NCBI RefSeq assembly: GCF_006738645.1
Contig: NZ_AP019700.1
Coordinates: 632,001-696,000 of the forward strand
DNA length: 64,000 bases
Source of the DNA: Stella humosa
Lineage (GTDB): Bacteria > Pseudomonadota > Alphaproteobacteria > ATCC43930 > Allostellaceae
Reading direction: 5' to 3'
The position numbers were made by a program, and so were the translations under genes. Within the stretch, counting starts at the first letter, position 1. Every line of letters starts with the position of its first letter. Of the stretch, positions 1 through 64,000 are shown piece after piece. The notes beneath the pieces are model-generated. The model ran no database searches. It saw only the letters and a list, made by a program, of their open reading frames with translations, and had not been told where the DNA came from.

Positions 1-277
1 CAAGCGGCATCAGGACATACCAGCCGCGCGGCCCCGGGGTGCGCAGGGCATGCGCGTGGCCCAGCGTGCCGCGGATCGCCCCCGGCGTGGCGGATGCGGC
101 CTGGCGGAGGCGGGCGAGGCCGGCGTCCATGGCCACGCCCGCCTTGGGGAAAGCCACGGTGACATGGGTGGGGACGATGCGGGCGCGGGGGTCGAACCGG
201 GCGCGCAGGCGCTCGATCCGCCGGCCGGCTAGGCCGCGCACGACCGGGCGGCCGATCACCGCCAGCATCGCCACCAT
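1..277 (-). CDS. 2H phosphoesterase / 2'-5' RNA ligase-like protein, C-terminus off the left edge
   Basis: Only the first 92 codons are in the window; the gene continues past base 1. The N-terminal part carries PTHVTVAFP with the first H-x-T-x motif of the 2H phosphoesterase superfamily at residues 38-41, preceded by an Arg-rich helix with RLRARFDP, an arrangement usual for small 2'-5' RNA ligase or cyclic phosphodiesterase-like proteins. The second H-x-T/S-x motif would be outside the window. The start is ATG at 277, 2 nt after the stop of the upstream gene, so it is probably co-transcribed with the two glycosyltransferase-like genes. ATG at 268 is an alternative. The substrate cannot be told. 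Family call moderately sure. Confidence 0.6.
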   Translation of the reverse strand, partial: MVAMLAVIGRPVVRGLAGRRIERLRARFDPRARIVPTHVTVAFPKAGVAMDAGLARLRQAASATPGAIRGTLGHAHALRTPGPRGWYVLMPL

Positions 278-279
278 CG

Positions 280-885
280 CTAGGCCAGCAGGTGGGCGGT
301 GGCTCCCGGCAGCAGGGGCGGCACCAGCATCGGCGTGCCCGATTGCCGCAAGCCTGCCTCGAACTTGGCCATGGTATCGCCCGGCAGGCCGGCGGGCGGG
401 CGGCGCCACGCATGGCGAATCCATGAGGTCTCGAACACCCAGGCGCCGCTGCCGGCGTCGATCGCGGCCGGCTCCTCCCCCGGCTCCACCGGCACGCCCT
501 GGCGCGTGCCGCCGGCGCAGATCAAGGCACGATGCCCCAGCAGGCAGTTGCCGGCGCTATACAGGAACCGTCGATCGAGCGCTGCCCCGGGCGCCACGAA
601 CATGCCATAGAGGGTGGGCAGGAACCAGGCGAAGACCAGCGGCGCCCACGACGCGAGCGGCCGGTCGCTGCGCAGGATCTGCACCTGGGGCCGGCCGGCC
701 GGGTCGGCCAGGGCCACGACCGCCGGGTCGTGGTCGGGCTGCACCACCCAGATGGCGACGGGCCGCCGCTGCTGGGCCCGCAGCATGGCGATCTGGGCCG
801 CTACCGCGTCGGCCTGACCGCCCTGCAGCAGGGCCGTGACCGGGAACGGATTGTAGACGAACTCGGAAGCGCTGGCGTCGCTCAT
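280..885 (-). CDS. degenerate glycosyltransferase-like paralogue of the upstream gene
   Basis: This 201-residue protein aligns along its length with the product of the next gene upstream (882-1637). Matching landmarks are VTALLQGG against LTAILTVW, QRRPVAIWV against TRRPDAIWI, and LDRRFLYSAG against PGRRWLEYAL. The catalytic-looking acids of the partner are gone: its DDD (residues 88-90) corresponds to APG at 98-100 here, and its EDMHF corresponds to DTMAKF. The fold may be kept while metal and sugar-nucleotide binding is probably lost, so this could be a non-catalytic partner or a decaying copy. The reading frame is intact. Its ATG overlaps the upstream stop (ATGA), which suggests translational coupling. 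The alignment was made by eye. Confidence 0.6.
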   Translation of the reverse strand: MSDASASEFVYNPFPVTALLQGGQADAVAAQIAMLRAQQRRPVAIWVVQPDHDPAVVALADPAGRPQVQILRSDRPLASWAPLVFAWFLPTLYGMFVAPGAALDRRFLYSAGNCLLGHRALICAGGTRQGVPVEPGEEPAAIDAGSGAWVFETSWIRHAWRRPPAGLPGDTMAKFEAGLRQSGTPMLVPPLLPGATAHLLA

Positions 886-1637
886 CGGGGCTGCTTGGAC
901 TTGGGGTTGGCCGGATCGGACCGCAGCCGCCAGCCCAGCGCGCGCAGATAGCCCAGCGTCGCGTTGCGCTCGAGCGCGTAGCGGGCCTCGTTGCGGAACG
1001 ATGCGTGCTCGTCGAAGGTCCAATCCGGCTCGATGTCGGCGCTGGTCTCGTTGGCCGTCTGCTGGGGAACGACGGTGGCGATGCCCAGGCGCGCACAGGC
1101 GGCGCCGAAATGCATGTCCTCGGCGTTGCGCAGATGCAGCGGCGGGATCGACCACATGTGGTGCGCCAGTTCCGTCCGGAACAGCCACGAGCAGCAGCCG
1201 AAATCGACGCGCGTGTCCTTGGCCGCGCGGCCCTTGAGCGCGGGATAGAGGCCGGCGCGGATGTCGTTCGAACGCACCGGCAGCAGGCATCCCTGACCCG
1301 ATATGACGGCCTTGTGGTGCGCCTGCTTGGCCAGCGCATATTCCAGCCAGCGCCGCCCGGGCATCATGTCGTCGTCGATGATCGTGGTCAGTGCCGTGCT
1401 CGCCATCGTCGCCAGGGCGAAGCGGCCGAAATACCCCAGGTCATGCTCGGCCCGGAAGTAGTTCACGTCGGCCCAGTCGATCGACCGCACGATGGCCGAG
1501 ACGTCCAGGTGCGTGCCGCAGTGATAGATCCAGATGGCGTCCGGGCGCCTGGTCTGCCCGGCCAGGGCCTGCAACTGCCGGGCAAGGGATTCCCGTTTCC
1601 AGACCGTCAGGATGGCGGTCAATCCGGTATCGGCCAT
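882..1637 (-). CDS. GT-A type glycosyltransferase-like protein
   Basis: A 251-residue protein that looks like a family-2-type glycosyltransferase core. It begins with a beta-strand/helix pattern (LTAILTVWKRESLARQL), followed by a hydrophobic strand ending in IIDDDMMPG. The DDD at 88-90 is in the place of the metal-binding DxD motif, and AEDMHFGAA at 172-180 resembles the ED motif of the catalytic region. No membrane segment is seen, so it is probably cytoplasmic. It lies 2 nt after the gyrB stop on the same strand and overlaps the downstream degenerate paralogue by 4 nt. No polysaccharide or lipid-linked pathway genes lie nearby, so acceptor and donor cannot be guessed. Confidence 0.6.
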   Translation of the reverse strand: MADTGLTAILTVWKRESLARQLQALAGQTRRPDAIWIYHCGTHLDVSAIVRSIDWADVNYFRAEHDLGYFGRFALATMASTALTTIIDDDMMPGRRWLEYALAKQAHHKAVISGQGCLLPVRSNDIRAGLYPALKGRAAKDTRVDFGCCSWLFRTELAHHMWSIPPLHLRNAEDMHFGAACARLGIATVVPQQTANETSADIEPDWTFDEHASFRNEARYALERNATLGYLRALGWRLRSDPANPKSKQPR

Positions 1638-1639
1638 GG

Positions 1640-5327
<3,688 letters not shown>

Positions 5328-5331
<4 letters not shown>

Positions 5332-6446
5332 ACCCGCATCGGCATCAGGACATAGAGCGCCGAGGCGTCCTGGCTGTCCTGGACGAGGGTGGGGGAACCG
5401 GCATCGGCCATGGCGAAGCGGGCGTCGTCGCCCTCGATCTGCTGCAGGATGTCGAGCAGATAGCGGGCGTTGAAGCCGATCTCGATGGGGGCGGCGGAGT
5501 AGGTGACCTCGACCTCCTCCTGGGCGGTGCCGGTGTCGGCGCTGGTCGCCGACAGCACCAGGCCCTTGGGGGCGATGTGTAGCTTCACCGCGCGCGCCTT
5601 GTCCGAGGTGATGGTCGACACGCGGTCGACCGCCTCGAAGAACGGCTGGCGCGGCACGTCCATCACCTTGTCGTTCTGCTGCGGGATGACGCGCTCATAT
5701 TCCGGGAAGCTGCCGTCGATCAGCTTGGAGGTGAGGGTGGCACCCTCGAACGAGAAGCGGATCTTCGCCTCCGACACGCCGATGCCGACCGGCGCGCCGA
5801 CCTCCTCGATCAGCTTGCGCAGCTCGTTCACGGTCTTGCGCGGCACGATGACGCCGGGCATGCCCTGCGCGCCCTCGGGCAGCGGCATCTCCACCCGGGC
5901 CAGGCGATGGCCGTCGGTGGCGACGGCACGCAGCACGGGCAGGTCGCTCGACTGGGCGGCATGCAGATAGATGCCGTTCAGGTAGTAGCGGGTTTCCTCG
6001 GTCGAGATGGCAAAGCGCGAGCGGTCGACCAGCCGGCGCAGCGCATCGGCCGCGACCGAGAAGCGGTGGGGCAGCTCGCCGCCCGAAAGGGCCGGGAAAT
6101 CCTCGGCCGGCAGGGTCGCCAGCGTGAAGGTGGAGCGGCTGGAACGCAGCGTCAGCGTGCCCTTCAGCCCGTCGGTCTCGAGCTGCACCTGCGAGCCGTC
6201 GCGCAGCTTGCGCACGATGTCGTAGAGCGTGTGGGCGGGCACGGTGGTCGTGCCCGCGCGCAGGACCTCGGCCGGCACGGTCTCGACGATCTCGATGTCC
6301 ATGTCGGTGGCGGCCAGCGAGATCTCACCGTTCTCGGCCCGCATCAGCAGGTTGGACAGGATCGGGATGGTGTTGCGGCGCTCCACCACGCTCTGCACAT
6401 GGGCCAGCGCGCGAAGCAGGGCGGCGCGTTCGATCGTGAGCTTCAT
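5328..6446 (-). CDS. dnaN: DNA polymerase III beta sliding clamp
   Basis: The 372-residue beta clamp, which forms a dimeric ring tethering DNA polymerase III and other factors to DNA. The start MKLTIERAALLRALAHVQSV, the internal TDGHRLARVE block and the C-terminal MPMRV ending are typical, as is the length. ATG at 6446 is the only sensible start. Its stop overlaps the GTG start of recF. dnaA is not upstream: the next gene on the same strand is a Bax-inhibitor family gene about 250 nt away, so dnaN has its own leader. That leader contains a hairpin with a T run and a candidate promoter (see those entries). Confidence 0.97.
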
Positions 6447-6538
6447 GGCCAGCGTCGTCCGTTCGGGAAAATGGTCCTGTGCGCTTGACTCGGCAATGGC
6501 GGCCGGTTCGGGCCGCGCATCTCCCTCAACACGCCAAA

Positions 6539-6554
6539 ACGCCCCGAAGGGCGT
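6539..6554 (-). terminator. terminator-like UUCG hairpin in the dnaN leader
   Basis: On the minus strand ACGCCC-TTCG-GGGCGT is followed by TTT, a compact tetraloop hairpin with a short T run about 90 nt before the dnaN start. It lies downstream of the candidate promoter at 6569-6574, so it may act as an attenuator or leader element. It could also stop read-through from the gene at 6701-7417. Function is inference. Confidence 0.45.
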
Positions 6555-6568
6555 CTCTGCGGGGCAGC

Positions 6569-6593
6569 ACTATACCACGGATATTGGCCGTGG
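6569..6593 (-). promoter_or_regulatory. candidate dnaN promoter -10 with adjoining inverted repeat
   Basis: Reading on the minus strand, TATAGT (6574-6569) fits a -10 box. Directly upstream (6575-6593) is the inverted repeat CCACGG-N7-CCGTGG, which would occupy the -35/spacer region. No good -35 hexamer is visible 16-18 nt upstream, so either an activator is needed or the repeat is a repressor operator. The call rests on these two signals only. Confidence 0.35.
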
Positions 6594-6631
6594 ATGTAGG
6601 GCCAACTCGTGTCGCCACGCTGCGCCTTCGC

Positions 6632-6670
6632 AAACGAAAAGCCCCCGGCGACAGGGCGCCGGGGGCTTCC
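6632..6670 (-). terminator. rho-independent terminator of the Bax-inhibitor gene
   Basis: On the minus strand the stem AAGCCCCCGGCG pairs with CGCCGGGGGCTT and is followed by TTCGTTT. It lies about 30 nt after the stop of the gene at 6701-7417, in the right orientation to end that transcript before the dnaN promoter region. Confidence 0.8.
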
Positions 6671-6700
6671 GAAGCGCGAGCGGGGCTGCCCGCCGGCCAG

Positions 6701-7417
6701 CTACTCGCGGCGGCCGCCGAAGAGCTGCAGCAGCAGCACGAAGAGGTTGATGAAGTCGAGATAGAGCGTGACCGCGCCCATCACCGCCTTCTTGCCCATC
6801 GTGTCGCCGTCGTCGGTCTCCAGGTACACTTCCTTGATGCGCTGGGTGTCATAGGCCGTCAGGCCGACGAACACGAGCACGCCGATCACCGAGATCGCGA
6901 ACTGCAGCGCGGTCGAGCCCAGGAAGATGTTGACGACGCTGGCCAGCACGATGCCGATCAGGCCCATCATCAGGAACGAGCCGAAGCGCGACAGGTCGGT
7001 CTTCGTGGTGTAGCCGTAGAGGCTCATCGCCGCGAAGGTGCCGCCGGTGATGAAGAACACGCGGGCCACGCTGGCGCCGGTATAGCGCAGGAAGACGTAG
7101 CTGAGCGACAGGCCCATCAGCACCGAGAAAACCCAGAAGGTCGCCTGGGCGGTGAAGAACGACATCTGCTGGATGCGGAAGCTGAGGAAGAACACGGCCC
7201 CCAGCGGCGCCAGCATCACCACCCAGATCAGCGGCGTCTGCGCGATCGAGGCGTAAAAGCCCGTGCTGGCGCCCAGATAGGCAACGATACCCGTCAGGGC
7301 CAGCCCGGACGCCATGTAGTTGTAGACCTGCAGCATGTATTGCCGCAGGCCGACGTCAATCTGCGCTGCCTCAGCCTGGGCGCGCGTCATGTAGCGTCTG
7401 TCTTGCCCGTATGCCAT
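6701..7417 (-). CDS. Bax inhibitor-1/YccA family integral membrane protein
   Basis: A 238-residue inner-membrane protein with about seven hydrophobic segments. The N-terminal block RQYMLQVYNYMASGLALTG and the C-terminal LYLDFINLFVLLLQLFGGRRE are typical of the BI-1/YccA/YbhL family. The acids of the putative channel pore are present around YDTQRIKE and in the last helix (YLDFIN). Members are linked to membrane stress and ion leak; the exact function in bacteria is not settled. The start is ATG 7417, with GGAGG 7 nt upstream; an upstream GTG-type extension to 7459 is not supported. It is monocistronic, with its own terminator. Confidence 0.9.
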   Translation of the reverse strand: MAYGQDRRYMTRAQAEAAQIDVGLRQYMLQVYNYMASGLALTGIVAYLGASTGFYASIAQTPLIWVVMLAPLGAVFFLSFRIQQMSFFTAQATFWVFSVLMGLSLSYVFLRYTGASVARVFFITGGTFAAMSLYGYTTKTDLSRFGSFLMMGLIGIVLASVVNIFLGSTALQFAISVIGVLVFVGLTAYDTQRIKEVYLETDDGDTMGKKAVMGAVTLYLDFINLFVLLLQLFGGRRE

Positions 7418-7549
7418 TGATTGCCTCCGTTGTCCCCGATGGTCTCTCCCGCATGCCAATATAAGGAAAGCCGCTACGCGATCAATGCGCGCGTGGCCTG
7501 GGATCGGCGATCCTTACGGTGATTTTATCTTTGGCGGCGGCCCGTCTCG

Positions 7550-10054
7550 TCACGGGTTCCGGAGGATGGGCGCAGGCTTGCGGCCGAGCGCCCGCCAGGT
7601 GCCGGCAAAGCCCATCGCCAGCGTCACCAGCACCGCCACGGCGGCCGTGCCCAGCACCGGCAAGGGCAGGAAGGTCCAGGGCGCCCGCATCACCCCGGTC
7701 AGGATGAACCAGCCCGCCAGCGTGCCGAAGGCGGCCGCGATGGTGGCCGTCGCCAGACCCAGCAGGCCGTATTCGGCCAGATAGGCGACCAGGACATGGT
7801 GGCGGGTCGCCCCCAGCACCTTCAGGATGACGGCGTCGCGCACGCGCCGCTGGTGCCCGGCGGCAAAGGCGCCGGCCAGAACCAGCAGGCCGGCCGCGAG
7901 GGTGACGGCGGCGGTCGCCCGCGTGGCGGCGGCAATCTGGCCCAGCACCCCGCCCACCGCGTCCAGCGCGTCGCGCACCCGGATGGCCGAGACGTTGACG
8001 AAGCGGTCGGTGACGGCGGTCAGCAGGGCTGTTTCCTGCTCCGGCGTCACCCGGGCGGTCGCGATATGGGTCTGGGGGGCGCCTTCGAGCGTGCCCGGCG
8101 CGAAGAGGATGGTGAAGTTGATGGCGAGGCTGGTCCAGCGGATGCGGCGCAGGTTGGCGATCCTGGCCGTCACCTCCCGGCCCAGCACGTTGACGGTCAG
8201 GGTGTCGCCGACGCCGAGCCCCAGCCCCTTGGCGACCTCCGCATCGAACGAGATGAGCGGCGGTCCGCGATAGTCGGCCGGCCACCATTCCCCGGCGACG
8301 ATCTCGCTCCCGTCCGGCGGCTGGGCGGCATAGGTCAGCCCGCGCTCGTTGCGCAGCGCCCATTCGGCCTCGGGCGCCACCTTGGCCTGGTCGATCGGCA
8401 CGCCGCCGATGCGGGTGATGCGGCCGCGCAGCGAGGGCACGCGTGCATGCCGCTCGACGCCGGGGTGGGCATCGACCAGGGCATCGAAGGCGGCCGCCTG
8501 GTCGGCCTGGATGTCGATGAAGAAGAAGGTGGGGGCGGCCGCCGGCATCGCCTCGCTCACCTGGCGATCCATGTTCGCCTGCACCAGGGCGACGGCCACC
8601 AGCGTCGTCAAGCCAAGGCCCAGCGACAGCACGACCGAAGGTGCCGGCGACCCGGGCCGGTGGATGTTGGCGATCGCGAGCCGCAGCGCTGGCCGTCGCA
8701 GGCGGGGTGCGGCCCGCGCGATGCGCATCACCGCCCAGCCCGCCAGGTGAAAGATCACCAGGGCGGCCACCGCGCCCGCGACGTACCACAGCGCCAGCCG
8801 GCGCTCTGGCGCGGTCGCGACCGCCAGCACGGCCAGCCCGATGGCGGCGGCCGCCGTGCCGCCCAGCAGCAGGGGGCCGGGGCGCACGCGCTGCGGCTGG
8901 ATCGAATCGCGGAACAGCCTGGCGGCCGGGATCAGCCGGGTCCGGCCCAGCGGCCACAGCGCGAAGGCCAGCGTCGTCAAGAGGCCGAAGGCGGCGGCCG
9001 ATGCCAGGGGGGCGGGGTAGATGCCGATCCGCGCCTCGACCGGAAGCTGGTCGCCGACGGCGGCCGCCAGCAGCCAGGGCAGGCCCGCCCCCGCCACCAG
9101 CCCGGCGGCGATGCCGATGGCTGCCATCGCCGCCACCTGCAGGAAATAGGCGGCCAGCACCGTGCCGCCCGGCGCGCCCAGGCATTTCAGGATGGCAATG
9201 GTCGTCTGCTTGCGCTCCAGGAACGCCTCGACCGCGTTGGCGATGCCGACGCCGCCGACCAGCAGGGCGGTCAGCCCCACCAGCGTCAGATAGAGCCGCA
9301 GCCGCTCGATGAAGGAGACGAGCCCGGGCGCGGCATTGTCGACGGTGCGGATGCGCCAGCCGGCGTCGGGGTGGGCCGCCTCCAACTGGGCGGCCACCGC
9401 CTTGGCCCGCACGCTGTCGGGCAGTGCCAAGCGATAGCGCCAGGCGACGAGGCTGCCCGGCTGGATCAGGCCGGTGGCGGCCAGGTCGGCCATGCGCACC
9501 AGCGCCGGCGGTCCGAGCGTGATGGCGCTGGTGCCGCGGTCGGGCTCGCGCGCGATGGCGCCGCGCACGGTGAAGTCGGCCTCGCCGATGCGCACGCGGT
9601 CGCCGACCGCCAGGCGCAGCCGGGCCAGCAGGCTGGAATCGAGGAGGACGCCACGACCCGGCCCGGCGTCGCGCAGCGCGGCCATGCCGCCCTCGGGCTC
9701 GGTCTCGACCGCGCCGACCAGGGGGTGGGCCTCGTCGACCGCCTTCAGCTCGACCAGCGTGCGGTATTCGCCGGCGCGTGCCATCGCCCGCAGTTCGGCG
9801 ACCTCGGACACTTGGCCCAACGCCTCCAGCTCGGCGCGGATCGCGGGCTCCATCGGGCGATGGATCAGGCGGATCTCGACATCGCCGCCCAGCAGGCGGC
9901 GGGCATCGGCGTCCAGCCCGGCCACGACCGCGGCCGCGAACGAGCCGACAGCGGCAATCGCCGCCACGCCCAGCGCCAGGCAGGCGACGAACAGGCGGAA
10001 GCCGGCGATCCCGGTGCGCAACTCGCGCCGGGCGATGGTCAGGGCGAAAGACAT
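7550..10054 (-). CDS. ABC transporter permease, FtsX-like (YbbP type)
   Basis: An 834-residue inner-membrane protein with the layout of large two-halved FtsX/YbbP permeases. There is an N-terminal helix (SFALTIARRELRTGIAGFRLF, membrane ~16-38), a large periplasmic domain, three membrane helices around 250-350, a paired central helix region, a second extracytoplasmic domain and three C-terminal helices. It starts 11 nt after the ATPase gene, so the two form one transporter. Homologous YbbA-YbbP pairs are often beside tesA-like lipase genes, as here, and are thought to move lipids or lipoproteins in the envelope. The cargo is unknown. Confidence 0.88.
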   Translation of the reverse strand: MSFALTIARRELRTGIAGFRLFVACLALGVAAIAAVGSFAAAVVAGLDADARRLLGGDVEIRLIHRPMEPAIRAELEALGQVSEVAELRAMARAGEYRTLVELKAVDEAHPLVGAVETEPEGGMAALRDAGPGRGVLLDSSLLARLRLAVGDRVRIGEADFTVRGAIAREPDRGTSAITLGPPALVRMADLAATGLIQPGSLVAWRYRLALPDSVRAKAVAAQLEAAHPDAGWRIRTVDNAAPGLVSFIERLRLYLTLVGLTALLVGGVGIANAVEAFLERKQTTIAILKCLGAPGGTVLAAYFLQVAAMAAIGIAAGLVAGAGLPWLLAAAVGDQLPVEARIGIYPAPLASAAAFGLLTTLAFALWPLGRTRLIPAARLFRDSIQPQRVRPGPLLLGGTAAAAIGLAVLAVATAPERRLALWYVAGAVAALVIFHLAGWAVMRIARAAPRLRRPALRLAIANIHRPGSPAPSVVLSLGLGLTTLVAVALVQANMDRQVSEAMPAAAPTFFFIDIQADQAAAFDALVDAHPGVERHARVPSLRGRITRIGGVPIDQAKVAPEAEWALRNERGLTYAAQPPDGSEIVAGEWWPADYRGPPLISFDAEVAKGLGLGVGDTLTVNVLGREVTARIANLRRIRWTSLAINFTILFAPGTLEGAPQTHIATARVTPEQETALLTAVTDRFVNVSAIRVRDALDAVGGVLGQIAAATRATAAVTLAAGLLVLAGAFAAGHQRRVRDAVILKVLGATRHHVLVAYLAEYGLLGLATATIAAAFGTLAGWFILTGVMRAPWTFLPLPVLGTAAVAVLVTLAMGFAGTWRALGRKPAPILRNP

Positions 10055-10065
10055 TGGCTCGGCGC

Positions 10066-10776
10066 TCAGCCGGCCGCGCGGAGTGCCGGCCGGCGTTCGT
10101 CGGCCACGATCCGGCCGTCGGCCAGGCGGATGACGCGGTCGGTGCGGGCGGCCAGGGCCGGGTCATGGGTGATCAGGACCAGGGTCGTGCCGTATTGCCG
10201 GCGCAGGTCGAACATCAGTTCGATCACCTGCTCGCCGGTGGCGCCGTCGAGATTGCCGGTGGGCTCGTCCGCCAGCAGCAGGCGCGGGCCGGTGACGAAG
10301 GCGCGGGCCAGGGCGACGCGCTGCTGCTCGCCGCCCGACAACTGCCCCGGATAGTGGTCGGTCCGCCGGGCCAGCCCCACTGCGTCCAGCGCTGCGCGGG
10401 CGCGGTCGAAGGCATCCGCGCGCCCGGCCAGCTCCAGCGGGATGGCGACGTTCTCCAGCGCGGACATGGTCTGGATCAGGTGGAAGGACTGGAAGACGAT
10501 GCCGACATGGTCGCGCCGGAAGCGCGCCAGCCCGTCCTCGTCGAGACCGCCCAACTCGACGCCCGCGACCACGATGCGACCGGCGGTCGGCCGTTCCAGC
10601 CCCGCCGTCACCATCAGCAGGGTCGACTTGCCGGACCCGGACGGGCCGATGATGCCAACGGTCTCGCCCTCGGCGACGGCAAGGTCGATGCCGCGCAGGA
10701 TGTTGACGATGCCGCCGGCGCTCGCCAGCTTCACTTCGACGGAAGACAGGGACACCAGCGGTGAAGGGGAAGACAT
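10066..10776 (-). CDS. ABC transporter ATP-binding protein (YbbA/LolD-like)
   Basis: A 236-residue ATPase of the MacB/LolD/YbbA group. It has Walker A GPSGSGKST at 44-52, a Q-loop in GIVFQSFHLI, the signature LSGGEQQRVALARA, Walker B LLLADEPTGNLD and switch His in LITHDPALA. It energises the FtsX-like permease encoded immediately downstream. ATG 10776 is chosen because the conserved N-terminal strand starts 10 residues later; the frame is open to 10956 but not conserved-looking. The start codon lies on the same CATG as the candidate start of the divergent esterase, so each gene's promoter must lie within the other gene's 5' part or a start is further in. Confidence 0.92.
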   Translation of the reverse strand: MSSPSPLVSLSSVEVKLASAGGIVNILRGIDLAVAEGETVGIIGPSGSGKSTLLMVTAGLERPTAGRIVVAGVELGGLDEDGLARFRRDHVGIVFQSFHLIQTMSALENVAIPLELAGRADAFDRARAALDAVGLARRTDHYPGQLSGGEQQRVALARAFVTGPRLLLADEPTGNLDGATGEQVIELMFDLRRQYGTTLVLITHDPALAARTDRVIRLADGRIVADERRPALRAAG

Positions 10777-11500
10777 GGACCAGCCGGAAACGGTGAGCGG
10801 GACGGGCGGCGGATGGCGGGGCGGCAGCGATGCGTCCGGCGCCGACCGGTTTCCGTCCCGCTCATATGGCGCAATCCGTCGCCGCTTCAACGCTGGCCTG
10901 CTGGCGTTGCTGGTGGTGGTCGCCACGACCTGGCCGGCCATGGCGGCACCGCGCAAGCTGCTGGCGCTTGGCGACAGCCTGACGGCGGGCTACGGCCTGC
11001 CGGCGCCGGACGGCTTCACCGCGCGGCTGGAGGCAGCATTGCGGGCAGCCGGGCGCGACGTCTCTGTGATGAATGCGGGGGTTTCGGGCGATACCACGGC
11101 GGGTGGCCTGGCGCGGGTCGACTGGGCGCTGGCGGACAAGCCCGATGCGGCCTTGGTGGCGCTCGGCGCCAACGACGCCCTGCGCGGCCTCAGCCCCGCC
11201 GACGCGGAACGCAATCTCGACGCCATCCTGGCCAAGCTGAAGGCGGCGGGGGTGCCGACGCTGCTGGTCGGGATGATGGCGCCGCCCAATCTCGGCCGCG
11301 ACTATGGCGTGGCGTTCGACGGTATCTACCGGCGGCTGGCCGACCGCCACGGCGTGGCGCTCTATCCCTTCTTCCTCGACGGCGTCGCCGCCGACCCCGG
11401 CCTCAACCAGGGGGATGGCATCCACCCCAACGCCAAGGGGGTCGCCATCATGGTGGAGCGTATCCGGCCGGCAGTCGAACGGCTGCTGGATGGCAAGTAG
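10775..11500 (+). CDS. TesA-like GDSL arylesterase / lysophospholipase
   Basis: An SGNH hydrolase (241 residues from ATG 10775). Block I is ALGDSLTAGYG with the nucleophile Ser67, block II NAGVSGDTTAGG gives the oxyanion Gly, block III is LGANDALRG with Asn, and block V GDGIHPNAKG holds the Asp/His pair. The protein is exported: RRRFNAG and a hydrophobic run end in PAMA just before APRK, a clear signal peptide. About 35 residues precede the signal peptide, so the true start may be the GTG at 10793 or an unusual codon nearer RRRF. It is divergent from the YbbA-type ATPase, the usual partner of tesA. Confidence 0.9.
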   Translation: MDQPETVSGTGGGWRGGSDASGADRFPSRSYGAIRRRFNAGLLALLVVVATTWPAMAAPRKLLALGDSLTAGYGLPAPDGFTARLEAALRAAGRDVSVMNAGVSGDTTAGGLARVDWALADKPDAALVALGANDALRGLSPADAERNLDAILAKLKAAGVPTLLVGMMAPPNLGRDYGVAFDGIYRRLADRHGVALYPFFLDGVAADPGLNQGDGIHPNAKGVAIMVERIRPAVERLLDGK

Positions 11501-11514
11501 TCGCGACCCGGGTC

Positions 11515-11592
11515 TCAGTTCGTCATGGAGATCACCGTGGCGGTAATGGCCATGACAGCGGCATTGGCGGCGACGATGAAAAGGAACTCCAT
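11515..11592 (-). CDS. 25-residue membrane peptide
   Basis: A short ORF coding for 25 residues, MEFLFIVAANAAVMAITATV followed by ISMTN. Nearly all of it is one hydrophobic segment. The ATG at 11592 is preceded by GGAG with a 7-nt spacer, which is the main reason to believe in it. It ends 14 nt from the 3' end of the esterase gene, tail to tail. Small one-helix proteins of this kind often bind larger membrane complexes, but no partner is evident. No family is recognised. Confidence 0.45.
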   Translation of the reverse strand: MEFLFIVAANAAVMAITATVISMTN

Positions 11593-11656
11593 GTCCGGGC
11601 TCCGAAAGGATGTATGCCCGGTGAACACGCTGCATCGCACGCTGGTTCCCGCGCCT

Positions 11657-11714
11657 CGAAAATGCCTCGGTGCCGCGACTTTGCCTTCATGTCTAACGAC
11701 TTGAGGCATTTTCG
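11657..11714. repeat. overlapping inverted repeats upstream of the SulP gene
   Basis: CGAAAATGCCTC (11657-11668) and GAGGCATTTTCG (11703-11714) are perfect 12-bp inverted copies 34 bp apart. Beside the left arm GTGCCGCGA is the inverted copy of TCGCGGCAC, which overlaps the end of the right arm. Two alternative stems can therefore form that share bases on the right. The repeats sit between the 25-residue peptide and the SulP gene and could be operators or a leader switch. Confidence 0.6.
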
Positions 11715-11869
11715 CGGCACTGCTCCCGATGCCGGGCTGTCTTCGCACTTGCGGTAGGCGACGGCCTCGGTTAACTCCGATGCTTCATCGGACCCGGCCT
11801 GCCGGGTGGCTCCGCCGGGCGCCTATCCCCCGGACAATGGGCACCGCCCCGGCTCCGGACTGTCCTGAC

Positions 11870-13351
11870 ATGCGCATGCTCGCCACGCTTCGCCGCGAAT
11901 GGCTCTCCAACTTGCGGGCCGACATCCTCGCCGGCACCGTCGTGGCGCTGGCGCTGATTCCCGAGGCGATCGGCTTCTCGATCATCGCGGGCGTCGATCC
12001 CAAGCTCGGCCTCTACGCGTCCTTCTCGATCGCGGTCATCATCGCCTTCGTCGGCGGCCGGCCCGGCATGATCTCGGCCGCGACCGCGGCCGTTGCCGTC
12101 CTGGTCGTGCCCCTGGTCCGCGACCACGGCGTCCAGTACCTCTTCGCCGCGACCATCCTGATGGGGGTGCTGCAGGTGCTGGCCGGGTTCCTGCGCCTTG
12201 ATCTCCTGATGCAGTACGTCTCGCGCTCGGTCATCACCGGCTTCGTCAATGCGCTGGCGATCCTTATCTTCATGGCCCAGCTACCGCAGTTGATCGGCGT
12301 CACCTGGGTGACCTACGCCATGGTCGCGGCCGGCCTGGCGATCATCTATCTCTTCCCGCGCCTGACGCGGGCGGTGCCTTCGCCCCTGGTCGCGATCGTC
12401 GTGTTGACGGCGGTCTCGATCCATTTCGGCCTCGGCGTCAACACCGTGGGCGACATGGGCCAGCTACCGGATACCGTGCCGTTCCTGCTGGTGCCCGACG
12501 TGCCCTTCACCTGGGACACGCTGCGCATCATCCTGCCCTATTCGGCGGCGATGGCGGCGGTGGGGCTGCTGGAATCGATGCTGACGGCCCAGATCGTCGA
12601 CGAGATGACCGACACGTCGAGCGACAAGCGGCGGGAGTGCAAGGGCCAGGGCATCGCCAACTTCGCGACCGGCTTCCTCGGCGGCATGGGCGGCTGCGCC
12701 ATGATCGGCCAGTCGGTGATCAATGTGAAATCGGGCGGGCGCACGCGCCTGTCGACCTTCGTCGCCGGCGCCCTGCTGCTGTTCCTCATCGTCGCGCTGG
12801 GGCCGCTGGTCAGCCAGATCCCGATGCCGTCCCTGGTGGCGGTGATGATCATGGTGTCGATCGGTACCTTCAGCTGGCGTTCGATCCGCAACCTGGGCAG
12901 CCACCCCTGGCAGTCCTCGGTCGTGATGCTGGTGACGGTCGTGGTCGTCGTGTGGACCCATGACTTGGCCCAGGGCGTGGGGGCCGGCGTGCTGCTGAGC
13001 GGCCTGTTCTTCGCCGGCAAGGTGCGGCGTCTGCTGAGGGTGGAGTCCGAACTGTCGGCTGACGGCCGCACCCGCACCTACCGCATGGCGGGCCAATTGT
13101 TCTTCGCCTCCACCGACCGCTTCGCCGAAGCCTTCGACTTCCAGGAGCCGATCGAGCGCGTCGTCATCGACGTGGAGCATGCGCATTTCTGGGACATCTC
13201 GGCCGTGGGCGCGCTGGACCGGGCGGTGCTCCGCCTGCGTCGCCAGGGCGTCGCGGTGGAGGTGATCGGCCTGAATGCCGCCAGCGCCACCCTGGTCGAT
13301 CGCTTCGGCGTGCACGACAAGCCGGCCGCCGCGGGAACTGCCGGCCATTGA
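11870..13351 (+). CDS. SulP family anion transporter with C-terminal STAS domain
   Basis: A 493-residue inner-membrane protein. The N-terminal half has the SulP signature region [21 protein letters not shown] (split here as [13 protein letters not shown] and the following GFSIIAG) and about 10-12 hydrophobic segments. The cytoplasmic STAS domain lies from about residue 390 to the end, with [20 protein letters not shown] as its core. The substrate could be sulfate, bicarbonate or an organic acid; motifs do not decide. The start ATG 11870 (or 11876) fits the usual short N-terminus; the 47-residue upstream reading is Arg/Pro-rich and unlike the family. No carbonic anhydrase or sulfate assimilation gene is near. 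Confidence 0.88.
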
Positions 13352-13473
13352 CCGACGCCGTGACACCCTTGCAACGGCTGGATCACACCCGATGACGAGG
13401 CGGTGACTGCTTCTGTGCGCGGCAGCCGACCCGGCCTACATTGCAGTCCAGAGAGAAATCGGGAGGTTCCGAG

Positions 13474-13938
13474 ATGAGCCTGGGCAAACTGTTCGGCCGA
13501 TCCCACGGGGCGCCGCCGAGCGCGTTTCCCGTCGCCAAGACCGAGGAGGAGTGGCGCCGCAGCCTGCCGCCCGCCGCCTTCAACGTCCTGCGCGAGCATG
13601 GCACCGAGCACGCCTTCACCAGCCCGCTGAACCAGGAGAAGCGGGCGGGCCGGTTCGTCTGCGCCGGCTGCGGCCAGCCTCTGTTCGAGGCGGGTACCAA
13701 GTTCGAGAGCGGCACCGGCTGGCCCAGCTTCTGGCAGCCGATCGAGGGCGCCGTCGGCAGCACGGTCGACCGGTCCTTCTTCATGACGCGGACAGAGGTG
13801 CATTGCGCCAATTGCGGCGGGCATCTGGGCCATGTCTTCGACGACGGGCCGCCACCCACCGGGCTGCGCTATTGCATGAACGGGGCAGCGATGGAGTTCG
13901 AGCCAGCATCCGCGCAAACGGCTGGCGAGGCGTCGTGA
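13474..13938 (+). CDS. msrB: peptide-methionine (R)-S-oxide reductase
   Basis: A 154-residue enzyme reducing methionine-R-sulfoxide in proteins. The zinc site CAGC (C63, C66) and CANC (C111, C114) is complete, and the catalytic Cys is C134 in RYCMNGAAMEF. The block SGTGWPSFWQPI is diagnostic. The start ATG 13474 follows GGGAGG at an 8-nt spacing; the TTG at 13441 would add a non-conserved tail. No signal peptide, so cytosolic. Its last bases overlap the GTG start of the HNH gene (GTGA). Confidence 0.95.
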   Translation: MSLGKLFGRSHGAPPSAFPVAKTEEEWRRSLPPAAFNVLREHGTEHAFTSPLNQEKRAGRFVCAGCGQPLFEAGTKFESGTGWPSFWQPIEGAVGSTVDRSFFMTRTEVHCANCGGHLGHVFDDGPPPTGLRYCMNGAAMEFEPASAQTAGEAS

Positions 13939-14294
13939 GCGGCATGCGCAAGAGCGGCCGCCAGCCCGACCGGGTCGAGGCGGCAAGCCAGGAGCCTGAG
14001 GACGGGGCCGACATCGGCCCCTGCCCGCTGTGCGACCGGCCGATGGTGCAGGGGCCGAGCGTCAACCTGCATCATCTCGTGCCCAAGCGGTTCAAGGGGC
14101 GCGAGACGATCACCGTGCACCGCGTCTGCCACGACAAGATCCACGCCGTGCTGTCGGAGCGCGAGTTGCGCGACCAGTATCACCTGATCGAGCGGCTGCG
14201 CGAGCAGCCCGAGATCGCGGCGTTTCGTCAATGGGTTGCCCGCAAGCCGCCCACCTTCGTCGACGGGCACCACACCCCCGAGCGCCGCCGCTGA
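13935..14294 (+). CDS. small HNH endonuclease-like protein
   Basis: A 119-residue protein with a CPLC knuckle (30-33) and NLHHLVPKRF holding the paired histidines (46-47). RVCHDKIHA at 63-71 follows, matching the zinc-binding, HNH-like fold. GTG 13935 overlaps the msrB stop; ATG 13944 is an alternative that loses only three residues. Proteins of this type are widespread in alphaproteobacteria; neither restriction nor repair function is established. The context (coupled to msrB) might suggest damage repair, which is only inference. Confidence 0.75.
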   Translation: MSGMRKSGRQPDRVEAASQEPEDGADIGPCPLCDRPMVQGPSVNLHHLVPKRFKGRETITVHRVCHDKIHAVLSERELRDQYHLIERLREQPEIAAFRQWVARKPPTFVDGHHTPERRR

Positions 14295-14300
14295 GCGCAC

Positions 14301-14316
14301 GCCGCCCGCGGGCGGC
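14301..14316 (+). terminator. GC-rich perfect hairpin after the HNH gene
   Basis: GCCGCCCG-CGGGCGGC is a perfect 16-bp palindrome 6 nt after the stop of the HNH gene. There is no T run, so it may be a rho-assisted terminator or merely an RNA 3'-end stabiliser. Confidence 0.4.
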
Positions 14317-14443
14317 GCCACTCACCCCCTCCGAATTAATCTGTTTCGCCGCGCGGATATTTGCGTCCAGAATGCGTCGGGAAACGATGATCGGGCACGC
14401 TGGACCGGGGACGGTCGGCTGAGCCTGAAGTCTGGGAGAGGGG

Positions 14444-14989
14444 ATGTCCGCGCTCGCTGCCTTCATCCGGTGGGCCGAGGCGGTGAACTATCGGGTGGGG
14501 GAGTGGGTGAAGTGGCTGACCTTGGCCACGGTCCTCATCTGCGCCACCGTCGTGTTCATTCGCTATGCGCTCCATGCCGGCCTGATCTGGCTCCAGGATC
14601 TCTATGTCTGGATCCATGGCGCCGTATTCATGCTGGGCGCCGGCTATACCTTCATGGCCAACAAGCATGTCCGGGTGGACATCTATTACGCGCGGCTGCG
14701 GCCGCGGACGCAGGCCTGGTTCGACCTCGTCTCCACGATGATCTTCCTGTTCCCCTGGATTCTGGTGCTCGGCTGGTACGCTTGGCCCTATGTCCACGCC
14801 TCGTTCGCGCTGCTGGAACCTTCCTCCCAGGTCGGCGGCATGCCCGGCCTCTATGTGCTAAAGGGCACCATTCTCGTGTTTTGCGCCTTGATGGGGCTGC
14901 AAGGGCTGGTGGTCGTCGCCCGCAGCATTCTCACCATCGCCGGCCGTAGCGAACTGGTGCCGCCGGCGCCCGCGGCACCGGATCGATGA
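14444..14989 (+). CDS. dctQ: TRAP transporter small permease subunit
   Basis: A 181-residue protein with four membrane segments (roughly 20-42, 58-80, 98-120, 136-160), including the family block LQDLYVWIHGAVFMLGAGYT. It is the DctQ small membrane subunit of a tripartite ATP-independent periplasmic transporter, which stabilises the large subunit. GAGAGGGG precedes ATG 14444. The large subunit gene starts 13 nt downstream. The matching binding protein is probably the dctP at 17383-18483, encoded convergently. Confidence 0.9.
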   Translation: MSALAAFIRWAEAVNYRVGEWVKWLTLATVLICATVVFIRYALHAGLIWLQDLYVWIHGAVFMLGAGYTFMANKHVRVDIYYARLRPRTQAWFDLVSTMIFLFPWILVLGWYAWPYVHASFALLEPSSQVGGMPGLYVLKGTILVFCALMGLQGLVVVARSILTIAGRSELVPPAPAAPDR

Positions 14990-15002
14990 GGGGACGGCCC
15001 GC

Positions 15003-16544
15003 ATGACCGACGGCCTCAACCTCGGCGACTGGCTCAGCATCCTGCTGTTCGCCTCGGTCATCGGCACGCTGATGATCGGCTATCCCATCGCCATCACGCT
15101 GGCCGGCACCTCGCTGATCTTCGCCTGGATCGGCCACGCCTTCGGCGTCTTCGACTACCAGATTCTGGGCGGCCTGCCGTCGCGCTACCTCGGCTCGATG
15201 ATCAACGAGGTTCTGGTGGCGGTGCCGCTGTTCATCTTCATGGGGCTGGTGCTCGAGCGGTCGGGCATCGCCGAGATGCTGCTGACGACGATGGGGCAGC
15301 TCTTCGGCAAGCTGCGCGGCGGGCTGGCCTATTCGGTGGTGCTGGTCGGCGCGCTGCTGGCGGCATCGACGGGCGTCGTCGGCGCCACGGTCGTCACCAT
15401 GGGCCTCATCAGCCTGCCAGCCATGCTGCGTGCCGGCTACGATCCCAAGGTGGCGACCGGCACCATCTGCGCGTCCGCCACGCTGGCGCAGATCATTCCG
15501 CCGTCCACGGTGCTGATCTTCGTGGGCGACCTGCTGGCCGGGGTCAACCAGGCGGCGCAGCTCCGCATGGGCAACTTCTCGCCCGATCCGATCTCGGTCG
15601 GCGACCTGTTCGCGGGCGCCCTGCTGCCGGGGATCCTGCTCTGCGGGTTGTACATGCTGTGGATCGTCTACAAGGCGATCTTCCAGCCGGAGACGGTACC
15701 GGCCCTGAAGATGACGGAGGCGGAGCGGCGCGGCCTGCCGCGACGGGTGCTGCTGGCGCTGATCCCACCGCTGGCCCTGATCGTGGCGGTGCTGGGCAGC
15801 ATCCTGGCCGGCGTCGCCACGCCGACCGAATCCGCGTCCATCGGCGCCATCGGCGCCTTGTTGCTGGCCGCCATGAACCGCCGGCTCAGCCTCGACACGC
15901 TGACCTATGCCGCGCGCAGCACCATGGTCACCACCTCGATCATCTTCGTGATCGTGCTGGCGGCCTCGCTCTTCTCGCTCGTCTTCCGCGGGCTGGGGGG
16001 CGAGCATCTGGTCGAGCAGGCGCTGAGCAGCATTCCCGGCGGCGCCTTCGGCGCCATGCTGGCGGTCATGCTGATCATGTTCGTGCTGGGGTTCTTCCTC
16101 GATACGTTCGAGATCATCCTCATCGTCCTGCCGATCTGCGGACCGGCCCTGATCATGCTGGGGCTGGACCCGCTGTGGATCGGCGTGATGATCGGGGTCA
16201 ATCTCCAGACCAGCTTCCTGACCCCGCCCTTCGGCTTCACGCTCTTCTATATGCGCGGCATCGCCCCGCCGTCGGTCACCACCGGCCAGATATGGATGGG
16301 TGCCATCCCGTTCGTCTTCCTTCAGCTCTTCACGCTGTCCATCCTCTGGGCCTTCCCGCCACTGGCGACCTGGCTGCCGGGGGAGGTGTTCCGCCAGGCC
16401 GAGCAGACGTCCCCGGGCACGCGGCTCGGCCCGGGCGGCATCAACAGCATGATCGACAGCTCGATGGAGGAAGGCGACCAGGACGAGGAGACACCGGAGG
16501 AGTATCGAACGCCCGATCCCGCCAAGGAGGGGCCACGGCAATGA
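15003..16544 (+). CDS. dctM: TRAP transporter large permease subunit
   Basis: A 513-residue DctM-type integral membrane protein that moves the substrate with Na+. Many hydrophobic segments run from residue 12 to about 455. Family blocks are VPLFIFMGLVLERSG, GIVGATVVTMGLISLPAML-like sequence near 120-140, ICASATLAQIIPPSTVLI, and NLQTSFLTPPFGFTLFYMRG. The last ~55 residues (from about 458) are a hydrophilic tail rich in Glu, Asp and Pro, longer than in many homologues. The stop overlaps the start of the next small gene (ATGA). Confidence 0.93.
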   Translation: MTDGLNLGDWLSILLFASVIGTLMIGYPIAITLAGTSLIFAWIGHAFGVFDYQILGGLPSRYLGSMINEVLVAVPLFIFMGLVLERSGIAEMLLTTMGQLFGKLRGGLAYSVVLVGALLAASTGVVGATVVTMGLISLPAMLRAGYDPKVATGTICASATLAQIIPPSTVLIFVGDLLAGVNQAAQLRMGNFSPDPISVGDLFAGALLPGILLCGLYMLWIVYKAIFQPETVPALKMTEAERRGLPRRVLLALIPPLALIVAVLGSILAGVATPTESASIGAIGALLLAAMNRRLSLDTLTYAARSTMVTTSIIFVIVLAASLFSLVFRGLGGEHLVEQALSSIPGGAFGAMLAVMLIMFVLGFFLDTFEIILIVLPICGPALIMLGLDPLWIGVMIGVNLQTSFLTPPFGFTLFYMRGIAPPSVTTGQIWMGAIPFVFLQLFTLSILWAFPPLATWLPGEVFRQAEQTSPGTRLGPGGINSMIDSSMEEGDQDEETPEEYRTPDPAKEGPRQ

Positions 16545-16738
16545 CCACGACCCTGGGGGTGGCTGTCCTGGTGGCCTATCTTCTGGCCATACCCCTGCTG
16601 CTGAAGCTGGTCGCGCGCAATGGGCGGCCGGGCCTGCTGCGGCGTTCGGGCCATATCGAGGCGGCGATGCTGATCCACATCGCGATGCTGCTGGCCGGCG
16701 GTGTCCTGGTCCTGGGCGGCCTGACCGGCGAATTCTGA
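16541..16738 (+). CDS. 65-residue two-helix membrane protein coupled to dctM
   Basis: The ATG overlaps the dctM stop by 4 nt, so translation is coupled. The product has two hydrophobic segments, VAVLVAYLLAIPLLLKL near the N-terminus and LIHIAMLLAGGVLVLGGL at the C-terminus, joined by a basic loop (RNGRPGLLRR). No family is recognised. Position suggests an accessory subunit or assembly factor of the TRAP permease; that is inference. Confidence 0.65.
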   Translation: MTTTLGVAVLVAYLLAIPLLLKLVARNGRPGLLRRSGHIEAAMLIHIAMLLAGGVLVLGGLTGEF

Positions 16739-16773
16739 AGGCACGGCTGCGCGGGCGGCAGCGGACGATGCCG

Positions 16774-17316
16774 TCAGACCGGCGCCAGCGGCCGGTGGGG
16801 CAGGGGTGGCGGCTCCACCAGGATCCGGTCCTGCGGGCGGACGTCGCCCCCCGCCAGCACGATTGCCATCACGCCGGCCTTGCGGACAAGTTCGCCGGCG
16901 GCGTCGCGGTCGAGGGTGGCAGCCATGAGACCGGGCTGCAGGCGGTTCAACTGGTGGCAAGGGTTGCGCAGCCCCGTCACCTCGACCACGGCCCGCGCGC
17001 CGAGCCGAAGCCTGGTCCCGCTCGCCAGCCCCAGCAGGTCCACGCCGCGCGAGGTCACGTTCTCGCCCATCCGGCCCGGCGTCATCGCGAAGCCGGCGGC
17101 CATCAATTCGTCCAGCAACTCGCCGTGGATAAGGTGTACCTGGCGAAGATTGGGCTGCGTCGGGTCGCGGGCCACGCGCGATCGGTGCTGCACGGTCCGG
17201 CCCAGATGGGCGTCGCCCTCCACGCCCAGCCCGGCCAGCAGGTGGATGACCGGCTGGTTGGGCTTGCTCATGCTGTGGTCGGGGCCGCTGCTCACCGCGA
17301 CGACAATGCCGCTCAT
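16774..17316 (-). CDS. MOSC domain protein
   Basis: A 180-residue stand-alone MOSC domain, the sulfur-carrier fold of molybdenum cofactor sulfurase. Visible landmarks are GLGVEGDAHLGRTVQHRS, GENVTSRGVDLLGL and the conserved Cys in VTGLRNPCHQL. Such proteins may transfer sulfur or bind molybdopterin; the substrate is not known. It lies between dctQM and dctP with no obvious link to transport. It reads in the same direction as dctP but begins 66 nt after its stop. Confidence 0.85.
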   Translation of the reverse strand: MSGIVVAVSSGPDHSMSKPNQPVIHLLAGLGVEGDAHLGRTVQHRSRVARDPTQPNLRQVHLIHGELLDELMAAGFAMTPGRMGENVTSRGVDLLGLASGTRLRLGARAVVEVTGLRNPCHQLNRLQPGLMAATLDRDAAGELVRKAGVMAIVLAGGDVRPQDRILVEPPPLPHRPLAPV

Positions 17317-17382
17317 CGTTCTCCCGGTCCTCGGCTGGATACCGCCCGCGGCAATGCCGCGGGCGGCCTCAGTCGGTCGTGA

Positions 17383-18483
17383 TCAGCCGAACTTGTACTC
17401 GAGCTGGCGGGCATTCATGAAGCCCTGCTCGGCGATCCGGTTCCAGGCCATCAGTTCGCTCCGGCTCTTGAGGAAGGATTGCACCACCTTCTTCGTGATG
17501 GCATCGCCGGTGTCGCGCATCTCGGCGATGACCTGGCCGCAGGCCTCGCCATAGGCCCGCAGGAACTCGTTGGGGAAGCGGCGAAGCTGGACCTGATGTT
17601 GGCGGATGAGGGTTTCCAGCGCCTGGCCGTTCCGGGCGTTGAACTCCGACGTCAGCATTTCGTTCTCGGCCCGGCAGCAGGCGAAGACGATGGCCTGCAA
17701 GTCCTTGGGCAGGGCCAGCAGCTTCTTCTTGTCGAAGGTGATCTCGATCTGCGTGCCGGGCTCGTGCATGCCGGGCCAATAATAGTATTTGGCAACCTTG
17801 TAGAAGCCGAGCGACAGGTCGTTCCACGGGCCGACCCACTCGGTCGCGTCGATCGCGCCGGACTGGAGGGCGGCAAAGATCTCGCCCGCGGGCAGGTTGA
17901 TGGTCGTCATGCCCATCTTGCGCAGGGCCTCGCCGCCGATGCCGGGGATGCGCATCTTCATCCCCTTCACGTCGTCGACGGTGCGGACCTCCTTGTTGAA
18001 CCAGCCGCCCATCTGCACGCCGGTCGAGCCGCCATGGACGCCCTTCAGGCCGAACTGGTCATAGAGCTCGTCCCACAATTCCTGGCCGCCGCCGAAATTC
18101 ATCCACGCCGCCAGTTCGCCGGTGACCAGGCCGAACGGCACGGTGGAGAAGAAGTTCACCGCCTTGGACTTGTTGATCCAGTAATAGGGCGTGCCGTGGA
18201 ACAGGTCCGCCGCGCCGCGGGTGACCGCGTCGAAGCTCTCGAACGCCGGCACCAGCTCGCCCGCGCCGAATACCTTGATGGTAAGCCGCCCATCGGTGGC
18301 CTCGCCCACGGACTTGGCAAAGCGTTCGGCGCCGGTTCCCTGGCCCGGGAAGTTCTTCGGCCAGGTCGTAACCATGCGCCACTCGATCCGGCCTTGGGCG
18401 AGCGCCGGGCGGGCCAGCGCCGCAGCACCCGCGGCAGCGCCTGCGGCAGCGCCCTTGATCAGTGATCGGCGTTTCATCGACAT
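17383..18483 (-). CDS. dctP: TRAP transporter substrate-binding protein (DctP family)
   Basis: A 366-residue periplasmic binding protein. The Tat-type signal KRRSLIKGAAAG is followed by Ala-rich hydrophobic residues ending at ALAQG. The mature part has WRMVTTWPKNFPGQGTGAE, KMRIPGIGGEAL and the ATEWVGPWNDLSLGFYKVAK block, typical of TakP-like binders of 2-oxo acids or other organic acids. GGGAGAG precedes ATG 18483. It faces dctQM from the far side of a MOSC gene, so permease and binding protein are on separate transcripts. A short inverted repeat GACCA-TTGG-TGGTC (18515-18528) lies in the leader/promoter. Confidence 0.92.
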   Translation of the reverse strand: MSMKRRSLIKGAAAGAAAGAAALARPALAQGRIEWRMVTTWPKNFPGQGTGAERFAKSVGEATDGRLTIKVFGAGELVPAFESFDAVTRGAADLFHGTPYYWINKSKAVNFFSTVPFGLVTGELAAWMNFGGGQELWDELYDQFGLKGVHGGSTGVQMGGWFNKEVRTVDDVKGMKMRIPGIGGEALRKMGMTTINLPAGEIFAALQSGAIDATEWVGPWNDLSLGFYKVAKYYYWPGMHEPGTQIEITFDKKKLLALPKDLQAIVFACCRAENEMLTSEFNARNGQALETLIRQHQVQLRRFPNEFLRAYGEACGQVIAEMRDTGDAITKKVVQSFLKSRSELMAWNRIAEQGFMNARQLEYKFG

Positions 18484-18770
18484 GAATCACTCTCCCTGAA
18501 TATCTTCGCCGCGCGACCATTGGTGGTCATGCTGTCTGTCATCATGCGATAGCGTTTGCGGCACATGCAATGCTGCTCCCCAGTCCTAAAATGAGATTCC
18601 GGGGGCTTGACCGCACGGTCGGCGGTTGTGCTTTTCAGGCAGCAGTTCGGCAGGCAAACACGCCCAATTTTCTGGCAGGTCTGGCCAGCCGGCGGTGGGA
18701 GGATTAGATTCGCTCGCAACAGGGCGGCCCTGGCCGCCCGATCCCAGAGCCCCAAGCAGGACCCGTTTCC

Positions 18771-20009
18771 ATGGATGCGAGCAGCACCCTCGCGCCGCCG
18801 CCGGCAGCGCGCCGCGACCTGTCGGTCATCGGCCTGATCTGCGCCGCCCATTTCGTCAGCCATGTCCATATCTTCATCCTGCCGCCGCTGTTCCCGTTCC
18901 TGAAGGATGCGCTGGGCGTCAGCTATGTCGAACTCGGGCTGATCCTGACCGTCTTCAACGTGGCGACCGCGGTGACGCAGACGCCGGCCGGGTTCCTGGT
19001 CGACCGCATCGGCCCGTTCCGCCTGCTGGTGGGCGGGCTGGTGCTGGGCAGCCTGTCGCTGGCGGCGGCCGGCATCGCCGGGTCCTATGCCGCGCTGCTG
19101 GTCGCCTTCCTCTTCGCGGGGCTGGCCAACTCCGTCTATCACCCGGCCGACTATTCCATCCTGTCGTCGACGGTGCAGGACAGCCGCATCGGCCGCGCCT
19201 TCTCCTTCCACACCTTCTCGGGCTATCTCGGCACCGCGGTGTCGCCGGCCCTGATGCTGGGGCTGGCGCTTACCATCGGTTGGCGGGCGGCGCTGGTCGT
19301 CGCGGGCGCCATCGGCTTCGCGGTCGCCATCCTGCTGCTGGTGCGCTCGGCCGACCTGGCCCACGCCCAGCCGCGGCGCAAGGGCGGCAAGGGCGACGCG
19401 GGCGGCCCGTCCGGCGTCAAGCTGCTGTTCCAGCCGACGATCCTCGGGCTGATGTTCTTCTTCATGCTGATCACCATGTCGGCGTCGGGGATCACGTCCT
19501 TCGCCGTGGTGGCGCTGAACAGCCTCTACGGCACGCCGCTGGCGGTGGGAAACACGGCGCTGACGGGCTATCTGATCAGCGGCGCCATCGGCGTCCTGGT
19601 CGGCGGCTGGATCGCCGACCGCACCCGCCACCACGCCGTGGTGGCGGCCGCCTGCTTCGCCAGCACCTCGGCCGTGGTCCTGCTGCTGGGCTCGGTCGAT
19701 CTCGGATCGACGTTGCTGGTGGCGGTGATGACGCTGTCGGGGCTGGCCTACGGCATCATCATGCCGTCGCGCGACATGATGGTGCGGGCAGCGACCCCGG
19801 CCGGCTCGTTCGGCAAGGTCTTCGGCTTCGTGTCGACCGGCTTCAGCGTCGGCGGCATGATCGCGCCGCCACTCTACGGCTACATCATGGACCGCGGCCA
19901 GCCCTTCTGGATCTTCGTCTTCGCTGCCGGCTTCATGCTGGTCGGCACCCTGACCGCCCTCAGCCGGTCCCGCATCGCGACCCGGCCGGCCGCGGCGCAG
20001 GCCGGCTAG
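18771..20009 (+). CDS. MFS transporter
   Basis: A 412-residue, 12-helix major facilitator. The loop 2-3 motif GFLVDRIGPFR and the mid loop rich in Lys/Gly (RRKGGKGDAGG) separate two six-helix halves. The second half has GWIADRTRHHAVVAA. The overall look (LICAAHFVSHVHIFILPPLFP) is like fosmidomycin-resistance-type or related efflux carriers, but the substrate is open. It is divergent from dctP, across a 287-nt gap that holds both promoters and no ORF I can support. Confidence 0.87.
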   Translation: MDASSTLAPPPAARRDLSVIGLICAAHFVSHVHIFILPPLFPFLKDALGVSYVELGLILTVFNVATAVTQTPAGFLVDRIGPFRLLVGGLVLGSLSLAAAGIAGSYAALLVAFLFAGLANSVYHPADYSILSSTVQDSRIGRAFSFHTFSGYLGTAVSPALMLGLALTIGWRAALVVAGAIGFAVAILLLVRSADLAHAQPRRKGGKGDAGGPSGVKLLFQPTILGLMFFFMLITMSASGITSFAVVALNSLYGTPLAVGNTALTGYLISGAIGVLVGGWIADRTRHHAVVAAACFASTSAVVLLLGSVDLGSTLLVAVMTLSGLAYGIIMPSRDMMVRAATPAGSFGKVFGFVSTGFSVGGMIAPPLYGYIMDRGQPFWIFVFAAGFMLVGTLTALSRSRIATRPAAAQAG

Positions 20010-20010
20010 T

Positions 20011-20730
20011 CTAGGCCAGCGTCGCCCGGTCCCCGACCGCGATCGGGCCGGGTTCGGCTACCGCCAGCAGCGCGCCGAAATCGGCGCGGTTGGTGCGGGT
20101 GATCTGGTCCAGGATGGCCGGGTCGAGGTCGAGGTCCGGCTGCGGGATGGTGACGAAGGCGCAGCGCCGGCAAGGTTCCAGCACGCGCAGGCGGGTGCCG
20201 CCGATCATCAGCTCCATCCCCGCCGGCCACTCCGATTCCGGAAAGGGCAGGGTGCGATCGGGCCAGTCGACGACCAGGTTGGGGCGGAATCGGCGCAGGT
20301 CGACGGCGCTGCCGGGCAGCCTTTCGGCCAGCGTCGCCAGGGATGCGGTGGTGACGAGGTGGAGCGCACGGACATCGTAGCGCGGTGCCACGGTCGGGAT
20401 GTCGGGCGCCAGGCCGGGGGCGGGGTGGCGCACCAGCCGCACGGGGAAGCCGAAATGGGCGGCCAGTTCCGCCTGGTCGGCCGGCTGCCAGCCCTGGCTC
20501 GGCAGCCGCAGTTCCAGCCTGTCCTCGTCGCCCAGGCGGGCCAGCGCCAGCGGGGTCGCCCGCCAGCGCCGCTGCTTGGGCGAGGCGATCTCGCCGTCCT
20601 CGGCAACGACGCCCCACAGCCGGTCGCCCTGGAGGCCGCCTGGGCCGGCTTCGGCCCGCTCCAGCCGCTCCCCGCCCATCGAGCTGACGGGATACCGCCA
20701 GATCGACCGGATGCGGGGAGCTTCGGTCAT
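20011..20730 (-). CDS. MOSC domain protein with N-terminal beta-barrel domain
   Basis: A 239-residue protein with a MOSC_N-like start (RSIWRYPVSSMGGERL, GLQGDRLWGVV) followed by MOSC. The conserved FRPNLVVDW and EPCRRCAFVTIPQ with the active-type Cys are present. Homologues include YcbX-like and MOCOS C-terminal domains, which handle molybdenum-cofactor sulfur or N-hydroxylated substrates. It starts 4 nt after the stop of the ThDP enzyme gene, so the two probably share a transcript. Confidence 0.88.
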   Translation of the reverse strand: MTEAPRIRSIWRYPVSSMGGERLERAEAGPGGLQGDRLWGVVAEDGEIASPKQRRWRATPLALARLGDEDRLELRLPSQGWQPADQAELAAHFGFPVRLVRHPAPGLAPDIPTVAPRYDVRALHLVTTASLATLAERLPGSAVDLRRFRPNLVVDWPDRTLPFPESEWPAGMELMIGGTRLRVLEPCRRCAFVTIPQPDLDLDPAILDQITRTNRADFGALLAVAEPGPIAVGDRATLA

Positions 20731-20734
20731 CGGT

Positions 20735-22282
20735 TCAGATGACGGCTTCGATCAGGTAGGGGCCGGGCGTGGCGATGGCGCGGGCCAGTTGCTCGTTGAA
20801 CTCCTCGGCCGTGGTCGCCCGGCTGCCGGCAACGCCCATGCCGCGGGCCATGTCGACCCAGTTCAGGTCGGGCCGGTCGAGGCTCAGCATGTCGATCGCC
20901 TTCCGTCCCGGGTTGTGCGCGCCGACATTGTGCAGCTCGCCGCGCAGGATGGCGTAGGAGCGGTTGGAGAAGATGACGTTGACGACGTTCAGCCCTTCCC
21001 GCGCCATCGTCCACAGGGCCTGCACCGTGTACATGCCGCTGCCGTCGCCTTCCAGGCACAGCACCTTGCGGTCGGGGCAGGCAACCGCCGCCCCCAGCGC
21101 CAGCGGCAGGCCGAGGCCGATGGCCCCACCCGTGATCTGCAGCCAGTCATGCGGCGGCGCGCCCTTGGTGAAGGGGAAGAGGCCGCGGCCCGAGGTGACG
21201 GCCTCGTCGGCGACGATGCAGTTCTCGGGCATCAAGGCGCCGATGGCGTTGGCGCAGGCATCGACCGTGAGCGCGCCCTTCGACAGGCCGGGACGGACGG
21301 CGGGCTCGAACGGCACGGCCGCGCCCTTGGCGCCCACTTCGTCGGCCAGCCATTCCAGCGTGTGGATCAGGTCCTGGTCGATCGTCGCCAGGCGGAAGAT
21401 GTTGGCGCCCGGCGCCGTCATCACGCTGGGCTTGCCGGGATAGGCGAAGAAGCCGACCGGCCCCTTGGCGCCGACCAGGATCACCTGGCGGAAATCCTTC
21501 AGGCGGGCGATCGCCTGGTCGACCGGGTAGGGCACGCGGTCGACCGAGAAGCGGCCGGCGCCGCGCTCGGTGCGGCCGTTGGAGGTCTGGGCCAGCACCT
21601 GGCAGCCGGTCTTGGCGGCGATGGCTCCGGCGGCATTGGTCCCGGCGACGCGGAGCGCCTGCCCGGTGATCAGGATCAGGGTGCCCTTGGGGTCCTTCCG
21701 CAGCATCTCGGCCGCTTCGCGGATGGCTTCCCGGGTCACCTGCTCGCGCGGCGGCGGCTCGTCGACCTTGGCCGGGCCGGTGCCCTCGTTCCAGGCCGTG
21801 TCGGCCGGCAGGATCAGGGTGGCGATCTGGCCGGGCGCGGTGCGGGCGACGCGGATCGCCTCGGCGCCGTCGGCGGCGATCGTCTCGGCGGTCGGCGAGG
21901 TCTTCACCCAGGCCGAGAACGGCCGCGCGATGCCCTCGATGTCCGAGGTCAGGGGCGCGTCGTACTGGTGGTGATAGACCGCATGGTCGCCGACGATGTT
22001 CACCATCGGCGTGAAGGCGCGCCGGGCGTTGTGCAGGTTGGCGCCGCCATTGGCCAGGCCCGGGCCCAGGTGCAGCAGGGTGGCGGCCGGCTTGTCGGCC
22101 ATGCGGGCATAGCCGTCGGCCGCCCCGGTCACCACGCCCTCGAACAGGCCCAGCACGCAGCGCATGCCCTCGACGCGGTCGAGGGCGGCCACGAAATGCA
22201 TCTCCGAGGTGCCGGGATTGGTGAAGCAGACGTCGACGCCGCCGCCCACCAGGGTCCGTACCAGGCTTTCCGCACCGTTCAT
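20735..22282 (-). CDS. thiamine-diphosphate enzyme, acetolactate synthase large-subunit-like
   Basis: A 515-residue enzyme of the acetohydroxyacid synthase/benzoylformate decarboxylase superfamily. Three domains are visible: the PYR domain with the activating Glu49 (GLFEGVVTGAADGYARM), the central domain, and the PP domain with the ThDP/Mg motif EGDGSGMYTVQALW near residue 410 and SNRSY about 30 residues on. It is shorter than classical IlvB (~570) and no small subunit gene is adjacent, so a catabolic decarboxylase or carboligase role is as likely as branched-chain synthesis. GGAGAG lies upstream of ATG 22282. A MOSC gene follows closely. Confidence 0.85.
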   Translation of the reverse strand: MNGAESLVRTLVGGGVDVCFTNPGTSEMHFVAALDRVEGMRCVLGLFEGVVTGAADGYARMADKPAATLLHLGPGLANGGANLHNARRAFTPMVNIVGDHAVYHHQYDAPLTSDIEGIARPFSAWVKTSPTAETIAADGAEAIRVARTAPGQIATLILPADTAWNEGTGPAKVDEPPPREQVTREAIREAAEMLRKDPKGTLILITGQALRVAGTNAAGAIAAKTGCQVLAQTSNGRTERGAGRFSVDRVPYPVDQAIARLKDFRQVILVGAKGPVGFFAYPGKPSVMTAPGANIFRLATIDQDLIHTLEWLADEVGAKGAAVPFEPAVRPGLSKGALTVDACANAIGALMPENCIVADEAVTSGRGLFPFTKGAPPHDWLQITGGAIGLGLPLALGAAVACPDRKVLCLEGDGSGMYTVQALWTMAREGLNVVNVIFSNRSYAILRGELHNVGAHNPGRKAIDMLSLDRPDLNWVDMARGMGVAGSRATTAEEFNEQLARAIATPGPYLIEAVI

Positions 22283-22403
22283 TATAAGACTCTCCGTAAG
22301 GGCGCCGATCGCCTTCGGCCCGGGACCGCCGACGGTGCTGCCGCCGATGGTCCAGGTTCCAGGTGCGCTGTCGTCGACCGGATGGCGCGGGCGTCTGGCC
22401 CGC

Positions 22404-22444
22404 CGGGAACTGCGCCGCCGAATGTATCGGCGGCGCAGTTCCCG
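22404..22444 (-). terminator. 18-bp perfect hairpin downstream of terC
   Basis: CGGGAACTGCGCCGCCGA (22404-22421) is followed by a 5-nt loop and its exact complement (22427-22444). It lies just 3' of the terC gene on the minus strand. No T run follows on either side, so it is not a classical intrinsic terminator, but such a stem would block or stabilise transcript ends. Only one copy is noticed in the window. Confidence 0.6.
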
Positions 22445-22465
22445 CGCTAGTACCCGTTCCGGTTC

Positions 22466-23206
22466 CTAGTGCCCGCCGCCGCCCGCGGCTTCCTTGCGCC
22501 GCCGCCGCCCGGCGGCCATCAGGTTCAGGGTCTCGACCCCGACCGAGAAGCCCATGGCGACGTAGACGTAGCCCTTGGGGATGTGGAAGCCGAAGCCGTC
22601 GGCCACCAGCACCATGCCGATCAGCAGCAGGAAGCTGAGCGCCAGCATCTTCACCGTCGGATGGGCCGAGACGAAGGCGCTGAGCGGGCCGGACGCCACC
22701 AGCATCATGGCGACCGCGATGATGACGGCGGTCACCATGATCCACAGTTCCTCGGCCATCCCGACTGCGGTGATGACGCTGTCGAGCGAGAAGACCGCGT
22801 CCAGCACGATGATCTGCATGATCACGCCCTGGAAGGTGACCCGGGCCAGGGTGGCGCCGACCGCCTCGTCGTGGCCTTCCACGCGTTCATGGATCTCGCG
22901 CGTGCCCTTGTAGACAAGGAACAGGCCGCCCGCGATCAGGATGATGTCGCGCCACGAGAAGGGATGGCCGGCCACCTCGAAGACGACGGCGGTCAGGCCG
23001 GCGATCCACGCGATCGATGCCAGCAGCGCCAGCCGCATGATAAGGGCCAGGGCCAGCCCGATCTTGCGCGCGCGGTCGCGCTGCGCCTCCGGCAGCTTGT
23101 TGGCCAGGATCGCGATGAAGACGAGATTGTCGATGCCCAGCACGATCTCCAGCACCGTCAAGGTCGCCAGACTGGCCCACACATGCGGGTCGCTCAGCCA
23201 CTCCAT
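22466..23206 (-). CDS. TerC family integral membrane protein
   Basis: A 246-residue protein with about seven membrane segments and the TerC blocks VLEIVLGIDNLVFIAILA and QIIVLDAVFSLDSVITAVGM. The intramembrane Asp residues of both are thought to bind metal. Recent work on the family points to metal (Mn) loading of exported proteins and metal export. The C-terminus is a basic then Gly-rich tail ending GGGGH. It lies in a probable unit with the 109-residue membrane protein upstream (45 nt apart). Confidence 0.9.
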   Translation of the reverse strand: MEWLSDPHVWASLATLTVLEIVLGIDNLVFIAILANKLPEAQRDRARKIGLALALIMRLALLASIAWIAGLTAVVFEVAGHPFSWRDIILIAGGLFLVYKGTREIHERVEGHDEAVGATLARVTFQGVIMQIIVLDAVFSLDSVITAVGMAEELWIMVTAVIIAVAMMLVASGPLSAFVSAHPTVKMLALSFLLLIGMVLVADGFGFHIPKGYVYVAMGFSVGVETLNLMAAGRRRRKEAAGGGGH

Positions 23207-23251
23207 TGTTCAGCCCCCTGATTCTCGCGTTGATTGTATCGACCGACCGCC

Positions 23252-23581
23252 TCAGCGCAGCGCCCGCAGCCGCGCCAGGATCACCGCCGCCAGGCCGAAC
23301 AGCAGGGCCAGGATCGGTGCCAGGATCACCAGCACCGCCTCCGCCACCAGCAGCCCGCCCAGGGCGCTGCTGCCAACGACGAAGAGGCCGACGAGGATCC
23401 CCGGCGCATCCAGCGCGTCGATCAGCCCGATCAGCCCGCCCGCGGCCGCGGTTCCGCCGCGCACGGTCCAGCGGCTGTGCGCCAGGAACGACAGCAGGAT
23501 CGCGGTGGTGGCGATGACGGGATGCATGATGGTGCCGAGCAGGGGCACCAGCAGCGCGACCGGATCGTCGAAGCTGCTCAT
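23252..23581 (-). CDS. small membrane protein of unknown function
   Basis: A 109-residue protein with three hydrophobic segments (about 8-34, 50-72 and 78-104), separated by a short charged stretch SRWTVRGG. No family is recognised with confidence. It is on the same strand as terC, ending 45 nt before it, and may be co-transcribed. Confidence 0.6.
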   Translation of the reverse strand: MSSFDDPVALLVPLLGTIMHPVIATTAILLSFLAHSRWTVRGGTAAAGGLIGLIDALDAPGILVGLFVVGSSALGGLLVAEAVLVILAPILALLFGLAAVILARLRALR

Positions 23582-23772
23582 CGGCGACAGGGCCGGGCAC
23601 GGGCGGGGATGGGCATTCGCATCGGACGGGCACAGATATAGGTTAGATTTCGCCGCGCGCCAGACGATTTGCCAGGATTGGCCGCAACGGCGGGTTTCCG
23701 TCCGGGGTGCGCGCGTATTATGACGGGCTCGGCCGCGGCCGCCGCCGCGCCCCCTGTTCGGAGGTCGTCCAG

Positions 23773-24621
23773 ATGCGCGCCCATGTCCTCGGCATCGATC
23801 ATGTCATCGTCCTGGTCCGCGAGTTGGAGGCGGCCGCGGCCGACTATGGCCGGCTCGGCTTCACGATATCGCCGCGCGGCACCCACAGCGCCCACATGGG
23901 CACCGGCAACCATACCATCATGTTCGAGCGCGATTACTTCGAGCTGATGGGCGTGCTGGCGCCGACCGACGCCAATGCCCGCTGGCGCGAACTGCTGGCG
24001 CGGCGCGAGGGGATGAGCGGCGTCGCGCTCAAGACCGACAAGGCATCGGGTGCCGCGGCCGAGATGCGGGCGGCCGGCATTGCCGCGGCCGATCCAGTGC
24101 ATTTCGCCCGCCCCGTCGACCTGCCCGGCGGCGGCAAGGGCGAGGCCGCCTTCGACACCACCCAGTTCCCGCCCGAGGCGACGCCGGACGCGCGCATGTT
24201 CTGCTGCCAGCACCTGACGCCGCACACCGTGTGGATCGCCGCACTCCAGCGCCACGCCAACAGCGCCCATGGCTTGGCCGAGGTGTTGCTGGCGACCGAT
24301 GACCCGGCGGAGGCCGGTGCCGCCTATGCCCGCATCTTCGATCGCGACACGGCCCCGGTGCCGGGTGGTGTCGCGGTCGCCACCGGCAACACCCCGCTGG
24401 TCCTGCTGGGCCCGGGCGCGTTGGCGGCGCGCTACCCGGCCGTCGACCTGGCGGCGCTGCCGGCCCGCGGGCTGGCGGGTTTCGTCGTCCGCGTCCGCCG
24501 GCGCGAGGATGCACGTGCGGCCCTGCTGGCCGGCGGCGTCGCCTTCGTCGAGGAAGGGCGCTCGCTGGTGGTCGGGCCGGCGGCCGCGCGCGGCGCCCTG
24601 ATCGAGTTCCGACCGGACTAG
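23773..24621 (+). CDS. VOC family protein, glyoxalase-like
   Basis: A 282-residue protein with two vicinal-oxygen-chelate modules. The first begins GIDHVIVLVRELEAAAADYGRLGF with a probable metal-ligand His10, and then HMGTGNHTIMFERDYFELMG. The second half repeats the pattern (HGLAEVLLATDDPAEAGAAYARIF). This is the glyoxalase-3-like subgroup with no set substrate. ATG 23773 has GGAGG 9 nt upstream; the frame is open further upstream but not conserved-looking. Confidence 0.8.
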   Translation: MRAHVLGIDHVIVLVRELEAAAADYGRLGFTISPRGTHSAHMGTGNHTIMFERDYFELMGVLAPTDANARWRELLARREGMSGVALKTDKASGAAAEMRAAGIAAADPVHFARPVDLPGGGKGEAAFDTTQFPPEATPDARMFCCQHLTPHTVWIAALQRHANSAHGLAEVLLATDDPAEAGAAYARIFDRDTAPVPGGVAVATGNTPLVLLGPGALAARYPAVDLAALPARGLAGFVVRVRRREDARAALLAGGVAFVEEGRSLVVGPAAARGALIEFRPD

Positions 24622-24690
24622 GGACAGGTGCCGTCGATCGCGGCTAGTATTGGGTTGATCGTGATTGAGGCGGCAGGAAAGGGGCCAGGA

Positions 24691-24927
24691 ATGCGGACGC
24701 GTTGGATCGTTCTGGGACTGGCGGTCGGGCTGGGCCTTGCGGGATGTGCCGGAGATTCCGACCTCATCCTGGAGCGCAAGGGCAACGAACTGACGGTGCG
24801 CATTCCCGAAGGCAACCCCGGCGCGGCCCATCGCGCAGCGCGCGATGCCTGCGCGCTGGATCGCAAGAACGCCAGCATCATCGGCGTCAGCGCCGACCGC
24901 CTGAAGTTCGTCTGCCAGCCTTTCTAG
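24691..24927 (+). CDS. small lipoprotein
   Basis: A 78-residue protein with a lipoprotein signal: Arg-rich n-region MRTRWIV, a hydrophobic core, and the lipobox LAGC with Cys19 as the lipidation site. The mature part holds two further Cys (DACALD and KFVCQPF) that could form a disulfide. AGGAAAGGGG precedes ATG 24691. No family is recognised. It is probably an outer- or inner-membrane-anchored periplasmic protein. Confidence 0.7.
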   Translation: MRTRWIVLGLAVGLGLAGCAGDSDLILERKGNELTVRIPEGNPGAAHRAARDACALDRKNASIIGVSADRLKFVCQPF

Positions 24928-24963
24928 GCTGGCCGGTCTAGGCTGGCCGGCCGTGGGCTGGGG

Positions 24964-25419
24964 TCAGGCGGTGGCGCGACGCGCCAGCACGCGCTTGCGG
25001 GCGGCGCCGCGATCCTGGTCCGAGACGTGGACGAGGCCGGCGATCCGCCGAACCAGCGCGTCCTCCTGCGGATCGAGCCGGCCGTCGGCATAGGCCACCT
25101 CCCACAGCATCTCGATCAGTTCGATGCGCTGGTCGGCGTCGTAGTCGTCCGTGACGCGGCGGATATGGCGATACATCCCGACCGAGCGGTCCTGCGCTTC
25201 CTCGGCCGCGGTCAGCAACCGGTCGGTCTCTGTCGGCGCCAGGCCGAAGCGCCGGGCCAGCACGTCGCGGATCGCCTGCTGTTCGGCGGCATCGAAGCCG
25301 TCATCCATGCGTGCCGCCTCGATCAGCAGGGCGGCCACCGCTAGCTGCAATTCATCCACCCGGCTGCCCCGCAGCCGCGGCGCTGGGCCGGTGAACATCT
25401 CAAGCAGTCGGTCGAACAT
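24964..25419 (-). CDS. TerB-like (tellurite resistance TerB family) protein
   Basis: A 151-residue all-helical protein matching the TerB/DjlA N-terminal fold. The two acidic helix-turn segments are EAARMDDGFDAAEQQAIRDV and EVAYADGRLDPQEDALVRRI, where Asp/Glu may bind metal. The role in the family is poorly defined. ATG 25419 is chosen because the N-terminal helix (MFDRLLEMFTG) is usual; the frame is open further upstream but that part is not like the family. It is transcribed away from nepR-ecfG. Confidence 0.82.
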   Translation of the reverse strand: MFDRLLEMFTGPAPRLRGSRVDELQLAVAALLIEAARMDDGFDAAEQQAIRDVLARRFGLAPTETDRLLTAAEEAQDRSVGMYRHIRRVTDDYDADQRIELIEMLWEVAYADGRLDPQEDALVRRIAGLVHVSDQDRGAARKRVLARRATA

Positions 25420-25739
25420 GGAAGAAGCGCCCTCGGTTGCGTCCTGGTGGCGAACAGATGGGCCTTCGGCCCTTCCAGGAAGCATCGGCCACAAGAATGC
25501 CTTTTTGTCGTCCGCTTTCCATCGGATTCCACCCCTGAAATGGGATGGCTCAAGAGCGGTGGCGGCCATCGCCGCCCGGGCAAGAAGGAGTTGATAAAAA
25601 GAATTTCCGTTTGGACGATTACGCGTGGATCGGAATCGCTTCTGCTGCGTTGAACCTCTCGGCAGAGAATGCGTGGAAGCATCCGACCCCTCCCGGCATA
25701 CCGGGGCAGTACGTGATCGACCCCAGACGGGAGCCGCCG
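25420..25739. other. 320-nt gene-free region between terB-like gene and nepR
   Basis: No ORF here is convincing. It holds a short hairpin GGGCC-TTC-GGCCC (25460-25472), an AT-richer stretch around 25590-25615 (TTGATAAAAAGAATTT) that could contain a housekeeping promoter, and a near-consensus EcfG promoter at 25627-25651. The nepR frame stays open upstream to 25545 but lies before the predicted transcription start. Confidence 0.6.
25627..25651 (+). promoter_or_regulatory. candidate EcfG-type promoter of nepR-ecfG
   Basis: GGATC-N16-CGTT, one base away from the GGAAC-N16-CGTT consensus of general-stress ECF15 sigma factors. Spacing to the predicted GTG start of nepR is about 90 nt. Autoregulation of nepR-ecfG is common in alphaproteobacteria. 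Confidence 0.6.
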
Positions 25740-26048
25740 GTGGCCGACGAGAAGAAGACGGAGCGGATGCGCGCGGAAGAGGGGCCAGGGACCAGCCGTC
25801 AGGGCGCTGATCCAAAGGCCGCCCCGGAGCGTAACTTCTTCGACCAGTGGGTCGACCGCCGGCTGAAGACGATGCACGACGCGGTACTAGACGAGAAGAT
25901 TCCGGACGACATGCTGCGGATGCTTCTCGGGGACGTATCGGGCGAACAGATCATTCAAGAGCGAGGGACGAGCGATGATGCGAACCGACCCCAGCCAGAC
26001 GGCAACCCCGACGCAGACCCCCGTGCGGGTCGCGACCGCCGCCACTGA
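25740..26048 (+). CDS. nepR: NepR-like anti-sigma factor
   Basis: A 102-residue protein whose core NFFDQWVDRRLKTMHDAVLD-EKIPDDMLRMLLG matches the NepR helix-loop-helix that clamps EcfG in the absence of stress. PhyR~P would relieve it. The start is GTG 25740 with GGGAG at a 6-nt spacing; upstream in-frame codons lie near or before the putative promoter. NepR is usually about 60 residues; this one has a charged N-terminal ~30 and a polar C-terminal tail, and it overlaps the sigma gene by 74 nt. phyR is not in the window, so partner switching must depend on a distant gene. Confidence 0.8.
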   Translation: MADEKKTERMRAEEGPGTSRQGADPKAAPERNFFDQWVDRRLKTMHDAVLDEKIPDDMLRMLLGDVSGEQIIQERGTSDDANRPQPDGNPDADPRAGRDRRH

Positions 26049-26637
26049 CGGCACCCAGGGCCCTTCCGTCACCGCCTTCCGCGGCGATTTCCGCAAGGGG
26101 CTGCTGCTTTGCCTGCCCCAGCTCCGTGCCTTCGCCCGCGTGCTGACCGGGGCGCGCGACCGCGCCGACGACCTGGTCCAGGATGCGCTGACGCGCGCGC
26201 TGGCGGCCGAGCACCGTTTCGAGCAGGGCACCAACATCCGTGCCTGGCTGATGACCATCCTGCGCAACCAGTGGATCAGCGACCTGCGCTCGGCGCGCCG
26301 CCACCGCAGCGAGGAACTGACCCCCGATCTCGCCACCCTGCCGGCGGCCCAGTTGCCGACCGTGGCCCTGGCCGAGCTGGGGCGCGCCATGGAGAAGCTG
26401 TCGGCGTCCCACCGCGAGGTGCTGATGCTGGTCGCCGCCTCCGGCCTCGACCATGAGGAAGCGGCGCAGATCTGCGGCTGTGCGGTCGGCACGATCAAGA
26501 GCCGCCTCAATCGCGCCCGCAACCATCTGCACGAGCTGCTGGAAGGCCCGGCCGAGGCCCGGGCGGACGACGGCGAGACGCCGGTCCGCACCCGCCGTCC
26601 GGCCGCCGTGGCCGAGGTGGAGCTGCACGCCGGCTGA
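25975..26637 (+). CDS. ecfG: EcfG-type ECF sigma factor (general stress response)
   Basis: A 220-residue ECF sigma factor. Region 2 is DFRKGLLLCLPQLRAFARVL to NQWISDLRSARR, with RADDLVQDALTRAL in 2.1-2.2 and NIRAWLMTILRNQW in 2.3-2.4. Region 4 is EKLSASHREVLMLVAASGLD and GTIKSRLNRARNHL. The sequence and the adjacent nepR put it in the ECF15/EcfG group. ATG 25975 has GAGGG upstream. A strong terminator follows. Target promoters of matching consensus occur downstream at 28.7-31.1 kb. Confidence 0.92.
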   Translation: MMRTDPSQTATPTQTPVRVATAATDGTQGPSVTAFRGDFRKGLLLCLPQLRAFARVLTGARDRADDLVQDALTRALAAEHRFEQGTNIRAWLMTILRNQWISDLRSARRHRSEELTPDLATLPAAQLPTVALAELGRAMEKLSASHREVLMLVAASGLDHEEAAQICGCAVGTIKSRLNRARNHLHELLEGPAEARADDGETPVRTRRPAAVAEVELHAG

Positions 26638-26683
26638 CGGCTGCCCGTACTGAGCTGCCCGCACCGACAAGCGGCCCGTGAAA

Positions 26684-26714
26684 GGGGCGCCGGCGATCCG
26701 CCGGCGCCCCTTTT
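26684..26714 (+). terminator. rho-independent terminator of nepR-ecfG
   Basis: GGGGCGCCGGCG pairs with CGCCGGCGCCCC around an ATC loop and is followed by TTTT. The 12-bp stem lies about 45 nt after the ecfG stop. Confidence 0.9.
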
Positions 26715-26786
26715 CCGTTCTTGTCTCCCGCCGGCTGCGGTCGTATGGACGCGGGCTCGCGCCTTTTCCGGTAACCGAGGACCATC

Positions 26787-28070
26787 ATGCCTGCCATCGC
26801 CGACCTGTCGGTCGAGGAACTGGACCAGCAGCTAGAGAGCATCCGCCAGGAGTACGAGGCATTCCGCGCCCGCGGGCTGAAGCTCGACATGACCCGCGGC
26901 AAGCCTGCCGCCGACCAGCTCGACCTGGCCGCCGGCATGCTGGCGTTGCCCGGCAACCGCGACCATTTCACTGAGGCCGGCGAGGACGCGCGTAACTATG
27001 GCGGCCTCCAGGGCCTGCCCGAGGCCCGCGCCCTGTTCCAGACGCTGATGGGGGCACCGGCCGATCGCATCGTCATCGGCGACAATTCCAGCCTGGCGCT
27101 GATGCACGACACGCTGGTCTGGGCGTTGCTGAAGGGCGTGCCGGGCTCCGTGCGGCCGTGGTCGCGCGAGGCTTCGCCGGCCTTCATATGCCCGGTGCCG
27201 GGCTATGACCGGCATTTCGCGATCTGCGAGGAATTCGGCATCCGCATGCTGCCGGTGCCGCTGACGGGCGAAGGGCCCGACATGGACCAGGTCGAGGCGC
27301 TGGCGCGCGACCCCGCGGTCAAGGGCATGTGGTGCGTGCCGAAATACTCCAACCCCAGCGGCGAGGTCTATTCCGACGCCACGGTCGAGCGGCTGGCGCG
27401 GATGCAGACGGCCGCCCCCGACTTCCGCCTGTTCTGGGACAATGCCTATGCCGTCCACCACCTGACCGAGGAGCGGCGGGCGATCCCCAACATCCTCGAT
27501 CTGTGTGCGGCGGCCGGCCATCCCGATCGCGCCTTCGTCTTCGCCTCGACCTCGAAGATCACCTTGGCCGGGGCGGGCCTGGCGCTGTTCGCGGGCTCCG
27601 ACGCCAACGTCCGCTGGTATCTGGCGCGCGCCGGCAAGCGCACGATCGGGCCGGACAAGCTGAGCCAGATCCGCCATGTCCGCTTCCTGCGCGACGACGC
27701 CGGATTGCAGCGGCACATGGACGGGCATCGCCGGCTCCTGGTGCCCAAGTTCGACGCCGTCGCCGACGCGCTGGAGGCCCGCCTTGGCGGCACGGGTGCG
27801 GCGCGCTGGACCAAGCCCGAGGGCGGCTATTTCATCACGGTCGACGGCATGGACGGGACCGCCCGGCGCGTCGTCGAACTGGCCAAGGCGGCCGGCATGG
27901 CCCTGACGCCGGCCGGCGCCACATCGCCCCACGGACAGGACCCGCACGACCGCACCCTGCGCTTGGCGCCGACCTTTCCCTCGCTCGACGAAGTGAAGAC
28001 GGCGTCGGAGGGTATCGCGCTCTGCATCCTGCTGGCGGGCCTGGAGAAGCGGCGGGCCGAGATCGGCTGA
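26787..28070 (+). CDS. PLP-dependent aminotransferase (aspartate aminotransferase-like, class I/II fold)
   Basis: A 427-residue fold-type I aminotransferase. The PLP Lys is about K257 in ASTSKITLAGAGLALF, the Asn/Pro block is PKYSNPSGEVYSD, the cofactor Asp is in WDNAYAVHHL, and the substrate-carboxylate Arg is probably in RTLRLAPTFPS. The N-terminal GLKLDMTRGKPA belongs to the PF12897-like group, distinct from AspC. ATG 26787 is clear. It is flanked by terminators on both sides, so it is monocistronic. The natural amino donor is not determined. Confidence 0.87.
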   Translation: MPAIADLSVEELDQQLESIRQEYEAFRARGLKLDMTRGKPAADQLDLAAGMLALPGNRDHFTEAGEDARNYGGLQGLPEARALFQTLMGAPADRIVIGDNSSLALMHDTLVWALLKGVPGSVRPWSREASPAFICPVPGYDRHFAICEEFGIRMLPVPLTGEGPDMDQVEALARDPAVKGMWCVPKYSNPSGEVYSDATVERLARMQTAAPDFRLFWDNAYAVHHLTEERRAIPNILDLCAAAGHPDRAFVFASTSKITLAGAGLALFAGSDANVRWYLARAGKRTIGPDKLSQIRHVRFLRDDAGLQRHMDGHRRLLVPKFDAVADALEARLGGTGAARWTKPEGGYFITVDGMDGTARRVVELAKAAGMALTPAGATSPHGQDPHDRTLRLAPTFPSLDEVKTASEGIALCILLAGLEKRRAEIG

Positions 28071-28080
28071 GACGACGAAA

Positions 28081-28108
28081 AGGGCGCCGGCGTTGCCGCC
28101 GGCGCCCC
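28081..28108. terminator. bidirectional hairpin between the aminotransferase and the PRC-barrel gene
   Basis: GGGCGCCGGCG (28082-28092) pairs with CGCCGGCGCCC (28097-28107) around a TTGC loop. An A run lies on the left and a C/T-rich end on the right, so it can serve the plus-strand aminotransferase gene and the minus-strand gene ending at 28129. The stem core is nearly the same as in the ecfG terminator. Confidence 0.8.
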
Positions 28109-28128
28109 TCTGCCTAGGCTCCTGAAGT

Positions 28129-28566
28129 TCAGCCCTGGTATTCGGGCTGGCTCTGAAGCTGCTCCTTGGTCACGTTGTAGGTGACCGTGCGGTCGGCGCC
28201 GAAGCTGAGTTCGTTCCACGGCACGGCCACCTTGCGATCGCCGATGCCGAGGAAGCCGCCGACCGAGAGGACGGCCATCACGACCTGATCCTTCTCGCGC
28301 ACCACGAGATCCTCGATCGAGCCGACATTCTCGCCGGCGCTGTTCTTCACCTTGGTGCCGATGATCTTGGACACGCGCATGCCCGTGACCGGGTTGCCGT
28401 CGTCCTTGCGGGCGACCGGCGCACGGTCAGCCGGAGCCACCATCGGGGCGGGGGTCACGACCGCCGGACGGTCGGTCGTCGGGGCCGGCATCGTCGTCTG
28501 GGCGATCGTCGGGGCGGCGGCAATGGCGCCGATGGTGGCGAGAATGGCAATCATCGAACTACGCAT
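28129..28566 (-). CDS. exported PRC-barrel domain protein
   Basis: A 145-residue protein with a signal peptide (MRSSMIAILATIGAIAAAPT to about IAQ), a Pro/Ala-rich linker and a PRC-barrel from about residue 62. The barrel shows KIIGTKVKNSAGENVGSIED, VVMAVLSVGGFLGIGDRKVA and VPWNEL. The GGFLGIG-VPW pattern is typical of small periplasmic or surface PRC-barrel proteins in alphaproteobacteria, often stress-induced. A degenerate EcfG-like promoter lies about 100 nt upstream. It is paralogous in its barrel to the protein at 29587-29964. Confidence 0.85.
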   Translation of the reverse strand: MRSSMIAILATIGAIAAAPTIAQTTMPAPTTDRPAVVTPAPMVAPADRAPVARKDDGNPVTGMRVSKIIGTKVKNSAGENVGSIEDLVVREKDQVVMAVLSVGGFLGIGDRKVAVPWNELSFGADRTVTYNVTKEQLQSQPEYQG

Positions 28567-28662
28567 GATGTCCTCCTGTTTGGTCGTGGGTTCCAGCCGG
28601 TGGGCAAGCCCTGCTGCGCTGTGGAGCGCGCGGCCTCATCCGACCGTCCCTACCCCTCTAGA

Positions 28663-28688
28663 ACCGGGACGCGCGGCCGAAAGTTCCA
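28663..28688 (-). promoter_or_regulatory. degenerate EcfG-like promoter for the PRC-barrel gene
   Basis: On the minus strand GGAAC (28688-28684) is followed after 17 nt by CGGT (or after 18 nt by GGTT). This is weaker than the exact sites nearby, but it sits at a sensible distance from the start at 28566. Confidence 0.35.
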
Positions 28689-28712
28689 TCGCCTTCGCTG
28701 AAGGATTTACCG

Positions 28713-28737
28713 GAACCTAAGCAGGGGCGGGGCGTTC
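28713..28737 (+). promoter_or_regulatory. EcfG promoter of the DUF883/YqjE-like operon
   Basis: Exact GGAAC-N16-CGTT, 36 nt before the start of the DUF883-like gene. Matches the alphaproteobacterial general stress consensus. Confidence 0.85.
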
Positions 28738-28773
28738 GCATCGCGGGAAATCGAAGCCGGAAAGGAAATTTCC

Positions 28774-29088
28774 ATGGCCAGCACTGACCGCGAGGTTCGC
28801 AAGATGAAGTCCAGCATCCAGTCTCTCCAGGGCGCCCTCGCCACCATCGCGGGCGATATCGAACAGCTTGGCGCCAGCACCGGTGCCGCCGGTGCGGCCG
28901 GGCTCGAACAGACCAAGGCCAAGCTCGACGATATCCGTCTGCAGATCGGCGATCTGCTGCACGACCAGATCGAGCGGGCCGAGGAGGTCACCGATTCCGT
29001 GAAGCGGTCGGTGTCCGACAATCCGATGACGGCCCTGGCGGCCGCCTTCGCGGCCGGTGTGGCCGCCGCCATTCTCCTGCGGCGCTGA
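28774..29088 (+). CDS. DUF883/ElaB-YqjD-like membrane-anchored protein
   Basis: A 104-residue protein: a long amphipathic helical region (about 10-80, with SSIQSLQGALATIAGDIEQL and a second helix DDIRLQIGDLLHDQ) followed by a single C-terminal membrane helix with PMTALAAAFAAGVAAAILLRR as its edge. This is the architecture of ElaB/YqjD proteins, which bind ribosomes or sit at the membrane under stress in enterics. An exact EcfG promoter precedes it. Its stop overlaps the start of the next gene. Confidence 0.82.
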   Translation: MASTDREVRKMKSSIQSLQGALATIAGDIEQLGASTGAAGAAGLEQTKAKLDDIRLQIGDLLHDQIERAEEVTDSVKRSVSDNPMTALAAAFAAGVAAAILLRR

Positions 29089-29501
29089 TGAACGCGCTCC
29101 TCCGCCTCCTGGCGGTCGGGCGCGCCGCCGCTTCGGTGCGGAGCCAGGCAAAGCTCGCCTTGCTCCGCACCGCCATCGGCGCCCTGCTCGCGATTCTGGT
29201 GGCGGTGGGGATGAGCTTCCTGGTCGCCGCCGGCTACATGCTGCTGCGGCGCGACTTCACCGGGCCGGAAGCGGCCGGCATCGTCGGCGGCAGCTTCCTG
29301 CTGCTGGCGCTCATCGTCGCAATCGCCGGCCAGATTGTGCTGCGCCGCCAGATGCGGCAGCCCGTGGCGCCCGCGATCGACCCCACGGCCGCGACCATGG
29401 CCGCCGTCGGGCCGCTGATCTCGACCATCGGCAGCGTGTCGCCGGCCGTGCTGGCCGCCGCCGTGGCCGGCTTCATCTACGGCCTGCGCGGCAAGAAATA
29501 G
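29088..29501 (+). CDS. YqjE/holin-superfamily III-like membrane protein
   Basis: A 137-residue protein with two adjoining membrane helices (about 29-54 and 65-87) and a weaker C-terminal hydrophobic segment ending YGLRGKK. The layout and the coupling to a DUF883 gene match the YqjD-YqjE pair. ATG 29088 overlaps the stop of the upstream gene. Function is unknown; co-expression under general stress is inferred from the shared promoter. Confidence 0.72.
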   Translation: MNALLRLLAVGRAAASVRSQAKLALLRTAIGALLAILVAVGMSFLVAAGYMLLRRDFTGPEAAGIVGGSFLLLALIVAIAGQIVLRRQMRQPVAPAIDPTAATMAAVGPLISTIGSVSPAVLAAAVAGFIYGLRGKK

Positions 29502-29513
29502 CGGCTGCAAGAG

Positions 29514-29547
29514 AAAGGGGGCATCGCCATGCGGCGATGCCCCCTTT
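29514..29547. terminator. bidirectional terminator
   Basis: AAAGGGGGCATCGCC (29514-29528) pairs perfectly with GGCGATGCCCCCTTT (29533-29547) around a 4-nt loop. It has A and T flanks for both strands, ending the plus-strand DUF883 operon and the minus-strand PRC-barrel gene. Confidence 0.9.
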
Positions 29548-29586
29548 GCCTTGTTCCGGCGAGGCCGGTCTATGTCCGGGAGGGGT

Positions 29587-29964
29587 CTACATCCAGTAAG
29601 GCGGCACGCGATAATAGTCGTGCACCTGCTTGCCCCAGGCCTGGTCTTCGTAGTTCGGCGTCTCCGCCGCGTCGTACTGCGGCGCGCCCTCGAGCGCACC
29701 CTTGTCCAGGTCGACGACATAGCCGCCCTGGCCGCGATGATAGGTCAGCATGCCCCAGGGCAGCGGATGGTACTTCTCGCCGATGCCGAGGAAGCCGCCG
29801 AACGACATGACGGCATAGGCCACCTTGCCCGACGGCTTGTCGATCATCACGGTCTTGATCGAGCCCAGATGGTCGCCGCCGCGATTATAGACGGCCGTGC
29901 CCTCGACGCGGTCTGCAGCGATCAGGGAGCCGGTGCTGGTGGGGGCAATCGTTTCTTCGCGCAT
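29587..29964 (-). CDS. cytoplasmic PRC-barrel domain protein
   Basis: A 125-residue protein made of one PRC-barrel: LIAADRVEGTAVYNRGGDHL, TVMIDKPSGKVAYAVMSFGG and FLGIGEKYHPLPWGML. A short acidic tail rich in Tyr follows (YRVPPYWM end). No signal peptide. ATG 29964 has AAGGAAAGGG upstream; the frame is open to 30063 but that part contains the promoter. An exact EcfG promoter lies 56 nt upstream on the same strand. PRC-barrels bind RNA or photosynthetic or division proteins; here a stress role is inferred. Confidence 0.85.
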   Translation of the reverse strand: MREETIAPTSTGSLIAADRVEGTAVYNRGGDHLGSIKTVMIDKPSGKVAYAVMSFGGFLGIGEKYHPLPWGMLTYHRGQGGYVVDLDKGALEGAPQYDAAETPNYEDQAWGKQVHDYYRVPPYWM

Positions 29965-30019
29965 TATTGTCCCTTTCCTTGGATTCGGGTCCCGAGCATT
30001 CGCCCGGGTCTGGACAGTA

Positions 30020-30044
30020 AACGCGAGGTCGTTGGGATCGTTCC
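30020..30044 (-). promoter_or_regulatory. EcfG promoter of the cytoplasmic PRC-barrel gene
   Basis: On the minus strand exact GGAAC-N16-CGTT, 56 nt before the start at 29964. It is divergent from the site at 30072-30096. Confidence 0.85.
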
Positions 30045-30071
30045 TGGTTTTGGCGGATGTCATTCTGACAG

Positions 30072-30096
30072 GGAACGCATGTCAAATTGGTGCGTT
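30072..30096 (+). promoter_or_regulatory. EcfG promoter of the DUF1328 gene
   Basis: Exact GGAAC-N16-CGTT, 67 nt before the GTG start at 30163. Confidence 0.85.
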
Positions 30097-30162
30097 CTGT
30101 GTCCCGGTCGAAGATGTCGTTGCGCGATGGGCCCGGCGACCACGATCGCCAGGAGATCGCCC

Positions 30163-30327
30163 GTGCTGTATTACGCTCTCGTATTCCTCGTCGTTGCCCT
30201 GATAGCGGGCGTCCTGGGATTCGGAGGCGTGGCGGCGGTGTCCACCGATATTGCCCAGATCCTCTTCATCATCTTCGTCATCGGCTTCGTCATCACGCTG
30301 GTGATGCATACGGTCCGGCGTCGCTGA
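30163..30327 (+). CDS. DUF1328 family small membrane protein
   Basis: A 54-residue protein with two hydrophobic helices: YYALVFLVVALIAGVLGFGG and DIAQILFIIFVIGFVITLVM. This is the well-known DUF1328/YtjA pattern. GTG 30163 is chosen because it is followed by LYYALVF as in the family and is preceded by AGGAGA at a 7-nt spacing. These proteins are often induced by osmotic or general stress; an exact EcfG promoter precedes it. Function at the membrane is unknown. Confidence 0.85.
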   Translation: MLYYALVFLVVALIAGVLGFGGVAAVSTDIAQILFIIFVIGFVITLVMHTVRRR

Positions 30328-30349
30328 CAGCCGCGGGCGGCGGCCGTGG

Positions 30350-30374
30350 GGAACGACCGCCGCCCGCCCGCGTT
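30350..30374 (+). promoter_or_regulatory. EcfG promoter directly before the 57-residue protein gene
   Basis: Exact GGAAC-N16-CGTT. CGTT ends only 8 nt before ATG 30383, so the predicted transcription start falls on or next to the start codon. This implies a leaderless or near-leaderless mRNA. Confidence 0.75.
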
Positions 30375-30382
30375 GCCCCAAC

Positions 30383-30556
30383 ATGCCGAACATGAACCCC
30401 ACCCCCCGCGAACAGACGGCCGCGAGCGGCCACGACGTCACCCCGACCCAGGCCCGCCAGGGCGTGGAGCTGCATCGTATGCGCTATGTCCTGGGTGCAT
30501 CGTTGGTTGCAGCCGCAGCCGCATTGGCCGTCGTCGTCCTGGTCTTCGTCGTGTAG
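30383..30556 (+). CDS. 57-residue single-pass membrane protein
   Basis: A 57-residue product with a polar N-terminal half (EQTAASGHDVTPTQARQGVE) and a C-terminal membrane helix (GASLVAAAAALAVVVLVFVV) ending the protein, so it is probably anchored with its N-terminus in the cytoplasm. No Shine-Dalgarno is seen. The exact EcfG promoter immediately upstream supports expression from ATG 30383 or 30392, possibly without a leader. The TPTQARQG...HRMRYVLG motif resembles small proteins seen near stress genes in alphaproteobacteria; no named family is claimed. Confidence 0.65.
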   Translation: MPNMNPTPREQTAASGHDVTPTQARQGVELHRMRYVLGASLVAAAAALAVVVLVFVV

Positions 30557-30594
30557 GCGACGCGGCCGGAGCCAAATTTCAGGGCCGGACATGG

Positions 30595-30628
30595 AAACGG
30601 CGCCGCCGGTAACCCGGTGGCGCCGTTT
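30595..30628. terminator. bidirectional terminator
   Basis: AAACGGCGCC (30595-30604) pairs with GGCGCCGTTT (30619-30628), with T runs in both directions. It ends the 57-residue protein gene and the minus-strand gene ending at 30665. It is followed on the right by two direct 19-bp-period copies of TTCTTGCGTGGGTGTC (about 30627-30661). Confidence 0.8.
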
Positions 30629-30664
30629 TCTTGCGTGGGTGTCAGTTTCTTGCGTGGGTGTCGG

Positions 30665-30970
30665 TCAGGACTTGCCGCCGGTCTTCGTCGGTGCACCCTC
30701 GCCGCTGTCGCCCACGCCCAGGCAGCTCAGCGCCGCCTGGACCTGGCGCAGCTGGTCGCCGGTCCGGTCCGCACCTTCGGGTGCCATGTTCTCGTCGGCC
30801 GCCACCATCAGCGACCGCAGGTCGGCATCCCACTGCTTCAGCAGCTCGATCTTCTGGTCGCGATCGAAATCGCGGTCGACGAGCACGGCCTCGGGCTTCT
30901 CGAAAAACTTGCCGACGTCCGCCATCGCCTCCGTGAAGCGGGGGCGGTCAGCGTGCAGGGCTTGGATCAT
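30665..30970 (-). CDS. conserved-looking hypothetical protein, 101 residues
   Basis: A soluble, charged protein of 101 residues with predicted helices; DRDFDRDQKIELLKQWDADL is its most striking stretch, with alternating acids and bases. Two points suggest it is real: it lies 16 nt after the 23-residue peptide gene, and both are downstream of an exact EcfG promoter on the same strand. A single Cys lies in LSCLGVG near the end. No family is named with confidence. Confidence 0.65.
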   Translation of the reverse strand: MIQALHADRPRFTEAMADVGKFFEKPEAVLVDRDFDRDQKIELLKQWDADLRSLMVAADENMAPEGADRTGDQLRQVQAALSCLGVGDSGEGAPTKTGGKS

Positions 30971-30986
30971 TCTTGTCTCCCGTGTC

Positions 30987-31058
30987 TCAGGTGAAAAGCC
31001 AGATCAGGAAGATGATCGGCAGGGGAATGCCCAGGAGCCAAAGCAGGATCAGTCGCAT
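30987..31058 (-). CDS. 23-residue membrane peptide
   Basis: The whole peptide is one hydrophobic helix (RLILLWLLGIPLPIIFLIWL within 23 residues). ATG 31058 has GGAGGG with a 3-nt spacer. It is the first gene after the minus-strand EcfG promoter at 31109-31133, ahead of the 101-residue protein gene. Tiny stress-induced membrane peptides of this shape are frequent in rhizobia and relatives. Confidence 0.65.
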   Translation of the reverse strand: MRLILLWLLGIPLPIIFLIWLFT

Positions 31059-31106
31059 CAACCCTCCAATCGGGAAACCACGCGCGCATCGCGCGCCTCG
31101 GACCTT

Positions 31107-31133
31107 GGAACGCCAAAGGTCCTGCCCGGTTCC
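31107..31133. promoter_or_regulatory. overlapping divergent EcfG promoters
   Basis: Minus strand: exact GGAAC-N16-CGTT (31133-31109), serving the 23-residue peptide and 101-residue protein genes. Plus strand: GGAAC-N16-GGTT (31107-31131), one base off, serving csbD. The -35 of each overlaps the -10 of the other, so one 27-bp element can fire both ways. Confidence 0.8.
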
Positions 31134-31140
31134 GACGCAA

Positions 31141-31194
31141 GACCCAGATCGCCAGACCCGGATCGCCAGACCCGGATCGCCAGACCCGGATCGA
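31141..31194. repeat. 14-bp tandem repeat upstream of csbD
   Basis: Nearly four copies of GACCCGGATCGCCA (first copy GACCCAGATCGCCA, last copy truncated), in the leader between the divergent EcfG promoters and csbD. Confidence 0.9.
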
Positions 31195-31274
31195 CTGCCG
31201 CGAAAACCGGAACCGATGGCAGCGCAGCCCGGTTGTCCTTGCCTACTGGAACAAACATCGCAAAGGAGACCGCA

Positions 31275-31478
31275 ATGAACTGGGACCAGATCGCCGGCAA
31301 CTGGAAGCAGGCCAAGGGCAAGGTCAAGGAACAGTGGGGCAAGCTGACCGACGACCAGCTCGACGTCATCGATGGCAAGCGTGATCAGCTCGTCGGTCGC
31401 ATCCAGGAGAGCTACGGCATTGCGCGCGAGCGCGCCGACGCCGACGTGAAAGCGTGGGAGAGCAACGCCCGCTGGTAG
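31275..31478 (+). CDS. CsbD family stress protein
   Basis: A 67-residue hydrophilic protein with the CsbD hallmark NWDQIAGNWKQAKGKVKEQW and GKLTDDQLDVIDGKRDQL. The family is induced by general stress in many bacteria; its function is unknown. AAGGAG precedes ATG 31275. A one-mismatch EcfG promoter lies 144 nt upstream, separated by the 14-bp tandem repeat. A strong terminator follows. Confidence 0.93.
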   Translation: MNWDQIAGNWKQAKGKVKEQWGKLTDDQLDVIDGKRDQLVGRIQESYGIARERADADVKAWESNARW

Positions 31479-31530
31479 GCCCCCCCTGGCAGGCCGGCGC
31501 CAAACCGCGCGCCCCATGAGACCCCTGATG

Positions 31531-31565
31531 CGGGGCCGGTTCCGAAAGGAGCCGGCCCCGTTTCG
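31531..31565 (+). terminator. rho-independent terminator of csbD
   Basis: CGGGGCCGGTTCC pairs (one G-U) with GGAGCCGGCCCCG around a GAAA loop and is followed by TTTCGTT. Confidence 0.85.
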
Positions 31566-31656
31566 TTGCCCGGCTCGTTTCCGATCCAGCCCGTTTCCCC
31601 GTCCGGGGAGAGCGGCTAGGGTGCGCGCCCGAACGCCAAAGCCCCCCGGAGGAACC

Positions 31657-33762
<2,106 letters not shown>

Positions 33763-33768
33763 GGAAAC

Positions 33769-33796
33769 GGCCGGCCCCCCATGGGAGGGGCCGGCC
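33769..33796. terminator. bidirectional terminator between the fatty-acid oxidation gene and katA
   Basis: GGCCGGCCCC (33769-33778) pairs with GGGGCCGGCC (33787-33796) around an 8-nt loop, between convergent stops at 33762 and 33804. Confidence 0.75.
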
Positions 33797-33803
33797 GCCG
33801 TTG

Positions 33804-35267
33804 CTACTCGGCCGCGGCCAGGTCGGCCGACGACAGGCCCAGCCGCTGGGCCACGCCCGCGCCATAGGCCGGGTCGGCCAGGTGGAAGTGGCGCACCTGG
33901 CGGACCTGGATGGCGGTCGGCACGGGGCCCATGGCGGCCGCCAGGTTGTCCATCAGGCGCCCCTGCTGCTCGGGCGTCATCAGGCGGAACAGGTTGCCGG
34001 GCTGGGTATAGTCGTCATTGCCCTCGCGATGATTCCAGCGGTCGGCGTCGCCCGTGATGCGCAAGGGCGGCTCGGCCACGCTCGGGTCCTGCACCGGGCC
34101 GCCCATGCTGTTGGGCTCGTAGTAGGCATCCGGATTGCCGCTGTCGTTCTGGAAGAACCGCATGGCGCCATCCTTGTGATAGTGGTGGACGGGGCAGCGC
34201 GGGCGATTGACGGGCAGCGCCTCGTAATGCGTGCCGAGCCGGTGGCGGTGGGCGTCGGCATAGGAAAAGACGCGCGCCTGCAGCATCTTGTCGGGCGAGA
34301 AGCCGATGCCCGGCACCGCGTTCGAGGGCGAGAAGGCCGCCTGCTCGATCTCGGCGAAGTAGTTGTCCGGGTTGCGGTTCAGCTCCATCACGCCCAGCGG
34401 GTGCAGCGGATAGTCGCCATGCGGCCAGACCTTGGTCAGGTCGAACGGGTTGTAGGGCGTGCGATCGGCGTCCAGCTCGGGCATCAACTGCACGAAGACG
34501 TCCCATTGTGGGAAGTCGCCCTTCTCGATCGAGCCGAACAGGTCCTCCTGGTAGGTCTCGCGGCTCCGGCCGACCACCGTCTCGGCCTCGGCGTTGGTCA
34601 GGAACTTGTGGCCCTGGCGGGTCTTGAAGTGGAACTTCACCCAGTGCCGCTCGCCGGCCTCGTTCCAGAAGCTGTAGGTGTGGCTGCCATAGCCGTTCAT
34701 GTGGCGCGGGCCGGGCGGCAGGCCGCGGTCCGAGAAGAGGATCGTCACCTGGTGCAGGCTCTCGGGCGACAGCGACCAGAAGTCCCACATCGCGGTCGGC
34801 GAGCGCATGTTGGTGCGCGGGTGGCGCTTCTGGGTGTGGATGAAGTCCGGGAACTTCAGCGGGTCGCGCACGAAGAAGACCGGCGTGTTGTTGCCGACCA
34901 GGTCCCAGTTGCCTTCCTCGGTATAGAGCTTCAGCGCGAAGCCGCGCACGTCGCGCTCGGCGTCGGCCGCACCCTGCTCGCCGGCGACGGTCGAGAAGCG
35001 GGCGATCATCTCGGTCTTCTTGCCCACGGCCGCGAAGATCTTGGCGCGGGTATAGCGCGTCAGGTCGTGGGTGACGGTCAGGGTGCCATAGGCGCCCCAG
35101 CCCTTGGCATGGACGACGCGCTCGGGAATGCGTTCGCGATTCTGGTGTGCGAGCTTCTCCAGGAGCTGCCAGTCCTGCATCAGGACAGGGCCGCGGGGGC
35201 CGGCCGTCAGCGAATTCTGGTTGTCTGCGACGGGCGCGCCCGCGGTGGTGGTCAGGGTCTTGGACAT
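33804..35267 (-). CDS. katA: catalase, clade 3 heme type
   Basis: A 487-residue monofunctional catalase. The distal His53 is in [12 protein letters not shown], the distal Asn126 in [14 protein letters not shown], and the proximal heme Tyr in [14 protein letters not shown]. Length fits small-subunit clade 3 enzymes. ATG 35267 is preferred over ATG 35276 because AAGAGG is then 9 nt away instead of touching. It is divergent from oxyR; the shared 95-nt spacing holds a perfect palindrome, so peroxide control by OxyR is likely. Confidence 0.95.
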
Positions 35268-35349
35268 CCCAGTCATCCTCTTCGGTCAAAGCCAACAGCG
35301 ACAGGATGGTTTTTGCCGCGCCGGGCGTCCAATTATCTTGTCGGATGCT

Positions 35350-35370
35350 GCGATCAGATTATCTGATCGC
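35350..35370. promoter_or_regulatory. 21-bp perfect palindrome, candidate OxyR operator
   Basis: GCGATCAGAT-T-ATCTGATCGC ends 1 nt before the oxyR ATG at 35372. LysR-type T-N11-A spacing is contained in it, and a half-like ATTATCTTGTCGGAT lies just upstream. It is in the katA-oxyR divergent region and is the best candidate for the OxyR site. Confidence 0.65.
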
Positions 35371-35371
35371 G

Positions 35372-36301
35372 ATGATCTCCCTGCGCCAGCTCCGTTATCT
35401 CGTGGCCCTCGCCGAGCATCGTCATTTCGGCCGCGCCGCCGAGGCCTGCCGCGTCACCCAACCTGCCCTGTCGACCCAGATCCGCGAGCTGGAGACCTTT
35501 CTCGGCGTCGAGCTGGTGGAGCGGCGGCCGGGCGGGGCGGAGGTCACGGCCGAGGGTGCCGAGATCCTGCGCCGGGCGACCGCGATCATCGCCGGCGTGC
35601 GCGACCTGGAGGACCATGCCAGGCAGGCCCAGGGCCTGCTCGCCGGGCCGCTCACGATCGGCGTCATCCCCTCGATCGCCCCCTACCTGCTGCCCATCTG
35701 CCTGCCGGCGCTGGGACGGCAGTTCCCGCGGCTGGAGCCGCGCCTGCGCGAGACACAGACCGGCCCGCTGCTGGCCGAACTGGCGGCCGGCAAGGTCGAT
35801 GTCGCCATCCTGGTGCTGCCGGACGAGCGCCCGGACCTGGAATCCGTCGCCCTGTTCGCCGACCGCTTCGTCCTGGCGGCGGGGGTGGAGGAGGCGGCCG
35901 GCCTGCCCGAGCGCGTCCAGCCCGGCGCCGTCGCCGCCGACCGGCTGTTGCTGCTGGAGGAGGGGCATTGCCTGCGCGAGCAGGCGCTGGCCTATTGTCG
36001 GCGCATCCCGGCCGCCAACCTGGCGACGCTGGGCGCCACCAGCCTGACGACGGTATTGCAGATGGTGGCGGCCGGCCATGGCGTGACGCTGCTGCCCGAA
36101 CTGGTGCTGCGCGCCGGCTTCGACGACCCGCGCATCGCGCTCAGGCGGTTCGAGGACCCGGAGCCCCAGCGCATCGTGGCCCTGGCCTGGCGGCCGACAT
36201 CCCCGCGGCGCCGGGACTTCGCGGCCCTGGCCCAGCTTGTCACCGCCGCCTGGGAGGCGACGGCTGGCGTGCTGCCGGCCTGGGGGCGGCCCCCTTCGTG
36301 A
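35372..36301 (+). CDS. oxyR: hydrogen-peroxide-sensing LysR regulator OxyR
   Basis: A 309-residue LysR protein. The winged helix is at the N-terminus (SLRQLRYLVALAEHRHFGRA; TQPALSTQIRELE). The redox site LLEEGHCLREQALAYC holds C200 and C209, in the same place and context as C199/C208 of E. coli OxyR, followed by the GATSLTTVLQMVAAGHGVTLLP block. ATG 35372 is chosen on homology; ATG 35345 would add nine residues and take the palindrome into the coding region. No good ribosome site is seen for either. Divergent katA is the evident target. Its 3' end overlaps the convergent peptidase gene by 62 nt. Confidence 0.94.
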   Translation: MISLRQLRYLVALAEHRHFGRAAEACRVTQPALSTQIRELETFLGVELVERRPGGAEVTAEGAEILRRATAIIAGVRDLEDHARQAQGLLAGPLTIGVIPSIAPYLLPICLPALGRQFPRLEPRLRETQTGPLLAELAAGKVDVAILVLPDERPDLESVALFADRFVLAAGVEEAAGLPERVQPGAVAADRLLLLEEGHCLREQALAYCRRIPAANLATLGATSLTTVLQMVAAGHGVTLLPELVLRAGFDDPRIALRRFEDPEPQRIVALAWRPTSPRRRDFAALAQLVTAAWEATAGVLPAWGRPPS

Positions 36302-37343
36302 CGGCGGGCCTAGTGACGGTGGGCTTCGCCGAGACCTTGCCGGACGGCGATATGGTGCCGGACAGGCAGCGGCCGAAGTTCGGCCCTGGCTGGCGCACCC
36401 AGCGGTGGCAGACCAGGGCGCCCGGCCCGCGCGGGGCATAGGACATCCGCTCGACCGCCGCGCCGCGCGCCCGGCCGCCGAAGAAGCCGGAGAATTCCGG
36501 CCGGGTCAGCCGTTCCGGCAGCGGCCCGCCGGTGGCGATGCGGTATTCCGGGCGGTATTCGAAATGGAACGTGTCGAACTGGTTCCAGCGCCCGCCCCAG
36601 ACGAAGCCCTCGCGCTCGAAGGCCTCCACGACCGGCATCGGCACCCGGCTGCGGCGGATGGGCCGGCCCTTGGCGTCGGTGGGGGCGGTCTGCCAGTAGC
36701 CGTCGTCGGTCGGGTTCACGTCGATGGCGATGCCGAGCCCGTGCAGCGACAGCCGGTTCGAGCCGGCGACGTTGCGGCAGTTGAAGGTGCCGACCAGGGA
36801 GCGGGGAAACTTCGCGGCCTCGCCCGATAGCTGGTCGAGGGCGTCGGACACGCGTTGCAGCGCCGCCGTGACGCCGTTGGCGCGCGCCGCCCGGATCTCC
36901 TGCCCGCCGTCCGGCGCACCGCGGCTCCACTGCACCGGCCCCAGGCGTGCCCGCATGTCGCCCGAGCGGCAGTCGCCATACATCTTCAGGTAGACGGGCT
37001 CGTAGTCGACGGCCGAGATGCCCTCGGTCGCGGCCAGAACGGGGTCGGCCGGCGGCTTCAGCCGCGCCTTGAGCGGCCGGCCCTCGCGGTCGAGGCCGAG
37101 GCGCGCCAGCGGCATCTTCGTGCCGTCGCGCCACAGCAGCATCCCCTTCTCGACCCGCAGCAGGAAATCGGGATATGCGGCGACCATTGCCTGCACGCCC
37201 TGGGGCGGGGCCGCCGGCCGCGGTTCCTCGGCCGTCGCCAGGCCGGGTGTCGGCAGCAACGCCGCCGTCAGGACGGCGCGGGCTAGAAAGTTCGGGAAAT
37301 CGGGCAACCTGGCGACACTCGCGAATGGCTTCCGGGGCAGCAT
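36240..37343 (-). CDS. exported M15-type (VanY/L-alanyl-D-glutamate peptidase-like) peptidase
   Basis: A 367-residue protein with a signal-like N-terminus (hydrophobic FLARAVLTAALLPTPGLATA before EEPRP). The peptidase core is in the second half. SLHGLGIAIDVNPTDDG gives zinc-ligand His and Asp, and WGGRWNQFDTFHFEYRPE gives the third ligand His and catalytic acid, as in M15C/D peptidases. It would cleave cell-wall peptides in the periplasm. The last ~40 residues, Pro/Arg-rich, overlap the 3' end of oxyR on the other strand; a shorter natural end is impossible as no earlier stop exists. Confidence 0.85.
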   Translation of the reverse strand: MLPRKPFASVARLPDFPNFLARAVLTAALLPTPGLATAEEPRPAAPPQGVQAMVAAYPDFLLRVEKGMLLWRDGTKMPLARLGLDREGRPLKARLKPPADPVLAATEGISAVDYEPVYLKMYGDCRSGDMRARLGPVQWSRGAPDGGQEIRAARANGVTAALQRVSDALDQLSGEAAKFPRSLVGTFNCRNVAGSNRLSLHGLGIAIDVNPTDDGYWQTAPTDAKGRPIRRSRVPMPVVEAFEREGFVWGGRWNQFDTFHFEYRPEYRIATGGPLPERLTRPEFSGFFGGRARGAAVERMSYAPRGPGALVCHRWVRQPGPNFGRCLSGTISPSGKVSAKPTVTRPAVTKGAAPRPAARQPSPPRRR

Positions 37344-37444
37344 GGCCGGCCGACATGGCCATAGCAGGGCAGCGCTGGGGCTATCCCACCCGGTGCGGTG
37401 AAGTCCGCGCGCCGGCCCGCGGTTCCATCGCTGCGGCGTGGGGC

Positions 37445-38632
37445 CTAAGCCTGCGCCGCCGGACGCACCAGCAGCCGGTTGATCGCCAGCCCGGCCAGCC
37501 CGAATGCGGCGACCACGCCCGCCATCGGCAGCGCGGTGCCGTTGTGCAGCATCCCCACCAGGGCCGACGCGACGGCGGCCAGCGAGAATTGCAGCGTGCC
37601 GAGCAAGGCCGAGGCGACGCCGGCATTGCGGCCATAGGGCGCCATCGCCAGGGCGGCCGCGTTGGGCATGATGAAGCCCAGCGTGGCGACATAGACGAAG
37701 ATCGGCCCGACCAGCCCGGCGAGGCCCCCCCATCCCGTGGCCGCCGACGTGATGAGGACGATGGCCGCCGCCCCCTGCACCAGCATGGCGACCCGCATCG
37801 CCTGTTCGTGCCGGCCGGCCGGCAGCAGACGGCCGTTCACCTGGGCGGCGGCCACGAAGCCAATGGCGTTCAGCCCGAAGAGCCAGCCGTAATGCTGGGC
37901 GCTGACGCCATGGAGGTCGATGAAGACGAAGGGAGAACCGGCGATGTAGGCGAACATGCCCGCCATGCCGAGCCCGCCGCCCGCGGCATAGCCCATGTAG
38001 CGGCGATCGACGATGATGCGGGCATAGTCCGTGACCGCGCGCCCGAACGCCAGCGGGCGCGATGGATCGGCCGGGTGGCTCTCGGGCAGGCGGAAATGCA
38101 CGGCCGCCAGGGCCAGCACGGCATAGCCGGCCAGCAGCCAGAAGATCGTGGCCCAGCCCGCCCACAGCAGCACGATGCCGCCGATGACGGGCGCCATGAT
38201 GGGGGCCAGCCCCGTCACCAGCATGAGCGAGGAATAGGCCCGCGCGGCGTCCTTGGGCTCGAACAGGTCGCGCACCATGGCGCGCGCGATCACCATGCCC
38301 GAGCAGGCACCGACCGCCTGCACGAAGCGGAGCACGGTCAGCACCTCGGCCGATGTCGCCAGCGCGCAGCCGATCGAGGCCAGGATGTAGAGGCAGAGGC
38401 CGAAATAGAGGGGCGGCTTGCGCCCGAAGCGGTCGGCGACCGGACCGTAGGACGCCTGGCCCAGGGCAAAGCCCAGGAAGAAGGCCGCCAGCGTCCGCTG
38501 GATCGCGTCGGTCGAGGCACCGAGCGCCACCTCCATCTGCGGGAAAGCCGGCAGGTACATGTCGATGGAGAGGGGGGCGAAGGCGGTGAGCGCGCCCAGG
38601 ATGATCAGCAGTTCGGTCTTCGGAGGGCGCAT
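37445..38632 (-). CDS. Bcr/CflA family multidrug efflux MFS transporter
   Basis: A 395-residue, 12-helix MFS protein. The start LLIILGALTAFAPLSIDMYL with the acidic Asp in helix 1, the motif A loop GPVADRFGRKPPLY, and helix 5 with APIMAPVIGGIVL are typical of the Bcr/CflA drug:H+ antiporters. It is divergent from marR, with an operator-like palindrome between them, so it may belong to the MarR regulon along with emrAB. Confidence 0.9.
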   Translation of the reverse strand: MRPPKTELLIILGALTAFAPLSIDMYLPAFPQMEVALGASTDAIQRTLAAFFLGFALGQASYGPVADRFGRKPPLYFGLCLYILASIGCALATSAEVLTVLRFVQAVGACSGMVIARAMVRDLFEPKDAARAYSSLMLVTGLAPIMAPVIGGIVLLWAGWATIFWLLAGYAVLALAAVHFRLPESHPADPSRPLAFGRAVTDYARIIVDRRYMGYAAGGGLGMAGMFAYIAGSPFVFIDLHGVSAQHYGWLFGLNAIGFVAAAQVNGRLLPAGRHEQAMRVAMLVQGAAAIVLITSAATGWGGLAGLVGPIFVYVATLGFIMPNAAALAMAPYGRNAGVASALLGTLQFSLAAVASALVGMLHNGTALPMAGVVAAFGLAGLAINRLLVRPAAQA

Positions 38633-38677
38633 CTTCTACCTTGCGTCGCCGGGCCTCCGGCGCTTAACGTGAGGATG

Positions 38678-38688
38678 CTTATAATAAG
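38678..38688. promoter_or_regulatory. palindromic operator/-10 box upstream of marR
   Basis: CTTAT-A-ATAAG is a perfect 11-bp palindrome that includes TATAAT (38680-38685), a consensus -10 for the plus strand. A MarR-family dimer could bind here and shut off both divergent genes. Confidence 0.55.
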
Positions 38689-38718
38689 TTCGATCAGCCT
38701 TCGCTATGGGAGGAACGG

Positions 38719-39231
38719 CTGAACAACGAATTCGAGCGGCATCTCGGCTTTCTGCTGAACGATGTCGCCCGACTGTTGCGCAAAAGGTTCGATCGGCGGG
38801 CGCGTGCCCTCGGTCTCAGCCGCGCCCAATGGTCGGTCCTGGCCCAACTGTCGCGCGTCGAGGGCATCCACCAGGGCGGCTTGGCCGACATCCTGGAAGT
38901 GGAGCCGATCACGCTTGCCCGCATGGTCGACCGGCTGGAGGCCGCTGGCTTCGTCGAGCGCCGGCCCGACCCGACCGACCGGCGGGTGAAGCGCCTGCAC
39001 CTGCTGCCCCCGGCCGCCCCGGTGCTGGAGCAGATGCGCAGCCTGGGCGTGGCCACCCGCGAGGAGGCGCTGGCCGGCATCGCCGCCGACGACCGCGAGC
39101 GCCTGGTCGACCTGCTGTTGGCGATGAAGACCAACATGCTGGGCCTGGAAACGCCGTGCGACGGCGACTGGGCCGAGGTCGAGGCTCCCGACACGCCCGA
39201 CGGCGGGCAGGGCGGGGGCCAGCATGCCTGA
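38719..39231 (+). CDS. MarR family transcriptional regulator, probable CTG start
   Basis: A winged-helix regulator. The N-terminal helices LGFLLNDVARLLRKRFDRRA, the recognition region LADILEVEPITLARMVDRLE and the wing RRPDPTDRRVKRL are typical. No ATG, GTG or TTG precedes the first helix in frame: the frame opens at 38668 and the first standard codon is TTG 38776, inside helix 1. A strong GGGAGG (38708-38713) is 5 nt before CTG 38719, giving 170 residues with the complete dimerisation helix, so CTG is proposed. The gene overlaps emrA by 8 nt and probably senses efflux substrates. Confidence 0.82.
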   Translation: MNNEFERHLGFLLNDVARLLRKRFDRRARALGLSRAQWSVLAQLSRVEGIHQGGLADILEVEPITLARMVDRLEAAGFVERRPDPTDRRVKRLHLLPPAAPVLEQMRSLGVATREEALAGIAADDRERLVDLLLAMKTNMLGLETPCDGDWAEVEAPDTPDGGQGGGQHA

Positions 39232-40378
39232 GGGGTCGAACGTCGAGGTCTCGCGCGCCGAGCTCGCGACGGCCGGGCGGTCCCGGCGGCGCTGGCGGCG
39301 CCTGCTGCTGCTGGTCCTGGTGCCGCTTCTGGTGGTCGCCGTCGCCTTCTATTTCTATCTGTCGGGGGGGCGCTACGTCGTCACCGACAATGCCTATGTG
39401 CGCGCCGACAAGGTCACGATCTCGACCGACGTGTCGGGCATGGTGCAGGCGGTCCTGGTGGCAGAGAACCAGCGCGTCGCCGCCGGCGACATGCTGTTCC
39501 GCATCGACCCCGAGCCCTTCGCGCTGGCGGAGGCCGCAGCCCAGGCGCAACTCGGCACGGTCCTGGCCGAGCTCTCGACCCTGAAGGCCAACTATCGCCA
39601 GCGCGTCGAGGAGATCCGCCTGGCCGAGGCCGACGTCGCCTACCAGGATCGCGAACTGCGCCGCCAGGCGGAGCTGGGCCAGCGCGGCGTCGCCGCCGGC
39701 ACCGTGCTGGACCAGGCGCGCATCGCCTATGCCCGCGCCCGCCAGCGGGCGGCCGCCGCCCGCGAGGAGGCGGGTGCCGTCCTGGCCTCGCTCGGCGGCA
39801 CCCTCGACGCCGACCCCGCCCAGCATCCCCGCGCGCGCCATGCCCAGGCCGAACTGGACCGCGCGCGCCGCGAGCGCCGCCGGACCGAGGTGCGGGCGCC
39901 CGCCGCCGGCATCCTGGTCAATGTCGGCCAGTTGCAGCCGGGCGAGTATCTGGAGGCCGGCAAGCCCGCCTTCACCCTGGTCCTGGTCGACCGGCTGTGG
40001 ATCGACGCCAACCCCAAGGAAACCGACCTGACCCATGTGGTGATCGGCAACCCGGCCGACGTCACCGTCGACACCTATCCCGGCCGCACCTGGAAGGGGC
40101 GGGTCGAGAGCGTGAGCCCGGCCAGCGGTGCGGAGTTCGCGATCCTGCCGCCGCAGAATGCCAGCGGCAACTGGATCAAGGTGGTGCAGCGCATCCCCAT
40201 GCGGGTCGCGGTCGAGCAGCCGGCGGACGGGCCGATGCTGCGCACCGGCATGAGCGTGGTGGTGACGGTCGACACCGGGCGCGAGCGCACGCTGGCATCG
40301 GTCTGGGCCGACCTGCGGCGGCTGGTCGGGCTCGATCCCGGCCAGCATGCGGGTGCGGCGCACCGGCCCCAGGGATGA
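39224..40378 (+). CDS. EmrA/HlyD-type membrane fusion protein
   Basis: A 384-residue periplasmic adaptor anchored by one N-terminal membrane helix (RLLLLVLVPLLVVAVAFYFY, about 27-47). The lipoyl half VTDNAYVRADKVTISTDVSG, a coiled-coil hairpin about 90-205 rich in Ala/Glu/Arg, the second lipoyl half RRTEVRAPAAGILVNVGQLQ and the beta-barrel follow. It would join the EmrB-type pump to an outer-membrane channel; no tolC-like gene is in the window. It overlaps marR and emrB by 8 and 4 nt, so it is one coupled operon. Confidence 0.92.
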   Translation: MPEGSNVEVSRAELATAGRSRRRWRRLLLLVLVPLLVVAVAFYFYLSGGRYVVTDNAYVRADKVTISTDVSGMVQAVLVAENQRVAAGDMLFRIDPEPFALAEAAAQAQLGTVLAELSTLKANYRQRVEEIRLAEADVAYQDRELRRQAELGQRGVAAGTVLDQARIAYARARQRAAAAREEAGAVLASLGGTLDADPAQHPRARHAQAELDRARRERRRTEVRAPAAGILVNVGQLQPGEYLEAGKPAFTLVLVDRLWIDANPKETDLTHVVIGNPADVTVDTYPGRTWKGRVESVSPASGAEFAILPPQNASGNWIKVVQRIPMRVAVEQPADGPMLRTGMSVVVTVDTGRERTLASVWADLRRLVGLDPGQHAGAAHRPQG

Positions 40379-41889
40379 GCATCGCCGAGCCGTCGCGGGC
40401 ATCGGCCGGCGGCGGCCGGGTCGCCGTCACCGGCTGCGTCATGCTGGCGACGATCATGCAGGCGCTGGACACCACCATCGCCAACGTCGCCGTGCCCTAC
40501 ATGCAGGCGAGCCTCAACGCCTCGCTCGACCAGGTGAACTGGGTCCTCACCTCCTACATCGTCGCGGCCGCGATCATGACCCCGCCGACCGGGTGGCTCG
40601 CACGGCGCTTCGGCCGCAAGGAGCTGTTCATCGTCGCGGTCGCCGGCTTCACGGTCGCCTCCATCCTGTGCGGTGCGGCCCAGTCGCTGGAGCAGATGGT
40701 GGCCTTCCGCCTGCTCCAGGGCATGTTCGGGGCGCCGCTGGTGCCGCTGTCCCAGGCGGTCCTGCTCGACATCTACCCGCGCGAGCGCCATGGCGAGGCG
40801 ATGGCGATCTGGGGCATCGGCGTCATGGTCGGGCCGATCCTGGGGCCGACCCTGGGCGGCTGGCTGACCGAGCACTATCACTGGCGCTGGGTCTTCTACA
40901 TCAACCTGCCGATCGGGATCCTGACGCTGGCGGGTCTCGTCGCCTTCCTCGACCGGCCCGGCCGCGACCGCCGCCTGCGCATGGACTGGATGGGGTTCGG
41001 CCTGCTGTCGCTGGCGGTCGGCACCTTCCAGCTCATGCTCGACCGCGGCGAGCATCTCGACTGGTTCACCTCGACCGAGATCGTCATCGAGGCGATCGTC
41101 GCGGGCCTGGCCATCTATCTTTTCCTGGTCCATGTCCTGACCGCCGAGCGGCCGTTCATCGACCTTGCCATCTTCCGCGACCGCAACTTCGCGGCCGGCG
41201 TGACGCTGATCTGCATCACCGCCTTCATCCTTTTCGGCTCGCTGGCGCTGCTGACGCCCTTCATGCAGTCGCTGCTGGGCTATCCGGTGATGAGCGCCGG
41301 GATGATCCTGGCGCCGCGCGGCATGGGCACGATGCTGGCCATGTTCCTGGTCGGCCGGCTGATCGGGCGGGTCGACATCCGCCTGCTGATGGGGCTGGGC
41401 TACACGCTGCTGGCGCTGACGCTGCACGACATGGCGGGCTTCACGCTCGAGGTCGGGTTCGAGCGGTTCCTGCTGTCGGGCTTCATCCAGGGCATGGGCT
41501 TCGGCTTCTGCTTCGTGCCGATCAGCACGCTCTCCTTCACCACGCTGGCGCCGGAGCACCGGCCCCAGGGCACTTCGCTCTTCAGCCTGATGCGCAATGT
41601 CGGCGGCAGCGTCGGCATCTCGGTCGTCATCTTCCTGCTGTCGCGCGGTGGCCAGGCGGCGCGCTCGGAACTGGTGCAGCACCTGCACCCCCTGGCCGGC
41701 GCGATCCGGGCCCGGCCCCTGCCCGAGGCGTGGAGCCTCGACACCGTCGAGGGCCTGGCCGCCCTGCAGGCCGAGGTGGCGCGGCAGGCGACGGCCATCG
41801 CCTATTTCTCCGACTTCCAGCTCCTGGCGATGATCGCGGCCTGCGCCATCCCGGTGGTCTGCCTCGCCCGTCCGCCGCGGCGGCGCTGA
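40375..41889 (+). CDS. EmrB/QacA subfamily (DHA2) MFS efflux transporter
   Basis: A 504-residue, 14-helix drug:H+ antiporter. The starting block LATIMQALDTTIANVAVPYM, motif A GWLARRFGRKELF, motif C in GVMVGPILGPTLGGWL and the TSLFSLMRNVGGSVGIS region are all DHA2 landmarks. ATG 40375 overlaps the emrA stop. The pair makes a tripartite multidrug exporter under a MarR regulator. The specificity is unknown. Confidence 0.93.
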   Translation: MSIAEPSRASAGGGRVAVTGCVMLATIMQALDTTIANVAVPYMQASLNASLDQVNWVLTSYIVAAAIMTPPTGWLARRFGRKELFIVAVAGFTVASILCGAAQSLEQMVAFRLLQGMFGAPLVPLSQAVLLDIYPRERHGEAMAIWGIGVMVGPILGPTLGGWLTEHYHWRWVFYINLPIGILTLAGLVAFLDRPGRDRRLRMDWMGFGLLSLAVGTFQLMLDRGEHLDWFTSTEIVIEAIVAGLAIYLFLVHVLTAERPFIDLAIFRDRNFAAGVTLICITAFILFGSLALLTPFMQSLLGYPVMSAGMILAPRGMGTMLAMFLVGRLIGRVDIRLLMGLGYTLLALTLHDMAGFTLEVGFERFLLSGFIQGMGFGFCFVPISTLSFTTLAPEHRPQGTSLFSLMRNVGGSVGISVVIFLLSRGGQAARSELVQHLHPLAGAIRARPLPEAWSLDTVEGLAALQAEVARQATAIAYFSDFQLLAMIAACAIPVVCLARPPRRR

Positions 41890-41896
41890 AGGCGGC

Positions 41897-42367
41897 TCAA
41901 CCCGCGACGGGTGCCGCCCGGCTGACGATCATGTGGATCTCGGCGATGGCCAGGCCGAACTTGCCGATCTTCACCTGCACGGTGGCGACGTTGGCCGTCT
42001 GCGGCTGCAACTCCTCCTCGCAGGCCAGCCGCCACACCGTCTCGCCGACCGGCACGTCGGTCTGGTAGCTCCAGCGCAGGCCGCCATCGACCCAGGTGGC
42101 CTCGGCCGTGCCGACGATGTCGGCGGCGGTGCCGGAATAGCCGTTCGTCGTCGGGCGGATGCGCCACAGCCGGCGCTCGGGCGGCGAGCCCTCGGCGGTC
42201 CAGGTCTGGTCCAGCGTCAGCACCTGGCCGTCCCAGTCGCCGCGCAGGACGGCCGTCATCCGCCGCTCGCCGCCGCCGCGATGATCGACCAGATGGCCCC
42301 AGCCATGCAGCAGGCCGGCATAGAAGGCCTCCAGGCGGAACGGCGTCGCTTCCCCGGGACCGTTCAT
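41897..42367 (-). CDS. DUF3833-like protein
   Basis: A 156-residue protein rich in beta strands. LRGDWDGQVLTLDQTWTAEG, RLWRIRPTTNGYSGTAAD and VPVGETVWRLACEEELQ match the DUF3833 pattern. No signal or lipobox is visible with the ATG 42367 start, although homologues are often lipoproteins; the frame is open upstream but merges with the MFS pseudogene. It ends 7 nt from the emrB stop, tail to tail. Confidence 0.7.
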   Translation of the reverse strand: MNGPGEATPFRLEAFYAGLLHGWGHLVDHRGGGERRMTAVLRGDWDGQVLTLDQTWTAEGSPPERRLWRIRPTTNGYSGTAADIVGTAEATWVDGGLRWSYQTDVPVGETVWRLACEEELQPQTANVATVQVKIGKFGLAIAEIHMIVSRAAPVAG

Positions 42368-42384
42368 GCCTGGCCCTTCCTTCC

Positions 42385-42682
42385 CTATGGCGAGCGCCGC
42401 GCCGGCTGCATGAAAAGGAGCGCCACGAAGGACAGCGCCGTCAGGCCGCCCGACAGCGTCGGCGCCCAGACCGGGCCGGCGCGGTCCAGCACGATGCCGG
42501 ACAGCAGCGGCGCCCCGCCTTGCAGGATGCGCGCGGGGGCCGCGATCAGCCCCGTCCGCAAGCCATAGCCGGCCGGCCCGAACAAGGCCAGCGGCAGCGT
42601 GCCGCGCGATCGTCAGCAGGCCGTTGCCGGCTCCGTGCAGGATCGCGAACGCCATCGCCGCCGGCGGGGCGGCTGGCACCAA
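42385..42682 (-). pseudogene. remnant of an MFS transporter gene (C-terminal fragment, frameshifted)
   Basis: Two frames together encode the end of an MFS protein: AMAFAILHGAGNGLLTIAR in one, then LPLALFGPAGYGLRTGLIAA and SGIVLDRAGPVWAPTLSGG in another, with the stop at 42385. The change of frame falls at GCGCGG near 42610, best explained by loss of a GC dinucleotide. The N-terminal ten or so helices are missing. It is a decayed gene next to DUF3833. Confidence 0.75.
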
Positions 42683-42866
42683 TAGGCGAAATATTTCCAG
42701 GTGTTTTTTCCTGGGTCAGGGCGCGAGCGCGATAACCGCCGCTTTTGGTTCTATGTTTCCATAAAGTTCGAAATGGTGGATCGCGGTGAAGCTGTCCTGG
42801 TTCCAGGAAATTCCGCCATCGCGATAGGGCGTGATAGGCTCCGCTTCTGACTGAGCGGGAGGGACG

Positions 42867-43253
42867 ATGGCGCGCGCCGCGGCCAAGGCGAAGAAGGGGC
42901 GCATCCTCTTCATCGACGACGAGCCGGACGTCGTCGAACCGTTGCTGGCGATGGTGCGCGCCCTCGGGTTCCAGGCCAGCATGCTGACCGATGGGCGGCA
43001 GTTCGAGCAGGAATTGAAACGCTTCAAGCCGACGCACGTCGTGGTCGATCTGGTCATGCCACAAAGCGACGGAATCGACGTGCTTCTGGCGCTGTCACGA
43101 CTGACGGAGCGGCCGCGGATCATCGTCATGACCGGCTATCACTGGGGCGTCATGGAGTCGGCCCGGATCCTCGCGGAAACCCACGCCCTCAACGACATCG
43201 CCTGGCTACAGAAGCCGGTCGATCTCGACCGGTTTGAATCCATGCTGGCGTGA
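42867..43253 (+). CDS. single-domain response regulator (CheY-like receiver)
   Basis: A 128-residue receiver domain without output. The acidic pair is D17-D18, the phosphorylation site D61 in VVVDLVMPQSDG, the switch Thr T89 in VMTG, and Lys K116 in LQKPVD. GGGAGGGACG precedes ATG 42867. The basic N-terminus ARAAAKAKKGR is unusual but short. The nearest kinase is the hybrid kinase at 46457-47953, across the repeat-protein gene, which makes a link possible but unproven. The 184-nt upstream gap has only the palindrome TCCTGG-TT-CCAGGA (42795-42808). Confidence 0.88.
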   Translation: MARAAAKAKKGRILFIDDEPDVVEPLLAMVRALGFQASMLTDGRQFEQELKRFKPTHVVVDLVMPQSDGIDVLLALSRLTERPRIIVMTGYHWGVMESARILAETHALNDIAWLQKPVDLDRFESMLA

Positions 43254-43314
43254 ATTCCGGTGCGACTTATTCAAACGATAACCAAAAGCTAAATGGAACT
43301 TTTGCGCGCTCCGC

Positions 43315-43329
43315 ATAATGTATCATTAT
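43315..43329. promoter_or_regulatory. inverted repeat in the AT-rich leader of the repeat-protein gene
   Basis: ATAATG-TAT-CATTAT is a perfect 6-bp inverted repeat with a 3-bp centre, 19 nt before the start at 43349, in an AT-rich stretch (43260-43330) unlike the surrounding DNA. It could be an operator or overlap a -10 box. Confidence 0.45.
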
Positions 43330-43348
43330 GGTGTAGCGCGGGGCGAGC

Positions 43349-46300
43349 ATGGCCATTCTACCTGGTGCCGTCGTCGGAGAGTTGCTGGAGCGTCTGAACG
43401 CCGAACGTCGGCGGGTGGTGCTGGACGGCTTCGAGGCCAATGCCGGGGAATGGTCGCAGCAATGGTCCGGCCGAGCGTCGACCAGCCGTGCGTCGACCTC
43501 GGGCCGGGGCCGCAGCCGACCCGGCGCCGCCCAGGCCGACGCCGACGTGCTGGAGCGCATTGCCGACGACCTGGCGACGGAGATTCCGGGGCAGCCGACC
43601 GCGGCCGAGATCGTCATCCAGCTAACCATGGCGATCCGCCGCGACCCGGCCCAGGCCGCCGTCATCGTCGACGCCATGCTGACCGATCATCCGCGGATGG
43701 CCGTCGTCATCGTGGCGACCGCGCTGCGCATGTGCCCCGGCCTGCGCAAGGAGATCCTGGCCCAGGCCCGGCGGCACAAGCCTTTCTCCAAGCATCCCTT
43801 CATCCTCGGCCTGCTGCTGGCCTTCGTGGCCCATGCCCTGGCCCAGAACGCGGCCGAGGCGGCAGAGACGTTCGAGGGCGCCGAGACGCCGTCCGAGGTG
43901 CTGGCGGCGCTCGGCCGTCACTATTCGACCCCGCGGCCGAACGGCGACGGCGGCCATGGCGGCCGCGGCGAGCGCGCCATGGGCTTTGGCCCCTTCGTGG
44001 CGCCGGCCTTCGTCGCCACGGTGCTGGCGGCGGGCGACGCGTGGTCGCGCCCGCGCCGCAACGACGAGGACCAGGGCGAGCAAGCGGCCGGCGAAGGCCG
44101 ACGCACCGTGCGTGCCCAAGAAGACGAGGAAGGGTCCCGCCATCAGTCGGGTGCCGACAGCCTCGCCGGCGCGGACGAGGACGGCCTGCCGTCCCGCCGC
44201 CTGTCGCTGCCGGACGAGACCGCCGCGGCGCGTGCCGAAGCGGCCACCCCGATCTTCCAGATTACGCCCGATGAAATGCCGGCTGCTGCTGCAGCACCGC
44301 TATCGGCGCGCGCCATGCTGGCCGCGCCGCCGCCAGCGGCAGGCCAGGCCGATGGGGCAGCGATGTCGGCCACCACGACGGCGCCCGCTCAGGCGACGGC
44401 AGGCGAGGCCGCGGCAGGCGAGACGCCGGGGGGCGAGGCTGCTCCGGCCACGGAGATGGATGCGATCGCCGCCAGCCTGTTCGACCACGTCCTGGCCCGC
44501 CTCGCCGAGACCGGCGACGATCCGCTGGCGGCGGCCACGGTTCTCTCGGAACTGGCCGAGGAACTGTCGAGCCTGCCCGCCGACCGGTTGGCCGGCGATG
44601 CGGCCGATGCGCCGTCGATCGAGGGGGATGCGCCGACGCTGATAGGGGTCGCCTCGGTGGAGGTTGGTCCGGCCGCCGCCGCGGGGGTCCTGGTGTCAGA
44701 CGGGAGCCTCGCTGCCGAAGCGGAGGTCGCCGTCGCCGCTCCCGCGATCGTGCACGCGCCGGTCGCCATGTCGGCGGTGGCCGAGACCGGGAATGCCGTA
44801 TCGGCCGTGGTCGAGGCGGCCGTCGTCCTGCTGGCGAACGATACGCTGGCTGGCGGCTCGGTGGCGGTCGACCTGACGGTGGACGATATTGTCGAACTGG
44901 ATGCCGATGGCGCAATCGCCGTCGGTGACGGTGGGGTGCAGGCGGATCTGTCGACAGGGGTCACGCTGACGGACTCGGTCTCGGCCGAGGTGGCGGTCGG
45001 GCTGGACCTGCTGGCCGATGACACGCTCGTCGGCGCCGCCTTGACGGCGGACCTGGAGGTCGACGGCATCGGCAGCATCGCGGCGGACGTCGAGGTCCAG
45101 GCACTGGCCGGCGATAGCCTGCTGGCGGCCGACCTGTCGACCAGCCTTCAGGTGACGGACTCGGTTTCGGCCGAGGTGACGGTCGGATTGGATTTCCTGG
45201 CCGGCGATGTACTGGCCGACGTCGACCTGTCCACCGATCTTTCCATCGACGGCTTGGGCGCGGTCGGGCTTGACGGCGCGGTCCAGCTTCTGGGTGAGGA
45301 CGCGGCCGTGGCGGGCGATCTCGGGCTGGACCTGACCGTCGGCGATTCGATCGCGGTCGGCGCGGATGCCGAGCTGTCGCTGCTGGGTGAAGATGCGCTG
45401 GCCAGCGCTGCCGTCGCCGCGACCGTCGGCATCGACGGAATTGCCGAATTGCAGGTCGAAGCCGAAATCGAACTCCTGGGCGATGCCGGTGCCGCTGCCA
45501 TGCTGGGCGCGGACGCCAGCCTGACGGGCGTTGCGACCGTCGAGGCCGATGCGGGGCTGGTGCTGCTGGGCGAGGATGCCGTGGCCGCGGCCGAGGCCGC
45601 GGTGGCCGTCACCGTTGCCGACCTCGTGGAGGTCGTTGTTGGTGGCGACGTTGCCATCCTGGGCGACGGCGGCGCGGTCGCGCTGGAGGCAGTGGCCGAG
45701 ATTGCAGTGACGGACTCGGTCTCCGTTGAAACCGAGGCAGCGCTGGTGCTGTTCGCCGACGACACGGTGGCCGAGGTCGAGGTCGCGGCCGACCTGGTGA
45801 TCGCGCCGGTGGCGGAGGTTGCCGCCGCGGGCGATGCCACGCTGCTGGGTGATGAGGGCGCGGTTGCCGTCGAGACGATAGTGACCGTCGAACTGCCGGA
45901 CACGGTGGCGGCCGAGGTCGAAACGGGGCTGGCCTTGCTTGCCGACGATACGCTGGCCGATCTCGACCTGTCGTCGACGGTGACGGTGGCCGATTCCGTG
46001 ACCGCCGCCCTCGACGTCGGGCTCTCCGCTCCGGCCGGCGGCGAACCCGTCGCGGTGGAGGTCGCGGCGGCAATCACCGTGCCGGAGACGGTCGCCACCG
46101 AGGTGGCCCTGGTCCTGCCTGGGCCGGATACGATTGCCGAGGCGGCGGTCGTGGTCGAGACGCCGGTGGCCGAAGTCGCGGCCGAGGTCGTGCTGACGCC
46201 GGATACGCCGCCAACCATCGAACTGGCGATCGACCTCGACCCGCTGTTGTCGATCGACATCTCGGTCAATGGCGGCGGCGATGGCGAGGAAGACAGCGCG

Positions 46301-46468
46301 GCGGTGGTCATCGAGGTGCCGGTCGTGACCGAGGTCGTGCAGGCGGCGGATTCCCTGCTGGCCGCCATCATCCCCGACGAGCCCGACCCGCCGCCGGCGC
46401 CGCCGCCCTTGCCGATCGTGGCGCCGGTGCAGTCGGTGCTGTTCGGGTTGGGTGGCCTATTCGGCTGA
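43349..46468 (+). CDS. 1039-residue acidic protein with 31-residue beta-type repeats
   Basis: No named family is recognised. Residues 1-40 are a short helical start; 60-170 form a helical region with hydrophobic stretches (AAEIVIQLTMAIRRDPAQAA, PRMAVVIVATALRM, PFILGLLLAFVAHALA); 190-420 are low-complexity, Ala/Asp/Glu/Pro-rich. From about 490 to 953 run some fifteen 31-residue repeats, each with a motif like TDSVSAEV, then GLDLLADDTL. After R413 there is no Lys or Arg, so the C-terminal half is strongly acidic. The end is Pro-rich (DPPPAPPPLPI) and then VLFGLGGLFG. No signal peptide is evident; export, if any, would be by another route. Possibly a cell-surface or matrix protein, as acidic beta-repeat proteins often are. 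ATG 43349. Confidence 0.8.
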   Translation: MAILPGAVVGELLERLNAERRRVVLDGFEANAGEWSQQWSGRASTSRASTSGRGRSRPGAAQADADVLERIADDLATEIPGQPTAAEIVIQLTMAIRRDPAQAAVIVDAMLTDHPRMAVVIVATALRMCPGLRKEILAQARRHKPFSKHPFILGLLLAFVAHALAQNAAEAAETFEGAETPSEVLAALGRHYSTPRPNGDGGHGGRGERAMGFGPFVAPAFVATVLAAGDAWSRPRRNDEDQGEQAAGEGRRTVRAQEDEEGSRHQSGADSLAGADEDGLPSRRLSLPDETAAARAEAATPIFQITPDEMPAAAAAPLSARAMLAAPPPAAGQADGAAMSATTTAPAQATAGEAAAGETPGGEAAPATEMDAIAASLFDHVLARLAETGDDPLAAATVLSELAEELSSLPADRLAGDAADAPSIEGDAPTLIGVASVEVGPAAAAGVLVSDGSLAAEAEVAVAAPAIVHAPVAMSAVAETGNAVSAVVEAAVVLLANDTLAGGSVAVDLTVDDIVELDADGAIAVGDGGVQADLSTGVTLTDSVSAEVAVGLDLLADDTLVGAALTADLEVDGIGSIAADVEVQALAGDSLLAADLSTSLQVTDSVSAEVTVGLDFLAGDVLADVDLSTDLSIDGLGAVGLDGAVQLLGEDAAVAGDLGLDLTVGDSIAVGADAELSLLGEDALASAAVAATVGIDGIAELQVEAEIELLGDAGAAAMLGADASLTGVATVEADAGLVLLGEDAVAAAEAAVAVTVADLVEVVVGGDVAILGDGGAVALEAVAEIAVTDSVSVETEAALVLFADDTVAEVEVAADLVIAPVAEVAAAGDATLLGDEGAVAVETIVTVELPDTVAAEVETGLALLADDTLADLDLSSTVTVADSVTAALDVGLSAPAGGEPVAVEVAAAITVPETVATEVALVLPGPDTIAEAAVVVETPVAEVAAEVVLTPDTPPTIELAIDLDPLLSIDISVNGGGDGEEDSAAVVIEVPVVTEVVQAADSLLAAIIPDEPDPPPAPPPLPIVAPVQSVLFGLGGLFG
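44816..46207 (+). repeat. about fifteen tandem 93-bp (31-codon) coding repeats
   Basis: The unit reads, in protein, a hydrophobic strand of alternating residues, D-S-V (or D-G-I), A-E-V, then L-x-L-L-A/G-D/E-D-x-L. DNA identity between copies is only partial (for example GACGGACTCGGT recurs at 44970, 45156 and 45711), so the array is old or under protein-level selection rather than freshly expanded. Confidence 0.8.
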
Positions 46469-47953
46469 CCCCGGGGGCGATCGGCTTCCGGTGCGGCCCA
46501 GCAACTGCGCCACGACCGACAGGAAGCGCTCGTCGTCGAAGGGCTTGGCGATCACCGGCCGGCCGGCCAGCAGGAAGAACTGCTCCAGTTCCGGGTTGGC
46601 GATGTCGCCGGTCATGAAGAGGATGCGGGCCGCGCTCTCCGGGTCGTCGCGTTCCAGCCGCTGGAACAGGGTGGCACCATCCATCCCGGCCATGTGGATG
46701 TCGCTGATCAGCAGGTCGTAGCGCCGCCGGTCGATCCGCCGCAGCGCGTCGACCCCGTCGCCCGCCAGGTCGGCGGCATGGCCTTCCCGGCGCAGCAGCG
46801 ACTGGATGTAGCGCGCGAGCGCCTGGTCGTCGTCGATCACCAGGATCGCCGCGCCGCCGGCCGGCCGCGGCATGGCCGCCGCGGCTGCCGCCGCCTGGTC
46901 GCCGGCCGAAACCGGCAGGCGAACGAGGAATTCCGCCCCGCCCTCGGGCCGGTTACTGACGGTGATGCTGCCGCCCAGTTCCTTCACCTGGGTGACGCAG
47001 AGCGATAGGCCGAGGCCGGTTCCCATGCCCTCGGGCTTGGTCGTGAAGAAGGGCTGGAAGATCCGCTTCATGATCGCGGGCGGAATGCCGGGCCCGTTGT
47101 CGGCCACGCGCAGCTCCAGCATGCGGGCATCGGCGTCGAAGCCGAGCGCGACCGACAGCCGGCGCGGCTGGGGCACCTCGGCCAGGGCATCGCAGGCGTT
47201 GGTCACCAGGTTGACGACGATCTGGCCCAGGCCCGTGGTGTCGCCCGCGACGAGCGGCAGGTCGGCCGGCAGGTCGGTCGCCAGTTCCACCCCGGCCCGT
47301 TCCAGCCGGCCGCGCACCAGCTCGACGGCGCGGCCTGTCACATCCGCCATGGCGACCGGCGTGCGCCGGATCGGGCGCCGCCTGGCCAGGTCGAGCAGGT
47401 TGGTGACGATGCGGGCCGACTGCCGGGCGGCCTCGACCACCCGGTCGAGCCGCCCGCCATGGGACTGGTTGCGGATCAGCCGGCGCAGCAGCTGGGTCTG
47501 CGCCAGGATCGTCGAGAGCTGGTTGTTCAGCTCATGGACGATCGAGGCCAATAGCTGGCCGAGCGCCGCCGCCCGCTCGGCCGCCGCGTCGATGGCGGCC
47601 TCGTCGCGGCGCGCCGACAGCAACAGGACATGGCCGCGCCCCCGGCGCACGGCACGGGCCGTCACCACCAGGGCCGGCCCGTCCGGCCCGGTCGCTCCCG
47701 GCGCCAGCCGCACGTCGACCGTGCTGCCGTCGGGCGGTGCTGCCGCCAGCCGCGTCACCGCCTCGTCGGGCCAGTGGGCGGGCTCGGCCGACTGGCCGCC
47801 GAACAGGGCGGTCCAGGCCGGGTTGCAGCGCAGGCGGCGCAGCCCCCCGTCGGTCACCGCTTGCGCCAAGGGCGAGCGCTCGAACGCAAGTTCCCCCAGG
47901 CCGGGTGGACGGCGCCGGGGCTGGTCCGTGTCGGGCGCTGCAGGCTCTGGCAT
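46457..47953 (-). CDS. hybrid sensor histidine kinase with C-terminal receiver
   Basis: A 498-residue soluble kinase. A PAS-like N-terminal sensor (about 20-115, PLAQAVTDGGLRRLRCNPAW) precedes HisKA with the phospho-acceptor His140 in SIVHELNNQLSTI. HATPase_c has the N box NLVTNACDAL, DNGPGIPP and GMGTGLGLSL. The receiver follows with IDDDQAL, phospho-Asp in LISDIHMAGMDG and Lys in IAKPFDD. No membrane helix. ATG 47953 with GGAG upstream is chosen over a longer reading to 48064. The 3' ends of this gene and the repeat-protein gene overlap by 12 nt. HELNNQLS is the form seen in NtrB/PAS-type kinases. Confidence 0.9.
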   Translation of the reverse strand: MPEPAAPDTDQPRRRPPGLGELAFERSPLAQAVTDGGLRRLRCNPAWTALFGGQSAEPAHWPDEAVTRLAAAPPDGSTVDVRLAPGATGPDGPALVVTARAVRRGRGHVLLLSARRDEAAIDAAAERAAALGQLLASIVHELNNQLSTILAQTQLLRRLIRNQSHGGRLDRVVEAARQSARIVTNLLDLARRRPIRRTPVAMADVTGRAVELVRGRLERAGVELATDLPADLPLVAGDTTGLGQIVVNLVTNACDALAEVPQPRRLSVALGFDADARMLELRVADNGPGIPPAIMKRIFQPFFTTKPEGMGTGLGLSLCVTQVKELGGSITVSNRPEGGAEFLVRLPVSAGDQAAAAAAAMPRPAGGAAILVIDDDQALARYIQSLLRREGHAADLAGDGVDALRRIDRRRYDLLISDIHMAGMDGATLFQRLERDDPESAARILFMTGDIANPELEQFFLLAGRPVIAKPFDDERFLSVVAQLLGRTGSRSPPGSAE

Positions 47954-48151
47954 CCGGGCTCCGCCCGCATCGTTGCGGGGATCATTCTCGCCCGCCGTGA
48001 TGCCCGTCGTCGACGGCATTCGGCACACCGCGCGCGCGAGACCGATCGGCCGATTGGGACGCAATGGTTGTCAGCGTCGGAATGCCAATGTTATCCAAGG
48101 ACCCAGGCGCCGGAGAGCGTCCGGACAATACTCGAAATTTGGGAGAACCCG

Positions 48152-49102
48152 ATGACCCTTCATACCAAGTCGATTCTGGCTGCGCTCGCAGTCTCCGCCG
48201 CGTGCGCCGCACCCGCCGCTGCCGCGGACATCAAGCTGATGACCGGTCCCCAGGGCGGGGTCTGGGTGCCGCTGGGCGGCCAGCTCAAGGACATGTGGGA
48301 AAAGGCCATTCCCGGCCTGTCGGTGCAGTCGCTGCCGGGCGCCGGCATCGCCAACATGCGCGGCATCGAGGAATCGAAGACCGAGATCGGCTTCGGCAAT
48401 TCCATCTCCACCGTCGATGCGCTGGCCGGCAACGCGCCCTTCAACAAGCCCCACAACACCATCTGCAACATCGCCACGCTCTACCCGCAATACTACCAGC
48501 TCGTCACGCCGACCGCTGCCGGCATCAAGTCGGTCAAGGACCTGAAGGGCAAGAGCATCACCACCCAGCCGCGCGGCAACACGGGCGAGCTGATCACCGC
48601 CCAGTTGCTGAAGGTGCATGGGCTGGCCTACAGCGACGTGAAGGTCAGCTTCGTGTCCTACACGGACTCGGTGACGCAGATGCAGGACGGCCACGCGGTC
48701 GCCTTCGGCCTCGGCACCGCCATCCCCGCCGGGTCGATCATGGACCTGGCCTCGGCCCGCGACATCACCCTGATGGACCTGTCCGACAGCCTGGAGGGCA
48801 TGAAGAAGCTCAATCCCGGCTACACGCTGGTGACCGTGCCCAAGGGTACCTATGCCAAGCAGGACCGGGACGTCCAGGTCATCGGCTATGCCACGCACGT
48901 CGCGGCCGCCTGCAAGCTGCCGGCCGATCAGGTCTACACCATGACCAAGACGATGGCGGCCAACGTGCCGTCGATGGCGGCCGTCTACAAGGGCATCACC
49001 GGGCTGACCCCCAAGGCGATGGCCGAGGATATCGGCGTTCCCTTCCACCCCGGCGCGGCAAAATTCTATGCCGAATCCGGCATTACGGTGAAGACGCGCT
49101 GA
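48152..49102 (+). CDS. TAXI family TRAP transporter substrate-binding protein
   Basis: A 316-residue periplasmic binding protein with a Sec signal (LHTKSILAALAVSAACAAPA to AAAAD). TAXI landmarks are KLMTGPQGGVWVPLGGQLKD, VQSLPGAGIANMRGIE and KDLKGKSITTQPRGNTGEL. GGGAGAACCCG leads into ATG 48152. The fused permease gene follows 61 nt downstream. The ligand class (glutamate/dicarboxylate or other) cannot be read from the motifs. Confidence 0.93.
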   Translation: MTLHTKSILAALAVSAACAAPAAAADIKLMTGPQGGVWVPLGGQLKDMWEKAIPGLSVQSLPGAGIANMRGIEESKTEIGFGNSISTVDALAGNAPFNKPHNTICNIATLYPQYYQLVTPTAAGIKSVKDLKGKSITTQPRGNTGELITAQLLKVHGLAYSDVKVSFVSYTDSVTQMQDGHAVAFGLGTAIPAGSIMDLASARDITLMDLSDSLEGMKKLNPGYTLVTVPKGTYAKQDRDVQVIGYATHVAAACKLPADQVYTMTKTMAANVPSMAAVYKGITGLTPKAMAEDIGVPFHPGAAKFYAESGITVKTR

Positions 49103-49163
49103 GCGTCGGGCACCGGGTATAGAAGCAGCAGGCATAGACAAGCAGCAGTCGGGGTCGCGCGCG

Positions 49164-51035
49164 ATGACCATGGATCTCAGTCACGGCGGCATCCTCCGCC
49201 TCGTCGGCATCGTCATCGGCGTTCTGATGTCGCTCTACCACATGTGGGCGATCGCCTTCGGCACGCCGGAGGCCGTGTATTTCCGCGGGACCCACCTGCT
49301 GTTCGCCCTGACGCTCGTCTTCCTGTTCTACGACCGGTCGGCCAAGCGGGCCGGCCGGCCGCCGGATGCCATCGACTACGGCATGCTGGTCCTGTCGGCG
49401 GCACCGATCCTCTACCTGTTCTTCAACTACGACTACATCGTCAACCGCATCTACTATATCGACGACCTGTCGACCGCCGACATGGTGCTGGGTGCGATCA
49501 TGGTGGTGGCCGTCATCGAGGGCACCCGGCGGGCGCTGGGCTGGGCCCTGCCGATAACGGCCATCGTCTTCCTGGTCTATGGGCTGTTCATCGCCAAGCT
49601 CGAGCCGATGCGGCTGATGGACCAGCTCTTCATGACGACCGAGGGCATCTTCGGGATTCCGCTCTCGGTGTCGGCCGCTTATGTGCTGATCTTCGTGCTC
49701 TTCGGCAGCTTCATGGAGCGCACCGGCACGGGCCAGCTCTTCATGGACTTCGCCATGTCGCTGACCGGCCATACGGCGGGCGGGCCGGGCAAGGTTTCCG
49801 TCGTCAGCTCCAGCCTGTTCGGCACCATCTCGGGCAGTGCGGTCGCCAACGTCATGGTCGACGGGCCGATCGCCATTCCCCTGATGAAGCGCACGGGTTT
49901 TCCCCCGCACTTCGCTGCGGGGGTGGAGGCGACGGCGTCGACGGGCGGCCAGATCATGCCGCCGATCATGGGGGCGGCTGCCTTCGTGATGGCGGAGTTC
50001 CTGGCGGTCGGCTACGGCCAGGTCATCATCTGGGCGCTGATTCCATCCATCCTCTATTACGTCGCCTGCTTCGGGGCGGTGCATTTCGAGGCCAAGCGGC
50101 GCGGCCTGGTCGGCCTGCCGCGGTCGGAACTGCCGGTCTTCTCGCGCGTCATGGCCGAGCGCGGCCACCTGTTCCTGCCGGTCGTTGCCATCCTGGCCGT
50201 CATGTATTCCGGCTACAGCGCGCCGATGGCGGCCCTGGTGGGGACCCTGCTGTGCTTCCCCGTGGCGGCGCTGCGGCCGTCGACGCGCGGCAACGTCACC
50301 TGGAAGAACGTCATGGAGGCGATGGCGGACGGGGCGCGCAACGCCGTCACCGTGGCGCTCGCCTGTGCCTGTGCCGGCATCATCATCGGCGTCGTCATGC
50401 TGTCGGGCCTGGGCATCGTCTTCACCCAGCTCGTGGTCGGGCTGGCGCAGGACTGGCTGCTGGTGGCGCTGTTCCTGACCATGGCGGCCGGCATCGTGCT
50501 CGGCATGGGCATGCCGACGACGCCGGCCTACATCGTGATGACGGCCCTGCTCGTGCCGGCCATCATCAAGCTGGGCGTCATCCCTCCGGCCGCCCACATG
50601 TTCGCGCTCTATTTCGCCGTGCTGTCGGCCATCACCCCGCCGGTGGCGCTGGCCGTCTTCGCGGCCGCCGGCATCGCCAAGTCGGACATCTGGAAAAGCG
50701 GCCTGGCGGCAGTGAAGATCGGTGCCGCCGGCTTCATCGTGCCCTTCATGTTCGTGTACGAGCCGGCGCTGCTGATGATCGGCGATAGCTGGCTCTGGAT
50801 CGTCTGGCGCTTCGTCTGTGCCGTAGCCGGCATCCTGCTCTTCGCCGGCGGCCTGCACGGCTATTTCCTGACCTGGGCCTCGCTCTGGCAGCGCGTGCTG
50901 CTGGCCGCGGGGGGCTTCGCGCTGGTCTTCCCCAGCGTCTGGTCGGACGTCACCGGCGCGGTGCTGGCCGGGGTCGTGCTGGCAGCCCAGTGGCTGGCCC
51001 GCCAGCGGACCCCGGCCACCGCCGGAGCCCGCTGA
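49164..51035 (+). CDS. TRAP transporter fused 4TM/12TM permease (TAXI type)
   Basis: A 623-residue inner-membrane protein with the DctQ-like four-helix part (about 10-120) fused to a DctM-like part. Typical blocks are VVSSSLFGTISGSAVANVM, TGGQIMPPIMGAAAFVMAEF and GMGMPTTPAYIVMTALLVPA, and the C-terminal helices end near 615. It works with the TAXI binding protein upstream. ATG 49164 or 49170; no strong ribosome site for either. It is convergent with the alpha/beta hydrolase gene, with 7 nt between stops. Confidence 0.93.
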   Translation: MTMDLSHGGILRLVGIVIGVLMSLYHMWAIAFGTPEAVYFRGTHLLFALTLVFLFYDRSAKRAGRPPDAIDYGMLVLSAAPILYLFFNYDYIVNRIYYIDDLSTADMVLGAIMVVAVIEGTRRALGWALPITAIVFLVYGLFIAKLEPMRLMDQLFMTTEGIFGIPLSVSAAYVLIFVLFGSFMERTGTGQLFMDFAMSLTGHTAGGPGKVSVVSSSLFGTISGSAVANVMVDGPIAIPLMKRTGFPPHFAAGVEATASTGGQIMPPIMGAAAFVMAEFLAVGYGQVIIWALIPSILYYVACFGAVHFEAKRRGLVGLPRSELPVFSRVMAERGHLFLPVVAILAVMYSGYSAPMAALVGTLLCFPVAALRPSTRGNVTWKNVMEAMADGARNAVTVALACACAGIIIGVVMLSGLGIVFTQLVVGLAQDWLLVALFLTMAAGIVLGMGMPTTPAYIVMTALLVPAIIKLGVIPPAAHMFALYFAVLSAITPPVALAVFAAAGIAKSDIWKSGLAAVKIGAAGFIVPFMFVYEPALLMIGDSWLWIVWRFVCAVAGILLFAGGLHGYFLTWASLWQRVLLAAGGFALVFPSVWSDVTGAVLAGVVLAAQWLARQRTPATAGAR

Positions 51036-51042
51036 CCGCGGC

Positions 51043-53049
51043 CTACAATCGCACGTCGTGAAGCGGCCGCCCCCAGTCGGCGGCCGCCTTCACCGACCGC
51101 TCGATATCCTCCTCGATCATCAGTCCGTCGGCGACCAGGGCGCGGGCCGCCGCCTCGATCGCCGCCGCATAGCCGGCGGGCGAGCCGTAGCGGGCCAGCA
51201 CCGACGGCCGCGGGTCGCGGGTCGCGTCCCGCTCTTCCTCGGTGTCGGGGAAGGGGATGTAGCTGCCGGTGAACTCGTGCATGGCGCCATGGCCGAAGCC
51301 GCGGTCGCGGATGTTCCAGCCGGTATAGGTGCCGAGCGGGGCCCCGACCATCGGCGCGCGCACGCCGGCCACGTCGTTGCCGTCGGCGTCGACCGCCGGC
51401 ACCAGGGTCGGATAGCCCTCGGCCGCCAGCACCTTGGGCGGTTCCTGGTCGATGATGCCGTCCGCCGCCCGCGGCCCGAAATCCAGCAGCGGGCAGGCAT
51501 TCACCCCGGTCGGCTGGGCGACGCCGGGAATGGCGGGGAAGCGCTGGCGCCATTCCTCGGCCGTCACCAGCGTGCCCTCGGCGCGCAGCGGGATGCGGCT
51601 GGCGGGCGGGGGCGTGCCATCGGTCGCCCAGCGGTCGAGCGCATCCAGCATGCCGCGGAACAGCATCGAGGTCTGGACGATGTTGAGGTACTGCCGGCAC
51701 ACGCCCTTGGCCGGGCGCCTCACGTTCGGGTCGGCGAAATGCTGCGAGCTGGACCACAGGTAGACGCGGACATTGTCCGGTTGGGCCAGGTCGTTGCCGT
51801 GGGCGTCGGTATGCACCAGCGAACCGCGGCGCTGCCAGTATTCGATGGCGCTCTGGGTGTGCAGGACCAGCGGGTCGGTCGCCGGCCGCTTCAGGATCGC
51901 GTCCTCGCGGCCGGAATGCGGGTCGACGGAGGCCGCGTACGAGAAGGGGAAGCGGTCGGCCATCGTCGCATGGTCTTCGTACTGCTGGCCGGCCGGCGAT
52001 ACCACCAGCGAGAAGCGGTGGTTCATCCACATCAGCCCGCCGCCGGAGACATGCGGCAGCACGCCCTCGAACACCTGGCGGCCGCCGGCATCGGCGTTGT
52101 AGCCCTGGTAGAGGAAGTCGCGGATGCAGCGCCCGGTCTGCGAGCGGCCCCAGGCGTAGGCCTTGTCGATGCCGCCGGCCAGCGGGTTGCCGGCACCGGT
52201 GTCGTGCTTCAGGAAGGCGACCAGGTCGCGGACGGCGACGTGCCCCAACCCGTGCACGCGCGGGTCGCGGGCGGTGTAGACCAGCTCGTAGATCCAGCCC
52301 GGCTGGAAGCCGGCGGGCAGATGCAGATGGGTGTCGGACGGGATGATCGCCTGTTCCGCGCCCTGGTTGTCGAGGCCGCTGCCGCCCTCCACGCGCGCAA
52401 AGGCCCATTCCGTCGCCGCGACGGCGATCCGCGGGTCGCCCTGGTAGCGGCGGCGGGTCAGCGTCGCCTGGGTCGGGTCGAGCGACACGGTCGGGTAGGA
52501 GCGGGTCGAAGCGCGGCCGGACAGCGGCACCACCGTGGTGCCGGGCTTGTCGACGATGATTTCGGTCCGCACCGGGCCGGTGATCGGCTTGCCGCCATCG
52601 GTCGCCACCGGCACGTCCAGGATCAGCCGGCCGTTGCCCGGCAGCAGGTCGCCTTCCCAGGCGCCCCAGACGATGGTGTAGCCCCGCCGGAAGAGGTAGC
52701 CGTTGCCGGCGTGCGCCAACGTCGCCGGGTCGTTGGTGGGCGGCGCGTCGTTGAAGAACTGCAGCTCCCGCTTGTTGCCGCGATTGCCGTAGCCGAAGAA
52801 GAGGCGCCGGTTGCCGCGCGCCATGTCGACCGGCTTCAGGATCATGACGTCGGCTGCGAACTCGACCAGGCCGTCGGCATTGCGCGGTGCCCGGTCGAGG
52901 TCGACGATGCCGGCCTGGGCGGCCGCGGCCGGATCGACGGCATAGTGGGCGCGGCCGACCAGCTTCTCGTAGGCGCCGGCCTGGCCGAACTCGGCCCCGT
53001 CAGCGAAGGTCGTGCGGGCGGTGATCTCGATGCGCGTGCGGTTCGTCAT
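51043..53049 (-). CDS. large alpha/beta hydrolase domain protein
   Basis: A 668-residue protein of the large 'alpha/beta hydrolase domain' family. The catalytic-type nucleophile elbow is probably AYAWGRSQTGRCIRDFLYQG near residue 300 (Gly-Arg-Ser-Gln-Thr-Gly). FFGYGNRGNKRELQFFNDAP and a C-terminal region with GYTGWN-like and FGHGAMHEFTGSYIPFP blocks also fit. No signal peptide. It lies 26 nt after hutU on the same strand, at the end of the hut operon, though no role in histidine degradation is known. ATG 53049; ATG 53061 is possible. Confidence 0.8.
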   Translation of the reverse strand: MTNRTRIEITARTTFADGAEFGQAGAYEKLVGRAHYAVDPAAAAQAGIVDLDRAPRNADGLVEFAADVMILKPVDMARGNRRLFFGYGNRGNKRELQFFNDAPPTNDPATLAHAGNGYLFRRGYTIVWGAWEGDLLPGNGRLILDVPVATDGGKPITGPVRTEIIVDKPGTTVVPLSGRASTRSYPTVSLDPTQATLTRRRYQGDPRIAVAATEWAFARVEGGSGLDNQGAEQAIIPSDTHLHLPAGFQPGWIYELVYTARDPRVHGLGHVAVRDLVAFLKHDTGAGNPLAGGIDKAYAWGRSQTGRCIRDFLYQGYNADAGGRQVFEGVLPHVSGGGLMWMNHRFSLVVSPAGQQYEDHATMADRFPFSYAASVDPHSGREDAILKRPATDPLVLHTQSAIEYWQRRGSLVHTDAHGNDLAQPDNVRVYLWSSSQHFADPNVRRPAKGVCRQYLNIVQTSMLFRGMLDALDRWATDGTPPPASRIPLRAEGTLVTAEEWRQRFPAIPGVAQPTGVNACPLLDFGPRAADGIIDQEPPKVLAAEGYPTLVPAVDADGNDVAGVRAPMVGAPLGTYTGWNIRDRGFGHGAMHEFTGSYIPFPDTEEERDATRDPRPSVLARYGSPAGYAAAIEAAARALVADGLMIEEDIERSVKAAADWGRPLHDVRL

Positions 53050-53075
53050 GTCGGCGGGCATTCCTTGAATGTTCG

Positions 53076-54743
53076 TCAGCGGGCGAGGAAGGGCAGGTCG
53101 AGCTGGTGCTGGCGGGCGCATTCCACCGCCTCGGCATAGCCGGCGTCGGCGTGGCGCATGACGCCGGTGGCGGGGTCGTTCCACAGCACGCGCTCCAGCC
53201 GGCGCGCGGCTTCCTGCGTGCCGTCGCAGACCACGACCATGCCGGCATGCTGCGAATAGCCGATGCCGACGCCGCCGCCATGGTGGATGGAAACCCAGGT
53301 GGCGCCGCTGGCGCAGTTGACGAGCGCGTTCAAGAGCGGCCAGTCGGCCACCGCGTCGCTGCCGTCCCGCATCGCCTCGGTCTCGCGGTTGGGGCTGGCG
53401 ACCGAGCCCGAATCGAGATGGTCGCGGCCGATGACGATGGGGCCGATCTCGCCCCTGGCCACCATCTCGTTGAAGGCCAAGCCCAGCCGGTGGCGGTCGC
53501 CCAGCCCGACCCAGCAGATGCGCGCCGGCAGTCCCTGGAAGCGGATGCGCGCACGCGCCATGTCGAGCCAGTGGTGCAGGTGCCGGTCGTCCGGCATCAG
53601 TTCCTTCACCCGTGCGTCGGTGCGGTAGATGTCCTCGGGATCGCCGGAGAGCGCGGCCCAGCGGAACGGCCCGACGCCGCGGCAGAAGAGCGGGCGGATG
53701 TAGGCCGGCACGAAGCCCGGGAAGTCGAAGGCGTCGGCCACGCCGACATTGCGCGCCATCTGGCGGATGTTGTTGCCATAATCGACCGTGGGCACGCCCA
53801 TGCGGTGGAAATCCAGCATGGCGCGCACCTGGACTGCCATCGAGGCGAGCGCGGCGGCCTCGACCCCCTTGGGGTCGCTCGCCCGCCGGTCTTCCCACTC
53901 CGCCAGGCTCCAGCCGGCCGGCAGGTAGCCGTTGATCGGGTCGTGGGCGGATGTCTGGTCGGTCACGGCGTCCGGGCGGATGCCGCGTCGCACCAACTCG
54001 GGGAACACCTCGGCCGCGTTGCCCAGCAGCCCGACCGAGACCGGGCGCCGCTCGGCCTTGGCGCGGGCGATGATCGCCAGCGCCTCGTCGATCGTGTCGG
54101 CGCGTTCGTCGAGGTAGCCGGTGCGCAGGCGCATGTCGATGCGGCTCGCCTGGCATTCGACCGCCAGCATCGAGGCGCCGGCCATGGTGGCGGCCAGCGG
54201 CTGCGCCCCGCCCATGCCGCCCAGCCCGCCGGTCAGGAACCAGCGCCCCGCCAGGTCGCCGCCATAGTGCTGGCGCCCCATCTCCACGAAGGTCTCGTAG
54301 GTGCCCTGCACGATCCCCTGCGAGCCGATATAGATCCAGGATCCGGCCGTCATCTGGCCGTACATCATCAGGCCCTTGCGATCGAGCTCGTGGAAATGGT
54401 CCCAGTTGGCCCATTTGCCGACGAGGTTGGAGTTGGCGATCAGCACCCGCGGGGCGTCGGGGTGGGTGCGGAAGACGCCGACCGGTTTGCCGGACTGGAC
54501 GCACAGGGTCTGGTCGTCCTCCAGCCGGGTCAGGGCGGCCGCGATGCGGTCGAAGGAATCCCAGTCGCGCGCCGCCCGCCCGATCCCGCCATAGACCACC
54601 AGCTCGTGCGGGCGTTCCGCCACCTCCGGGTCGAGGTTGTTCATCAGCATCCGCAGCGCGCCCTCGGTCTGCCAGCTCCGGGCGGTGCGTTGCAGCCCGC
54701 GCGCGGCGCGGACGGTGCGGGCATTGTCCAGGCGAGGGTTCAT
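53076..54743 (-). CDS. hutU: urocanate hydratase
   Basis: Second enzyme of histidine degradation, converting urocanate to imidazolonepropionate with tightly bound NAD+. The 555 residues carry the NAD site [20 protein letters not shown] and the conserved Cys in [16 protein letters not shown], and the usual N-terminus [12 protein letters not shown]. Start: ATG 54743 fits homologues; GTG 54755, which overlaps the stop of the dioxygenase gene (GTGA), adds four residues and would couple translation. It is the fourth gene of hutI-hutH-phyH-hutU-hydrolase. Confidence 0.96.
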
Positions 54744-54751
54744 GGGGTGCC

Positions 54752-55555
54752 TCACGCGCGCCAGACGACGGGGAAGGCGGGGGAATCCATGGCCGCACCG
54801 ACGGCGGGTGCCCCCACCTCGGGCGGGGGCGGCGACATGAAGCCGTCGCGCAGGACATAGCGGGCATCGTCGCCGGTCCAGCGCGCCGACACCACCCGCC
54901 GGCGATTGCCCGTGGAATTGCCCGGCGCGCCATGCAGCGCCAGCCCGTGGAAGGCGATCAGGTCGCCCGGCTCCAGCGCCCAGCCGACGATGCGCCAGCG
55001 GTCACGGTCGCCCTCGATGTCGGGCACGGGCGTGAAGTTCTTCTGCTGGGCCGGATGGTCGTTGCCGTCGGCGAAGCGCCGCGGCGTGTACCATTGCCCC
55101 GACCGGTGCGATCCGGCGACGAACTCCAGGCTGGTCTCGCGCGCGACCGGGTCGAGCGGGATCCACATGCTGATGATGTGGCTGCCGTCGACGACGTAGT
55201 AGGGCTGGTCGTGATGCCAGGGGGTCCGTTCCTCGGTGGCCGGCTCCTTCACCAGCACATGCTCGTGGAAGAGGTTCACCTTGGCCGATCCCATCAGGGC
55301 GCCGGCCAGCGCCGCCAGGGGCGAATGGCGCAGCACCTCCTCGTATTCGGGGATGCGCTGCCAATTGCAGTAGTCGCCGAAGAAGAGGCCGGGCTTGCCG
55401 TCGGGCGTGTACGTCTTCGCGAACCGGCCGGGCTCGCGCAGGTTGCGCTCGACTCCGGCTTCCAGCAGGCGGCGCCATTCGGGACCCAGCACGCCGCGGA
55501 GGCAGACGGCCCCATCCTCGCGATAGGCCCGGATATCGGCATCGGTCGGCATCAT
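54752..55555 (-). CDS. phytanoyl-CoA dioxygenase (PhyH) family Fe(II)/2-oxoglutarate oxygenase
   Basis: A 267-residue oxygenase. The metal motif is H114-x-D116 in [14 protein letters not shown], the distal His is in [15 protein letters not shown] and the 2-oxoglutarate Arg is probably in [30 protein letters not shown] is typical of PhyH/EctD-like folds. GGAG precedes ATG 55555. It sits inside the hut operon, 64 nt after hutH and overlapping the candidate hutU GTG. No known histidine pathway needs such an enzyme, so it may hydroxylate or demethylate a histidine- or imidazole-related compound feeding the pathway. That role is inference. Confidence 0.85.
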
Positions 55556-55619
55556 TGGCGGCTCCCCCTCCTGGCGTCCAGGAAGGGAGCCTAACCCGAT
55601 CCTCGCCCGCGCGGGAGTG

Positions 55620-57158
55620 TCAGGCGAGGGCCACCCTGTCCCAGGCATCGGCGGCCGACCGCTCGATCGCCCCGCCTGATACCAGGTCGCGGGCGGCGGC
55701 CAAGTCGGGGGCCAGGAAGCGGTCGTCGTCGAGGTGTGCCACCACCGCCCGCAAGGCGCCGCGCGCGCGTTCCAGCATCGGGCTGGAGGCCAGCGGGGCG
55801 TGGAAGTCGATGCCCTGGGCCGCGCACAGAAGCTCGATGCCGACGATGCCGGCGGCGTTCTCGGCCATCTCGCCCAGGCGCCGCGCCGCGTGGGTCGCCA
55901 TCGACACATGGTCCTCCTGGTTGGCCGAGGTCGGCAGGCTGTCGATGCTGGCGGGTGCGGCACGCTGCTTGTTCTCGGACGCCAGGGCGGCTGCCGTCAC
56001 ATGGGCGATCATGAAGCCGGAATTGAGGCCGGCATGGCGGGTGAGGAAGGGCGGCAGGCCGCTGATCGAGCCGTCGGTCAGCATCGCCACCCGGCGCTCG
56101 GCCAGCGAGCCGATCTCGGCCACCGCCAGCGCCAGCAGGTCGGCCGCGAACGCCACCGGCTCGGCGTGGAAGTTGCCGCCGGACAGCACCTCGCCCGTGT
56201 CGGCGAAGACGAGCGGGTTGTCCGACACCGCGTCGGCCTCGATCGCCAGCGTGGCGGCGGCATTGCGCAGCAGGTCCAGGCACGCCCCCATCACCTGCGG
56301 CTGGCAGCGCAGGCAGTAGGGGTCCTGCACCTTGCCGCACTCCTTGTGCGAGGCGCGGATCTGGCTGTCGGCTGTCAGGATGCGCAGGGCGGCGGCCACG
56401 TCGCGCTGGCCGGGATGGCCGCGCAGGGCATGGATGCGCGCGTCGAACGGCGTGTCGGAGCCGAGGGCCGCATCGAGCGACAAGGCGCCCGTCACCAGGG
56501 CCGAGCGGAACACCCGCTCGATCGCGAACAGGCCCGACAGCGCCAGCGCGGTCGAGACCTGGGTCCCGTTCAGCAGGGCCAGCCCCTCCTTGGGGCCAAG
56601 CTGCAGCGGCGCCAGGCCGGCGGTCGCCAGGGCAGCCGCAGCCGGCATCGTCCGCCCCGCCCCGCGCGCCTCGCCGACGCCGATCATGGTGGCCGCCATG
56701 TGCGCCAGCGGCGCCAGGTCGCCCGACGCACCGACCGACCCCTGGGAGGGGATGAGCGGCAGGATGTCGGCCGCCAGCATCGCCTCCAGGAAAAGCACCG
56801 TTTCCCACCGCACGCCCGATGCGCCGCGAGCAAGGCTGGCCAGCTTCAGCGCCAGGACAAGCCGCACCGTCGAATCGGCCAGCGGCGCCCCCAGCCCGAC
56901 GGCGTGCGACAGCACCAGGTTGCGTTGCAGGGTGGCCAGGTCCTCGGCCTCGATGCGGGCGTGGGCCAGCTTGCCGAAGCCGGTATTGACGCCATAGACC
57001 GGCGCACCGCGCCCGACGATGGCGGCCACCGTCGCGGCCCCGGCCTCCACCGCCCCGCGCGCGGCCGGGTCGAGCCGCACGGCCGCACCCTCGCGCAGCA
57101 CGGCCGCCCAGGCATCCAGCCCGTGCGTGCCGACGCCGACCTCGATCGTTGCCCTCAT
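55620..57158 (-). CDS. hutH: histidine ammonia-lyase
   Basis: First enzyme of histidine degradation, releasing ammonia to give urocanate. The MIO cofactor forms from A144-S145-G146 in [26 protein letters not shown] and the C-terminal [15 protein letters not shown] block with Glu are conserved. 512 residues, normal. ATG 57158 overlaps the hutI stop (ATGA); the frame extends to 57170 but the extra residues are not conserved. Confidence 0.97.
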
Positions 57159-58372
57159 TTGCCACCCCATATGCGCCGGTAGAGCGGGTTGAAGCCGATG
57201 CGATAGGCCAGTTCCGCCGGCCGCTCGATCGACCAGATGGCCAGGTCGGCGCGCCGCCCGGGCGCGATCGTGCCGGTGTCGCCACCCATTCCCAGGGCCG
57301 TTGCCGCATGGCGCGTCATACCGGCCAGCGCCTCGGCCGGGGTCAGCCGGAAGAGGGTGCAGGCCATGTTCATCGCCAGCAGCGGCGAATTCAGCGGCGA
57401 GGAGCCGGGATTGAGGTCGGTCGAGATGGCAATCGGCACCCCCAGCCGGCGCAGCAGGTCGACCGGCGGCAGCCGCGTCTCGCGGATGAAGTAGAAGGCG
57501 CCGGGCAGAAGCACCGCCACGGTGCCGGCCCGCGCCATGGCGATAGCACCCGCCTCGTCCAGGTACTCCAGATGATCGGCCGACAGGGCGCCCATGCCGG
57601 CGGCCAGGGCCGCCCCGCCCTGGTCCGAGAGCTGCTCGGCATGCAGCTTGATCGCCAGGCCGCGGGCCCGGGCGGCCGTGAACACCCGCGCCGTCTGGGC
57701 GGCGGTGAAGCCGATGCGGTCGCAGAAGGCGTCGACCGCATCGGCCAGCCCCTCGGCCGCGACCGCGTCCAGGATCGGGCCGGCGCAGAGGTCGATATAG
57801 CCCTCCGGGTCGTCGGCGAATTCGGGCGGCAGGGCGTGTGCGGCCAGCAGGGTGGTGCGCGTCGTCACCGGCCGCACCCGGCCCAGCTCGCGGGCGACGC
57901 GCAGCATCTTCACCTCGTCGGCCACCGACAGCCCGTAGCCGGACTTGATCTCGACGGTAGTCGCCCCCTCGGCGATCAGCCCGTCGAGGCGGGGCAGGGC
58001 GCTGGCGAGCAGGTCGGCCTCCGAGGCGGCGCGGGTCGCCCGCACGGTCGACAGGATGCCGCCGCCCGCCCGCGCCAGCTCCTCGTAGGAGGCACCCTCC
58101 AGCCGCAGCTCGAATTCATGCGCGCGGTCGCCGCCATGGACGAGATGGGTGTGACAGTCGATCAGGCCGGGGGTGATCCAGCGGCCGTCGAGGCCGGTGC
58201 GGCGCGCCGCGCCAAGGCCGGTCGGCAGGTCGGCCATCGGCCCGACCCAGGCGATGCGGTCGCCGGCAATGGCGACCGCGGCTGCCGCTCCGTCCGCGAC
58301 GCTGCCATAGGGGTCGCCGTCGGGCGCCATCGTGGCGATGCGCGCATCGACCAGGACATGGTCCACCTGCAT
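57155..58372 (-). CDS. hutI: imidazolonepropionase
   Basis: Third enzyme of the pathway, an amidohydrolase opening imidazolonepropionate to formimidoylglutamate. Metal ligands lie in [14 protein letters not shown], then [26 protein letters not shown] and [10 protein letters not shown]. 405 residues from ATG 58372, with GAGGAGG about 11 nt upstream; the reading to 58456 would overlap the hutF start. It is the first gene of the minus-strand hut operon, divergent from hutF, so both share the control region at 58373-58454. Confidence 0.96.
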
Positions 58373-58454
58373 GATCGCCAACGCCTCCTCGCGCCTGCTC
58401 CGCTGCGGGATGTACGATAGGCCCACGAGCCGGCGACGACCACGGGGACCGATC

Positions 58455-59816
58455 ATGCAGCGCCATCATTTCGCCCATGCCTTGCTGCCGGAGGGCTGGG
58501 CCGACGACGTGACGATCGCGGTCGACGATGGTGGCTGGATCCGGTCGGTGACGGCGGGCGCGCCGGCCGACGGCAACGGCCACGCCGGCGTGGCCGTCCC
58601 CGGCATGCCCAACCTGCACAGCCACGCCTTCCAGCGCGGCATGGCCGGCCTGGCCGAGCGGCGTGGCGCCATGGAGGGCAACTTCTGGGGCTGGCGCGAG
58701 GTGATGTACCGTTTCCTGGCGGTCCTCGACCCGGACGACGTCGCCGCCATCGCCGCCCAGGCCTATGTCGAGATGGTCGAGAGCGGCTTCACCGCGGTGG
58801 CGGAGTTCCACTATTTGCACCACGACCCACAGGGCCGGCCCTATGCCGACGCGGCCGAGATGGCGGGCGCCATCGGCCGGGCCGCGGTCGAGAGCGGCAT
58901 CGGCCTTACCCACCTGCCGGTCTTCTACGGTTTCGGGCGCTTCGGCGGCGGCCCGGCCGATCCGGGCCAGCGCCGCTTCGTCACCACGCCGGACCGCTTC
59001 GCCCGGCTGGTCGAGGCATCGCGCTCCGCGCTGGCGGCAGTGCCAGACATGGCGGTCGGCGTCGCCCCGCATTCCGTGCGGGCGGTGACGGCGGAGACGC
59101 TGGCGGCCGTCGTGGCGGAGGCCGCCGGCGGGCCGGTCCATATCCATGTGGCCGAGCAGCAGCGCGAGGTGGACGAGTGCCTCGCCTGGTGCGGCCGGCG
59201 GCCGGTGGACTGGCTGCTGGACGAAGCCGCGGTCGACGGTCGCTGGTGCCTGGTCCACGCCACCCACGTGACGCCGGCAGAGGTGGCGCGAATGGCGGCG
59301 GCCCGCGCGGTCGTCGGCCTTTGCCCCATCACCGAGGGCAATCTCGGTGACGGGATCTTCCCCGTGCCGGCCTTGCTGGAAGGGGGCGGGCTGCTCGGCA
59401 TCGGCAGCGACAGCAACGTGCGCATCGACGTGGCCGAGGAACTGCGGCTGCTGGAATATGGCCAGCGCCTGCGCGACGAGGCCCGCAACGTCGTCGCGGC
59501 CGGGGCGGGGCAATCCACCGGCCGAGCGCTCTTCGAACTAGCGCTGGATGGGGGCGCGCGTGCGCTCGGCCGCCGCGTCGGCCGGCTGGCGCCGGGCTAT
59601 CGCGCCGATTTCGTCCTGCTGGATGACGGGCATCCGGCCCTGGCCGGGCGCAGCGGCGACCACTGGCTCGATGCCTGGGTCTTTGCTGCCGACGGGCGGG
59701 TGGTGAAGGCGGTCTGGATCGGCGGGCGGCCGGTGGTGGCCGATGGCCGCCATGTCGCCCGCGATGCGGTGCGCCGACGCTTCGGCGCGACCATGCGGCG
59801 GCTCATGGCCGCCTAG
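58455..59816 (+). CDS. hutF: formimidoylglutamate deiminase
   Basis: Fourth step of the five-step (Pseudomonas-type) pathway, giving N-formylglutamate and ammonia. A 453-residue amidohydrolase with metal ligands in [30 protein letters not shown] and [16 protein letters not shown], and the substrate-binding [12 protein letters not shown] block characteristic of HutF. ATG 58455. The last enzyme, HutG (formylglutamate deformylase), and the repressor HutC are not in the window. Confidence 0.95.
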
Positions 59817-59837
59817 ACTAGGCCTGGGGCAGTCGGA

Positions 59838-59868
59838 CCGGAAAGCAGGCGGTGTGCCCGCCTTCCGG
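59838..59868. terminator. hairpin between hutF and the bactofilin gene
   Basis: CCGGAA and TTCCGG form the base and GGCGG/CCGCC the top of a bulged stem between convergent stops at 59816 and 59900. There is no T run. A weak bidirectional terminator at best. Confidence 0.4.
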
Positions 59869-59899
59869 CCCATCAACCCATCCTAGCCGTCAGCCCATC

Positions 59900-60298
59900 T
59901 CAGACGGCCGGGCGACCGCGATAGGGGTCGACCGGCGAAGAGGCCGGCAGGGCCGGATTGCCGGTGCCGCCCAGCGACTCGATGCGGCCGGTCAGCCGGC
60001 CGCCATCGGCGACCTCCAGGCGGCCGTAGCGGATTTCGCCCTCGATATTGCCGGTCTCATGGACGATCAGGCGCTGGGTGGCGCGGATCTCGCCCTCGAA
60101 GCGGCCGCGGACCTCCGCCGTCTCGCACTCGATGGTGCCCTCGACACGGCCGTTGGCGTCGAGGACGAAGGACTTGCAGGTGGTCTGCAGGCGCGCCTTC
60201 CCGGCGACATAGATCCGGCTACAGCGTTCGATCGTTGCGGCGATCTCCACGCCTTCGCCGACCGAAAGGTAGCTGTCGTTCGTCGGTACCGCAGTCAC
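59900..60298 (-). CDS. bactofilin family cytoskeletal protein
   Basis: A 132-residue polymer-forming cytoskeletal protein. The beta-helix core with short repeats (GEGVEIAATIERCSRIYVAG, ANGRVEGTIECETAEVRGRF, ETGNIEGEIRYGRLEVADGG) is flanked by short unstructured ends with Pro, as in bactofilins. GTG 60298 is chosen because GAGGAG lies 9 nt upstream; the reading to 60361 (ATG) adds 21 residues and may also be used. Bactofilins localise cell-wall or shape factors. Confidence 0.88.
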   Translation of the reverse strand: MTAVPTNDSYLSVGEGVEIAATIERCSRIYVAGKARLQTTCKSFVLDANGRVEGTIECETAEVRGRFEGEIRATQRLIVHETGNIEGEIRYGRLEVADGGRLTGRIESLGGTGNPALPASSPVDPYRGRPAV

Positions 60299-60502
60299 TC
60301 GATCCCGCTCCTCTTGCACGTCCTGGGATGTGGATTTGCCGGGGCAGCGAACCCACCCCACCAGCCGAAGGTATCAGAACGGCTCGCGCGCGGGGAAATT
60401 TCCCGCAGCGACGGCGGCGATTCCGAGGGGCGGACCCGGCTCGGTCGCCGCCATGCCAAGGCGGCGGGCCCCGCCCGATCGGGATCCCGCCGAATGAAAG
60501 CG

Positions 60503-61287
60503 TCAGCGCTTCTGGGCGGCGGCGGCGGCCTTCACTTCGAGCCGCGACAGGTCGCGGACGCGGCCATCGACGCGCTGGATGGCACGCATCAGGGCGCTGT
60601 GTTCCTCGCTCAGCGCCGTGGCGGACGGGGTGATCGAGAACTCGGCCTTGGGCAGGGGCAGCAAGGTCAGCTTCAGCTCGGACACCTGCATGCCGCCGCC
60701 ATTGTTGATCGAGACAACGGTCGACACGATGCTGCGCTGCACGGACGAGATCACGCCCGGAAAATTGATGCGATGGAGCTGCATCTGCTCGTCGAGATAG
60801 TCGATGTCGGCTTGCGAGATCTCGCGCACCAGCCCGAACTTGAAGGCGAGGCCCGGGATCAGCCCGACCTCGTTGTCGATTTCCTTCAGCTTGTAGCCGG
60901 CCATGCCGAGAAGCTTGAAGAGCTGGCCTGCCTGCTGGGCGTCGTCGCCGGCAAAGTCGGTGGCCGAGGGTGGCGCCACCTGGTCGATGGCGCTCATCGC
61001 CAGGTCGGCGGCCCACTGCGCTGCCTGCAGGCTGGCGGACCAGAGCTTGTTCAGGGTCCGGGGACGGTCGCGCACCAGGTCGGCCGCGTCGTCAGGCGAC
61101 GGTTCGGCAGTCACGGCGGGGGGCGGCGCCAGGGGACCGGCTTCATTTGCACTGCCCCGCTGGGCGGGGGCGCGGTGGCTGCCGGAGGGGTGGCCGGCGC
61201 GGTGGCTGCCGGCGCGGTTTGGCCGATTGCGGCGGTGGTGCCCGCGAGGACGAAGGCGCAGGCGGCGGCAGCGAGAGTGCGGCGCAT
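60503..61287 (-). CDS. secreted protein of unknown function, apparent -1 frameshift at a 6-C run
   Basis: The frame starting at ATG 61287 (AGGAG 8 nt upstream) encodes a signal peptide (RRTLAAAACAFVLAGTTAAI, cleavage near GQT) and an Ala/Pro/Thr linker, then stops at 61111. The adjacent frame continues without a start of its own from the same point to 60503 with 200 residues of plausible sequence (RTLNKLWSASLQAAQWAADL, NFPGVISSVQRSIVSTVVSI). One more C in the C6 run at 61118-61123 would join them into a ~262-residue periplasmic protein. No family is recognised. It starts 11 nt after the binding-protein gene. Confidence 0.6.
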
Positions 61288-61298
61288 CGTTGTGCTCC

Positions 61299-62390
61299 TC
61301 AGCGTTCCATGATGGCGAGCCGCAGCGCACGGCCGCGTTCCTCGGCCCGGCGGTCGTCGCCCAGCGGCACCACGCCCTCGACCGTCAGGTAGCCATCCGG
61401 CCCGATCGTCCGCTCGCGGGTCAGCTCGGTGATCAGTTCGCGCAGGCCGGCCACGGGGCCGTTGCCGCGATAGTCCTTCACATGCGCCTTCTTCACATAG
61501 ACGAAGAGCGGGCGGTTGAAGGGATATGTCCGCGCGGCGACGGTGGTGGGAGACGGCAGGATGCCATCCAGCGGCAGCACCTTGAGTACGTCCGTCATGG
61601 CGGTCGCGATGTTGAACGGCACCACCGCGATGGTGCCGGGCGGGGCGTCGGTCATGGCCAGGCGGATCGCCTGGTCGAACGGCACGCCCACCTCCACGAT
61701 GGCGCCGTCCTTGCGGAGCTGCACGCACTGCTTCACCCGCTCCTCGGCCGAGAAGATCAGCTTTACGGCGGGGATGCCGCGGCAGGCGGCCTCCAGGAAG
61801 CGGTCCTCGAAGAAGCCGCGCGAGCCAAGGCCGGGGGCGGGCAGCACCACCCGGATCGGCGTGTCCGGCAGGGCGGGGTCGATGTCGCGCCAGCGCTTGT
61901 TGGTATTCTCGGAGAACTCGCCGTCGACGGGGAGTTCGCGCGCCACCGCGGCGTAAAGCTGCTGCAGCGTCAGCTCGAAGTTCGTGTCGCTGCGCCGGGT
62001 CGCCAGGGTCAGCGTGCTGTAGCCCAGCGGAATCTCGACAATCGCCGGGACGCCGCTGCGCTGGCACTGCTCGAACTCCGTGATCCGCATGCGGCGGGAC
62101 ATGGCCAGCACGCTGGCGCTGTCGGCCGCGGCAGACCGGCAGAACTCCGCCAGTCCACGCTCGCTGCCCTTCAGGTCCATCTTCGGCGGCGCTACCACCC
62201 CGCCTTCGGTGAGCTTGGTGAAGACGGCTTGCAGATAGGGGCTGACGAAGGTGGAGCCCACCACCTTGATCGGCTCGTTGGCCAGGGCGGGGGTGGCCGG
62301 CATCGCCAGACCCACGGCCACGCAGGCGGCAGCGATCGCCACTCCCAGGCGGCGCACCGGAAGCGCCCATCGACCAATCCGACGACCCAT
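61299..62390 (-). CDS. PstS-like phosphate-type periplasmic binding protein
   Basis: A 363-residue exported protein with a long signal peptide (GRRIGRWALPVRRLGVAIAA then hydrophobic residues to ALANE). The mature start EPIKVVGSTFVSPYLQAVFT is the PstS-like opening, and later RGFFEDRFLEAACRG and TYPFNRPLFVYVKKAHVKD are found in PstS/SphX-type proteins. The phosphate-binding residues are not clearly conserved, so the ligand may differ. AGGGGG precedes ATG 62390. No pstCAB is next to it; the downstream gene is the frameshifted secreted protein. Confidence 0.75.
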   Translation of the reverse strand: MGRRIGRWALPVRRLGVAIAAACVAVGLAMPATPALANEPIKVVGSTFVSPYLQAVFTKLTEGGVVAPPKMDLKGSERGLAEFCRSAAADSASVLAMSRRMRITEFEQCQRSGVPAIVEIPLGYSTLTLATRRSDTNFELTLQQLYAAVARELPVDGEFSENTNKRWRDIDPALPDTPIRVVLPAPGLGSRGFFEDRFLEAACRGIPAVKLIFSAEERVKQCVQLRKDGAIVEVGVPFDQAIRLAMTDAPPGTIAVVPFNIATAMTDVLKVLPLDGILPSPTTVAARTYPFNRPLFVYVKKAHVKDYRGNGPVAGLRELITELTRERTIGPDGYLTVEGVVPLGDDRRAEERGRALRLAIMER

Positions 62391-62489
62391 CCCAGTGCCC
62401 CCTGCTGCAACCGTTCGCCACAGGATAGCACTAATCACATGGCCAATCGCCATCGCCGATGGGTCCAGATCGAATATTATGTGCGCCGG

Positions 62490-63179
62490 TTATGTGCCCA
62501 GCATCGCCGCTTGCAGCCGTTGCGGGTCCTGTGCGAGGTCGGCTCCGGTCGTCTCCAGCACGATCCGGCCCACGCGCATGACGCAGCAGCGATGGGCGAT
62601 CGACAGGACCGCGGCGTTCTGCTCGGCGACCAGGATCGCCGTGCCCGAGGCCGCCACCCAGGTCAGCCGTTCCATCAGGTCGAAGATGACGGCGGGCGCC
62701 AGACCCAGCGTCGGCTCGTCCAGGACCAGCAGGCGCGGCAGGTTCATCAGCGCGCGGCCGATCGCCAGCATCTGCTGCTGCCCGCCCGATAGCTGCCAGG
62801 CCAGGGTCCGGTCCCGGGGCGCCAGTTGCGGGAACAACTCGTAGACCGCGGCCACGCGCTCGCGCCGGACCTTGGCGCCGGCGCGGCAGACCGCCAGCAG
62901 GTTGTCGCCGACCGTCATGCCGGGGAAGACGCGGCGGCCCTCGGGCGACAGGCCGATGCCGAGCTTGGCCCGCTGCTCGGCCGGCAGGGTGTGGATCAAC
63001 GTGCCGGCCAGCGCCACGCTGCCGCCGGCGGCCGGCAGCAGCCCGGCCACCGCCTGGATCAGGCTGGACTTGCCCGCACCGTTGACGCCGAGCAGCGCCG
63101 TGACGGTGCCGGCCTCGACCGTCATGTCGATGGTGTCGACGACCTTGCCGCCACCGCGCACGACGGTCAGCCCGTTCAA
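62490..63179 (-). CDS. livF: branched-chain amino-acid type ABC transporter ATPase LivF
   Basis: A 229-residue ATPase with Walker A GVNGAGKSS, the LivF block GLSPEGRRVFPGMTVGDNLL, signature LSGGQQQMLAIGRALM and Walker B LLVLDEPTLGLAP. In its own frame the only usable start is TTG 63179 just before NGLTVVRG. An ATG that overlaps the livG stop (63262, ATGA) begins MTDIDQAAPPAPP but is in another frame and stops at 63178; one extra C in the run near 63210 would join it to LivF. So either the start is TTG, or a base is missing. Confidence 0.85.
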   Translation of the reverse strand: MNGLTVVRGGGKVVDTIDMTVEAGTVTALLGVNGAGKSSLIQAVAGLLPAAGGSVALAGTLIHTLPAEQRAKLGIGLSPEGRRVFPGMTVGDNLLAVCRAGAKVRRERVAAVYELFPQLAPRDRTLAWQLSGGQQQMLAIGRALMNLPRLLVLDEPTLGLAPAVIFDLMERLTWVAASGTAILVAEQNAAVLSIAHRCCVMRVGRIVLETTGADLAQDPQRLQAAMLGT

Positions 63180-63258
63180 CGCCAGCAGCGGGGGCGGCGG
63201 TGCCGGCTGGGGGCCGGCGTGGTCGGCGGTGCCGGCGGGGCTGCCTGGTCGATATCGG

Positions 63259-64000
63259 TCATCGGCCGGCCTCCTGCGGCTGGGCGCTGCGGCCGATATA
63301 GGCGGCGATCACGGCCGGGTCGCGGCGGATCTGGTCGGGCGTGCCGATGGAGACCAGCCGGCCCTGGTCGAGGCAGGCGACGCGGTCGGCCAACCCCAGC
63401 AGGAAGCCCAGATTGTGGTCGACGATGACCATGGCCAGCCCGCGGGTCTTGAACACGCGCAGGCGCTCGGCCAGGTAGGCCTGCTCCGGCTCCGACAGGC
63501 CGGCCGCCGGCTCGTCGAGCAGGATCAGCTCGGGGTTGCGGGCCAGCGCGCGCGCCAGTTCCAGCCGGCGCTGCGCGCCGGGCGGCAGCGACCCCGCCGG
63601 CCGCAGCGCGTCGCCGCCCAGGCCCAGCGCATCCAGGATGGCGACGGCTTCTGCCCGGGCGCGGCGCAGGCGGCCTTCGGCGCCGATCGCCAGCAGCGTG
63701 CCGAGCAGCCCGCCCGGCAGGTCGCCGATGCGGGCGACGGCGACATTGTCCAGCACCGTCAGTTGCGGATGCAGGTGGACCGTCTGGAAGGTGCGGGCGA
63801 CGCCGCGCTGGGCCAGCCGCGTCGCCGAGCGGCCCGTCATGTCCTCGCCCGACACGATCACCCGGCCTTCGTCGGCCGGCGTCAGCCCGGTCACCACGTC
63901 GACCAGCGTCGACTTGCCGGACCCGTTCGGGCCGATCAGGCCGAAGATCTCGCCCCGGCCGACCTTCAAGGTCACGCTTTCCATGGCGACGACGCCGCCG
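63259..64000 (-). CDS. livG: branched-chain amino-acid type ABC transporter ATPase LivG, start off the right edge
   Basis: The visible 247 codons include Walker A GPNGSGKST, the Q-loop in RTFQTVHLHPQL, Walker B LILLDEPAAGLS and the C-terminal SIGTPDQIRRDPAVIAAYIG typical of LivG. The signature reads SLPPGAQRRLELARAL, where LSYGQ or LPYG is usual, so the motif is altered but Gly and Gln/Arg remain. The frame is open through base 64000 (GGVVA before MESVTL), so the N-terminus, or a LivM permease fused to it, lies beyond. It overlaps the candidate livF ATG by 4 nt. Confidence 0.9.
   Translation of the reverse strand, partial: GGVVAMESVTLKVGRGEIFGLIGPNGSGKSTLVDVVTGLTPADEGRVIVSGEDMTGRSATRLAQRGVARTFQTVHLHPQLTVLDNVAVARIGDLPGGLLGTLLAIGAEGRLRRARAEAVAILDALGLGGDALRPAGSLPPGAQRRLELARALARNPELILLDEPAAGLSEPEQAYLAERLRVFKTRGLAMVIVDHNLGFLLGLADRVACLDQGRLVSIGTPDQIRRDPAVIAAYIGRSAQPQEAGR

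Follow-up and report, generated by a model that had tools for sequence, protein, structure and literature searches.

Relation to described systems

RsaA of Caulobacter crescentus has a helical N-terminal domain and an acidic, beta-rich C-terminal part, and is without a Sec signal. Curli have shorter repeats and a Sec signal, and the rungs of bactofilins are short-stranded, against the 31-residue units of the protein described here. The core of SufB/SufD is a two-sheet beta-helix. Bactofilins (e.g. BacA of Asticcacaulis) are described as having a beta-helical core between variable termini and as acting in cell shape and in stalks (PMC12364344, PMC10945521).

A large acidic repeat protein was analyzed within a 64-kb window (the whole stretch of DNA under analysis) from Stella (Allostella) humosa ATCC 43930. 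Its likeness to bactofilins is a works-like comparison only. No Pfam family was matched by the S. humosa protein at E ≤ 1 and no bactofilin (PF04519) match was obtained for the orthologues at E ≤ 10, in a scan where HMMER filters drop most weak matches. The Pfam model has 98 positions, about a fifth of the length of the repeat region, and the latter is free of Lys and Arg (K/R-free). Stella also carries true bactofilins. The layout is similar to that of RsaA, a type I-secreted S-layer protein, which was aligned to the repeat region of the weak full-length model with a VIA-align Z of 10.0 (279 aligned, 5.9 Å); unlike RsaA, the protein has no RTX motifs, no PDB sequence match and no ABC exporter among six scanned neighbours. 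The predicted repeat geometry resembles the SufB/SufD core, the best VIA match for the repeat model of the ATCC 35155 orthologue being 5awg_F, a beta-helical SufBCD chain (Z 20.6, 237 aligned, 3.3 Å), with Foldseek E values of 4.5 for 5awg_F and 0.29 for 5awg_A. By this comparison the common shape says nothing of function. Also among the best VIA matches was the similarly stacked solenoid of the curli subunit CsgA of Pontibacter (8c50; Z 18.8, 210 aligned), but with an rmsd of 8.5 Å.

In contrast to SufB/SufD and CsgA, the S. humosa protein gave no Pfam (curlin included) and no NCBIfam family at E ≤ 1. No PHROGs match was obtained for it at E ≤ 0.1, and a PDB sequence search with the protein and with its N-domain profile gave no match at E ≤ 10, in agreement with an earlier note on this DNA that had recognized no family. 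Matches to fvmX1 (E 0.0057, 16.3 bits against a cut-off of 27), C_LFY_FLO (0.19) and K1-lyase_Rider (0.38), each in one of the four orthologues, were rejected as chance-level.

Gene and distribution

The coding sequence (43349..46468, plus strand, stop included) specifies 1039 residues from an ATG start. The ORF is a real gene, with four orthologues, S. humosa included, and an N-domain dN/dS of about 0.28-0.43. Beyond S. humosa, the genomes searched yielded orthologues in just three, all of the same genus and one of them a MAG. In a search of 43 genomes of the order the N-domain profile matched 4, each of this genus, and in 385 genomes of the class it matched 2, both from Stella. In the class-wide search no more than 9 candidates were scored for any genome among the matches listed, which limits its sensitivity. 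Two peptide patterns searched against genome contigs located three loci (two in named Stella, one in a MAG). The repeat profile, for which no genome among the matches listed had more than 16 candidates scored, matched 1 of the 385 class genomes, the query itself, and missed even the ATCC 35155 orthologue. A pattern for the C-terminal tail was present at one site in the genome, the repeat-protein gene. By these searches the protein appears so far to be confined to Stella and its closest relatives. Against a structural reading, genus-restricted proteins without assigned function are, to our knowledge, not rare in bacteria.

Domain organization

Conservation was shown by alignment to be modular, with a conserved N-domain (residues 1-186, 43349..43906, plus strand; 59-73% identity to orthologues), fast-evolving repeats (32-37% identity in the C-part) and a conserved C-terminal tail. 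The N-terminus had been described as helical, which was also the AF2 prediction, though with pLDDT under 50 for residues 1-80. No N-terminal hydrophobic stretch was found, consistent with the reported absence of a signal peptide, and the first hydropathy window over 1.6 lay at residues 151-169 (FILGLLLAFVAHALAQNAA, 43799..43855, plus strand), a possible membrane or buried helix preceded by a conserved HKPFS.HP. This segment is a weak candidate for a membrane anchor: its value of 1.76 is borderline, and the K/R-free part has eight windows above the same threshold, with values up to 1.86.

A variable Ala/Pro/charged linker (residues 190-413, 43916..44587, plus strand) was delimited by alignment, hydropathy and AF2; a further borderline hydrophobic stretch lies within it, at residues 210-228. 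A helical hairpin was predicted by AF2 before the repeats (residues 369-407, 44453..44569, plus strand; block pLDDT 34-49) and is a possible solenoid cap; similar helix-like stretches were seen by eye in orthologues P0002 and P0003. A Pro-rich neck was assigned from sequence and alignment (residues 1009-1028, 46373..46432, plus strand). It is followed by the tail SVLFGLGGLFG (46433..46465, plus strand), in which 8 of 11 positions (S1029, V1030, L1031 and L1034-F1038) are invariant in the four orthologues; the ATCC 35155 tail has a 4-residue insertion.

Acidic repeat region

Residue counts defined a K/R-free acidic region at residues 414-1039 (44588..46465, plus strand). Basic residues had been reported to end at residue 413; the last Lys or Arg is indeed R413, but one His (H469) lies beyond it. 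The run spans 626 residues; in the remainder of the set of 122 window ORFs of ≥ 200 aa, which contains spurious ones, the longest such run is 88. Net charge is near -105 across residues 481-1039, the composition is 21% Ala, 16% Val and 12% Leu, and the protein has one Cys. Lys and Arg are fully absent from the C-part in three of the four orthologues (S. humosa and two others) and nearly so in the MAG orthologue; this fourth orthologue (P0004) has two Lys/Arg there, its K/R-free stretches do not exceed 151 residues, and it shows no clear period.

Sixteen 31-residue beta-repeat units, the last two weak, were fitted by profile and periodicity to residues 494-987 (44828..46309, plus strand), so the earlier count of fifteen was correct to within one. 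The first two units overlap by 2 residues and unit 15 scores only 9.7. The total score was 362, against a best of 273 among 20 shuffles, the shuffles being given a smaller search (11 offsets and 15 iterations) than the real sequence (31 and 40). Identity autocorrelation gave z of 6.3-6.8 at 31 and 9.6-10.5 at 62, and the hydropathy autocorrelation was 0.42/0.45. The dominant hydropathy period of the S. humosa protein is 2.06 residues, as for beta alternation, with FFT peaks at 2.02-2.14 residues across all four orthologues. Within 11 hand-registered repeats, 15 of the 31 columns never hold Asp or Glu, including hydrophobic columns 1, 2, 10, 12, 16, 18 and 30, and acids occupy columns 4, 5, 11 and 27 in 9, 9, 8 and 7 repeats, respectively. 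The ATCC 35155 orthologue has near-perfect repeats with a period of 30. Within the ORF, TRF located short rows at 43470-43498 and 45251-45283 (each under two copies) and no array with a 93-base unit; the repeats have therefore diverged at the DNA level. Judged from the alignments, the acidic amphipathic beta repeats turn over quickly between orthologues.

Predicted fold and proposed role

The AF2 model of the full-length S. humosa protein was weak (mean pLDDT 46, pTM 0.38), with beta strands along the repeats and block pLDDT of 52-64 at residues 531-800 and 35-55 elsewhere. The ATCC 35155 repeats were predicted from a single sequence as a beta-solenoid with pLDDT 85 and pTM 0.85. This value counts for little with near-perfect repeats, because AF2 also turns perfect repeats of random sequence into beta-solenoids of high pLDDT, as it did in 32 of 78 cases (PMC11795689). 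Foldseek returned no match at E ≤ 0.001 among 17 for the full model or among 37 for the ATCC 35155 repeat model. In the VIA alignments, which re-examine Foldseek's own match list, the repeat region of the weak full model gave hemopexin-binding protein 4rt6 (Z 10.7, 268 aligned, 5.0 Å) ahead of RsaA. Of the 47 chains that VIA aligned to the repeat model, 37 reach Z 8, and since these are mostly unrelated beta-helices the match is to a generic shape. TamB/LptA/VPS13-like and bactofilin folds were absent from the Foldseek and VIA lists, which excludes nothing. A TamB-like lipid-groove reading, prompted by the amphipathic strands, was set aside. The beta-solenoid-like repeats proposed earlier thus agree with the AF2 models, in which this fold is likely. 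That interpretation is partly supported: it held for the beta-repeat region and the lack of a known family, a surface, matrix or Ca-binding role stands as a candidate, and output of signalling is weakly supported.

We favor, with a probability of about 0.4, a Stella-specific structural or scaffold protein in which an anchored polyanionic beta-rod serves as scaffold or spacer. The N-domain, modelled as a helical array, would fix the rod in place, at the inner membrane or on a conserved partner, and the linker would provide reach. The repeats would form a two-strand-per-turn beta-solenoid with 31 residues per turn, hydrophobic residues inward and Asp/Glu outward and in the turns. This would give a rigid polyanionic rod. 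With about 15 turns of 4.8 Å each it would measure about 7 nm, and it would act as a charged spacer or self-stacking scaffold with its length free to vary. The hydrophobic tail beyond the Pro-rich neck may dock on a second partner or cap the rod. Expression would probably be controlled by the gene's own promoter via a conserved dyad, with the upstream receiver a likely functional partner. Against the rod model, stacked acidic columns would repel unless neutralised.

Alternative readings

It is possible, if on the unlikely side, that the protein is exported and S-layer-like, the N-domain binding the envelope and the acidic beta region binding Ca2+ and assembling outside the cell; the models for this are Caulobacter RsaA or a two-partner-secretion exoprotein. 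In its favour, the protein is acidic, K/R-free and beta-rich, with one Cys and without an N-terminal hydrophobic signal, and RsaA and hemopexin-binding protein were the top VIA matches to the repeat region of the weak model. A HlyD-family adaptor gene is present at 39224-40378, but is followed by an MFS-like ORF, by eye an EmrAB-type efflux pair, and the six neighbouring ORFs scanned held one HlyD-family adaptor and zero ABC exporters, which can lie elsewhere. RTX Ca-binding nonapeptides (GGxGxDxxx) were searched as GGxGxD with no match in any of the four orthologues. A test for two-partner secretion (HxuA/HMW1-like) gave no such family at Pfam E ≤ 1 and no N-terminal hydrophobic stretch, and the Arg-rich, strongly conserved first half with its internal hydrophobic segment looks cytosolic or membrane-bound more than exported.

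The gene is flanked, as previously described, by a receiver and a hybrid kinase. The single-domain response-regulator receiver (128 aa, 42867..43253, plus strand) is the next gene upstream in 4/4 genomes. Its identity is 64-73% within the genus and 30-34% for the best matches listed in other genera, which marks an apparently genus-specific orthologue set. The hybrid histidine kinase (HisKA-HATPase-receiver, 535 aa, 46457..48064, minus strand) overlaps the repeat-protein ORF by 12 nt and is the convergent neighbour in three of four genomes; in ATCC 35155 its orthologue, open by eye to near the end, lies about 2.7 Mb away (contig numbering). The AT-rich leader with an inverted repeat was traced to the dyad CATAATG-TAT-CATTATG (43314..43330, no strand assigned), 18 nt before the ATG and conserved as ATAA-N7-TTAT in all four genomes. 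It is probably an operator or core promoter. An RNA hairpin was considered, but a DNA site is more likely, because only 4 pairs of the dyad are conserved. Rfam gave no match at gathering scores over 42500-48500, a promoter scan gave no promoter-like site, and a terminator scan gave a single terminator-like site, on the minus strand, where chance predicts 0.8; this site was left aside.

A two-component effector or scaffold, with the receiver binding the N-domain and switching rod assembly in response to the hybrid kinase, is doubtful. The fixed adjacency of the genus-specific receiver and the convergent kinase speak for it, but linkage to the kinase is lost in ATCC 35155 and the receiver has no output domain able to read the dyad. 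The earlier proposal that the protein is the output of the adjacent signalling genes is weakly supported.

It is improbable that the repeats are unfolded, as an acidic entropic brush or a binder of cations or basic proteins. The low pLDDT of the S. humosa protein, the fast sequence turnover and the bias of AF2 to solenoids (PMC11795689) would all be accommodated; against this, strict alternation, a high Val/Leu/Ala content and hydrophobic columns free of acids are what folded beta repeats typically show. Although long spurious ORFs occur in GC-rich genomes and an antisense ORF of 407 aa overlaps this one, a spurious or frame-shifted ORF is already refuted by conservation, with four orthologues open from an identical ATG to an identical tail, a third-position excess of changes, dN/dS < 1 and in-frame periodicity at the protein level.

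Implications for Stella

The Stella genome paper starts from the point that how bacteria build complex shapes is still unknown, and presents the genomes of star-shaped Stella against that background (PMC6687932). The anchored polyanionic rod could, as a long shot, be a cytoplasmic or membrane-anchored cytoskeletal element that contributes to forming or holding the flat six-pointed star shape, with the receiver timing assembly. For protein chemistry, 626 residues without Lys or Arg, a feature that three of the four orthologues retain in full while the sequence turns over, are an extreme case. A large genus-only protein with a structural look, whose gene has a conserved dyad at its own promoter and a receiver gene next to it in all four genomes, offers a concrete target for deletion and localisation. 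On the predicted models, it is a candidate, open to test, for a structural component of star-shaped cells that is specific to this lineage.

Gene, distribution and selection

The open reading frame at window 43349-46468 (+) encodes an acidic repeat protein of 1039 aa. Among S. humosa and 30 relatives, matches were found in 4 of the 31 genomes, all of the same genus (Stella, now named Allostella): S. humosa, S. vacuolata ATCC 43931, Stella sp. ATCC 35155 and the metagenome-assembled genome (MAG) SJ646. The orthologues of the last three are termed P0002, P0003 and P0004. Order-level and class-level searches were positive in 4 of 43 and 2 of 385 genomes, respectively, and a contig scan (genome_contigs), from which the window's own genome was possibly excluded, returned 3 loci.

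The conserved N-domain (residues 1-186; 59-73% identity) gave dN/dS values of 0.30, 0.28 and 0.43 against the three orthologues and is under purifying selection. Identity among orthologues in the C-part was just 32-37%, over alignable stretches only, with dN of 0.63-0.71 and dS of 0.96-1.12, where dS is near saturation and the alignment uncertain.

Domain organisation and repeats

Helices predicted by AF2 in the N-domain include residues 6-26, 60-74, 85-98, 100-113, 115-128, 130-141 and 151-174. The pLDDT is 59-79 over residues 81-150 but falls below 50 over 1-80 and again from residue 158 onwards. An invariant HKPFS.HP motif precedes a hydrophobic segment (residues 151-169) that has a mean hydropathy of 1.62-2.05 across the four species and is borderline as a membrane helix. 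A second hydrophobic stretch at 210-228 passed the threshold applied to the first in three of the four orthologues. Eight windows of the K/R-free part of the S. humosa protein also exceed it, however, so that passing it does not establish a membrane helix.

The variable linker comprises residues 190-413. The earlier note held that no basic residues occur after residue 413, and K and R were indeed absent throughout 414-1039, a run of 626 residues compared with 88 for the next longest in the window. The last K/R is residue 420 of 785 in P0002 and 391 of 872 in P0003, while the C-part of P0004 contains two, the last at 621, and its longest K/R-free run is 151 (numbering for P0002-P0004 is that of translated open frames and counts 6-23 residues ahead of the ATG). 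In the C-terminal tail, SVLFGLGGLFG, 8 of 11 positions are invariant and P0003 has a 4-residue insertion.

The 31-residue period proposed in that note was borne out by autocorrelation of both identity and hydropathy and by fitting a profile, with shuffled sequences for comparison. Periods were 31/62 in P0002 and 30/60/90 in P0003 (z 21.6, 19.9 and 16.1); a search for a clear long period in P0004 found none (best z 3.2 at 44). Since the repeat units differ among orthologues, it is a property (beta-amphipathic, acidic and K/R-poor) that is kept and not the unit. Across 11 repeats in the 31-residue register, columns 4, 5, 11, 15, 20, 27 and 29 were rich in D/E and 15 columns, the hydrophobic ones among them, contained none. 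The excess of acid-hydrophobic pairs fell on odd distances, with z of 1.7, 7.1, 2.5 and 2.0 at distances 1, 3, 5 and 7 in S. humosa and of 2.0-5.3 at distances 1 and 3 in the other three orthologues.

Predicted structure

The full-length AF2 model, generated from an input of 4 sequences, was weak overall (mean pLDDT 45.8, pTM 0.38). Strand-turn-strand structure was predicted all through 454-975, most strands being 7-14 residues and two 28, with block pLDDT of 52-64 at 531-800 and 35-55 elsewhere in the repeats. VIA-align, a structural alignment re-scoring chains from the Foldseek list, matched the repeat region of this weak model to hemopexin-binding protein (Z 10.7, rmsd 5.0 Å) and RsaA (Z 10.0, rmsd 5.9 Å), both scores lying below the level that the tool's own note trusts for repeats.

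The near-perfect 30-residue repeats of ATCC 35155, modelled alone with AF2, gave a pLDDT of 85 and a pTM of 0.85. Foldseek returned no match to this model at E ≤ 0.001. VIA-align Z values were 18-21 (210-241 aligned) for SufBCD chains (complexes and models), for 4dn7 and for CsgA. Of 47 chains, 37 reached Z 8, and most of these were unrelated beta-helices. In one study, AF2 built beta-solenoids of high pLDDT for 32 of 78 random sequences made up of perfect repeats (PMC11795689), a bias that counts against taking the ATCC 35155 model at face value. In favour of the model, the typical artefact, with acids stacked inside, would not be expected here because acids and hydrophobics fall on opposite parities. 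Beta structure of some kind is very likely for the repeats, and a beta-solenoid has a probability of roughly 0.6.

Upstream dyad and gene neighbourhood

An ATAA-N7-TTAT dyad (window 43314-43330) lies ∼20 nt ahead of the ATG in 4/4 genomes. A stricter pattern, built from the three complete Stella genomes and not fitted by the MAG site, occurs once in each (n = 3), always before the acidic repeat gene; the reversed pattern, used as a control, gave 0 sites in these three genomes. The adjacent receiver (128-aa response regulator, 42867-43253 (+)) has no DNA-binding part and is thus not the reader of the dyad.

Gene order was the same in all four genomes: MFS, MarR-like, HlyD-type, MFS, DUF3833, receiver and acidic repeat gene (labels from domain matches where scanned; MFS and MarR-like assigned by eye). 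The DUF3833 gene (41897-42682 (-)) is divergent from the receiver, which is 64-73% identical inside the genus versus 30-34% for the best matches listed in other genera. A hybrid histidine kinase (46457-48064 (-)) is the convergent next gene in S. humosa, S. vacuolata and the MAG, where the copy is partial at a contig end. Its place in ATCC 35155 is taken by a urtA-like gene (label by eye), and the kinase orthologue is at 3.706 Mb (66%; one TGA flagged, by eye at its end), ∼14 kb from a bactofilin gene, this distance being ∼12 kb in S. humosa. The neighbourhood has thus been split in ATCC 35155 by a rearrangement (loci L007 10820-15000 and L036) that left the kinase and bactofilin apart from the receiver and repeat protein, and a urtABC-like cluster (labels by eye) is now downstream of the repeat gene.

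Window 47630-51035 (+) encodes a TAXI-type TRAP transporter, with an NMT1_3 binding protein and a DctM permease. In the ORF listed at 47630 (490 aa), the NMT1_3 match covers 204-484, and the binding protein probably starts further downstream than listed.

The bactofilin gene (59900-60361 (-); PF04519 at 59981-60262, E 4.3e-18) is ∼13 kb downstream of the acidic repeat gene. The three complete Stella genomes have two bactofilin matches apiece and the MAG has three. Bactofilins are reported to be involved in Asticcacaulis stalk formation (PMC12364344), which makes those of Stella conventional star-arm candidates.

Possible function

A helical anchor followed by a beta rod is predicted, and the modelled fold is plausible. 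The anchor would bind the membrane or a partner. The polyanionic rod would act as a spacer or stacking scaffold, and may be repelled by the anionic membrane and so stand off; the C-terminal tail would dock or cap. The chief alternative, an exported surface protein, is consistent with the same evidence.

Stella cells are flat, six-pronged stars, and the mechanisms generating complex bacterial shapes are described, as a general point, as unknown (PMC6687932). A review regards the 'points' of Stella as de novo differentiated regions requiring additional elements (PMC5502672). Among the matches listed (titles and abstract openings) there was no published work on Stella shape proteins. Genus restriction and appearance hint faintly at a role in the star shape. 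The acidic repeat protein is real, unusual and without known class, and is of interest as a putative beta-repeat structural protein in a bacterium with an unexplained shape.
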